36,161 nt of DNA from Actinomycetes bacterium (lineage in GTDB: Bacteria > Actinomycetota > Acidimicrobiia > Acidimicrobiales > RAAP-2): positions 1 through 36,161 of the forward strand of contig JAJZMD010000210.1 of the NCBI GenBank assembly GCA_021803085.1. The letters run 5' to 3'. Below the pieces are notes generated by a model. The model was given only the letters and a program-made list of their open reading frames with translations. It ran no database searches and was not told the origin of the DNA. The position numbers and the translations under genes were made by a program. Below, in pieces: positions 1-36,161 of the stretch; within the stretch, counting starts at the first letter, position 1; each line of letters begins with the position of its first letter.

Positions 1-522
1 CACGACCAGGCTGCCGACGACGGGCCCGAGGGTCCAGAACCCCATCGCGGAGGCACGTCCGAGCTGGGGCGAGTAGTCCCTCACGAGGGCGGGGGTCGCG
101 ACCAGGATGATCCCCTCGACGAACCCCACAGCCGAGTAGGCGACGGCGAACGTCCACTCGCTGGGCGCGTGTGGCATCGCGAACAGCGTGAGGAGACCGG
201 TCACCCCGAGGCCGTAGGCCACGAGGTTGGCGCGACCCCATCGGTCGGCGAGGCCGGCGAGGACGGACGTGAACGCGCCGAGAGCGTTCAGCACGACGGT
301 GATGTCCACGTAGAAGCGGAAGGACATGTGGTAGTGCGCGAGGATCTGCGGCGCGACCGCACCCGGGACGTACAGCTGGTAGTAGAGGATGATCGTGGCG
401 ACGACCACGATCCCGAGGGAGAGGAGACGGTGCGCCGTGTCGGGGTACCGGTCCACCTGCCGGTACCACAACGCACGTCCGAGCACGCTCCGGCCGCCTT
501 GCGCGGGTGCGCCGCTCACCAT
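1..522 (-). CDS. MFS transporter, partial (N-terminal part)
   Basis: The minus-strand frame is open from 522 to the window edge (174 codons, 3' end cut off). It encodes a short cytoplasmic N-terminus, then hydrophobic helices. The first begins near residue 30 (SLGIVVVATIILYYQLYVPG). A second membrane block carries GLADRWGRANLVAYGLG, which is the loop 2-3 signature of the major facilitator superfamily (G-x-L-a-D-r-x-G-R). A third contains YSAVGFVEGIILVATPALVRDYSPQLGRASAMG, here given in pieces because it is long: it resembles MFS helices 4-5. The ATG at 522 is weakly placed. An in-frame GTG at 534 has a better-spaced GGAGGT upstream and may be the true start. Family knowledge says a proton- or solute-coupled secondary transporter of the inner membrane. 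The substrate cannot be told from this piece. Confidence 0.75.
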   Translation of the reverse strand, partial: MVSGAPAQGGRSVLGRALWYRQVDRYPDTAHRLLSLGIVVVATIILYYQLYVPGAVAPQILAHYHMSFRFYVDITVVLNALGAFTSVLAGLADRWGRANLVAYGLGVTGLLTLFAMPHAPSEWTFAVAYSAVGFVEGIILVATPALVRDYSPQLGRASAMGFWTLGPVVGSLVV

Positions 523-678
523 CGTCGCTCCCACGCTGACCTCCCCCAGTGCCAGACCCGCAGGTGGACGAGCGATCGTCTCGCTCTGGCGCAACGGTAG
601 CCCGAAGGCCCGCCGAAGGGGTGCACGGTCTGCGCGAGAGAGGACGTGGGACGTGCGCACAGGCGACGTGCCTGCAGT

Positions 679-724
679 CCGCGGGTTCAGCCCGCGGCTT
701 CAGCCGTGGGGAGGGCTCAGCCCT
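679..724. terminator. GC hairpins between the SDR and MFS genes
   Basis: Two perfect inverted repeats stand just beyond the 3' end of the SDR gene: CCGCGGG-ttcag-CCCGCGG at 679-697 and AGGGC-tca-GCCCT at 712-724. They are followed by imperfect CTCAGCC repeats up to 747. There is no T-run, so this may be a factor-independent stop of the high-GC actinobacterial type or just a repeat. The remaining bases from 523 to 678 show no gene. Confidence 0.35.
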
Positions 725-740
725 GTGCTCAGCCCTGTTC

Positions 741-1544
741 TCAGCCTTCTTCGATCGAGCGGATGCGCGCTGCGAGGAAGCCCTCGGGGTCCATCGCCCG
801 TTCGACCAGCAGCTCGTGGAGCTCGGGGTGGGTGAGCACCAGGAACCGATCGTTCCGGATGGCGTCGACCACCAGGTCCCCGACGGCCATCGGGTCCGCA
901 GGGGTCATGCCCTTGATCGGCGGGCGCATGCGGACGGGCGCGCCGGAGAAGGTCATCTGCTGGCGGATGTTGGTCGCGACCGGCCCCGGGCACAGGCAGG
1001 TGACCCCGACGTGCCGGGGATGGAGGTACAGCGCGAGCGCCTCGCTGAGCGCGATCACGGCGGCCTTGCTCACCGAGTACGGCATCCGCTCGTACTCGTA
1101 CTGGAAGAGCCCCGCCGCCGACGCCGTGTTCACGACGTGACCGCTCCCCTGCTCGAGCAGGAGGGGCAGGAAGGTGGCGTTGCTGCGCACGATCGAGAGG
1201 ACGTTCGTGCTCATCGTCCGCTCCCACTCGTGCAGCGGGATCTCCTCGGGCAGCCCCGCCGCCACGACGCCCACGTTGTTCATGACGATGTCGATCCTCC
1301 CGAGCCGGCGCAAGATCACGTCGCGGGCGGTCTCGAAGGCAGTCAGGTCGTTCACGTCGAGCGCCATCCCGAAGCAGTCGGTGCCCCGCCACGAAGCCTC
1401 GTCGGCGACCGCCATCGCGCGGTCCCGGTCGACGTCGGCGATCGCGACGTGGACGCCGGCGGCCGCCAGCGCGAGGGCGGAGCCCCGCCCGATCCCGCTC
1501 CCGCCGCCGGTGACCAGCGCGACCTTGCCCAGCAGGTCCTCCAT
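741..1544 (-). CDS. SDR family NAD(P)-dependent oxidoreductase
   Basis: Classical short-chain dehydrogenase/reductase, 267 residues when started at the ATG at 1544. An upstream in-frame ATG at 1664 only adds a low-complexity leader, so the inner start is preferred. Visible family motifs are the cofactor-binding TGGGSGIG near residue 12, the structural NNVG near residue 90, the catalytic serine in NTASAAG, the catalytic YSVSK pair and the CLCPGPV motif after it. An acidic residue follows strand 2 (IADVDRD), which in this family favours NAD over NADP. The enzyme oxidises or reduces a carbonyl/alcohol in the cytoplasm; the substrate is not recognisable. It lies 150 bp downstream of the methyltransferase on the same strand and may be transcribed separately. 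Confidence 0.9.
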   Translation of the reverse strand: MEDLLGKVALVTGGGSGIGRGSALALAAAGVHVAIADVDRDRAMAVADEASWRGTDCFGMALDVNDLTAFETARDVILRRLGRIDIVMNNVGVVAAGLPEEIPLHEWERTMSTNVLSIVRSNATFLPLLLEQGSGHVVNTASAAGLFQYEYERMPYSVSKAAVIALSEALALYLHPRHVGVTCLCPGPVATNIRQQMTFSGAPVRMRPPIKGMTPADPMAVGDLVVDAIRNDRFLVLTHPELHELLVERAMDPEGFLAARIRSIEEG

Positions 1545-1694
1545 CAGGACGCCCCGATGGGACTGGTGGCTTCGGCCGTCAGAGATGTCGCTGTCGGAGA
1601 TGTCACGGACGGCATCTTCGCAGGTCTCCGGCGCCGGCCGTGACAGCGCCGGCGCGTCGGGCACCGCCCCGCCCCGGTGCCGGTGCGCGGGGTT

Positions 1695-2444
1695 TCACCC
1701 CGGGGGCAGCGCGCGTTTCCTGGCGAGCACCTCGAGGTTCCAGGTGAGCACCTCGCGCAGCCCGGGGACCCGCACGATCGCGTGGGCGAGCTCCGGGAGG
1801 TAGCGGGGCCGGGCATCGACGACGCTGAGCAACGGGTGGTCCGAGAGACGGCGGAGCACGGTGCCGACATGGAGCGGGAACAAGGTCTCACCGAACGCGT
1901 TCTTCGGCTCGCGGCCCGTCCGCGCCGCATACCGCCGTCGCGCCCGCTCGCCGCCGGCGTAGTGCCACGGCGACGTCTCGTGGCCGCCCCACGGGGAGAG
2001 CCAGTTCGTGAACGAGATCCACAGGTGACCCCCGGGCCGCAAGATCCTCGCCATCTCCTCGACGACGGCGAACGGCTCGGGAACGTGCTCGAGCACGTTC
2101 GAGGACACCACGAGGTCGACCGTGCCCGAGCGGACCGGGAGCGCGGCCGCGTCCGCCACTGCCGACCCGGCGGGCGGCGGCCCGCGCCAGGAGAGCTCTC
2201 GCTCGTCCGCGTCGACGAGCACGCAGCGAGCGCCCGCCGCCCTGAGCGCGCGGGTGAGGTACCCGGCACCGCCTCCGACGTCCACGGAGAGCACGCCCGC
2301 GAGCTCCAGCGAGCCGCCGAGGAGCTCGACCGCGTCGGCCGACAGCGCTTCGTAGAAGGCGTCGGGGTCCTCCTGCTCTCGCCGGAAGCTGCGCAGGAGC
2401 CGCAACGAGCGGCCGACGGACCGGCGGGAGACCCCGGCGCTCAC
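1695..2444 (-). CDS. class I SAM-dependent methyltransferase
   Basis: 249 residues from the GTG at 2444. The frame stays open far upstream, but that part is antisense to the DUF2142 gene and to a tandem repeat, so it is not coding. Motif I of the Rossmann fold is VDVGGGAGYL near residue 55, the SAM-ribose acidic position is in VLVDAD near 78, and the post-II region VVSSNVLEHVPEP is typical of the Methyltransf_11 group. The C-terminal half (SPWHYAGG, aromatic-rich) resembles methyltransferases found in polysaccharide or glycolipid clusters. It directly follows the DUF2142 membrane protein gene on the same strand, so a shared role in a cell-surface glycan is plausible but inferred. Confidence 0.85.
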   Translation of the reverse strand: MSAGVSRRSVGRSLRLLRSFRREQEDPDAFYEALSADAVELLGGSLELAGVLSVDVGGGAGYLTRALRAAGARCVLVDADERELSWRGPPPAGSAVADAAALPVRSGTVDLVVSSNVLEHVPEPFAVVEEMARILRPGGHLWISFTNWLSPWGGHETSPWHYAGGERARRRYAARTGREPKNAFGETLFPLHVGTVLRRLSDHPLLSVVDARPRYLPELAHAIVRVPGLREVLTWNLEVLARKRALPPG

Positions 2445-2454
2445 GTGAGGGAGC

Positions 2455-2539
2455 GCGCCACCACGTTCGAGGCGCCACCGCGCTCGAGGCGCCACCACGC
2501 TCGAAGCGCCACCGCGCTCGAGGCGCCACCGATCACGAG
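2455..2539. repeat. 17-bp tandem array, five units
   Basis: Five consecutive 17-bp units of the form GCGCCACC(A/G)CG(C/T)TCGA(G/A), at 2455, 2472, 2489, 2506 and 2523, the last one diverged. The array fills the gap between the DUF2142 stop codon (2533-2535, inside the last unit) and the methyltransferase start. No spacer-repeat structure is present, so it is a minisatellite and not a CRISPR. Confidence 0.9.
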
Positions 2540-4365
2540 CGGGGAGCTGATCCGGTGCGCACCGCGGGCGGTCGCTCGGCAATCCGTGTGCCCCGCTGCG
2601 AGCCGTCGGCGACCTCGCTCGCGCCCGCTCGTCCGTTCCGGGCGAGCGCTGGCTGAGGCTCGAGCCACGCGGGTCGCAGCGGGACCGCGCTCGGAGCCGG
2701 CAACGCGACCATGGACGGCCTGCGCGCCTCGACGACGACGAAGAAGAAGAGCAGCGCGATGCACACGCTCCCGCCGATCGCCGCGCCCAGCAGCCCGACC
2801 GGCGAAGCCCACTTCCCCGCCAGGAAGTCGATCGGCCCGGTGACGCCGACCGCGTAGCGCCGGAGCGCCCAGAGGAACGCCGCGATCGACGCGACCCCGA
2901 GGCCGGCCGCCACGACGGGGACGATGCGCGCGAAGAGCCACGCGGGCGCGGTCCTGCGCTGGACCAGCGCGGCGGAGACGAGCGGCACGCCGACTGCGAG
3001 AGGAAGCCAGTAGCGCCCCTGCCCGTCGACGGAGCCCGTGCGCAACGCCTCGACGTACGCGAGGGCGAGCGGCACCACGACGACACCGGCGAGGAGCGTG
3101 AGGAGCGTGCCCGCCCGCCAGGCACCGGCACGCCACACCGCCAGCACCAGCAGGAGGCCGACGACCACGAGCCACACCACGTAGGTGAGGAGCGGGGACG
3201 CCGTGTCGTTCCACCCGAAGACCCCCACCATCTGCTGGACCCGGACCCCGTCGTGCGCCAGCACGGTGCCGAGCAGCTGGAGCCGGGACTCGCCGGGCGG
3301 GACGGGGAAACCGGGCACGAGGTCCAAGGCGTGCTCGGCGAAGATCCACCAGAGCGCGAACCCGCCGCAGGCGGCCAGCGGGAGGGCCGACCAGCGGGCG
3401 GCGCGGCTGGCCAGCACGCCGAAGAGCGCGCGACGGCCGCCGAGGACGGCGAGGGCGACGAGGGTGATCGCCACCCACAGCGGGGAGATGGGCCGGGCGA
3501 GCGACAGGAGGCCGGCCGACAGCGCGACCACCGACACGAGACCCGGCGGGGGGCGGTCGGGGTGCTCGAGCACGAGCACGATCCCCGAGGTCCACAGGCA
3601 GATGGCGCTGCAGATCTCGAAGCCGCTCGGGTTGACCATCCCACCGAGGAACCACGCCATCGGGGTGGCAGCCGCCAGCACGCCCACGAGCAGCAGCTTC
3701 CTCCGCGACCACCGCACGACGGCGAGCAGCGCGAGCGCGATCAGCGCCGCGTTCAGAAGCGAGCTCATGATCCGCATCAGGTAGATGCCGGTCTTCGAGA
3801 CGAAGACGAGCGACGGGAGCCCCGTGATCAGGTAGTAGAGCGGCGGGTACCGCCCGACGTAGGTGCCGACGTGCACGATCTTCGTCGACGTCGAGAGGGA
3901 CGGCGCGCACGACGCAGGAACGTCGGGGTGGTACTTGAAGCAGACGGGGTAGCTCATCCCCGAGGCGAAGACCTCCGGCACGTGGACGGCGGTGTACGCG
4001 CTCGCGGCACCGTCGATTGTGAAGCCGACCACCTCCCCGCGCACGGCTGCGGCGGCGGCCACCACCTGAGTGGACTCGTCGGGAGACGCGAAGAGCGGCG
4101 TGGCGAGCGACCAGGCTGCGAAGTTCACGAACGTGAGGACGAGGAAGGCGGCGAAGATCGCACCCGTTCCTCCGAACCTGCCGTTGCGCACGCGCGAGCG
4201 CCACGAGCGCGCCACATCCGCGACACGCGCGAGCGACGCAGCGGAAGCGGGGAATTCAGGACAACCGGGGGACGAAGGACAACCGGGGGACGAAGGACAA
4301 CCGGGGGATGCAGGAGAAACCGGGGACGAAGGGCGCGCAGGGCGCGCGATGGAGGGCGCCTTCAC
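2533..4365 (-). CDS. DUF2142 family polytopic membrane protein
   Basis: About 610 residues with roughly ten to twelve hydrophobic segments. A first helix (IFAAFLVLTFVNFAAWSLA) is followed by the short motif FASPDESTQ, and a large extracytoplasmic loop contains VGRYPPLYYLITGLPS. This acidic first-loop motif plus the YPPLYY element is the pattern of DUF2142 proteins, which are related in layout to GT-C glycosyltransferases and lie in surface-polysaccharide loci. Function is unproven. The first 60 residues are a Ser-Pro-Gly-Cys repeat made by an 18-bp DNA array, so the GTG at 4365 may not be the true start; in-frame GTG codons nearer 4216 and 4192 would start just before the first helix. The C-terminal 60 residues are polar and arginine-rich. 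Confidence 0.75.
   Translation of the reverse strand: MKAPSIARPARPSSPVSPASPGCPSSPGCPSSPGCPEFPASAASLARVADVARSWRSRVRNGRFGGTGAIFAAFLVLTFVNFAAWSLATPLFASPDESTQVVAAAAAVRGEVVGFTIDGAASAYTAVHVPEVFASGMSYPVCFKYHPDVPASCAPSLSTSTKIVHVGTYVGRYPPLYYLITGLPSLVFVSKTGIYLMRIMSSLLNAALIALALLAVVRWSRRKLLLVGVLAAATPMAWFLGGMVNPSGFEICSAICLWTSGIVLVLEHPDRPPPGLVSVVALSAGLLSLARPISPLWVAITLVALAVLGGRRALFGVLASRAARWSALPLAACGGFALWWIFAEHALDLVPGFPVPPGESRLQLLGTVLAHDGVRVQQMVGVFGWNDTASPLLTYVVWLVVVGLLLVLAVWRAGAWRAGTLLTLLAGVVVVPLALAYVEALRTGSVDGQGRYWLPLAVGVPLVSAALVQRRTAPAWLFARIVPVVAAGLGVASIAAFLWALRRYAVGVTGPIDFLAGKWASPVGLLGAAIGGSVCIALLFFFVVVEARRPSMVALPAPSAVPLRPAWLEPQPALARNGRAGASEVADGSQRGTRIAERPPAVRTGSAPRS
4259..4330. repeat. 18-bp tandem array, four units
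   Basis: Units starting at 4259, 4277, 4295 and 4313; the first two are identical and the later two have diverged. Because 18 is divisible by three, reading on the minus strand gives a repeating SPGCPS peptide at the N-terminus of the DUF2142 frame. It may equally be untranslated leader if that gene starts further in. Confidence 0.9.
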
Positions 4366-4786
4366 CTGCTGGACGTCTCTTGGCGCACAGCGGGACCATA
4401 CATGGCCCGGTCACTCGGGATGCGAGCGTGACGGGAGCAGGGACGCCGACCCGGGCGGTCCGGGACCCCTGCGAGCGGGTCTCGACTCGCTCCGACACGT
4501 AGGGCCCACACCGAGCAGCAAGGGTAGCGAGAAGTACCGGCGCGATCCTGAACGGGTCGTTGCAGGATGCCGACGGATTCGTTACCACCACGGGGGCTGC
4601 AGGTCGCCCCCGTGGAAGGTCACGAGCGGGTCCGCTGACGACGTCCTGCCCGTCGTCAGCACCTACGCGGCTCATCTGCGGGTGCCTCCTCGTCTACGCC
4701 GGCCTGCGGCCCGACCACTCGCACCGTTCATTCCCCTCGGGCGATTTCTGCCTCTCCACCCTGCCGCTGCGGTCCACGATGGAGGC
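4366..4786. other. intergenic region between divergent genes, no gene seen
   Basis: About 420 bp separate the DUF2142 gene (leftward) from the CtpE-type ATPase (rightward). Frames are open here on both strands only because of base composition; their translations have no domain or helix pattern. Promoters for both flanking genes should lie here, but I see no convincing -35/-10 pair. Confidence 0.5.
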
Positions 4787-7165
4787 ATGGACGGCGGCAA
4801 CATCTGGGCGGCGTGGCCCGTCCCCCCGGACGAGGGGACTGCCGATCGGGGGCTCAGCGAACCGGAGGTCGCGGCGCGCATCGCGGCGGGAGCAGTGAAC
4901 ACGACCTCGTCACGAGGAGGGCGGAGCGTCGGGCAGATCCTCCGCGCCAACGTGCTGACCAGGTTCAACGCCATCCTGGGGGCTCTCTTCGTCGTGATCC
5001 TCGTCTTCGGCCCGCTTCAGGACGCGCTCTTCGGCGTCGTCCTGGCCGTGAACACCCTCATCGGCATCGCCCAGGAGCTGCGGGCGAAGAGAACGCTCGA
5101 TCACCTCGCCCTGCTCACGGCTCCGCGTGCCCACGCCATCCGCGAGGGCGAGCGCCTCGACATCCGGGTCGAGGACGTGGTCGTCGACGACGTCCTGGAG
5201 CTGCGCCCGGGGGACCAGATCCCCGCAGACGGAGCCGTCCTCAGGGCTGACGGCCTCGAGGTCGACGAGTCGCTCGTGAGCGGGGAGTCGATGCCGGTGG
5301 AGAAGCACCCTGAGGACCCCCTCCGCTCCGGCAGCGCGGTGCTCGCAGGCTCTGGCACCATGCGGGTCGAGCGGGTCGGCCCCGAGGCGTTCGCCCAGCG
5401 CCTGGAGCTGGACGCTCGCCGGTTCGACCTCGTCCGGTCGGACTTGCGCTCGGGCGTCAACCGCATCCTCCAGGTGGTGAGCTGGCTGATGGTGCCCCTC
5501 GGCGCGCTGCTCGTGACGAGCCAGGTCGTCCGATCGGGCCAGACGCTGGGCGACGCGGTACGGGGGAGCGTGGCCGGCATCGGGGCGATGGTCCCCGAGG
5601 GCCTCGTGCTGCTCGCGACCATCGCCTTCGCCGTCGGAGCCGTCCGGCTCGCCCGGCGGCGCGTGCTCGTCCAGGAGCTGGCCGCGATCGAGGGTCTCGC
5701 CCGGGTCGACGTGCTGTGCATCGACAAGACGGGCACGCTGACCGAACCGGGACTGGAGCTCGGAGAGGTCACCGCCGTCGGTGACGCACCCGCCCGGGAC
5801 GCGCTCGGCGCCATCGCGGCGCAGACCCAAGGCCCGAACGCGACCATGCTTGCCGCACGCGCCGCGCCGGCTCCGCTCGGCTGGGAACCGGTCCGATCCT
5901 CCCCCTTCTCGTCGCAGCGCCGGTGGAGCGCGATGGAGTTCGCAGGTCGGGGGACGTGGGTGATCGGATCGCCGGAGGTGGTGATGCCGGCGCTCGAGGC
6001 GCCCTTCGCGCGCGAGGTGAACGAGAGGGCCGCACGCGGGGGCCGGGTGCTGCTGGTCGCGCGCTCGGACGAGCACCTGCGCCCGGGGACCCTGCCGGCT
6101 CGGCTCCGGTGCGCCGGTTGGGCCGTGTACGAAGAGCGCCTCCGTCCCGACGCCCCCCAGACCATCGACTACCTCCGGAGCCAGGGGGTGCGGGTGCTCG
6201 TGCTGTCAGGGGACGATCCCCGGACGGTGGCCGCGGTCGCGCGGAGGGCGGGGATCCCGGGCGCCGACCGTCCTCTCCACGCCGCATCGCTCCCGGCCGA
6301 CCAGGCTGCCCTCGCGACGGCCCTCCAGGAGGTGGGGGTCGTCGGGCGGGTCGAGCCGCACCGAAAGCGCGACGTCGTGCTCGCCCTGCAAGGTCAAGGC
6401 CACGTGGTGGCCATGACGGGCGACGGGGTGAACGACCTCCCTGCGCTCAAGGCCGCAGATCTCGGGATCGCCATCGGCACCGGCAGCCCGGCGGCGCGCG
6501 CCGTCGGCAGGGTCGTGCTCCTCGACGGCTCCTTCGCCGTGATCCCCCAGATCCTGGCGGAAGGGCGCCGGGTGATCGCGAACATCCAGCGGGTCGCTCG
6601 CCTCTTCGTCACGAAGACCGTCTACGCCACGGTGCTGGCGGCGGTGACGGGGATCTCGGCGATCCCCTACCCGTTCTTCCCTCGCCACCTCACGCTCGTC
6701 AGCTCGCTGACCATCGGCGTGCCCGGCTTCTTCCTCGCGTTGGCACCGGGTGCGCCTCGGGCTCAGCCGGGCTTCGTCGGACGCGTCCTGCGCGTCGCTG
6801 TTCCCTCCGGCGTCGTGGCCGCCTCGTCGGCGCTGGCGGCGTACCTGGTCACCCGCAGCCAGGTCGGAGCGACGGAGCTTTCCGCCCGCACCGCAGCGAC
6901 CGGGGTGCTCCTCGTCGTCGGCCTCGGCGTGCTGGTCCTCGTGTCCAAGCCCCTGACCGTCGGACGGGTCCTCGTCGCCGTCGGCATGGCGGCGGCAGCC
7001 GTGCTGGCTTGGGTGGTGCCTGTGAGCAGGCACCTCTTCGGGCTGTACGCGCCACCGGCGACGTTGACGTTGGCGAGCGCGGCGATCGCGGCCGGCGGCC
7101 TCGTCGTGCTCTCGGCTGCCGTCCGAGTCATCCGCCCGGACCGACGGGCTCCGTCGAAGGTGTGA
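4787..7165 (+). CDS. CtpE-like P-type cation ATPase
   Basis: 792 residues from the ATG at 4787, close to the roughly 800 of mycobacterial CtpE. The longer open frame upstream has no similarity. Hallmarks in order are the actuator-domain loop LVSGES, helix-4 motif VPEGL near 270, the phosphorylation site DKTGTLT (Asp 313), the hinge TGDGVND near 546 and paired C-terminal helices. The N-terminus (RANVLTRFNAILGALF) and the VQELAAIEGLARVDVLCIDK block match CtpE closely. CtpE is described in mycobacteria as a calcium-uptake pump, so Ca2+ or a similar cation is the best guess. Metal-binding N-terminal domains and CPx motifs are absent, which argues against a heavy-metal pump. GGAGG lies only one base before the ATG, so the start is a little uncertain. 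Its 3' end overlaps the convergent P1B ATPase by 38 bp. Confidence 0.9.
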   Translation: MDGGNIWAAWPVPPDEGTADRGLSEPEVAARIAAGAVNTTSSRGGRSVGQILRANVLTRFNAILGALFVVILVFGPLQDALFGVVLAVNTLIGIAQELRAKRTLDHLALLTAPRAHAIREGERLDIRVEDVVVDDVLELRPGDQIPADGAVLRADGLEVDESLVSGESMPVEKHPEDPLRSGSAVLAGSGTMRVERVGPEAFAQRLELDARRFDLVRSDLRSGVNRILQVVSWLMVPLGALLVTSQVVRSGQTLGDAVRGSVAGIGAMVPEGLVLLATIAFAVGAVRLARRRVLVQELAAIEGLARVDVLCIDKTGTLTEPGLELGEVTAVGDAPARDALGAIAAQTQGPNATMLAARAAPAPLGWEPVRSSPFSSQRRWSAMEFAGRGTWVIGSPEVVMPALEAPFAREVNERAARGGRVLLVARSDEHLRPGTLPARLRCAGWAVYEERLRPDAPQTIDYLRSQGVRVLVLSGDDPRTVAAVARRAGIPGADRPLHAASLPADQAALATALQEVGVVGRVEPHRKRDVVLALQGQGHVVAMTGDGVNDLPALKAADLGIAIGTGSPAARAVGRVVLLDGSFAVIPQILAEGRRVIANIQRVARLFVTKTVYATVLAAVTGISAIPYPFFPRHLTLVSSLTIGVPGFFLALAPGAPRAQPGFVGRVLRVAVPSGVVAASSALAAYLVTRSQVGATELSARTAATGVLLVVGLGVLVLVSKPLTVGRVLVAVGMAAAAVLAWVVPVSRHLFGLYAPPATLTLASAAIAAGGLVVLSAAVRVIRPDRRAPSKV

Positions 7166-9470
7166 GGTCGCGGAGCGAGAGGTAGCTCTCCTCTTCTTGG
7201 GCGGTGTGCAGGCGGAGCACCGCCGCGAGGCCGTAGAGCAGGCGACGGAGATCCGTCACGTCGTCGTCGTCCAGGTGCTCTGGGCCGATGTCCTCGAGCA
7301 GGCGGCCCAGCCGCCGGACCTCGTGGGCGATCTCGGCGTGCGCCCTGCTCATCGGGCCGGTGGGGTTGGCACCTCCGATCGCTCGGTCCAGCGAGGGGTA
7401 CAGCTCGCGGTCTTCGGCGGTCTCGTGGGGCAGCACGAAGTCCACCAGCTGGCGATGAAGGTCACGGAGCTCGCGCAGGGCCTCGCCCGCCTCGACGGTG
7501 CCCAGGTGGTCGGCCACCACACGCGCTCGGTCTGCCACGGCCACGACGTCGCCGTGCTCGTCGTGGAACTGCTGCGCCAGCTCGAGACCTGCGGCATCGA
7601 GCACGACGGTCGCCCTCGTCGGTCGCAGGGCTCGCAACGCGTTGAAGATCACCGCGACGTCGATCCCTTCCTGCAGCAGCGCACCCCACACCGGCGGGAG
7701 CCCACCCATCGCCGCCACCCCCATCGCTGCGAACGACAACGCCATGCCGGCGACGACGCTCTGCAAGGCGATCCGTCTGGTCCGCAGTGCGATCACCCGG
7801 CCTTCTGCGAGCCGGTCGAGCCGGTCGACGCTCAGCACCACGTCTGCCACCTGGCTCGACGCGGTGGCTCCCCTGGCTCCCATCGCGACGCCGACGTCCG
7901 CGGCCGCGAGCGCGGGGGCGTCGTTGACCCCGTCCCCCACCATGATGGTCGGCGCCCGGCCCCGCTCGGCCTCCACCACATCGAGCTTGTCCGCCGGCGA
8001 CTGCTCGGCCTCGACGCCGTCGAGACCGAGGACCAGTCCCACGGACTCGGCCACCTCGGCCCGGTCGCCGGTCACCATGACCAGACGGTCGATCCCGGCG
8101 CGCCGGAGGGCCCGTATCGTGCGCGGGGCGTCGGGCCGGATCGGGTCCTCGAACAGGAGCACGGCGGCGGGCCTCCCGTCGATCGACACGGCGACGGTGA
8201 GCGAACCGTCCAGCCGCGCGGTGCGCTGCGCCCGCTTGGCCCACGGCGGGGTCGAGTCGAAGCCCGCCCACCGGGCCGATCCGACGGCAACCCGGCGGCC
8301 GGCGACCAGCCCCCGGATCCCCTCACCGGGAACCTCGACGACCCCTTCGGGGCGATCGAGGACACAGCCGACCTCGAGCGCCTTGCGCACGAGGGCGCCG
8401 GCGAGCACGTGGGGCGAGTACTGGTCGAGCGACGCGGCGGCGCAGAGCGCCTCGGCGACGCTGACCCCCTCCGCCGTGGCCACCGACGCGAGCCTCGGCC
8501 GCCCTTCGGTCAACGTGCCCGTCTTGTCGAAGAGCAGGGTGGTCGACCGGGCGAGGCGCTCGATGACATCGCCGCCCTTCACGACCATGCCACGCCTCGC
8601 AAGGAGGGACAGCCCTGCCACGAAGGCTGCAGGCGCAGCCAAGATGAGCGGGCAGGGCGTGGCGACGACGAGCACGGCGACGGTCCGGGCGGCGCCCCCC
8701 ACGATCCACGCTGCCGCAGCGACCCCCGCCGTCACGCCGAGGAATCCGACCGCGTAGCGGTCCGCCAGCTGGACGAACCGGGGTCGTGACGACTCGGCGG
8801 CACCGACCAGGCGGACGATGCTCTCATACGTGCTCTCGTCCGACGTCGCCGTAGCTCGCATGTCGAAGGGAGCGCCGACGTTCAGCGCGCCGCTGCGGAC
8901 CTCGTCGGCCGCCTCACGGGGGACGGGCAGCGCCTCCCCGGTCAGCGTCGACTCGTCGAGGACTGCAGGGGCGGTGAGGCGGCCGTCGACCGGCACGAGC
9001 TCGCCGGTCGCGACCATGAGCAGGTCGCCGGGGCTCACCTCGCGCAGCGACACGGTCTCGAGCGAGCCGTTCGTGTACCGGTGAGCCACCGCTGGTGCAC
9101 GCTCGAGAAGTGCGTGCAGAGCCCGCCGTGCCCGGCCCGCGGACCAGCTCTCGAGGGCTCGCCCGGTCATGAGCATCGCCGCGATCACCGCGGCTGCCAG
9201 CTCCTGCCCGATGGCGAGCGCGCCCACGATGGCGATCAACGCGATGAAGTCGACCCCGAACCGCTTGTGGAGGATGCCGTCGACCAGCGTCCACGACGAG
9301 TACAGGGCTCCGAGGGCGCCCGTCGCCTCCCATGCGACGCCCGCCGATCCGGGCGTGCCGAGGAGCTCGAAGAGCCCCCCGAGGGCGAGGCCGAGGAGCA
9401 CCACCCCGAGCATCCCGGCGGGGAGGTGACGGGCGAGCGTCAGGCGTCCGTCGGAAGGTGCGGGTTCCAC
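7128..9470 (-). CDS. P1B-5-type metal ATPase with C-terminal hemerythrin-like domain
   Basis: 780 residues. The pump core shows TGEA in the actuator domain (residues 177-180), the helix motif TPCPLI (271-276), phospho-acceptor DKTGTLT (Asp 315), an SPHVLA motif in place of the usual HP locus (352-357), GDGVND (512-517) and QEGID in the last helix (600-604). TPCP with QEGxD is the pattern of subgroup P1B-5, whose members have been linked to Ni/Fe/Co export. Residues about 650-770 form a hemerythrin-like four-helix domain with candidate di-iron ligands H655, H672, H682, E683, H711, H716, H755 and E759/E760. A P1B-5 pump with such a tail is known from Acidothermus, so this is an established if uncommon architecture. 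The likely job is export of a transition metal with iron or oxygen sensing in the tail. It converges on the CtpE-like gene. Confidence 0.92.
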   Translation of the reverse strand: MEPAPSDGRLTLARHLPAGMLGVVLLGLALGGLFELLGTPGSAGVAWEATGALGALYSSWTLVDGILHKRFGVDFIALIAIVGALAIGQELAAAVIAAMLMTGRALESWSAGRARRALHALLERAPAVAHRYTNGSLETVSLREVSPGDLLMVATGELVPVDGRLTAPAVLDESTLTGEALPVPREAADEVRSGALNVGAPFDMRATATSDESTYESIVRLVGAAESSRPRFVQLADRYAVGFLGVTAGVAAAAWIVGGAARTVAVLVVATPCPLILAAPAAFVAGLSLLARRGMVVKGGDVIERLARSTTLLFDKTGTLTEGRPRLASVATAEGVSVAEALCAAASLDQYSPHVLAGALVRKALEVGCVLDRPEGVVEVPGEGIRGLVAGRRVAVGSARWAGFDSTPPWAKRAQRTARLDGSLTVAVSIDGRPAAVLLFEDPIRPDAPRTIRALRRAGIDRLVMVTGDRAEVAESVGLVLGLDGVEAEQSPADKLDVVEAERGRAPTIMVGDGVNDAPALAAADVGVAMGARGATASSQVADVVLSVDRLDRLAEGRVIALRTRRIALQSVVAGMALSFAAMGVAAMGGLPPVWGALLQEGIDVAVIFNALRALRPTRATVVLDAAGLELAQQFHDEHGDVVAVADRARVVADHLGTVEAGEALRELRDLHRQLVDFVLPHETAEDRELYPSLDRAIGGANPTGPMSRAHAEIAHEVRRLGRLLEDIGPEHLDDDDVTDLRRLLYGLAAVLRLHTAQEEESYLSLRDLTPSTEPVGPGG

Positions 9471-9485
9471 CCGACCATCCTCTCA

Positions 9486-9531
9486 GGGTTGGGCGCACGG
9501 CCCGCTCGGGGTTGGGCGCACGGTCCGCTCG
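9486..9531. repeat. 23-bp direct repeat, two units
   Basis: Two 23-bp units (9486-9508 and 9509-9531) differing at one base, followed by a partial third copy (GGGTT). They sit in the leader region of the P1B-5 ATPase, 16 bp upstream of its start codon. Confidence 0.85.
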
Positions 9532-9692
9532 GGGTTTCTCTGTCTCTCGGTCCAGGGTCGCTCCCTCGTGGTCCAGGGCTGTCTGGCCCTTGCAGCCGAC
9601 CGCAACTCGCCCGATAGTGGGGGGCGACACGCGGACCACCTGCCAGAAGGGGGGCGGCGATCTCTACGCAAGACACGTGCCGGTCAGCGGTC

Positions 9693-10091
9693 GTGGTCGG
9701 CTTCGACGGCTCCGAGGACAGTCGGAGGGCTCTCGAGTGGGCGGCCGCGGAGTGCGAGCTCCGGAAGGCCAAGCTGGTCGTGCTGCACGCGGACCGCTGG
9801 TCGCCCGTCGCCTTGGAGCTGCCGGCCTTCGAGCACGAGGTGGACGCAGAAGAGGGCGTGCTCGACGAGGGGGTCCACTGGGCGGTGAGTGAGCACCCTT
9901 CGCTGGACGTGAGCGGGCGCCGAGTGCCTCCACCGGCAGGCGAGTCGCTCGTCGCGGCCAGCAGGGATGCATTGCTCCTGGTCGTCGGCTCACGCGGGCT
10001 CGGGCACCTGCGCCAGATGCTCGTCGGATCGGTCAGCCGCTACTGCGTCGAGCACGCAACGTGCCCGGTGGTCGTCCTGCGGGCCACTTGA
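9693..10091 (+). CDS. universal stress protein (UspA family)
   Basis: A single Usp domain. Strand 1 and the first turn read VVVGFDGSEDSRRALEWAA, and the C-terminal ATP-binding motif GSRGLGHLRQMLVGSVS fits G-2x-G-9x-G-S/T. At 132 residues from GTG 9693 it is slightly shorter than a typical 140-150-residue Usp and begins in the middle of strand 1. There is no ATG, GTG or TTG between the upstream stop (9615) and 9693. An ATC at 9660 preceded by AAGGGGGG would give a normal N-terminus (see findings). The family binds ATP and supports survival under stress or hypoxia. It lies close to two ion pumps but is divergent from the metal pump. Confidence 0.85.
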   Translation: MVGFDGSEDSRRALEWAAAECELRKAKLVVLHADRWSPVALELPAFEHEVDAEEGVLDEGVHWAVSEHPSLDVSGRRVPPPAGESLVAASRDALLLVVGSRGLGHLRQMLVGSVSRYCVEHATCPVVVLRAT

Positions 10092-10173
10092 ATCCTCTTC
10101 GGCCGGCCGGTGCCCGCGACCCTCGTATTCTCGGAGATCGAGGCGAGGAGGTCGCCGAACTACTGTCGGGAGG

Positions 10174-10788
10174 GTGCGACGCAGTGTCCTGGCCGCAGTC
10201 GTCCTCGCTTCCGTCGCGATCGCCGTCACGGACTTGTCCGGCGAAGCCCTCGGGTCACCCAGTCCACGAGCGCCCACACCTCGTGGGCTCGAGCGGGCCA
10301 GTGACCACTACACGGTCCGCGGAGAGGTCACCCGCTTCGACGGGCACGGACCAGCCGGATCGAAGCTCACGGTCGTCAGCGCCCTGGGAGCCGACCACGT
10401 GACGTGCATCAAGCTCGTCATCACAGATCGTCCTCGTGTCCGGTCTCGTTCGGTTCCCGGTGTGTGCTCCACCACCACCCGGAAAGGGCGCATCTTCTAC
10501 GCCTTCTGGACATACCGTTGGAAGAGCCCCTCGGGTCGCTCCTACCTCGTCTACTTCGGCGACGCCTCGACAACGGCGGAGAGACTTGTCCAGACGAAGA
10601 CCGCGCCTGCTTCCGTCGTCGTGACCGCGTCGGCGGGAAGCACGCCAGCGGGCCGGCATCTCGCATCCGTGACGCTGCAGCGGGGCTGGTTCGCGATCGG
10701 GTTCACCATGCCACGCCATGGCAAGTACTCGGTGATCGCCGAGACGAGATCCGGGCACCCGCTCGCGGTTCTCGCGTCGCACCGCTAG
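10174..10788 (+). CDS. predicted secreted protein, unknown family
   Basis: About 204 residues from the GTG at 10174, the codon that directly precedes a positively charged, hydrophobic signal sequence (RRSVLAAVVLASVAIAV). Likely signal-peptidase cleavage is around ALG-SPS. The mature part is soluble, basic and rich in Ser/Thr and aromatic strands (YTVRGEVTRF, SYLVYFGD, GKYSVIAET), suggesting a small beta fold; a Cys pair (TCIKLV, PGVCST) could form a disulfide. The frame is open upstream to 9967 but that part is antisense-like. GGGAGG abuts the GTG, so the start is uncertain. I do not recognise the family. Confidence 0.6.
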   Translation: MRRSVLAAVVLASVAIAVTDLSGEALGSPSPRAPTPRGLERASDHYTVRGEVTRFDGHGPAGSKLTVVSALGADHVTCIKLVITDRPRVRSRSVPGVCSTTTRKGRIFYAFWTYRWKSPSGRSYLVYFGDASTTAERLVQTKTAPASVVVTASAGSTPAGRHLASVTLQRGWFAIGFTMPRHGKYSVIAETRSGHPLAVLASHR

Positions 10789-10830
10789 CGCGAGCCGACG
10801 TGCTCGCTTCCCGGCCTGCCTGGGCGTGAT

Positions 10831-10899
10831 CGCCGTGGCTGCGCCGTGGCGTGCGCCGTGGCTGCGCCGTGGCGTGCGCCGTGGCTGCGCCGTGGCGTG
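10831..10899. repeat. 23-bp perfect tandem array, three units
   Basis: Three identical 23-bp units at 10831, 10854 and 10877. Each consists of two related halves built on GCCGTGGCTGC and GCCGTGGCGTGC. The array lies between two genes for secreted proteins, 47 bp before the start chosen for the downstream one. Confidence 0.95.
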
Positions 10900-10946
10900 C
10901 GAGCCGTTCTCCAGCCGAGGGCGTCGACTACGATCGCGAGGTGGTC

Positions 10947-12254
10947 ATGTGCATGGTGATGCGCATGTTTCGGGTACGTGGCGGCGCGTGGAGCCAACCG
11001 TTGCGCATGCTCCGCGCGCTCGGGGTGCCGGTAGCGATCGCAGTCTCGTGCTGCCCTGCGGCAGCGTCCGGCGCCTCGACCAGTCTGCGGAGCACCACGA
11101 CCGCTGCCGCCTCCGCGTACCTCGCCGGTCCGAGCACCGCGGCGCTTCGCTCGCCGAGCAAGAGCTCGTGGACGATCACCGCGAGCAAGAACCCCGGAAC
11201 GAGCACGGACGACCTGCTCGCCGTCTCCTGCACGAACGCCACCTTCTGCATGGCAGCGGGCGCGTACTCGAACACCGCGTTGCTGGCCGACCAGAGCACG
11301 CTCGTGGAGAGGTGGAACGGGCGCTCGTGGACGGACTCCGCCAGCAGGAACCCTGGGAACAACGGAGACACGCTGGACGGCGTGTCGTGCCCGAGCACGG
11401 CGTTCTGCGCGGCGGTCGGCTCGTACACGAACGGACCCGCCGGCCCGGAACCTCTGGTCGAGGGGTGGAACGGAAGGACCTGGGCCCCCGCACCCGTTCC
11501 GCCTCCTCCAGGATCGCGCTACGGAAGCTCCCTGAACGCCGTCTCGTGCACCAGTGCTGCCTTCTGCATGGCGGTGGGCGCCTATGCCTATGCCGCCGAT
11601 CACAACAACACGCTCGCCGAAGAGTGGAACGGCAAGACGTGGGACATCGTGCCCAGCCCCAGCCCCGAGATCACCAACGACTTGCTCACCGTCTCCTGCA
11701 CGAGTGCTGCCTTCTGCATGGCGGTCGGGTCCTATGTGATGGTCTCGGGCAGGCCGGGCACTCTGGTGGAAGAGTGGGACGGAAGGACCTGGGCAGCCGT
11801 GCCCATCGCTGTCCCTGGGAGCACCAGCAACGAGCTGCGCAGCATCTCGTGCAGGAGCGCCAGCTTCTGCATGGTGGCAGGCACGTACTCGAACAGCACG
11901 GCGCTGAGCGACCAGAGCACGCTCGTCGAAGCGTGGAACGGACGGTCGTGGTCGGTGGTGGCGAGCCGCAGCCCCGGAACGGCCGGCAACACACTGGACG
12001 GCATCTCGTGCGCGAGCACGAGGTCGTGCGTCGCGGTCGGCTCGTATGCGGACGGATCCGGCTACGCAGAAACGCTCGTCGAGAAGTGGAGCGGCAGGAT
12101 CTGGGCGGTTCTCCCCAGCCCGAACCCGAAGGTGGCGCCCTACGGGAGCTTCCTGAGCTCTGCCGCCTGTGCGGGTCCGAGCTTCTGCATGGCGGCCGGC
12201 GCCTCGTCCTACGCCCCCAATCACGACAAGACGCTCGTCGAGAAGACCGGGTAG
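10947..12254 (+). CDS. secreted seven-repeat (WNG/SC) propeller-like protein
   Basis: 435 residues from ATG 10947 (GAGGTGG just upstream; several nearby Met codons are possible starts). A signal peptide (LRALGVPVAIAVSCCPAAASGA) precedes seven tandem repeats of about 50 residues. Each repeat runs: aromatic start S/T-W, a Ser/Pro/Gly-rich turn, then L-x-x-(V/I)SC-x5-C-x-AVG-x-Y, and an ending TLVE-x-WNGR. The paired cysteines C-x5-C occur in all seven copies, so each could form a disulfide. Seven repeats of this length fit a seven-bladed beta-propeller; that is inference. Related uncharacterised proteins with SC...C.AVG repeats are familiar from actinobacterial genomes. Likely role is extracytoplasmic binding or scaffolding; no catalytic motif is visible. 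Confidence 0.8.
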   Translation: MCMVMRMFRVRGGAWSQPLRMLRALGVPVAIAVSCCPAAASGASTSLRSTTTAAASAYLAGPSTAALRSPSKSSWTITASKNPGTSTDDLLAVSCTNATFCMAAGAYSNTALLADQSTLVERWNGRSWTDSASRNPGNNGDTLDGVSCPSTAFCAAVGSYTNGPAGPEPLVEGWNGRTWAPAPVPPPPGSRYGSSLNAVSCTSAAFCMAVGAYAYAADHNNTLAEEWNGKTWDIVPSPSPEITNDLLTVSCTSAAFCMAVGSYVMVSGRPGTLVEEWDGRTWAAVPIAVPGSTSNELRSISCRSASFCMVAGTYSNSTALSDQSTLVEAWNGRSWSVVASRSPGTAGNTLDGISCASTRSCVAVGSYADGSGYAETLVEKWSGRIWAVLPSPNPKVAPYGSFLSSAACAGPSFCMAAGASSYAPNHDKTLVEKTG

Positions 12255-12278
12255 GTCCGGGTAGGTCCGGGTAGGACT
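12249..12278. repeat. 10-bp tandem repeat at the stop codon
   Basis: Three units of GGGTAGGTCC (third one diverged) start at 12249, 12259 and 12269. The stop codon of the propeller-like gene (TAG, 12252-12254) is in the first unit, so the array adds spare stop codons without changing the protein. Confidence 0.7.
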
Positions 12279-12323
12279 GAAGTCCCTGGTGCCGACGTTC
12301 CTCCATCCTCATCATGCGAAGAG

Positions 12324-12950
12324 ATGAGCACGCGATCGAAGGTACCGGCGCAAGGTGGTCGGAAGCTCGCTGTCAGGCCGTGGCCCGGCTGGGACGCCTC
12401 TTCCCACGGTGAGGTCGGGTCGCGACTGGCCGCGATCGGTGTGATCGTCGGGCTGTTCGCAGTGGTGACGATCCTGCGCTGGCGCTTCGACCGCGCTGGC
12501 GAGGCCGTGGCGCTGCTCTACGTCGTCCCGATCACCCTCGGCGCGCTGCGCTTCGGACGGCGCGGAGGGATCCTGGCTGCGGGGTTCTCCCTGACGGCCT
12601 TCATCGTGCTCGAAACGTTCCGCGCGAGAGGCGACGTCGACGTGACGGGATGGGCAGGGCCCTTGCTTGCCATGGCGTTGATCGGCGGCCTCGTCGGGCA
12701 CTTGAGGGAGGCCGCGGCCCTCCGAGACTTGGATCGCAAGCGGCAGGCGCTGGAGATCGAGAAGCTGTGCGACGCCCAACGCGAGGCGGCGACCGCGAGC
12801 GACTCGATCGTGCAGCAGGTCGCGGCAGCACGGTGGATGCTCGAAGCAGGACGGAGCCAAGAGGCCCTCGCTGCTCTCGGTGACGCCGTCGCGCAAGGGA
12901 TCGGCCGCACGAGCCGGACGTCTGACGACCGTCTTCCGAGCTCACCGTAG
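12324..12950 (+). CDS. sensor-like membrane protein lacking a kinase domain
   Basis: 208 residues. After a polar N-terminus come three or four hydrophobic helices (LAAIGVIVGLFAVVTIL; AVALLYVVPITLGALRFG; GILAAGFSLTAFIVL; GPLLAMALIGGLVG). The element LLYVVPITLGALRFGRRGG is the kind seen in the membrane input domains of actinobacterial histidine kinases. A coiled coil follows (REAAALRDLDRKRQALEIEK). The tail SDSIVQQVAAARWMLEAG resembles a DHp-like helix of those kinases, but the phospho-accepting His and the ATPase domain are missing, and the protein simply ends. It may be a regulatory partner or a remnant of a kinase. It starts 70 bp after the propeller gene. Confidence 0.65.
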   Translation: MSTRSKVPAQGGRKLAVRPWPGWDASSHGEVGSRLAAIGVIVGLFAVVTILRWRFDRAGEAVALLYVVPITLGALRFGRRGGILAAGFSLTAFIVLETFRARGDVDVTGWAGPLLAMALIGGLVGHLREAAALRDLDRKRQALEIEKLCDAQREAATASDSIVQQVAAARWMLEAGRSQEALAALGDAVAQGIGRTSRTSDDRLPSSP

Positions 12951-13034
12951 GAGCGTTCCGCCCGGGCGTGGCCCCACAGGGGCGCCCGCGCACATTCCTG
13001 GACCTTCGGGCCACTTCCCCCTTAGGGTTGGCGG

Positions 13035-13274
13035 ATGACCAGCAAGCGGCGGATCGGCACCCGGGCCGCTCGCACCGAAGTCGGCGCGCCCGGGCCGACG
13101 CGGCGGCGACCGGTACGTCGTGCGCTCATCGCCGTGACCGTCGTGCTCCTGGTGCTCGCCGTCGCAGCTTTCGTCGAGGGTGCGAAGTCCGGAGCTGGCG
13201 ACGTGCTGGTCCTCCTCGCCGCCGTGATGTTCGGGGTCGCGGCGCTGGCACTGCTCGTGCTCGCGTTCTGGTGA
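13035..13274 (+). CDS. small two-helix membrane protein
   Basis: 79 residues: a basic N-terminus of about 28 residues (many Arg), one helix (ALIAVTVVLLVLAVAAFVEG), a short GAGD turn, and a second helix to the C-terminus (VLLAAVMFGVAALALLVLAFW). The positive-inside rule puts the N-terminus in the cytoplasm. A GGCGG precedes the ATG closely. No family is recognised. Confidence 0.55.
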   Translation: MTSKRRIGTRAARTEVGAPGPTRRRPVRRALIAVTVVLLVLAVAAFVEGAKSGAGDVLVLLAAVMFGVAALALLVLAFW

Positions 13275-13600
13275 GGGCCCCGCTGGCCAGAGCAGTCATC
13301 GCCCGCACCAGAGCCGTGCGAGGCGCATGACGCAGCCGTCATCGTCCGCAGAGATGCACGACGGAAACGGCCGCACGGCAATGCCGCGTGACGGTCGGAC
13401 GGCGCCGGCGTGACCTCGGGACGCTCGGGCTGCCGGGCGCGCGGCGCTCGCCACGCCGTGGATCAGGAGTGTGCCGCGCCCTCCCTCTACGGGGACACGA
13501 GCAAGGCGAGTAGCGAACCCGCAGACCGATCGCCGACTTCGTCGCGATGGCAGTAACGAGCTGAGAGATCACCGACGCAGCTGACCGAAGGGCCCGCTTC
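13275..13600. other. intergenic region, nothing recognised
   Basis: About 325 bp between the small membrane protein and the 3' end of the convergent CLC gene. I see no gene, RNA or clear terminator. Short open frames here have no helical or strand pattern. Confidence 0.5.
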
Positions 13601-15607
13601 TCAGTCTTGGTTCGAGTCGGCTTGAGCACTGTCCACCGTCACCGCAGTGCCATTGCGTCGTACGGCGACGCGTCGCAGCGTCAGAACGCGTTCGGCGTGG
13701 CGCTCTTCTTCGAGGAGCTTTTGGCGGGCGTTGAGGAGATCGAACTGGGTGATGAGCCCATTGAGTTGTGACGGTTCGGACCGGTCGACGACGGGCAGGA
13801 CGCCGAGGCCGAGCGCGGCCATCCGGTCGGCTACGGATCGGAGGATCTCGTCGGGGTGGGCGACGGAGGCCGAGGGGATCATGACGTCGCGTGCGGTGGT
13901 TACGGGTTGGTCTCGGCTGGCCAGGATGGATGACCAAGGGAGAACGCCTACCAGGCCGGTGATGGGGTCAAGCACCGGGTAGAGACGCTGTCGGCGTTCG
14001 GAAGAGCCTTCGGGGAGAGATTGATAGATCTCGGCGAGGCCGCGGTCGGGGTCGAGGGTGTAGATGTCGGTGTCCATGACTTCTCGGACGAAGGTGGCTT
14101 CGAGGGGGTCGACGGCGTATTCGCGCATGACGTGAAAGCCTCTGCGGGCCACTTTCTCGGTCAGGATCGATCGTTTCAGGACGAGGACGCTGGCTAGATG
14201 GGCGACGGTAGCGGTGACGAGGAGTGCGAGGAGGCTGTCTTGGTCGTGGGTGAGTTCGAAGGCGAAGACAATGGCGGTGAAGGGGGACCGGGTGACTCCG
14301 CCGATGGCTCCCGCCAGCCCGAGCAGCGCCCAGACTCCGGGGGTGGTGCCGGGCAGCACGTGGCCGAGGATGCCGCCGATCGCCGCCCCCATCATCATGA
14401 TGGGGGCCAGGATGCCACCGCTCGTCCCGCCTCCTAGGGCTCCGGACCAGATGACCAACTTGACGACCAATAACAGGAGCAGGGCGTCGATGCTGAGTTG
14501 GCCGAGCAGTTCGGCGTGGATGGTGTCGTAGCCGACGCCGAGGGCTTTGGGGTCGATGAGGCCGCCAACCCCGATGAGCAGACCGCCGAACATGGGCCAC
14601 CACATCCAGTGCAAGTGGCCGGTGAGCTTCTTGAACAGGTCTTCGAAACGGTAGACGGCCTGGGTCATGACCCAGGCGCCGAGACCGCAGGCGACCCCTA
14701 CGGCTGCGGCGCCGAGCAGCACCACGCCTCCGAGGGCAGCGTGAGCGGGCACGGGGAAGATCGGCTGCGGCGTCACCAGACCGGCGGAGGCCATGGCCAT
14801 CCGGATTCCGTCCGCGGTGGCGGCGGCCAGGCCGATGAGCACCATGGAGCGCGGCTTGAACTCGAAGGCCAGCAGCTCGACGCCGAAGAGGGTGGCGGCG
14901 ACGGGGGTGCCGAACACGGCAGCCATCCCGGCCGCCGCCCCGGCGACGAGGAGCGCTCGGCGTTGGGCCGCGGTGAGGCGGAAGAGTTGGCCGACGATCG
15001 AGCCGACGGCGCCGCCGGTCAAGATGATCGGCCCTTCGGCGCCGAAGGGGCCGCCGGTGCCGATGCTCACCGCAGACGAGATGGGTTTGAGCACAGCCAG
15101 GCGCGGTTGAACCCGGCTGCCGTTGATCAGAACCCGTTCCATCGCTTCGGGGATCCCGTGCCCGCGGATCTGCTCGGATCCGTAGCGGGCCATCAGCCCG
15201 ACGATCAGCCCGCCTCCGACGGGGATCACGAGGGCGAAGGCGCCGAGGGTGTTGGCGGCCGGTGAGACCAGGGTGACGCTGAGTCGCTGGTAGTACAAGA
15301 GGTTGGTGAAGAACCCGATCATGTCGAGCAGGGCGAGCGAGATGCCGGCCCCCAGGGCGCCGATCAAGAGAGCCAGGGGGACGAGACGGAGGATGGCCGG
15401 CGTCGCCGTGAAGTCGCCGAGCGCTCGTTCAGTCGTGGTCCGAGGGCGCCGATCTGTGCCGATTAGTGACTCGTCGTCAGGAAAGGAGGCGGATTCGGGG
15501 AGCGCCGCCTCGTCGACGTCGACGATCGCGGGGTCAGAGTCTTCCAGGCCCGGCATCCCACAGCGTGGTTCGTTCTCCGATGGCCCAGGAGCGCTGGCTT
15601 CGGTCAT
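13601..15607 (-). CDS. CLC-type anion channel/antiporter with two CBS domains
   Basis: 668 residues from ATG 15607; the frame is open further up but would cross the divergent regulator. A 70-residue acidic N-terminus precedes the CLC core. Core motifs are GHGIPEA (about 149, for GSGIP), GPFGAEGPI with the gating glutamate (about 191), a second glutamate in TLFGVELLAFEF at the place of the internal proton glutamate, and GGGTSGGILAP (about 400). Both glutamates present favours H+/anion exchange over a pure channel; that is inference. Two CBS domains follow (VREVMDTDIYTLDPD... and ARDVMIPSASVAHPDE...), the usual nucleotide-sensing regulatory pair. It is divergent from the MarR-DUF488 gene with 96 bp between starts, so that protein is the probable regulator. 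No good ribosome-binding site precedes the ATG. Confidence 0.9.
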   Translation of the reverse strand: MTEASAPGPSENEPRCGMPGLEDSDPAIVDVDEAALPESASFPDDESLIGTDRRPRTTTERALGDFTATPAILRLVPLALLIGALGAGISLALLDMIGFFTNLLYYQRLSVTLVSPAANTLGAFALVIPVGGGLIVGLMARYGSEQIRGHGIPEAMERVLINGSRVQPRLAVLKPISSAVSIGTGGPFGAEGPIILTGGAVGSIVGQLFRLTAAQRRALLVAGAAAGMAAVFGTPVAATLFGVELLAFEFKPRSMVLIGLAAATADGIRMAMASAGLVTPQPIFPVPAHAALGGVVLLGAAAVGVACGLGAWVMTQAVYRFEDLFKKLTGHLHWMWWPMFGGLLIGVGGLIDPKALGVGYDTIHAELLGQLSIDALLLLLVVKLVIWSGALGGGTSGGILAPIMMMGAAIGGILGHVLPGTTPGVWALLGLAGAIGGVTRSPFTAIVFAFELTHDQDSLLALLVTATVAHLASVLVLKRSILTEKVARRGFHVMREYAVDPLEATFVREVMDTDIYTLDPDRGLAEIYQSLPEGSSERRQRLYPVLDPITGLVGVLPWSSILASRDQPVTTARDVMIPSASVAHPDEILRSVADRMAALGLGVLPVVDRSEPSQLNGLITQFDLLNARQKLLEEERHAERVLTLRRVAVRRNGTAVTVDSAQADSNQD

Positions 15608-15677
15608 GTCCAAGCCCGAAGGACCAGAGTCGTCGCAGGCGACGACACCAGCGCGTGCGAACAGACGGTCATATTCA

Positions 15678-15698
15678 TCGTGGCACGATGCTATCGTG
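15678..15698. promoter_or_regulatory. candidate MarR operator in the divergent promoter
   Basis: The half-site ATCGTG/CACGAT occurs three times in alternating orientation: ATCGTG-g-CACGAT-gct-ATCGTG. The inner pair 15684-15698 is a perfect 6-bp inverted repeat with a 3-bp spacer. It also contains a TANNNT hexamer (TATCGT, 15692-15697) seven bases before the ATG at 15704. That spacing would fit a -10 box for a leaderless transcript. MarR proteins normally bind such palindromes in their own promoter; the assignment here is inferred. Confidence 0.55.
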
Positions 15699-15703
15699 AT
15701 TCG

Positions 15704-16510
15704 ATGACGCTGTCGGACGAGGATTACGCCCGGTTGCTGGCGCTGCGGGCAGGGCTGCGTCACTTCCAGCGCTGGAGCGAGCAGCAGGCCAAGGCGGCCG
15801 GGTTGAGGCCGGCTCAACATCAGCTCCTCCTCGCCATTCGCGGCCACAGTGATCGGCGGGGTCCGACCGTCGGTGAGGTGGCGGACTACCTATTGCTGCG
15901 TCACCACAGCACCGTTGAGCTCATCGACCGGGCTGACAGTGCTGGTCTCGTGACGCGCAGCCGTGATCCCGACGACCACCGGGTGGTCCGCCTCCAGCTC
16001 ACCGATCTCGGATCGGAGCGGCTCGAAGCTCTCTCCGCACTCCATCTCGAAGAGCTCGATCGTCTCGCGCTCCACCTGCCCGCAGCATGGGAAGGTCTCG
16101 CTCCGGTGCAGCGCACCCATGGTTTCCCCGGCGAGCCGAGTTCGGTTCACGCGCCGGTCAGGGTAGCCATCGCCCGGGTTTACAACCACAAGAAGCGGCC
16201 GGGGACGAAGTCGATCTTGGTCGACCGGCTTTGGCCCCGAGGGCTGTCCAGAGCCGATGCGACCTTTGACACCTGGCTGAAAGACGTGGCTCCGAGCACC
16301 GAGCTGCGCCGGTGGTATGGGCACGTCCCCGACCGCTTCGACGAGTTCGCCCACCGCTACCGCCGGGAGCTGACCGAGAGCCCCGCCCGAGAGGCACTGC
16401 GACAGTTGCACGATGTTGCCAGCGCAAGCGAGGTCGTCCTCGTCACTGCCACCAAAGATCTCGAGCGTTCGGCCGCTGACGTGCTCTGCGACGTGCTTGC
16501 TGGCGTGTGA
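15704..16510 (+). CDS. MarR-type regulator fused to a DUF488 domain
   Basis: 268 residues from ATG 15704 (the GTG at 15680 would lie inside the operator). Residues 1-125 are a MarR winged helix: helices FQRWSEQQAKAAGLRPAQHQLLLAI, the recognition region TVGEVADYLLLRHHSTVELIDRA, and the wing TRSRDPDDHRVVRLQLTDLG. Residues 152-268 are a DUF488 domain with its usual signatures: RVYNHKKRPGTKSILVDRLWPRG, WLKDVAPSTELRRWYGH, RFDEFAHRYR and LVTATKDLERS. A Pro/Gly linker (GFPGEPSSVHAP) joins them. The DUF488 function is not established. The sequence shows a single uninterrupted frame, so this is a genuine fusion unless a base was lost in sequencing. Context suggests control of the divergent CLC gene, perhaps with DUF488 sensing a small molecule. 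Confidence 0.85.
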   Translation: MTLSDEDYARLLALRAGLRHFQRWSEQQAKAAGLRPAQHQLLLAIRGHSDRRGPTVGEVADYLLLRHHSTVELIDRADSAGLVTRSRDPDDHRVVRLQLTDLGSERLEALSALHLEELDRLALHLPAAWEGLAPVQRTHGFPGEPSSVHAPVRVAIARVYNHKKRPGTKSILVDRLWPRGLSRADATFDTWLKDVAPSTELRRWYGHVPDRFDEFAHRYRRELTESPAREALRQLHDVASASEVVLVTATKDLERSAADVLCDVLAGV

Positions 16511-16528
16511 CGCTCGAAACCAGAGGAC

Positions 16529-16547
16529 ATGGCGGCATCGCCGCCAT
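16529..16547. terminator. perfect hairpin after the MarR-DUF488 gene
   Basis: ATGGCGGC-atc-GCCGCCAT, an 8-bp perfect stem 18 bp after the stop codon. No T-run follows, so the terminator call is tentative. Confidence 0.45.
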
Positions 16548-17177
16548 GCGTGGTGCGGCAGAGGGGCGCGATGACCGACCAGCATCGGTCAACCCGAGGT
16601 GCCCACATCGTGCGCAGCGGGCGAACCGGACCGCCCCGAGGGGTCTGCGGTCACCCTCTTCGAACGGCGTCGCCGACGGCGGAGCCGACACGGCAGCAAA
16701 CTCCGAGAGCGCCGTGTTCGTTCGTCGTGGTGTCACTGGCGGACGCCTTCTCACGATCATGGGCCTCTCGTTCGAGCGGCCAGCTCCAGCCTGGAGCGGA
16801 TAACCGCAACGAACCTCGTCACGTCACCCGAGGCCTGAGCACGAGCCAGAAGGTCCGACTCGAACGGCATCGGCACGGCTCGCTGCGCGCGTTCCAAGGG
16901 AAGGTGCTCGTGATCGCAAGCCGCAAGAACCTCGACCGCCAGATACGAGAGCGCCGCGAGACATCGACTCGAGCGAACTGACCAGCGAGCCAGAGGTCGC
17001 GAAGCTCCAAGAGCACCTCGCTGTCCAGGACGAGGTGCTCCAACAGCTGCTCGGCGAACGAGCGGCTTCATAGGGAGTGAGTCCGATCTCGTTGGGGCTG
17101 GCCGAAGGTAGCGCGGCAGGCCGCACGTAACGAGGACGTTTCAGTGGACGAAGCTGGTGAGCACCTTGACCGCTAAA
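16548..17177. other. about 630 bp without a confident gene
   Basis: Several frames are open on both strands but none has a complete, convincing protein. The only part that looks once-coding is 16829-17071 (listed separately). No RNA gene, insertion sequence or inverted termini were seen. Confidence 0.45.
16829..17071 (+). pseudogene. possible decayed, frameshifted reading frame
   Basis: One frame reads SLRAFQGKVLVIASRKNLDR and ends at a stop at 16979-16981. Another frame continues with a strongly helical tail, SEPEVAKLQEHLAVQDEVLQ then QLLGERAAS, and stops at 17069-17071. The two would join with one frameshift near 16945. I do not recognise the protein and no start codon with a ribosome-binding site is visible. 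It could be chance. Confidence 0.2.
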
Positions 17178-17211
17178 AGCCGGCAGCGCCCTATTTTGGG
17201 CTCGACCGGCT
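17178..17211 (-). terminator. intrinsic terminator of the leftward catabolic operon
   Basis: Read on the minus strand: stem AGCCGG ... CCGGCT enclosing an inner stem GCCC-aaaata-GGGC, followed immediately by a TTTT run (continuing CTTTTAGC). It starts 20 bp beyond the stop codon of the flavoprotein gene, as expected for the end of the operon. Confidence 0.7.
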
Positions 17212-17230
17212 CGACAACGCCCCCGTCGAG

Positions 17231-18736
17231 TCAGCCTGCGCCGATCCCGGCCGACGCCGCAGAGGTGCCGGCGATCCGGCCGAAGACCGAGCCGCTGGTC
17301 AACCCGGTCCCACCTGGGTAGTTGAAGTAGAAGAGGCCTCCTACCAGCTCGCCGGCGGCGTACAGACCCCGCATCGGCTCGCCCTCGGTATCGATTACCT
17401 GTGCCGAATCACTGATGCGCACGCCTCCAAAGGTGAACGTGACCCCGCAGGTGACCGCGTACGCCTCGAAGGGGGGCGTGTCGATCGTGTTCGCCCAGTT
17501 GGACTTCTCGATCGCGAGTCCCTTGGTCCCGCGTCCGTCCTTCACGTTCGGGTTGAACGGGACATCGGTCGTGACCGCCCCGTTGTACTCCTCGATCGTC
17601 CGAAGGAACTGTGTCGCGTCGACCCCTTCCAGCTTGCCTGCCAGCTCCGGCAGGCTCGATGCGGTCACCTTGGTCACGCGCCGGATCCGGTACTCGTCGC
17701 GCAGCAACGGAATGGTCTTCGCATCGAAGACCTGCCAGGCGAACTGCTGGGGCTGCGCGAGGATGACCCGCCCGTACTTCGCGTACGTGTAGTTCCGGAA
17801 GTCGGCCCCCTCGTCGAGAAAGCGGCGGCCTTCGGCGTTGACCATGACCGAGAGCGGGTAGCTGTGCTTCTGGAAGGCGTCGCCCACCGTGAGGTCACCG
17901 AACGGAGGCGCGTGCAGGTCCCAGCCCACCGCATGGGCCCCCGACCAGTTTCCCCACGGCATGGCGCCAGCGTCGAGCGCCATACGGATCCCATCGCCGG
18001 TGTTGAACCTGGTGCCACGGACTTTCGCGAGGTCCCACCCTGGGCCGAGGTACCGGGTACGCCACTCGACGTTCGCCTCGAAGCCTCCGCTCGCGAGGAC
18101 GACCGCACCGGCCCTGGCACGCCGTTCGGCGTCACCTTCGACGTAGTCGAGGCCGGCGACCCCACGTCGCTCGGTGGTGAGCGCGCGCGCCCGAGCTCCG
18201 TAACGGATCGACGCTCCAGCCTTGGTCGCTGCTTTCGTCAGCGCATCCACGAGCCCTGGGCCCCCGCCCACCGCTTCGAGGGTGAGCCCGCCCCAGAACG
18301 TGAACTTGCCGCCAACATTGTACGCTTGGCGACCATAGATTGGCGCGAAGCGCACGCCACGCGACCGCAGCCACTGCATGGTGTCGAAGCTTCGCTTCAC
18401 GAGGATCTCGGCGAGGTCCGGGTCGCAGCGGTACTCAGTCACCCTGCCCAGATCCTCGAGGTACTGCGCGACCGGGTAGGTGCCGAAGTCGGTGCTCTCG
18501 AGCTGTGCCGGCGTGAGGTCAGGCACGAGCTTGCAGATGTCGTCCACTCCGTCGTACGCGAAGCGCATCGCACCAGCCGTGAAGGTCGAGTTCCCCCCGC
18601 GTTCCTCGTAGGGGGCCCGCTCGAGCACCAGCACGGACGCGCCTGCCTCCGCCGCGGCCAGCGCGGCGCACAAGCCGGCGTTCCCTGCCCCCACGACGAT
18701 GACGTCGAAGCGCTCCTCGTCGCTGCTATCGGTCAT
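17231..18736 (-). CDS. FAD-dependent dehydrogenase, TcuA/fumarate-reductase-like
   Basis: 501 residues from ATG 18736, with GGGAG upstream. The N-terminus has the dinucleotide-binding motif VIVVGAGNAGLCAALAAAEAG (here in one piece of the FAD fold, residues 12-32) followed by an acidic ribose-binding Glu in LVLER. GGNSTFTAGAMR is the typical second FAD motif of the succinate dehydrogenase/fumarate reductase flavoprotein family, and the C-terminus has GLYAAGELVGG and YPGGTGLTSGSVFGRIAG, the closing FAD motif. Overall length and motifs are closest to TcuA, the tricarballylate dehydrogenase, and its many uncharacterised relatives. It probably introduces a double bond next to a carboxylate or carbonyl, or oxidises a hydroxyl. 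It is the last gene of the leftward operon, 84 bp after the transporter gene. Confidence 0.85.
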   Translation of the reverse strand: MTDSSDEERFDVIVVGAGNAGLCAALAAAEAGASVLVLERAPYEERGGNSTFTAGAMRFAYDGVDDICKLVPDLTPAQLESTDFGTYPVAQYLEDLGRVTEYRCDPDLAEILVKRSFDTMQWLRSRGVRFAPIYGRQAYNVGGKFTFWGGLTLEAVGGGPGLVDALTKAATKAGASIRYGARARALTTERRGVAGLDYVEGDAERRARAGAVVLASGGFEANVEWRTRYLGPGWDLAKVRGTRFNTGDGIRMALDAGAMPWGNWSGAHAVGWDLHAPPFGDLTVGDAFQKHSYPLSVMVNAEGRRFLDEGADFRNYTYAKYGRVILAQPQQFAWQVFDAKTIPLLRDEYRIRRVTKVTASSLPELAGKLEGVDATQFLRTIEEYNGAVTTDVPFNPNVKDGRGTKGLAIEKSNWANTIDTPPFEAYAVTCGVTFTFGGVRISDSAQVIDTEGEPMRGLYAAGELVGGLFYFNYPGGTGLTSGSVFGRIAGTSAASAGIGAG

Positions 18737-18820
18737 TCGCCCCGTCACTCCCTTTCTCGATGGACAACGCGATGTCGCTCGACGCCCCATTACTCGCCGT
18801 CAAGTGACCCTCGCCGACCT

Positions 18821-21433
18821 TCACAAGACCCGCTCTCCCCGGTGCGGACGTCTCGCGATGGACCAGCTGCCGACCACGAGCAGGACGATCACGCCGAGGA
18901 TGATCTCGTTCAAGAAACCGTTCACGTGCAACAGATCGAGCCCATTGCCGACCAGGGTGAGCACGACGACTCCGAAGACGGTTCCCGCGACGCTGATCTT
19001 TCCGCCGAAGAAGCTAGCTCCACCGAGCATCACCGCGGCGATGGCGTTCAGCGTCACGTCTGTGCCCGAGCCAGGGAGCCCACCGCCAACGCGCGCAGTC
19101 AAGAAGATGCCCGCGACCGCTGCGAGGATCCCCGAGACGAGGTAGGGGGCGAAGAGGATCCAATGTACGGACAACCCGCTGCGTCGGGCGCTGACCACGT
19201 CACGACCTACGGCGAACCAGTGGCGTCCGTGCGCGGTGGAACGCAAGAACACGAAGAACACGGCGACGACCCCGAGCAGGGCGATCGTCGCGGTGGGGAC
19301 CGGTCCGACAGATGCGCTCGCGAGGCGCCAAAAGCTCTTCGGGACCGGCCCAACGCTACGTGCGAACCAGATGAGCGAGACCCCGCTCTCGATCAGACCG
19401 ATGGCATAGGTGACGAGGAATGGAGGCAGGCCGAGGATGACGCCGATCCCGCAGAGGACCCCACTCGCGGCCCCGACACACAAGGTGACCGGCACTGCGG
19501 CAAACGCGCTCATGTGCAGCAAGAGTGAGCTCGACACGAGATTGGTGAGCGTGATGACCGCGCCGATGCTGAGGTCGATCCCGGCAAGGAGGATCACGAG
19601 CATCTCGCCCAGGCTCGCGAGCGCGAGCACGACGACTTCCTGCCCGAGACTGCTCATATTGCTCGCGGTGAGGAAGAAGGGCGAGGAAAATGAGAGGGCG
19701 ATGGCGATCGCCACGGCGCCGAGCAACGCCGGAAGCGCCAGCGCGGTGCTCCCGCCCAGAGGGATCCGGAGTCCGGGCACAGCACTCGCCCGGTTCCTCG
19801 CCGTCGCAAGGTTCAGCACAGCTGCGTCCTCGGCTCTGCTGTCGTCTGCACCTGCGTCGCCGTGGCTCGCGCCAACGCGACCCGCGGCGACGTCGGGCTC
19901 CTCGCCGACTCCAGCGGCCGCGTCGTGCGATCGCGCCATCCCTGCGAGGACGACGTCCCGTGACGTCTCATCCACGTCGAGGACCTCGGCGACGCGCCCG
20001 GCTCGCATAACGGCAATCTCGTCGCAGAGCTCCACGAGCTCCGAGCTGTCCGACGAAGCGACGACCACGGCCATGCCGCGATCGCGACACGCGTCCCGCA
20101 GCGACCCGTGGATTTCCTCTCTGGCGGCGACGTCGACACCCCGAGTGGGCTCCACCACGACCAACGTGCCGGGATCGGCGACGAGACACTGAGCGAGCAG
20201 GACTTTCTGCTGCTGCCCTCCGCTCATGCGCTGGACGTCGCGCTCGAGCAGTTGCGGATCGAGGCGAGCTGCGCGTGCTGCGCCGAGCACGGCTGCTCGC
20301 TCGGCTCTCGCGGACACGATGCCCCAGCGCCGGAACTTTGCGCCAGCGCCTGCCGCGACGTTCTCACGCGCAGGACGGCCCCTGGTCAGGCCGTCCACCT
20401 TTCGGTCCGCAGGCAGGAACACGAGCCCAAGTCGGCGTGCCTTACGAGCGCTCCCCGGCGGACAGCGCCGGTCCCCGCAGCGGACTTCGCCCGACGTGGG
20501 TCTGCGCCATCCGGCGATGGTCTCTGCGAGCTCCTCGACGCCGCTCCCAACCTGCCCTGCGAGGCCGAGGATCGTTCCGGGGCGCACGGTGAAGCTGACG
20601 TCCGAGAACCGCTGACCGCTCAGGTGCTCCACGCGCAACCCAGCGGCTGTCGTGGTCGAGCTCCGTTGCGCGCTCACGCGACGCCGGTGCCCGCCGCGAG
20701 CCCCTCCCACCATCAGGGTGATGAGCTCGCCTTCGTCGATGCTGCCACGCTGGAGCGACCCGGCGACCACCCCATCGCGCAGCACGGTCGCGACGTCCGC
20801 GAGCCGAACGACCTCTCCGAGGCGATGCGAGATGTAGATGATCGCCACGCCGCTCGATCGAAGCCTCTCGATGGCTTCGAAGAGAAGCTCCACTTCGTCT
20901 GCGCGCAATGCCGAGGTCGGCTCGTCGAGGATGAGCACCGTCCCGCCACGTGCGCCCCACTTGGCAACCTCGACGAGGCTCTGGAGCCCGACTGGAAGCC
21001 GGCCCACCTGCTCGCGCCGCACGTGATCAAGGCCGACGGAGGTCAGCCGCTCCGACGCCCGAGCCTCGAACTCGCCGCGACGGACGAGGCTACCAGCACG
21101 CCGCGGCTCGATCCCGAGAAGGACATTCTCAGGAATCGACAAATTGTCGAAAAGAGTGAGCTCTTGGTATACGCAGGCGATGCCCAGAGCGATGCTGTCC
21201 GTTGGCGAGTGCAAGTGGACCTCGTGGCCGAGGACAAAGATGCGCCCCCGGGTGGGCTGAGTCTCCCCGGCGATGATCTTGACGAGCGTGCTCTTTCCCG
21301 CCCCGTTCTCGCCGACAATCGCGTGCACCTGGCCCGCGAGGAAGTCCGCACTCACGTCACGCAGGACGTCGGACGCCTCGTAGCGCTTCCAGATGTGTTC
21401 CACCGACACCACCGGAGTTGAGGGGGAATGCAC
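18821..21433 (-). CDS. sugar-type ABC transporter, two ATPase domains fused to a permease
   Basis: About 870 residues. First ATPase domain: Walker A GENGAGKST (41-49), a degenerate signature LPVGLQSLVEVA where relatives have LSVGQQQMVEIA, Walker B ILDEPTSAL and switch His in YISHRL. Second ATPase domain: Walker A replaced by GLAGQVGSGVEEL (normal in RbsA/MglA), signature MSGGQQQKVLLAQ, Walker B VVVVEPTRGVD. After a 60-residue polar Ala/Asp/Glu linker comes a complete RbsC-type permease of about 300 residues (EMLVILLAGIDLSIGAVITL; MLGGASFFGGKISVAGT). RbsA and RbsC are normally separate; the fusion is unusual. The start is uncertain: GTG 21433 lies in a long hairpin, GTG 21412 lies just after it, and ATG 21517 would overlap the binding-protein gene. 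Confidence 0.88.
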   Translation of the reverse strand: MHSPSTPVVSVEHIWKRYEASDVLRDVSADFLAGQVHAIVGENGAGKSTLVKIIAGETQPTRGRIFVLGHEVHLHSPTDSIALGIACVYQELTLFDNLSIPENVLLGIEPRRAGSLVRRGEFEARASERLTSVGLDHVRREQVGRLPVGLQSLVEVAKWGARGGTVLILDEPTSALRADEVELLFEAIERLRSSGVAIIYISHRLGEVVRLADVATVLRDGVVAGSLQRGSIDEGELITLMVGGARGGHRRRVSAQRSSTTTAAGLRVEHLSGQRFSDVSFTVRPGTILGLAGQVGSGVEELAETIAGWRRPTSGEVRCGDRRCPPGSARKARRLGLVFLPADRKVDGLTRGRPARENVAAGAGAKFRRWGIVSARAERAAVLGAARAARLDPQLLERDVQRMSGGQQQKVLLAQCLVADPGTLVVVEPTRGVDVAAREEIHGSLRDACRDRGMAVVVASSDSSELVELCDEIAVMRAGRVAEVLDVDETSRDVVLAGMARSHDAAAGVGEEPDVAAGRVGASHGDAGADDSRAEDAAVLNLATARNRASAVPGLRIPLGGSTALALPALLGAVAIAIALSFSSPFFLTASNMSSLGQEVVVLALASLGEMLVILLAGIDLSIGAVITLTNLVSSSLLLHMSAFAAVPVTLCVGAASGVLCGIGVILGLPPFLVTYAIGLIESGVSLIWFARSVGPVPKSFWRLASASVGPVPTATIALLGVVAVFFVFLRSTAHGRHWFAVGRDVVSARRSGLSVHWILFAPYLVSGILAAVAGIFLTARVGGGLPGSGTDVTLNAIAAVMLGGASFFGGKISVAGTVFGVVVLTLVGNGLDLLHVNGFLNEIILGVIVLLVVGSWSIARRPHRGERVL

Positions 21434-21447
21434 CCCCTCAACTCCGG
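21412..21447 (-). promoter_or_regulatory. perfect 15-bp intercistronic hairpin
   Basis: CCGGAGTTGAGGGGG pairs perfectly with CCCCCTCAACTCCGG around a 6-base loop. The stem starts 15 bp after the stop codon of the binding-protein gene and covers the start region of the ATPase-permease fusion. No T-run follows. In transporter operons such stems protect the upstream binding-protein mRNA so that it is made in excess, and here it could also hide the downstream start codon. The structure is seen; the role is inferred. Confidence 0.75.
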
Positions 21448-21462
21448 CTCCCACCACCTGCG

Positions 21463-22596
21463 TCACTTCTTGCAATACGGTGTGTACTTGCAGGGCATCC
21501 CGCCCGTGTACCACCAACCTGTCGGGTAGCTCAGCCTGGCGAAGCTCTTAACGTTCGCGCTCGTGATCGTCGGCTTGGGAACGATGAAGTCCTTCGGAAT
21601 CGGCTTTCCCTCGAGCGCCTTCACCGCCTCGATGACCGCGTAGTACCCGACCTTGACCGGGATCGGCGTGAAGACGGAGGCAATGTGGGTCTGGGCCACG
21701 ATCTTCATCCATGCGTTCGCTGTGTCACCGGTCCACGCCTTGATTGTCTTTAGTCTTCCGGCTTGACGCACGGCTTGGTAGCAGCCGATCCCTTGATTGC
21801 CGCTGATGGATTCAATCGCCTGAATCGAGGGGTACCGTGCAAGAACGGGCCGCATCTCCTGCTCGCACTTGCTCGGTGTATATGTCGCGAAGATCGTCGT
21901 CAGGATGTGAATTCCGGGATACTGTTTCAACACCGACTCGCCCGCGTCAACTTCCTGCTCGGTTGCGCCATTGCCCTGGTGGCCGCCTACCACCACGACA
22001 TTGCCCTTGCCATGGAGTCGGTTGGCAACGAATTCGCCCTGAAGGTAGCCGTCCTGATCGTCTCGGTCGTTGAGGAACTGCGTGTAGGTGGAGCAATTGA
22101 CCGCACGCTCAACAACAAACACGGGGACGCCCTGCGACTCCGCCTTTGCAATCGATGGACACAGCGCGCTCGAATCGGTCGCGTTCAAGATGATCGCATT
22201 GACATGCTGGGTAAGAAGGCTGTCTATGTCACCGATTTGCTTTGTCACTGTGGCTTCTGCGTTCGTGAACACTGGCTTTACCAGACCGTGCTCGGACGCC
22301 ACTCCCCACTTGAATTCCGCGTACTCCATCACCAGAAATGAATTTGTGAGAGCTGCGTCTGCGAAGCCGATCGTGTAGGGCGGCTTCTTCTTGAACTTGG
22401 TCGTATTCACCATCACGCCAGGAAACGGCTCCTTGGGAAGCTGGATCTTCGGAGCTTTGCGCGTCGCAGCGGTGCTCGCAGAGGCCACTGCGCCCCCGAC
22501 CATCGTGAGCACGAGCACCACGCTTGCAAGCACGAATGACCAGCCCGGGAGGTGTCGAGACCCCGCCGTTGGCCTTTGTCGATTGTGGTCTGCCAT
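21463..22596 (-). CDS. sugar-type ABC transporter substrate-binding protein
   Basis: 377 residues from ATG 22596 (GGGAG nine bases upstream; ATG 22632 also has a purine-rich site and would add 12 residues). A secretory signal (SFVLASVVLVLTMVGGAVASAS) has no lipobox cysteine, so the protein may be free or membrane-tethered by its signal. The mature part has the peripla_BP_4 layout: YTIGFADAALTNSFLVMEYA strand-helix start, VNAIILNATDSSALCPSIAK, the GVPVFVVERAV strand and GNVVVVGGHQGNGATEQEVD before the second lobe. These proteins bind monosaccharides, polyols or autoinducers in a two-lobe cleft. Four or more Cys residues, including the tail PCKYTPYC, suggest disulfides. It lies between the two permease-bearing genes. 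Its DNA is visibly richer in A and T than the flanking genes. Confidence 0.9.
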   Translation of the reverse strand: MADHNRQRPTAGSRHLPGWSFVLASVVLVLTMVGGAVASASTAATRKAPKIQLPKEPFPGVMVNTTKFKKKPPYTIGFADAALTNSFLVMEYAEFKWGVASEHGLVKPVFTNAEATVTKQIGDIDSLLTQHVNAIILNATDSSALCPSIAKAESQGVPVFVVERAVNCSTYTQFLNDRDDQDGYLQGEFVANRLHGKGNVVVVGGHQGNGATEQEVDAGESVLKQYPGIHILTTIFATYTPSKCEQEMRPVLARYPSIQAIESISGNQGIGCYQAVRQAGRLKTIKAWTGDTANAWMKIVAQTHIASVFTPIPVKVGYYAVIEAVKALEGKPIPKDFIVPKPTITSANVKSFARLSYPTGWWYTGGMPCKYTPYCKK

Positions 22597-22663
22597 GAAT
22601 TTCTTCTCCCTCTTGCTTTTGAGCCTTACCATGTGTGCTTCCCCCTCTCTGTCTGCGCCGCGC

Positions 22664-23809
22664 TTAGCGCGACATGCGGTTTGCTACCTGCGATCGATCG
22701 CGCGAGCTCTCGGGATCCACCGATGGGGCCGCTCCGCGCACACTCGACACCTTGCTCGTTCGTGTCACCTCTTGGATCTCTGTTACGCGTCTGGCGCGAT
22801 GAGAGCTGCGTCGATTGCCGACCAATCTGGCGCCGACGGTCTTTCCCATAGTTGCAAGCGCATTGACCCAGTTGGCGCTCCTAGCGCTGCGGTTGTACAC
22901 AAGAGAGCCGAGGAGGAGCACGATTCCGGTCACAACCGCTTGGACATCCGAGGAGGCGCCGGCGAGCAGGAGCAAATTGAACAGGAGAGAGAGAATCAAG
23001 GCGCCCATGCATGCGCCGGCGGCCGTGCCCTTTCCCCCGAAGAGACTGACGCCGCCGATGACTGCTGCAGCAATTGCCGTCAGCTCCATGCCCGTGCCGA
23101 GCGAGGTCTGTCCGGAGCCTGCGTAGGAGGTCGCGTAGACGCCCGCCAGGCCCGCGCAGAACGAGGAGACGACGAATGCCGAGACGGTTGCCGTACGGAT
23201 CGGAACTCCGGTGTTGAAAGCTGCACGGCGGTTCGCACCGATCAGATAGAGCGACCGGCCAAAACCCGTACGGGCCAGCACGCCGGTCGCGAGAAGCGTC
23301 GCAGCGACGATCACGACGAGTCCTGCCGAGAGCAGCCACCTGGCTTCTATGGCAAGTGTGGCAAATGTTGGCGCCAGATTGTTCGGTGGCGAGCCGTTGG
23401 TCCACAGGAGATTCACGCCTGCTATCACGAAGAGGGTGGAGAGAGTGACGATGAACGAGGGTATGCGGACGAGCACGGTGAGAAGTCCGTTGGCAAGGCC
23501 GACGCCACAGCACACTGCAAGTGAGAGCAAGATGGTTGGTGCTACCCTGCCGGATGCACCTCCCATCCACGTTGAGAGCAAGATCGAAGTGAGCGACATC
23601 GTGGATCCGACAGAGAGGTCGATCTCTCCTGCCAACAGCACGAAGGTCATGCCGAGGGCAAGGAGCACGACCGGGGTCGCGCTGCTGACCACCGAGTTCA
23701 GGTCGAAGACCGTGAGCGACCTGGGAAACAGGATCGCGCCAAGTGCGAAGATCACGGCTGCGACGATCGCTGGCGGCACCGCTCCCTCGCGCAAAGAGCG
23801 GCGGATCAA
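22664..23809 (-). CDS. RbsC-type ABC transporter permease
   Basis: 381 residues. The start is a TTG at 23809 that shares bases with the TGA stop of the oxidoreductase gene, so translation is probably coupled. About eight to ten hydrophobic helices are present. Family signatures are GMTFVLLAGEIDLSVGS near residue 53 and VIGGVSLFGGKGTAAGA near 248, the region that contacts the ATPase. The last 60 residues are a polar, Ser/Arg-rich extension unusual for RbsC. A 5-bp perfect hairpin (CGCGC-tta-GCGCG) overlaps the stop codon. Together with the permease domain of the fusion protein this gives the transporter two different membrane halves. Confidence 0.9.
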   Translation of the reverse strand: MIRRSLREGAVPPAIVAAVIFALGAILFPRSLTVFDLNSVVSSATPVVLLALGMTFVLLAGEIDLSVGSTMSLTSILLSTWMGGASGRVAPTILLSLAVCCGVGLANGLLTVLVRIPSFIVTLSTLFVIAGVNLLWTNGSPPNNLAPTFATLAIEARWLLSAGLVVIVAATLLATGVLARTGFGRSLYLIGANRRAAFNTGVPIRTATVSAFVVSSFCAGLAGVYATSYAGSGQTSLGTGMELTAIAAAVIGGVSLFGGKGTAAGACMGALILSLLFNLLLLAGASSDVQAVVTGIVLLLGSLVYNRSARSANWVNALATMGKTVGARLVGNRRSSHRARRVTEIQEVTRTSKVSSVRGAAPSVDPESSRDRSQVANRMSR

Positions 23810-24816
23810 TTCGTGGCGCCTTTCCCGGGTATGAAAACGCTGCCGCGCCTAGCGAGTGACTCGACGAGGCGCACATTGGCGAGTCCATCGTCCCATCCGG
23901 CGCCAACGTAGACTGACTTCTCAGCCGATGAAACACCGAAGGCCGTGACCTGAGCCGCGTAGGTATCTACCACCTCGAAGGTTTCCTCAGCCTCGGGCCC
24001 CCATAGACGGCCTCCGCCCGGCCAGCTGTCAGCGAGGCGGGCGACCCCGCCGGTGCCATAGACCTCCATTTGGCTCTCGGTCTCAGGGACCGTCGTCGAG
24101 ACCTCGACCGTGCCGAGCGTCGTACCCTGCGCGCGCTCGAACTGGATGAGGATGACCGCCAGGTCGTCGACCGGAAGGTTGAAGTGCGCGGCAGCGAGGC
24201 CTCCGCCCACCACTTCGATCTCGCCGACGAGGAAGCGCGCAAGGTCGAGGACGTGGGTGCCTAGGTCGTTCACAGCCCACCCGCCGCTTCGTCCTGGGTC
24301 CTGACGCCACGGCGTCGGGAGCGCTTCGGTCTTGATGAACTGGTGCAGGCGGAAGTACACGAGGTCGCCAAGCGCGTTCGTGCGCACCAGTTCGCGCAGT
24401 CGCTGGTGGGAAGGGTTGAAACGATGCTGGAATCCGACCGCGGTGAGGGTTCGGGCGCTCTTCGCGGCGGCAGCCATCGCCTCGGCGTCGCCGACCGACG
24501 TCGCCATCGGCTTCTCGACCAGGACGTGCTTCCCAGCCTCCAGCGCGCGCAACGCCTGCTCGCAATGCAAGTCGGTCGGAGAGGCGATCCACACCGCCCC
24601 GATGTCGTCGTCCGCGAGGAGCGCGTCGAGGTCTTTGTAGGTGCGGGGCGCACCGTGGCGCCGGGCGAAGGCTTCCGAGCTGCCATGGGAGCTTCCCGCG
24701 GCCCCCAACAACTCCCCTCCGCCGTTGCGTACCGCCGGCGCGAAGGTGTGGTCCGCCCATCCCGACGTGCCGACGAGGCCCCAGCCGAGTCGCGGATGCG
24801 TCCCTTGGTCGATCAC
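23806..24816 (-). CDS. Gfo/Idh/MocA family oxidoreductase
   Basis: 336 residues; GTG start at 24816 overlaps the upstream TGA by four bases. The N-terminal Rossmann motif is GLVGTSGWA (13-21), the catalytic Lys motif is EKP (101-103), and the active-site region after it is GGWAVNDLGTHVLDLARFL, giving the Asp and His usual in this family. Such enzymes use NAD(P) to oxidise or reduce a sugar, inositol or related polyol hydroxyl. IolG (inositol 2-dehydrogenase) belongs to the same family, but so do many others, so the substrate is open. Its place between the ThDP enzyme and the transporter genes makes it part of the same pathway. Confidence 0.9.
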   Translation of the reverse strand: MIDQGTHPRLGWGLVGTSGWADHTFAPAVRNGGGELLGAAGSSHGSSEAFARRHGAPRTYKDLDALLADDDIGAVWIASPTDLHCEQALRALEAGKHVLVEKPMATSVGDAEAMAAAAKSARTLTAVGFQHRFNPSHQRLRELVRTNALGDLVYFRLHQFIKTEALPTPWRQDPGRSGGWAVNDLGTHVLDLARFLVGEIEVVGGGLAAAHFNLPVDDLAVILIQFERAQGTTLGTVEVSTTVPETESQMEVYGTGGVARLADSWPGGGRLWGPEAEETFEVVDTYAAQVTAFGVSSAEKSVYVGAGWDDGLANVRLVESLARRGSVFIPGKGATN

Positions 24817-26801
24817 CTGCTCTCTCCTTCCGCCTTGCCGGTCTGAAGGACGGCCCTTCTGGCCGGCGCAAGGCTGCTTCGACCCCGAGTCCGTGGCGCG
24901 CGGCCGCTCCCCGGTCCCCCGTCCGAGCCATCAGGCAACGAGGGCACCGGGTGCGGCAACGGTGGCAGCTCCCAGGTCCCGCTCGCCACCGGCGCCTCGT
25001 CTCGCTCGACTGCCACGTCGAGCACCCAGGGTCGCTCCGAGGCGATCGCAGCCTTCAGCGCGTCACCGAGGTCGCGGGGGTCCTCCACCGTGGTCGCTCC
25101 CGCACCCATCGCCCGGGCCATGGCGGCGTAGTCCCCAGAGTAGAGATCACCGCTCACCTCGCGGAAATCGGTCGCGAAGACACGGTCGGCTCCGAAGTAC
25201 CCGCGTTGGATATCACGGATCGACTGGTAGCCGCGGTTGTTCCAGACCACCCACACAGCCGGCACGCCATACTCGACTGCGGTTGCGATCGGTCCGGGCC
25301 CCATGAGGAAGCAGCCGTCCCCCACGATCGCGACAACAGGACGTGTAGGCGCCGCGAGCTTCGCGCCGACAGCCCCGGCGACCCCGAAGCCCATCGCTCC
25401 GAAGCCCCAGCTGTGCACCAGTGAACCCGGCGGGTGCACCGGCCAGCGTTGGACGACCCAATTGTGGTGCACGCCCACGTCGGAGACCAAGATCCCGTCG
25501 TCACGAAGCGCGCCGCGCACCTCGGCGAGCAGCCGAGCAGGTCTGATCGGGCGGACATCAAGCTCGCTGTCGGCCGCGAGCAGCGCCTCCCACTCCGCCT
25601 TCCAGCCGGCGACTCGCCGGCGCCACGGCTCCCACGCACCAGCGAGCCGCGTGCACAGCTGCTCCCCGGGCCGTTCCACCCCGTCGCGGGCGGTCGCGGG
25701 GCGCCGAGCATCCCCAGCGCGCAGCGCGTCATGCAGCTGACGGACGAACGTGGCGGGGTGCGCGACGACGCCCACGGTCGGCGGGTAGTTGCGCCCGAGG
25801 TCCCGGCCGTCCAGCGCGACGTGGACAAGACGAGTCGGGGGGATCGCGAAGGTGAAACCCGGCAGCCACGAACTGGTCGCACGATCGTCGAAGCTCGCAC
25901 CCAGCGCGATGATGACATCGGCTGTTGCGGCTGCCCGGTTCGCGGCCAGGGTGCCGTTCCGGCCAGTCTCGCCGGCGCTCGTGCCGAGGCGAGGGTCGAT
26001 GCAACCTTTACCGTCGGGCGTCCAGGCAACCGGGATCTCGAGCTCGCCGACGAGGTCGGCCAAGGCGCCGGTCGCGCCGCATGCCTCGACCGCGCGGCCC
26101 GAGACGATCAAAGGGCGTTGCGCGCCGGCGAGGATCTCGACGATCTGGGCCAAATCGTCACCGGACACCGCAGCCCTTGCGGGCACCGGTGGATGCCAGA
26201 GCTCGGCCTCGGCTTCGGGCCCGAGCTCTTCGACGAAGACGTCCAGAGGCACGTCGAGGTGCACGGGCCCAGGTGCGTTCCCGGCCATTGCGGCAAAGGA
26301 CTCTCGGAGTGCGACGGGAAGCTGCTCGACGCGAGTCGCCTGGAAGGAGCGCTTCACGTAGGGCCGGACCACGCTCGGGAAGTCGGCCTGGTAGTGGTAG
26401 CCGGACTCCTGGAAGGGGGCTCGGTTGAACTGGCCCGAGGGGATGTTACCGGTGACGGCGAGGAAGGCGGAAGAGTCGATCAGCGCGTTGGCGAGGGCAA
26501 TCGGGAGGTTGGCCGAGCCCGGTCCGCAGGACGTCAGGGTGACGGCAGGCCGCTTCGCTACCCGGAAGAACGCGTCCGCCATGAAGCCCGCGGCCGCTTC
26601 ATGGTGAACCGAGACGACCGAGATGGCGTCTTGGCGATCAACCAGCGCGTCCAACATGCCGACATTCCCATGGCCGCAGAGGGTGAAGACGTACGGCACG
26701 CCCTCCTCGATGAGGTAGTCGGCGATCACCGCCGCGCCACTGCGCCTCCCACCGGACCGCGATGATCCCTGAACCGTGCGGTCGTCGTGGCTGTGTTGCA
26801 T
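24813..26801 (-). CDS. thiamine diphosphate-dependent enzyme, acetolactate-synthase-like
   Basis: 662 residues from ATG 26801, the first start after a clear promoter; an open frame up to 26918 would cross that promoter. The ThDP-activating Glu is in VHHEAAAGF (Glu 68), the central domain is of the flavin/structural type (LIVSGRAVEACGATGALADL), and the C-terminal ThDP/Mg motif starts GDGCFLM (about 494) and ends WNN about 28 residues later, as expected for GDG-x(24-27)-NN. The family contains acetolactate synthase, 2-keto acid decarboxylases, sulfoacetaldehyde acetyltransferase, oxalyl-CoA decarboxylase and the IolD hydrolase. GHGNVGMLDAL resembles IolD at one point only. Carboligation, decarboxylation or ring/chain cleavage are all possible. 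As first gene of the operon it is probably the pathway's C-C bond enzyme. The last 40 residues are low-complexity. Confidence 0.88.
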   Translation of the reverse strand: MQHSHDDRTVQGSSRSGGRRSGAAVIADYLIEEGVPYVFTLCGHGNVGMLDALVDRQDAISVVSVHHEAAAGFMADAFFRVAKRPAVTLTSCGPGSANLPIALANALIDSSAFLAVTGNIPSGQFNRAPFQESGYHYQADFPSVVRPYVKRSFQATRVEQLPVALRESFAAMAGNAPGPVHLDVPLDVFVEELGPEAEAELWHPPVPARAAVSGDDLAQIVEILAGAQRPLIVSGRAVEACGATGALADLVGELEIPVAWTPDGKGCIDPRLGTSAGETGRNGTLAANRAAATADVIIALGASFDDRATSSWLPGFTFAIPPTRLVHVALDGRDLGRNYPPTVGVVAHPATFVRQLHDALRAGDARRPATARDGVERPGEQLCTRLAGAWEPWRRRVAGWKAEWEALLAADSELDVRPIRPARLLAEVRGALRDDGILVSDVGVHHNWVVQRWPVHPPGSLVHSWGFGAMGFGVAGAVGAKLAAPTRPVVAIVGDGCFLMGPGPIATAVEYGVPAVWVVWNNRGYQSIRDIQRGYFGADRVFATDFREVSGDLYSGDYAAMARAMGAGATTVEDPRDLGDALKAAIASERPWVLDVAVERDEAPVASGTWELPPLPHPVPSLPDGSDGGPGSGRAPRTRGRSSLAPARRAVLQTGKAEGESR

Positions 26802-26811
26802 CTTGAGCAAC
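26795..26811. promoter_or_regulatory. inverted repeat at the ThDP-enzyme start, candidate operator
   Basis: GTTGC-(7 bp)-GCAAC is centred on the start codon of the ThDP-enzyme gene and about 20 bp downstream of the predicted transcription start. It is a plausible site for the IclR-family protein of the cluster; that link is inferred and IclR sites vary widely. Confidence 0.35.
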
Positions 26812-26831
26812 GGACTTGCGTCCACCGCGAC

Positions 26832-26860
26832 AGTATGTGACAATGACACGGCGACGTCAA
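26832..26860 (-). promoter_or_regulatory. sigma70-type promoter of the leftward operon
   Basis: On the minus strand TTGACG (26860-26855), a 17-bp spacer and CATACT (26837-26832) form a near-consensus -35/-10 pair. Transcription would begin near 26825, leaving a leader of about 24 bases before ATG 26801. The spacer contains TGTCA and TTGTCA direct repeats that could bind a regulator. The rightward arm must start from the same 190-bp region. Confidence 0.65.
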
Positions 26861-26987
26861 GGGTGCGGACTGCCCACCGCCCAGGTGAGCGCGTCTCGGT
26901 CGACGAGCGCAGAGCCATTCCAAGATGTCACGGCGAGGCAGCGCCCGAGCACCGAGGGTCACCACGGGTGAGGAAAGCGAGGCGAGC

Positions 26988-28451
26988 GTGGCTTCCAGGC
27001 CAAGCGGACTGCTCATCGGAGGAGAGTGGCTCGAAGAGGGCGAGCTCGCCCCGGTCCTGGACAAGTACGCGGGTACCCCTGTCGCGGAAGTTCGCCACGC
27101 GTCGCCTGCGCATGTCGAACGTGCCGTGGCTGCAGCAGCCGCCCACGCGGCGGGACACCCCCTGGACCCGCGCGGGCGAAGCGACGTCCTGTGCGCCGCG
27201 GCGCAACGGCTGATGGACAGGAAGGACGAGGTCGTCGCCGATTACGTCGCGGAGACGGGCTTCACGCAGACCGATGCAGAGACCGAGCTCGCCCGCACGG
27301 TCGAGACGCTCACGCTGTGCGCGGGAGAGGCGTTGCGGCTTACCGGAGAAGTCGTGCCGCTCGCCGCCGCGCCAGGTAGCGAGACCCGTCTGTGCTTCAC
27401 CGTGCGGGTCCCGGTGGGAGTCGTCGGTGCGATCGCTCCATTCAACGCGCCCCTCAACACCGTCGCACACAAGATCGGCCCCGCGCTCGCCGCCGGCAAT
27501 CCCGTCGTCTTGAAACCCGCCCTTATGACGCCGCTCTCGTCGATCCACCTCTGCGCCGCGCTCCTCGACGCCGGTCTCCCCGGACCGTACCTCAGTCTTG
27601 TGGTCGGTCCAGGGTCGAAGACCGGGCAGAGCCTCGTCGAGGACCGCCGGGTGCGCTACTTCACCTTCACCGGTTCGACGCAGGTCGGACTGCAGATCAA
27701 ACAGCGGTCGGGGATCGCGAAGACCCACCTCGAGCTGGGGGGAAACTGCGCCACCATTGTCTGCGAGGATGCCGATCTGTCGCTCGCGGCGGAGCTGCTG
27801 GTGCGTGGGGGATACCGCAAAGCTGGTCAGGTGTGTACCTCGGTGCAGCGCGTGCTCGTGGTCGAGGATGTCGCAGACGAGCTGGAGGGGCTGGTCGCCG
27901 AGCGGGTGCGAGCGCTCGCAGTCGGCAACCCTCACCTCCCTGGTACTCAGGTCGGTCCAATGATCTCCGAACCTGAGCGAGTACGCGCTGCCCGCATGGT
28001 CCGTCAGGCGGTAGGGGTCGGCGCGAGACTCGTGACCGGAGGAGACGGAGACGGACCGCTGCTTGCGCCAACGCTGCTCGCCGACGTGCCCGATGACGCC
28101 GAGCTCATGAGCGACGAGATCTTCGCGCCGGTGATCGCGATGCGCCGTGTCGCTGATCTCGCCGACGGCGTCAAGCTGGCGAACGCGACTCGCTACGGCC
28201 TGCAGGCGGGTGTGTTCACCCAGGACCTCGACCGGGCGCTGTGGGCCGCCGTGCACCTGGACGTCGGCGGGGTCATGGTCAACGATACCTCGAGCTACCA
28301 CGCCGACCTGATGCCGTACGGAGGACGTCGTGACAGCGGCTACGGACTCGAAGGGCCCCGCTACGCAGTCATGGACATGACCGACCCGCGAACGATCGTG
28401 ATCAACCGCCGCAAGCCCCCTGGCGCCGAAGACCGCCCCCGAGGAGGCTGA
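26988..28451 (+). CDS. NAD(P)-dependent aldehyde dehydrogenase (first of two)
   Basis: 487 residues from GTG 26988, which has GAGG five bases upstream. The ATG at 26925 would add 21 low-complexity residues and lacks a ribosome-binding site. ALDH motifs are IAPFNAPLN with the oxyanion Asn, KPA(L)MTP, FTGSTQVG, the general-base Glu in HLELGG, and the catalytic Cys 283 in GQVCTS. EIFAPVIA and the C-terminal SGYGLEGPRY motif complete the fold. Closest groups are succinate-semialdehyde, lactaldehyde or glycolaldehyde dehydrogenases, not the CoA-acylating MMSDH type as far as I can tell. It opens the rightward arm and probably oxidises an aldehyde produced by the ThDP enzyme. Confidence 0.9.
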   Translation: MASRPSGLLIGGEWLEEGELAPVLDKYAGTPVAEVRHASPAHVERAVAAAAAHAAGHPLDPRGRSDVLCAAAQRLMDRKDEVVADYVAETGFTQTDAETELARTVETLTLCAGEALRLTGEVVPLAAAPGSETRLCFTVRVPVGVVGAIAPFNAPLNTVAHKIGPALAAGNPVVLKPALMTPLSSIHLCAALLDAGLPGPYLSLVVGPGSKTGQSLVEDRRVRYFTFTGSTQVGLQIKQRSGIAKTHLELGGNCATIVCEDADLSLAAELLVRGGYRKAGQVCTSVQRVLVVEDVADELEGLVAERVRALAVGNPHLPGTQVGPMISEPERVRAARMVRQAVGVGARLVTGGDGDGPLLAPTLLADVPDDAELMSDEIFAPVIAMRRVADLADGVKLANATRYGLQAGVFTQDLDRALWAAVHLDVGGVMVNDTSSYHADLMPYGGRRDSGYGLEGPRYAVMDMTDPRTIVINRRKPPGAEDRPRGG

Positions 28452-28514
28452 TGCCGGCCCTTCCCGCCCGGGAACCTGTCGGTTGGACAACAAGAGGAGG
28501 ATGAGGAGACCAGG

Positions 28515-28955
28515 ATGACCAGGCGCAAGATGGTCCGGAGGTTAGAAGAGTACGAGTGGGTCGACCTCGCGGGGCACCGAGACGCGGCGCTCACGAAGCT
28601 CCTCGTCACCAAGGAGGAGTGCGGCGCGGAGAACATCGACTTCTTCGTCTCGAGCTACGCACCCAAAGCGTATGCCGAGGAACATGTCCATGATCGCTCC
28701 GAGGAGATCTTCTACTTCACGAGAGGATCCGGGCTGTTCGTTCTCGACGGGGAGCGCTTCATCGTGCAGGCCGGCACCGTGATCTTCGTGCCGCCTGGCA
28801 CGAAGCACGGCATCTACAACACCGGCATGGAAGACCTGGTTTTCGTGGTCTGCTCCTCGCCACCTGAGCCCGAATTCCACCAGGAGTACGCGAGCTACTT
28901 CCACGCAACCACGGCCACCTCCTCGACTCCGAGGGATGTTGGGGCCGAGCCGTGA
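28515..28955 (+). CDS. cupin-domain protein
   Basis: 146 residues, with AGGAG and a long purine tract before ATG 28515. A single cupin barrel. Motif 1 reads HVHDRSEEIFYFTRGSG (near residues 57-73) with the usual two His and Glu metal ligands; motif 2 is PPGTKHGIYNTG (near 95), giving the last His. All four ligand positions seem to be filled, so it should bind a metal. Small cupins of this type act as isomerases, lactonases, dioxygenases or sugar-binding accessory proteins in catabolic clusters. The specific reaction cannot be read from the sequence. Its stop overlaps the start of the next gene by GTGA. Confidence 0.85.
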   Translation: MTRRKMVRRLEEYEWVDLAGHRDAALTKLLVTKEECGAENIDFFVSSYAPKAYAEEHVHDRSEEIFYFTRGSGLFVLDGERFIVQAGTVIFVPPGTKHGIYNTGMEDLVFVVCSSPPEPEFHQEYASYFHATTATSSTPRDVGAEP

Positions 28956-30496
28956 GCGCGACCACAGCGGACGCGCGCTCCCAGTCGGCGACTCGGGGAG
29001 GATGGACGCCGAACCCTCGTGTGGCCACCTTCCTGGCAGAGCCCCACGGCCTGTGGATCGACGACGAGGAGCGGCAGGCGTCCCGGGGGACGATCCCGCC
29101 GCGTGTCCTCGACGTGGTGAACCCCGCGACCGGCGAACCGCTCGCCACGGTCGCGGCAGCGAGCGGTTCCGACGTGGACGACGCGGTGGCGGCAGCTCGG
29201 GGAGCCGTCGCCGCAGGGACGTGGGCCCGGATGGCCCCTGAAGGGCGAGAGGAGGTCCTCCGGCGACTCGCCCAGCTCGTCGACGACCATACCGAGGAGC
29301 TCGCACAGCTCGACTGCCTTGACAACGGGATGCCGCTCGCCAGCGCCCGCGAGGAGGTAGCGGGCGCCGCCGCGCACCTTCGCTACTTCGCCGGGTGGTG
29401 CGGCAAGCTCCACGGCGAGACGATCACGCCATACCGCACCCAGAATCATTTCGTCTACACCGAGCGCGAGCCGCTCGGGGTCGTCGCGGCGATCACCGCC
29501 TGGAACTTCCCCCTCGACAATGCGGTGTGGAAGCTCGGCGCACCGCTCGCATGCGGCAACTCAGTCGTCTTGAAGCCCGCCGAGGAGACGCCCCTGAGCG
29601 CCTTGTACCTCGCTCGGCTGAGTGCGGACGCAGGACTGCCCAAGGGAGTCTTCTCGGTCGTGACCGGCACGGGTGAGGAGGCAGGAGCTGCGCTGAGTGG
29701 CCATGTCGACGTGGACAAGGTGGCCTTCACCGGCTCGACGCAGACGGGGCGAGAGGTCGTCCGGGCCTCGGCGGTCAACCTGAAGCGCGTCACCCTCGAG
29801 CTCGGCGGGAAGTCGCCCTCGATCGTGCTGGCCGATGCGGACCTCGACCGGCACCTGGAGCAAATCGTGCGCGCGGTCATGCACAACTCCGGCCAAGTCT
29901 GCTCCGCCGGCTCGAGGGTTTTCGTCCAACGCCCGATCGCCGGCGATGTCGCAGCAGGTGCCAAGGAGGCTGCGGCACGCCTTCGGGTCGGGCCTGGGTG
30001 GCTTCCCACGACCGACCTCGGACCGCTCGTCTCCGCTCCGCAACTGGACCGCGTGCTCGGGTTCATCAGCGCCGGCTCCGCCGACGGCGCCGAGCTCGTG
30101 GCGGGCGGACAGCGGCTCGGCGCCGAGCTCGCCGGGGGCTATTTCGTCGAGCCGACCGTCTTCGCCGCCGTGCGCGACGACATGCCCATCGCCCGAGACG
30201 AGATCTTCGGGCCGGTACTGTCGATCCTGCCCTTCGACGACCTGGATGAAGTGGTGGCTCGTGCCAACGCGTCCGTCTACGGACTTGCAGCGGGAGTGTG
30301 GACGCGTGACATAGGTGCCGCGCACGACCTCGCAAGACGACTGGCAGCCGGGACCGTATGGGTCAACTGCTACAACCGCTTCGATCCCGCGATCCCCTTC
30401 GGCGGCTACCGCCAAAGTGGCTACGGTCGGGAGCTCGGGGAGGCAGCGCTCGACGAGTACACCCAGCGCAAGAGCGTATGGATCGGCCTGCCGTGA
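28952..30496 (+). CDS. NAD(P)-dependent aldehyde dehydrogenase (second of two)
   Basis: 514 residues from GTG 28952, overlapping the cupin stop by four bases. Motifs are ITAWNFPLDN (oxyanion Asn), LKPAEETPLSAL, FTGSTQTGR, LELGGKSP with the general-base Glu, Cys 317 in GQVCSAGSR, EIFGPVLSI and the C-terminal GGYRQSGYGRELGEAAL. This is the betaine-aldehyde/phenylacetaldehyde dehydrogenase-like branch, clearly different from the first ALDH of the cluster, so two aldehydes (or two steps) are likely. The N-terminal 50 residues are longer than usual. Its own stop overlaps the isomerase start by GTGA. Confidence 0.92.
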   Translation: MSATTADARSQSATRGGWTPNPRVATFLAEPHGLWIDDEERQASRGTIPPRVLDVVNPATGEPLATVAAASGSDVDDAVAAARGAVAAGTWARMAPEGREEVLRRLAQLVDDHTEELAQLDCLDNGMPLASAREEVAGAAAHLRYFAGWCGKLHGETITPYRTQNHFVYTEREPLGVVAAITAWNFPLDNAVWKLGAPLACGNSVVLKPAEETPLSALYLARLSADAGLPKGVFSVVTGTGEEAGAALSGHVDVDKVAFTGSTQTGREVVRASAVNLKRVTLELGGKSPSIVLADADLDRHLEQIVRAVMHNSGQVCSAGSRVFVQRPIAGDVAAGAKEAAARLRVGPGWLPTTDLGPLVSAPQLDRVLGFISAGSADGAELVAGGQRLGAELAGGYFVEPTVFAAVRDDMPIARDEIFGPVLSILPFDDLDEVVARANASVYGLAAGVWTRDIGAAHDLARRLAAGTVWVNCYNRFDPAIPFGGYRQSGYGRELGEAALDEYTQRKSVWIGLP

Positions 30497-31428
30497 GTAA
30501 CGACATGCAGCGCCCAGTGGACGGCCCGGACCGCCCGCTCGGCGCTGCGACCTATACCTTCCTCTACGAGGGAAGCCTCGAGCAGGCGCTGAGAAGCCTC
30601 GCCGAGGAAGGCATCGGCATGATCGAGCTCACCGTTGCGCCACCTCATGTCGACGGGTGCACGATGCCCACCGAAGACTGCCGCCGCCTCCGTCGTGTGC
30701 TTCGCGAGCTCGGCCTACACGCGGTCTCTCTCAACCCGACGTACCTCGACCTGAATTTGGTGAGCCTGAACACTCGCTTCCGGCAAGAGAGCACTCGCCA
30801 GCTCGAGGAGGCGCTGCGGTTGTGCCATGACCTCGAGATCGGCATGCTCGTCCTCTTCGCCGGGCGTCGGCACCCCCTCGCGCCGGCGCCCCGCGCGCTC
30901 GTGGAACCCGTCCTCCTGGAGCAGCTCGCCCACCTCTGCGACGTCGCCGAGCCGCTCGGGGTCACGATCGGTCTCGAGAACGGCCCGACGCTCGTCCTCG
31001 ACCGCGGCGCCGAGGTGGCCGACGCCTGCCGGGCCCTCGGGCGCCGCGGGCTTCGTGCGGTGATCGACGTGGCCAACGCGCAGATGGTCGAGGAACCGGC
31101 ACGTGCGTTGGCAGCTGCCGCGCCGTACCTCGCGCTCGTACACCTCTCGGACACCACCCGGGCCCGATGGGCGCATGCGCCCATCGGCGAAGGCGACGTG
31201 GACTTCGGTGCCGTCGCGGCGGCCCTCGAGTCGCTCGGGTACCGCGGGCCTACGATCATGGAGATTGTGGACCTGACGTGTCCCCTCCAGGCGATGGTGA
31301 CGTCCGCAGCGCTCCTCGCCCGTCTCGGCTGGGGTACGATCTCGCCGATGCCGGTCAGCCTTCCAGGAGCCACTGGCGCGTCTGCCGACGGCCCCATGAC
31401 GAACGCCGAGAGCCAGAAGCGCGCGTGA
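30493..31428 (+). CDS. sugar phosphate isomerase/epimerase-like TIM barrel
   Basis: 311 residues from GTG 30493 (GTGA overlap with the second ALDH). It belongs to the xylose-isomerase-like TIM-barrel family that includes IolE, IolH and hydroxypyruvate isomerase. Signs are the first strand LGAATYTFLYE, GIGMIELTVAPPH, LVLFAGRR after helix 4, the metal-ligand Glu in GVTIGLENGP, the strand AVIDVANAQMV with Asp, LVHLSDTTRARWAHAPIGEGDVDF with His and Asp, and the final Glu in PTIMEIVD. The Glu/Asp/His/Glu metal set appears complete. It would isomerise, epimerise or dehydrate a keto-sugar or cyclitol intermediate. The C-terminal 25 residues are polar and variable. Confidence 0.88.
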   Translation: MSNDMQRPVDGPDRPLGAATYTFLYEGSLEQALRSLAEEGIGMIELTVAPPHVDGCTMPTEDCRRLRRVLRELGLHAVSLNPTYLDLNLVSLNTRFRQESTRQLEEALRLCHDLEIGMLVLFAGRRHPLAPAPRALVEPVLLEQLAHLCDVAEPLGVTIGLENGPTLVLDRGAEVADACRALGRRGLRAVIDVANAQMVEEPARALAAAAPYLALVHLSDTTRARWAHAPIGEGDVDFGAVAAALESLGYRGPTIMEIVDLTCPLQAMVTSAALLARLGWGTISPMPVSLPGATGASADGPMTNAESQKRA

Positions 31429-32288
31429 GCCCGGACTCGCCCGGGAGCGCTGCGAGCGACGGGCGAGCGCTCAACCTCGTGCGACGCGCCGGGCGCGAGG
31501 AGTCGACTCCGCTCGTCCAGAGCCTGGTGCACGGCCTCCAGATCCTCGACCTGTTCAGTGAGGCCCGTCCGGTGATCGGTATCGGAGAGATGGCCCGGGC
31601 ACTCGGCGTTCACCGGAGCACGACCTCCCGCCTCGCGGCGACGCTCGCTGCCTACGGCTACCTCGAGCGCACCGGCGAGCCTGGGCACTACTGCCTCGCC
31701 GAGCGGCTCTTCCGCCTCGGTCAGCTCGCCACGCCCGAAGCGGACCTTCGGGTCGTTGCCGCGAAGGAGCTCGGCGAGCTCGTCGAGCGTGTGGGGGAGA
31801 CGGCGCACGCCGGAGTGCTCTACGGCCGTGAGGTCACGAGCATCCTCGTCATCGACGGCTGGCGGCCGCTGCGACTGCACGGCCAAGTGGGGAAGCGCTC
31901 TCCCGCACACTGCAGCAGCCTGGGAAAAGCGCTGCTTGCATGGTTGAGCCCCTCACGCCTCGCTGAGATCTACGCGGGCGGCAGGCTGGACACGTGCACG
32001 CCCTACTCGATTCGGACGCTTGCTGCGTTACGCGCCGAGCTCGCGGCCACGAAGGCACGTGGGTACGCGCTGGACGACCAAGAACTCGAGATCGGGCTGC
32101 GCTGCGTTGGCGCTCCCATCCTCGACACCTCTGGTGAGTCCGTCGCGTCGGTGTCCGTATCTGGGCCGCTCTCACGGATGCAGGGCGATCTCCTTCACGA
32201 GCTCATCGAGGAGATCCCTGAGGTCGCAACGCGGATCTCCGACCGCCTGGCGGCTGCGCGCCATGCGCTCGCGCCCGCCACCCGATGA
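31425..32288 (+). CDS. IclR family transcriptional regulator
   Basis: 287 residues from GTG 31425 (GTGA overlap with the isomerase). The N-terminal winged helix reads SLVHGLQILDLFSE, IGEMARALGVHRSTTSRLAA (recognition helix) and YGYLERTGEPGHYCLAERLF. The C-terminal IclR effector domain has the familiar GKRSPAHCSSLGKALLAWL and GYALDDQELEIGLRCVGAPI segments. IclR proteins bind a small metabolite in this domain and repress or activate adjacent catabolic operons. As the last gene of the rightward arm it would be made together with the enzymes, giving feedback control over the divergent promoter near 26.8 kb. Confidence 0.93.
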   Translation: MSPDSPGSAASDGRALNLVRRAGREESTPLVQSLVHGLQILDLFSEARPVIGIGEMARALGVHRSTTSRLAATLAAYGYLERTGEPGHYCLAERLFRLGQLATPEADLRVVAAKELGELVERVGETAHAGVLYGREVTSILVIDGWRPLRLHGQVGKRSPAHCSSLGKALLAWLSPSRLAEIYAGGRLDTCTPYSIRTLAALRAELAATKARGYALDDQELEIGLRCVGAPILDTSGESVASVSVSGPLSRMQGDLLHELIEEIPEVATRISDRLAAARHALAPATR

Positions 32289-32426
32289 GCCGCACGCCCG
32301 CCTGAGCACCGCCGTCAAGCGCCGTTCCCCCAGAGACCAGGGCACCGGTGAAGAAGAGTGGTCGCCTTCCTCCCCGGCGAAGGACGTCGACAGCTCGTCC
32401 AGAACAGACCTCGCTAGGGAGCTCTG

Positions 32427-32441
32427 GCCGGCGAAGCCGGC
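32427..32441. terminator. hairpin after the IclR gene
   Basis: GCCGGC-gaa-GCCGGC, 138 bp after the IclR stop. There is no T-run, so it is a weak terminator candidate. Confidence 0.3.
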
Positions 32442-32457
32442 ACAGTTGAGTCAAGTT

Positions 32458-32600
32458 TCACGCGACCAGATCGTATTCGCCGATGCGCCGATGAAGTTGT
32501 TGAGGCAGCATCGAGTCGATCGAACTGCCTGCGTAGAGGCGTCGTAGAGGCGTCGGGATGGCCTGTGGGTCGAACGTGAGCGCGAGGCCCTGTGTCTGTT
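32458..32600 (-). pseudogene. possible 3' remnant of an unknown gene
   Basis: The minus-strand frame ends with GLALTFDPQAIPTPLRRLYA and then GSSIDSMLPQQLHRRIGEYD-LVA before a TGA at 32460-32458. This has a plausible protein character, unlike the arginine-rich text upstream of it. No start or domain is seen, so it would be a truncated tail. I cannot name a family. Confidence 0.25.
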
Positions 32601-32794
32601 GCTGCGGGCGTCGCAAGTCGGTGCGATTTCGTCGACGGAGTTGGGACCCACGCCGCTGCCGTGCTCGCCGGCCATCCCGTTGCCTTCTACCCGCTCGCCC
32701 ACCCAGCGCCGGGAACGATGACAGTGCCGCCACCGGTCGTCCTCACACCACTCACAACACCGTCATGTCGCCATCGAACCGGAAGAACCCTTCG

Positions 32795-33184
32795 ATGACC
32801 GCCGCGCCCGGATCCGCGACCGGGGTGGTCGAGTTCCTCGACGGCACACACGTCCTCGGCCAGACCGTGTTCGACTCGGGAGTCGCGCAGCACGGCTTCT
32901 CCGACCTCTCGCGCGGGCACGGTGCTCCAGCCCGCCACGCACACGCTGCACTGGCGGACGCACGGAGGCGAGCAGCGGCGGCAGAGCGCGAGGCGGTCGC
33001 CGTCGAGGTGCGCCAGCTCTTCGAGCGCTCCAGCCTCTCGAAGACGGCCATCGCGGCGCACATCGGCACCTCGGCCTCCCGCCTGTCGACCTACGCGAAT
33101 GGCAAGTTGACGCCATCGGCGGGGTTTCTCGTGCGGAAGCGTAGGGTCCTGACTGCCGCGGGCGTAGCGATTTCGAATATTTGA
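32795..33184 (+). CDS. small helix-turn-helix protein
   Basis: 129 residues from ATG 32795 (GGAAG upstream; ATG 32765 would add 10 residues). An N-terminal part of unknown nature (VVEFLDGTHVLGQTVFDSGV) is followed by a helical Ala/Arg-rich stretch. An XRE/Cro-type helix-turn-helix comes near residues 73-117: VRQLFERSSLSKTAIAAHIG, then TSASRLSTYANGKLTPSA and FLVRKRRV. This HTH with STYxxGKxTPSA is familiar from small actinobacterial DNA-binding proteins of toxin-antitoxin-like loci. It ends 20 bp before the next HTH gene on the same strand. Confidence 0.65.
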   Translation: MTAAPGSATGVVEFLDGTHVLGQTVFDSGVAQHGFSDLSRGHGAPARHAHAALADARRRAAAAEREAVAVEVRQLFERSSLSKTAIAAHIGTSASRLSTYANGKLTPSAGFLVRKRRVLTAAGVAISNI

Positions 33185-33203
33185 TAACTGATAAGCTGTT
33201 CTC
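33171..33203 (+). promoter_or_regulatory. AT-rich promoter/operator before the HTH-nucleotidyltransferase pair
   Basis: An AT-rich patch, striking in this sequence, lies directly before ATG 33204 and overlaps the stop of the preceding gene. It contains TGATAA-c-TGATAA (direct repeat, period 7, from 33182) and TAAGCT (33192-33197), which fits a TANNNT -10 box seven bases before the ATG. No ribosome-binding site is visible, so a leaderless, autoregulated transcript is plausible. Confidence 0.45.
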
Positions 33204-33779
33204 ATGGACAGCTGGGAGCTTCGCGCGGCCCGACGCAAGGCCGGGCTCACGCTCGAACAGGTCGCCCGTGCCGCCGGCACCTCGGAGTCCAACGTCGCCG
33301 CCTACGAGCGCGGGGCCAAGCGCCCGGGCGTGCTGACCGAGCGTCGCCTGCTCACCGCCATCGGCGCGGGAAAGCTCAGCTCGGTGCATCGAAACGGGTT
33401 GCTGACGCTGCCGGCAGCCGCAGCGGCGATCCGTCAGGCACTTCGCAAGGAGTGGCCGCTCGCAGACATCTTGCGGATCGTCCGACAGCTCGTGAGCGAC
33501 GCGGCGTACCTCGAGAACGTGAGCGACTGGGCAGCGTTCCTCATCGAGCCCTCGACCACGGGCGACGAGCGCTGGGACGCGATGCTGGCCGCCGCTGCTG
33601 AGCACATCGCCTTGAAGGCCGATGTCCAGACGCCGAGGTGGACCGTTGGGCACGCGCTCGGTCACCTCTGGTTCGTGTCGTCACTGCCGGGTCTCGACGC
33701 CTACCTGCTCGCCCACGCGCCGATGCCCTTCGCCATCCGCGGGGTAGTCGTCGACGAAGCAGCGCTGGCGTCGGTCTGA
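33204..33779 (+). CDS. XRE-type HTH protein, probable antitoxin
   Basis: 191 residues. The N-terminal XRE helix-turn-helix is LRAARRKAGLTLEQVARAAG plus TSESNVAAYERGAKRP (residues 6-41). A variable middle part follows. The C-terminal region has DERWDAMLAAAAEHIA, WTVGHALGHLWFVSSLPGLD and APMPFAIRGVVVDEAALAS; this pattern accompanies DUF6036-type nucleotidyltransferase genes in actinobacteria as far as I recall. The TGA stop overlaps the ATG of the next gene by one base, so the two are translated together. This arrangement, with a DNA-binding partner first and a nucleotidyltransferase second, is that of AbiEi/AbiEii-like toxin-antitoxin systems. The antitoxin role is inferred. Confidence 0.75.
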   Translation: MDSWELRAARRKAGLTLEQVARAAGTSESNVAAYERGAKRPGVLTERRLLTAIGAGKLSSVHRNGLLTLPAAAAAIRQALRKEWPLADILRIVRQLVSDAAYLENVSDWAAFLIEPSTTGDERWDAMLAAAAEHIALKADVQTPRWTVGHALGHLWFVSSLPGLDAYLLAHAPMPFAIRGVVVDEAALASV

Positions 33780-34360
33780 TGGAAGACGTCATGTTCGACC
33801 GCGAGCACATCGTGGAGCTACTCCGTGAGCTCGGACGCCGCCTCGACGGACGCGGGGTAAGCGCAAGCCTGTACGTCGTCGGCGGCACCGCGATGGCGCT
33901 CGCGTACAACCGAGACCGGACCACCAAGGACATCGACGCGGTGTTCGAGCCGAAGGCAACCGTCTACGCCGAGGCCAGGCGCATGGCGGAGGATCTCGGC
34001 CTGCCGGAGGGCTGGCTGAACGACGGGGTGAAAGGGCTTCTCCCGGACCGGAGCGACCCTGATGTCCAGACCGCCCTTGTCGCCCCGGGCATCAGCGTCG
34101 GGGTCGCCTCGGCCGAGTACCTGTTCGCGATGAAGGCTGCCGCCGCCCGGATCGAGGAGGACACCGACGACCTCAGGATCCTCGCAGGGATGCTCGGCAT
34201 CACCACGGCGGACCAAGCGCTGGACCTCGTCGAGCGGTTCTACGACCGCGCCCGGCTCGCCCCCCGGAGCCAGTTCGTCGTCCAAGAGCTCTTCGAGCAG
34301 ATAGCCCGCGACCGTCCAGAGGCTCGAGGTATCGAGCTCGTCGACGGCAAGGAGTCCTGA
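33779..34360 (+). CDS. DUF6036/AbiEii-like nucleotidyltransferase, probable toxin
   Basis: 193 residues. The DNA-polymerase-beta-like active site is visible: GGT (35-37) in LYVVGGTAMALAY, then DID (Asp 51 and Asp 53) in RTTKDIDAVFEP, matching hG[GS]x(9-13)D[DE]h. Downstream EYLFAMKAAAARIEEDTDDL (Lys 119, Asp 130/131) matches the lysine-and-acidic motif of AbiEii/MenT-type enzymes. Such proteins transfer nucleotides to tRNA or other targets and act as toxins in abortive infection or persistence; the target here is unknown. It is complete and shows no missing catalytic residue. It is translationally coupled to the HTH gene. Confidence 0.8.
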   Translation: MEDVMFDREHIVELLRELGRRLDGRGVSASLYVVGGTAMALAYNRDRTTKDIDAVFEPKATVYAEARRMAEDLGLPEGWLNDGVKGLLPDRSDPDVQTALVAPGISVGVASAEYLFAMKAAAARIEEDTDDLRILAGMLGITTADQALDLVERFYDRARLAPRSQFVVQELFEQIARDRPEARGIELVDGKES

Positions 34361-34530
34361 CCGGCCGTCACCCCCGGGCCCGAGACCGGTCCTCCACCGA
34401 CGAACCCGCCCGCGAAGCTCTGCGAGATGTCGACGATGTCGACGCCCTGGCCGCTCTGTGGCGCCTGGATCATCTGGTCGTTGCGGAGGTAGATGCCGAC
34501 GTGCCCGGGGTTGGAAAATGTTGGGAATGG
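34361..34530 (-). pseudogene. NlpC/P60 endopeptidase fragment
   Basis: On the minus strand the frame reads SNPGHVGIYLRNDQMIQAPQ then SGQGVDIVDI. This is the central His region of the NlpC/P60 cysteine peptidase fold (PGHVGIYLGNGxMIxAP). The catalytic-Cys part upstream is absent, replaced by unrelated sequence and then the tRNA gene; the C-terminal side runs antisense into the nucleotidyltransferase gene. It is a truncated remnant of a cell-wall peptidase gene. Confidence 0.6.
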
Positions 34531-34590
34531 GGCTTGGCCAGGGGCAGAAGAGTGCATCCCGATATGGCCTCTGACCTGGACTTTTGCCGG

Positions 34591-34664
34591 TGGGCGCTGG
34601 GGGACTTGAACCCTCGACCTCAGCCGTGTGAAGGCTGCGCTCTAACCAACTGAGCTAAGCGCCC
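34591..34664 (-). tRNA. tRNA-Val (anticodon CAC)
   Basis: Minus strand, 74 nt without CCA. Acceptor stem GGGCGCT pairs with AGCGCCC, the D-arm is GCTC-AGTTGGTTA-GAGC, the anticodon stem CAGCC/GGCTG holds loop TTCACAC (anticodon CAC, reads GTG), and the T-loop is TTCAAGT. The T-stem has one A-C mismatch. Valine GTG is a very common codon in this sequence. The 3' end faces the nucleotidyltransferase/NlpC side, which is the side where integrating elements usually insert. Confidence 0.92.
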
Positions 34665-34770
34665 GCAAGGCCCGCCGGAAGGGCCGGAGCGGTTGGACGA
34701 CGATAGCGCGCCCGGTCCGCTGGCCCCACTTCTGGTCCTGGCACCGCCCGCCGCCTCAGCCTTGTCGTCC

Positions 34771-34835
34771 CACCACCGCGGAGCACCACCGCGGAGCACC
34801 ACCGCGGAGCACCACCCCGGGGCGCCACCCCGAAG
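34771..34835. repeat. 13-bp tandem array, five units
   Basis: Three identical units CACCACCGCGGAG (34771, 34784, 34797) and two diverged ones (34810, 34823). The array lies between the tRNA and the start of the next gene. Confidence 0.85.
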
Positions 34836-34881
34836 CGCCGAAGCGCTGGCCGCCGGCTGCGCCCGGTAGCCTTGGCTCGCT

Positions 34882-35670
34882 ATGCCCCGAGGCGACACAG
34901 CACAGTTCGCGCGGGGCAGCGACGTCTCCAGCCCGAGGACCGCCTGGCAGCGACTCTCCCAGACGTTCCTCCGCCCCCCGGCGCCGAAGCCGGCGGCTGC
35001 GCCCGAGAACGTGGACTTCTCACGGATGACCGACGACGAGAAGCGGGCGCGCATCGTCGGCATCGACCCGACCGAGCGCAAGCTGGGTTTCGTGGCAGCG
35101 GCCATGGGGGTGGTGCTCGCCATCTACGCCAACGTGCCGTACATGGTGTCGAAGACGTTGGTCCCCACGACCGTCAAGCCCAATGGCAAGTCGTGCGGCC
35201 CGGTCGTCGGGATCACCGACCTCCGCTACGTGGCGTCGTCCAAGTCGTGCGACGGCATCTACCCGGCGAGCCACTACATCCTTCCGCTCGTGGTGTCGCT
35301 GGTGCTCGCCGCTGCCGTCTACGTCACCGTGCGGATCCGCAGGCGCTCGCCGCTCGCGTTCGCGCTGGTGATGAACGGACTCGCCTTCGGCTCCCTGCTC
35401 GTGCTCGTCCCCTTCGGCGTCGCCGGCGGGTGGGTCATGCTCCGCGCGTGGCGCACCCAGAAGTACGGCGCCCCGAACGCGAAGTCCGTGCTGCCGGGCT
35501 GGACCGCTCCTCCCCCGCGGGGCTCGACGCGCCGGGCCAAGACGACGGCGCCTCGCGGTCGCAAGGGAAAGTCGGCCGAGGTCGCTACGACGCGTAAGCC
35601 CGCCGCGGCGAACAAGCGCTACACCCCGAAGTCGCCGCCGAAGAAGAAGGTCGCGCCCCCGGCCGGCTGA
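34882..35670 (+). CDS. membrane protein with lysine-rich tail, unknown function
   Basis: 262 residues. A polar N-terminus of about 70 residues contains DFSRMTDDEKRARIVGIDPT. Three or four hydrophobic helices follow: LGFVAAAMGVVLAIYANVPY, YILPLVVSLVLAAAVYVTV, and LAFALVMNGLAFGSLLVLVPFGVAGGWVML (shown in full length it is two adjacent helices). Between the first two lies a short outside loop with two Cys (GKSCGPVVG and SSKSCDG). The C-terminal 60 residues are rich in Lys, Arg, Pro and Ala (KSPPKKKVAPPAG), typical of a cytoplasmic nucleic-acid- or membrane-touching tail. I have the impression of a conserved actinobacterial protein but cannot name it. Confidence 0.75.
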   Translation: MPRGDTAQFARGSDVSSPRTAWQRLSQTFLRPPAPKPAAAPENVDFSRMTDDEKRARIVGIDPTERKLGFVAAAMGVVLAIYANVPYMVSKTLVPTTVKPNGKSCGPVVGITDLRYVASSKSCDGIYPASHYILPLVVSLVLAAAVYVTVRIRRRSPLAFALVMNGLAFGSLLVLVPFGVAGGWVMLRAWRTQKYGAPNAKSVLPGWTAPPPRGSTRRAKTTAPRGRKGKSAEVATTRKPAAANKRYTPKSPPKKKVAPPAG

Positions 35671-35679
35671 GCGATCGCC

Positions 35680-35751
35680 GAGCCGGCATCCGCCCCGCCC
35701 CCGAGCCGGCATCCGCCCCGCCCCCGAGTAGCCGGCATCCGCCCCGCCCCC
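35680..35751. repeat. 23-26-bp tandem array, three units
   Basis: Two identical 23-bp units (35680 and 35703) and a third with a 3-bp insertion (35726-35751); a degenerate fourth follows. The core is GCCGGCATCCGCCCCGCCCC. It lies between the convergent membrane-protein and TetR genes, 9 bp after the first one's stop. Confidence 0.85.
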
Positions 35752-35797
35752 GAGCTGGCAGCCGCCGGCGAGCCGCCCCCGTCCCGCCCGCAGCCCG

Positions 35798-36161
35798 TCA
35801 ACCCGTCACGAGCGCAGAGTGGAGAAGTCGCAGGACGTCGGCCCGGCGGCGGACCAGTGATCGCGCGGTCGGCTCCTCGCCGAGCGCCCGCAGCACGTCG
35901 ACCTCGGTCACCATGCCGATCACCGTCGAATAGATCGCGAGCAGCAGCAGGTTCGGGTCGTGGCGCCGCATGTGCCCGGCGTCCATCTCCGTCTCGAGGA
36001 ATTCCGACGCCCGGCGGACGAGCGGCTGCAGCTCGACCGTGAGCTTCGTCGCGGCGGGAGGCCCCAGGCGGAGCACCTCGCGCACGAGGCCGAGCAGCTC
36101 GGGGCGCCGAGCGGCGAGCCGGAACACAGACCGCACCACCGCCTCCACCTTCGCCCAGCCG
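35798..36161 (-). CDS. TetR family regulator, partial (C-terminal part)
   Basis: The minus-strand frame enters from the window edge, so the N-terminal DNA-binding domain is missing. The visible 120 residues are helical: VVRSVFRLAARRPELLGLVREVL, ELQPLVRRASEFLETEMDAG, HMRRHDPNLLLLAIYSTVIG, and a final VRRRADVLRLLHSALVTG. This is the usual ligand-binding and dimerisation layout of TetR proteins, with the conserved region (M)RRxDPxLLLLAIYS. The GTG at 36148 is internal, not the start. Confidence 0.75.
   Translation of the reverse strand, partial: GWAKVEAVVRSVFRLAARRPELLGLVREVLRLGPPAATKLTVELQPLVRRASEFLETEMDAGHMRRHDPNLLLLAIYSTVIGMVTEVDVLRALGEEPTARSLVRRRADVLRLLHSALVTG

Follow-up and report, generated by a model that had tools for sequence, protein, structure and literature searches.

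The 36,161-nucleotide stretch of DNA analysed here (the window) encodes a protein with seven cysteine-bearing repeats, and the question it raises is whether this protein is a closed propeller in which each blade holds its own disulfide and, if so, what such a protein might do. The features of the gene are as follows.

10947-12254, + strand: coding sequence of the seven-repeat protein, 435 aa plus stop
10947-11075, + strand: probable Sec signal peptide from hydropathy, residues 1-43, hydrophobic core about residues 24-34
11076-11165, + strand: Ser/Thr/Ala-rich linker read from the sequence, residues 44-73
11166-11324, + strand: repeat 1, Cys 95/101, 53 aa
11325-11477, + strand: repeat 2, Cys 148/154, 51 aa
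11478-11636, + strand: repeat 3, Cys 201/207, 53 aa
11637-11786, + strand: repeat 4, Cys 251/257, 50 aa
11787-11945, + strand: repeat 5, Cys 302/308, 53 aa, resembles repeat 1 (621-nt register)
11946-12098, + strand: repeat 6, Cys 355/361, 51 aa, 58% amino acid identity with repeat 2
12099-12251, + strand: repeat 7, Cys 408/414, 51 aa, resembles repeat 3, stops past the third strand

In the frame of 10947-12254, the G+C content at codon positions 1, 2 and 3 is 0.53, 0.64 and 0.87, which is the pattern expected of a real gene here, and a GAGG Shine-Dalgarno-like stretch (10938-10941) precedes the ATG with a gap of 5 nt. Two long ORFs overlap the gene in other frames (10785-12224, minus strand, and 10826-12274, plus strand); as homologues match the frame of 10947-12254, these are most likely GC-rich shadows. 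Judged by hydropathy, residues 1-43 are a probable Sec signal peptide; a weaker reading would place a lipobox at Cys35. The three cysteines that do not belong to repeats (residues 2, 35 and 36) all lie within this signal region. At the other end of the gene, GGTAGGTCCG is repeated in tandem about two and a half times (12250-12275); these copies span the stop codon and continue beyond it, and may be a mark of slippage. The upstream neighbour (9967-10788, plus strand) looks exported in its C-terminal two thirds, its true start is probably internal, and it has no match in Pfam. In the same window, a P-type ATPase that carries a C-terminal hemerythrin fusion (7128-9470, minus strand) is convergent with a second P-type ATPase (4070-7165, plus strand).

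A sequence-only reading of this DNA had described seven repeats of about 50 residues, each starting with W and containing C-x5-C. This description holds: seven repeats of 50-53 aa occupy 11166-12251, all seven start with W, and all seven contain the cysteine motif, at a spacing of 50-53 residues. When the protein was shuffled 20,000 times, the C-x5-C count was at most five in every shuffle, versus seven in the real sequence. The remaining motifs of that reading had to be loosened. The serine before the first cysteine is found in six repeats and is missing from one; AVG-x-Y is complete in four of the seven, with the G kept in all of them and G-x-Y in six; and WNG is found at the end of four repeats, or of six if W-N/D/S-G is allowed, but not of repeat 7, which ends LVEKTG-stop. 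At the DNA level, repeats 1-3 match repeats 5-7 in a register of 621 nt (73-74% identity over two blocks), and the top inter-repeat protein scores pair repeat 1 with 5 and repeat 2 with 6. Both the register and these scores suggest that duplication of a four-blade block probably gave rise to part of the ring.

For structure prediction, AlphaFold2 was given a two-row alignment of the window protein and a relative, L003, which is 41% identical. The best model is an all-beta ring with a pTM of 0.81 and a mean pLDDT of 71.5; the mean pLDDT values of the five models were 71.5, 69.6, 36.4, 36.3 and 30.4, the last three being poor. A single-sequence model of L003 alone reached a pLDDT of 37 and was left unused. 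The top Foldseek match of the best model is YCF48 (5ojr; E 5e-10, TM 0.60 by query and 0.70 by target), and below it rank CylK, GH74 xyloglucanases and kelch domains, with sialidases and a PL25 lyase also among the matches. VIA-align superposes the model on the portion of CylK that lies C-terminal of about residue 250, with Z 34.5-35.0 and rmsd 3.3-3.6 over 342-349 residues and, among the matches listed, on WD40 propellers with Z 28.2-29.2 and rmsd 2.4-3.0 over 275-298 residues. A search of the viral library gave 116 matches with E of 0.001 or less, among them many proteins of phages or giant viruses. The predicted fold thus agrees with the seven-bladed propeller that had been proposed, as do the repeat numbers of relatives, and the window protein is most likely a closed seven-bladed beta-propeller with four-stranded blades. 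Each repeat would provide a C-x5-C hairpin (strands a and b) and then a third strand (TLVEEWNG), while the fourth strand of each blade would be supplied past a tight NG-x-(S/T)-W turn. The N-terminal W strand (SWTIT, at the start of repeat 1) probably closes blade 7, and the lack of WNG in repeat 7 would be expected if that strand completes the ring.

Ring closure can be approached from the copy number of repeats in relatives, a comparison that the sequence-only reading had suggested. Cys-hairpin units were counted by plain pattern, independently of any profile, in arrays of at least four units whose ORFs do not touch a locus end. Among 73 such arrays, 40 have seven units, 14 have 14 and two have 21, so that 56 of the 73 are multiples of seven. 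Restricted to arrays of more than seven units, the count is 16 of 27 (nominal P 8e-8 against 1/7, an optimistic value given the relatedness of the arrays), while moduli of 5, 6, 8 and 9 fit 2, 0, 5 and 0 of these 27. In the set fetched mainly for long ORFs, 11 of 18 arrays longer than seven units are multiples of seven. This excess lends independent support to closure of the ring by seven units. Seventeen of the 73 arrays are not multiples of seven; as five of them have eight units and the profile count yields nine complete Cys-type proteins with eight, an eight-unit subgroup may exist.

The next point is whether the two cysteines of a repeat behave as a pair. We aligned 639 repeat matches from 86 non-redundant proteins and set aside 18 with a gap at a cysteine column. 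The 621 scorable repeats contain both cysteines in 505 cases, neither in 116 and a single one in none, which favours the pairing within repeats that had been proposed, with bonds deduced from this co-occurrence. Two of the 18 gapped repeats show the first cysteine only, and both are cut matches: one is truncated by the end of its contig, and the other breaks off ahead of a long insertion, with the second cysteine on the far side. The five-residue spacing is kept in 466 of the 505 paired repeats, and out of 999 cysteines inside the repeat regions of Cys-type proteins, a net three fall outside pairs. At the protein level, 65 of the 86 are paired throughout, 18 have no cysteine and three were scored as mixed. 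Two of these three (L197 and L200) were rejected, because their Cys-less "repeat" is a weak and false match; the one truly mixed protein is L002, with one blade (741-778) devoid of both cysteines among paired blades. As L197 and L200 illustrate, the 116 Cys-less repeats include a few weak matches; 112 of them are in proteins without any pair. If a Cys-paired blade subfamily is proposed as one with the pair in every repeat and never a single cysteine, the window protein shows this in seven of seven repeats.

In the model, each of the seven blades carries the two cysteines on the corresponding beta-hairpin and always in the same register, the first two residues before the end of its strand and the second one residue past the start of the next (7/7; the two-residue DSSP gap makes the register uncertain). 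Co-occurrence of the pair and its constant hairpin register fit within-blade disulfides, and a disulfide probably staples the a-b hairpin in every blade. That the pairs would instead bind a metal or carry out redox chemistry is very improbable. All that speaks for this idea is a match to PF14354 (Lar), a family with a cysteine pattern, at 26.9 bits, below the cut-off of 28.6; but the consensus has no His, Asp or third Cys next to the pair, and the cysteine-free sister group has small hydrophobic residues, mostly A/V, at both positions, which favours a packed hairpin over a ligand site. Also against it, the organism's own genome encodes VKOR. The VKOR gene is flanked by two DUF929 genes bearing a CPYC motif (L220, contig C295), and the three are a plausible disulfide-forming gene set; a Thioredoxin_4 (DsbA-like) domain was searched for in this genome and not found.

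Proteins of this family are common among relatives of the organism. At E 1e-5 or better, homologues were present in 47 of the 61 genomes sampled from the organism's family and in 33 of 118 from its order (own genome included in both), and a nine-row profile matched in at least 28 of 296 genomes, a lower bound since only four candidates were scored per genome. Within the genus, only two of six other genomes gave a match, both weak, and the own genome has one full copy plus a weak second match (L002). In one genome (G018), 26 match segments of divergent sequence occupy at least 12 separate places among the rows listed. Five of ten relatives scanned have TIG, Big_7, fn3 or NHL domains above cut-off, and some relatives, as judged by eye, end in LPXTG-like or transmembrane-like tails. 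In L003 (3580-4320), L006, L008, L010 and many other relatives, the Cys propeller is followed by a second repeat of about 45 residues, GYWLVASDGGIFxFGDAxFxGSMGGxxLNKPIVGMAATPDG, which has no Pfam match in L003 and is perhaps a second propeller-like domain. A "sialidase family protein" in a Legionella longbeachae plasmid record aligns over 79% of the query with 31% identity, so repeats of this type may also exist beyond Actinomycetota.

With respect to function, the repeat has fixed and variable parts. The a-b hairpin has a C1-C2 distance of 6 in 241 of 252 repeats from 36 relatives, and the c-d hairpin a G-to-next-W distance of 3 in 141 of 148 repeats with both anchors aligned; the b-c and d-a segments vary, with modal shares of 0.37 (n=169) and 0.31 (n=204). 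Propeller geometry places the a-b and c-d turns together on one face, opposite the b-c and d-a loops. Staples and WNGxxW turns would share one face, and the variable b-c and d-a loops of the other could form a binding surface. We also searched the 36 proteins with exactly seven paired repeats for residues conserved in one blade. To count, a residue had to reach a frequency of 60% in that blade and exceed its all-blade value by more than 20 points, in a column occupied in 60% of the proteins or more. By this criterion there were none, a result that argues against a shared active site. Since hairpins are fixed and loops variable, no residue is specific to a blade, and relatives have the domains and tails described, we favour, with a probability of about 0.6, the reading of the window protein as an exported binding scaffold, adhesin- or lectin-like, which would act through its variable face, be secreted or wall-associated, and not be an enzyme.

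Many Asp-box propellers are enzymes, and the same ring could be glycosidase- or lyase-like, with active-site residues that differ between paralogues. The GH74 xyloglucanases, sialidases, CylK and PL25 lyase among the Foldseek matches point this way, as does the annotation of the plasmid relative; yet in the 36 seven-repeat relatives no blade column is conserved beyond the all-blade level by the above criterion, and of the 48 columns that are invariant in nine aligned relatives, nearly all belong to the repeat consensus. An enzyme is, on this evidence, quite unlikely. Somewhat less so, but still unlikely, is a mainly structural propeller that would serve as a stable spacer or coat, resistant to proteases and acid and with no specific ligand, for which the low conservation of the loops and the fusions to other repeat or Ig-like domains would speak. 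The 26 divergent segments of G018 suggest diversified roles instead, but the own genome has one full copy. Beyond the preferred binding scaffold, we offer tentatively, and as doubtful, that this is a large disulfide-stapled paralogue family whose staples fix one face of the ring in each blade, leaving the other free to diversify into a bacterial surface repertoire that recognises many different partners, with arrays growing by whole propellers (7, 14 and 21 blades). If a disulfide is indeed present in every blade, these proteins would be natural, very stable scaffolds, and the effect of disulfides on propeller folding would have a ready-made test in this family, since there is a sister group that has the same repeat but no cysteines.

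That sister group is made up of 18 of the 86 proteins, which come from other Actinomycetota and have WNGxxW repeats that lack cysteine. It shares the repeat profile and layout and differs in having no cysteine at either column, the commonest pairs there being A/V (37) and A/A (20) of 112. Somewhat similar are the WNGSSWTEVNDLNTAR repeat proteins of about 600 aa on IMG/VR viral contigs (L023-L102). They have the same order of W-x-V, A-x-G-G and ESWNGxxW, at 24-34% identity in the best segment, with 9-10 WNGxxW motifs per ORF among the rows listed, but the best ORF of each of the 80 loci contains at most one C-x5-C. A search of viral contigs with a Cys-hairpin DNA pattern gave 47 stretches and no ORF with two or more such repeats; the phage records searched held no match to the window protein, and PHROGs yielded one match only (E 0.095).

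Kelch kinship was weighed because of these viral-contig relatives. Fold matches to kelch propellers (KLHDC2 and others) reach E about 1e-7, but no Pfam Kelch model matches the window protein at E up to 10, except RAG2 (PF03089; E 0.085), which we take to be kelch-like. Kelch repeats are marked by a GG doublet, which is absent from the window protein, and this kinship was set aside as less well supported than that with Asp-box/YCF48 propellers.

The sequence-only reading had regarded the family as lacking an assigned function; consistent with this, no Pfam or NCBIfam model reaches its cut-off on the window protein, common as the Cys-paired family is among the organism's relatives. The candidates on the window protein were rejected: Lar_restr_allev and DUF6087 fall just below cut-off and DUF2510 far below, all on short stretches, and NCBIfam gives sub-threshold matches only (best PorZ, 13.2 bits). 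In several relatives, DUF6087 or DUF2510 pass the cut-off on short WNGxxW stretches, which we read as chance similarity. By sequence, the protein query finds one irrelevant PDB match (E 1.5) and the nine-row profile none.

The fold class itself (Asp-box/YCF48-like) is well known. YCF48 proteins bind the photosystem II D1 protein. YCF48/Hcf136 (PF14870, PSII_BNR) is the best Foldseek match, but the window protein differs in its Cys pair in every blade and in its lack of an Asp-box, and PF14870 is unlisted for it at E up to 10 (cut-off 27 bits). With Asp-box (BNR) propellers it shares the last part of the motif that links strand three to strand four, G-x-(S/T)-W, kept as G-x-(S/T/I)-W in repeats 1-6, but the full motif S/T-x-D/N-x-G-x-T/S-W/F/Y is found in none of the seven repeats, W being present at the D/N position. 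According to Quistgaard and Thirup (PMC2716378), the D/N position holds no other residue in known structures, and Asp-box propellers have a structurally conserved bottom and a variable top face, the latter being the only one used for function in known structures. The segment lengths of the 36 relatives fit such a contrast, the fixed hairpins probably lying on one face and the variable loops on the opposite one. Within the portions of text available, neither "disulfide" nor "cysteine" occurs in PMC2716378 and PMC9218822, and the open-licence literature, as far as it was accessible, gave no paper on this family or on disulfides in every propeller blade, nor anything on YCF48 in non-photosynthetic bacteria.

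With the motif in 0/7 repeats and the PF14870 model failing, the window protein is not filed under Asp-box or YCF48. Even so, a Cys-paired relative, L173 (nine-row profile E 2.4e-18), matches PF14870 at 44.1 bits versus the cut-off of 27, and its repeats bear both the Cys hairpin and true Asp-boxes; L002 also passes that cut-off (27.6 bits). Because L173 combines the hairpin, the Asp-boxes and the PF14870 match, the window protein, which resembles Asp-box/YCF48 propellers in how it would work, is probably a Cys-paired relative of them by shared descent, and most likely belongs to a large actinobacterial branch of this known propeller class.
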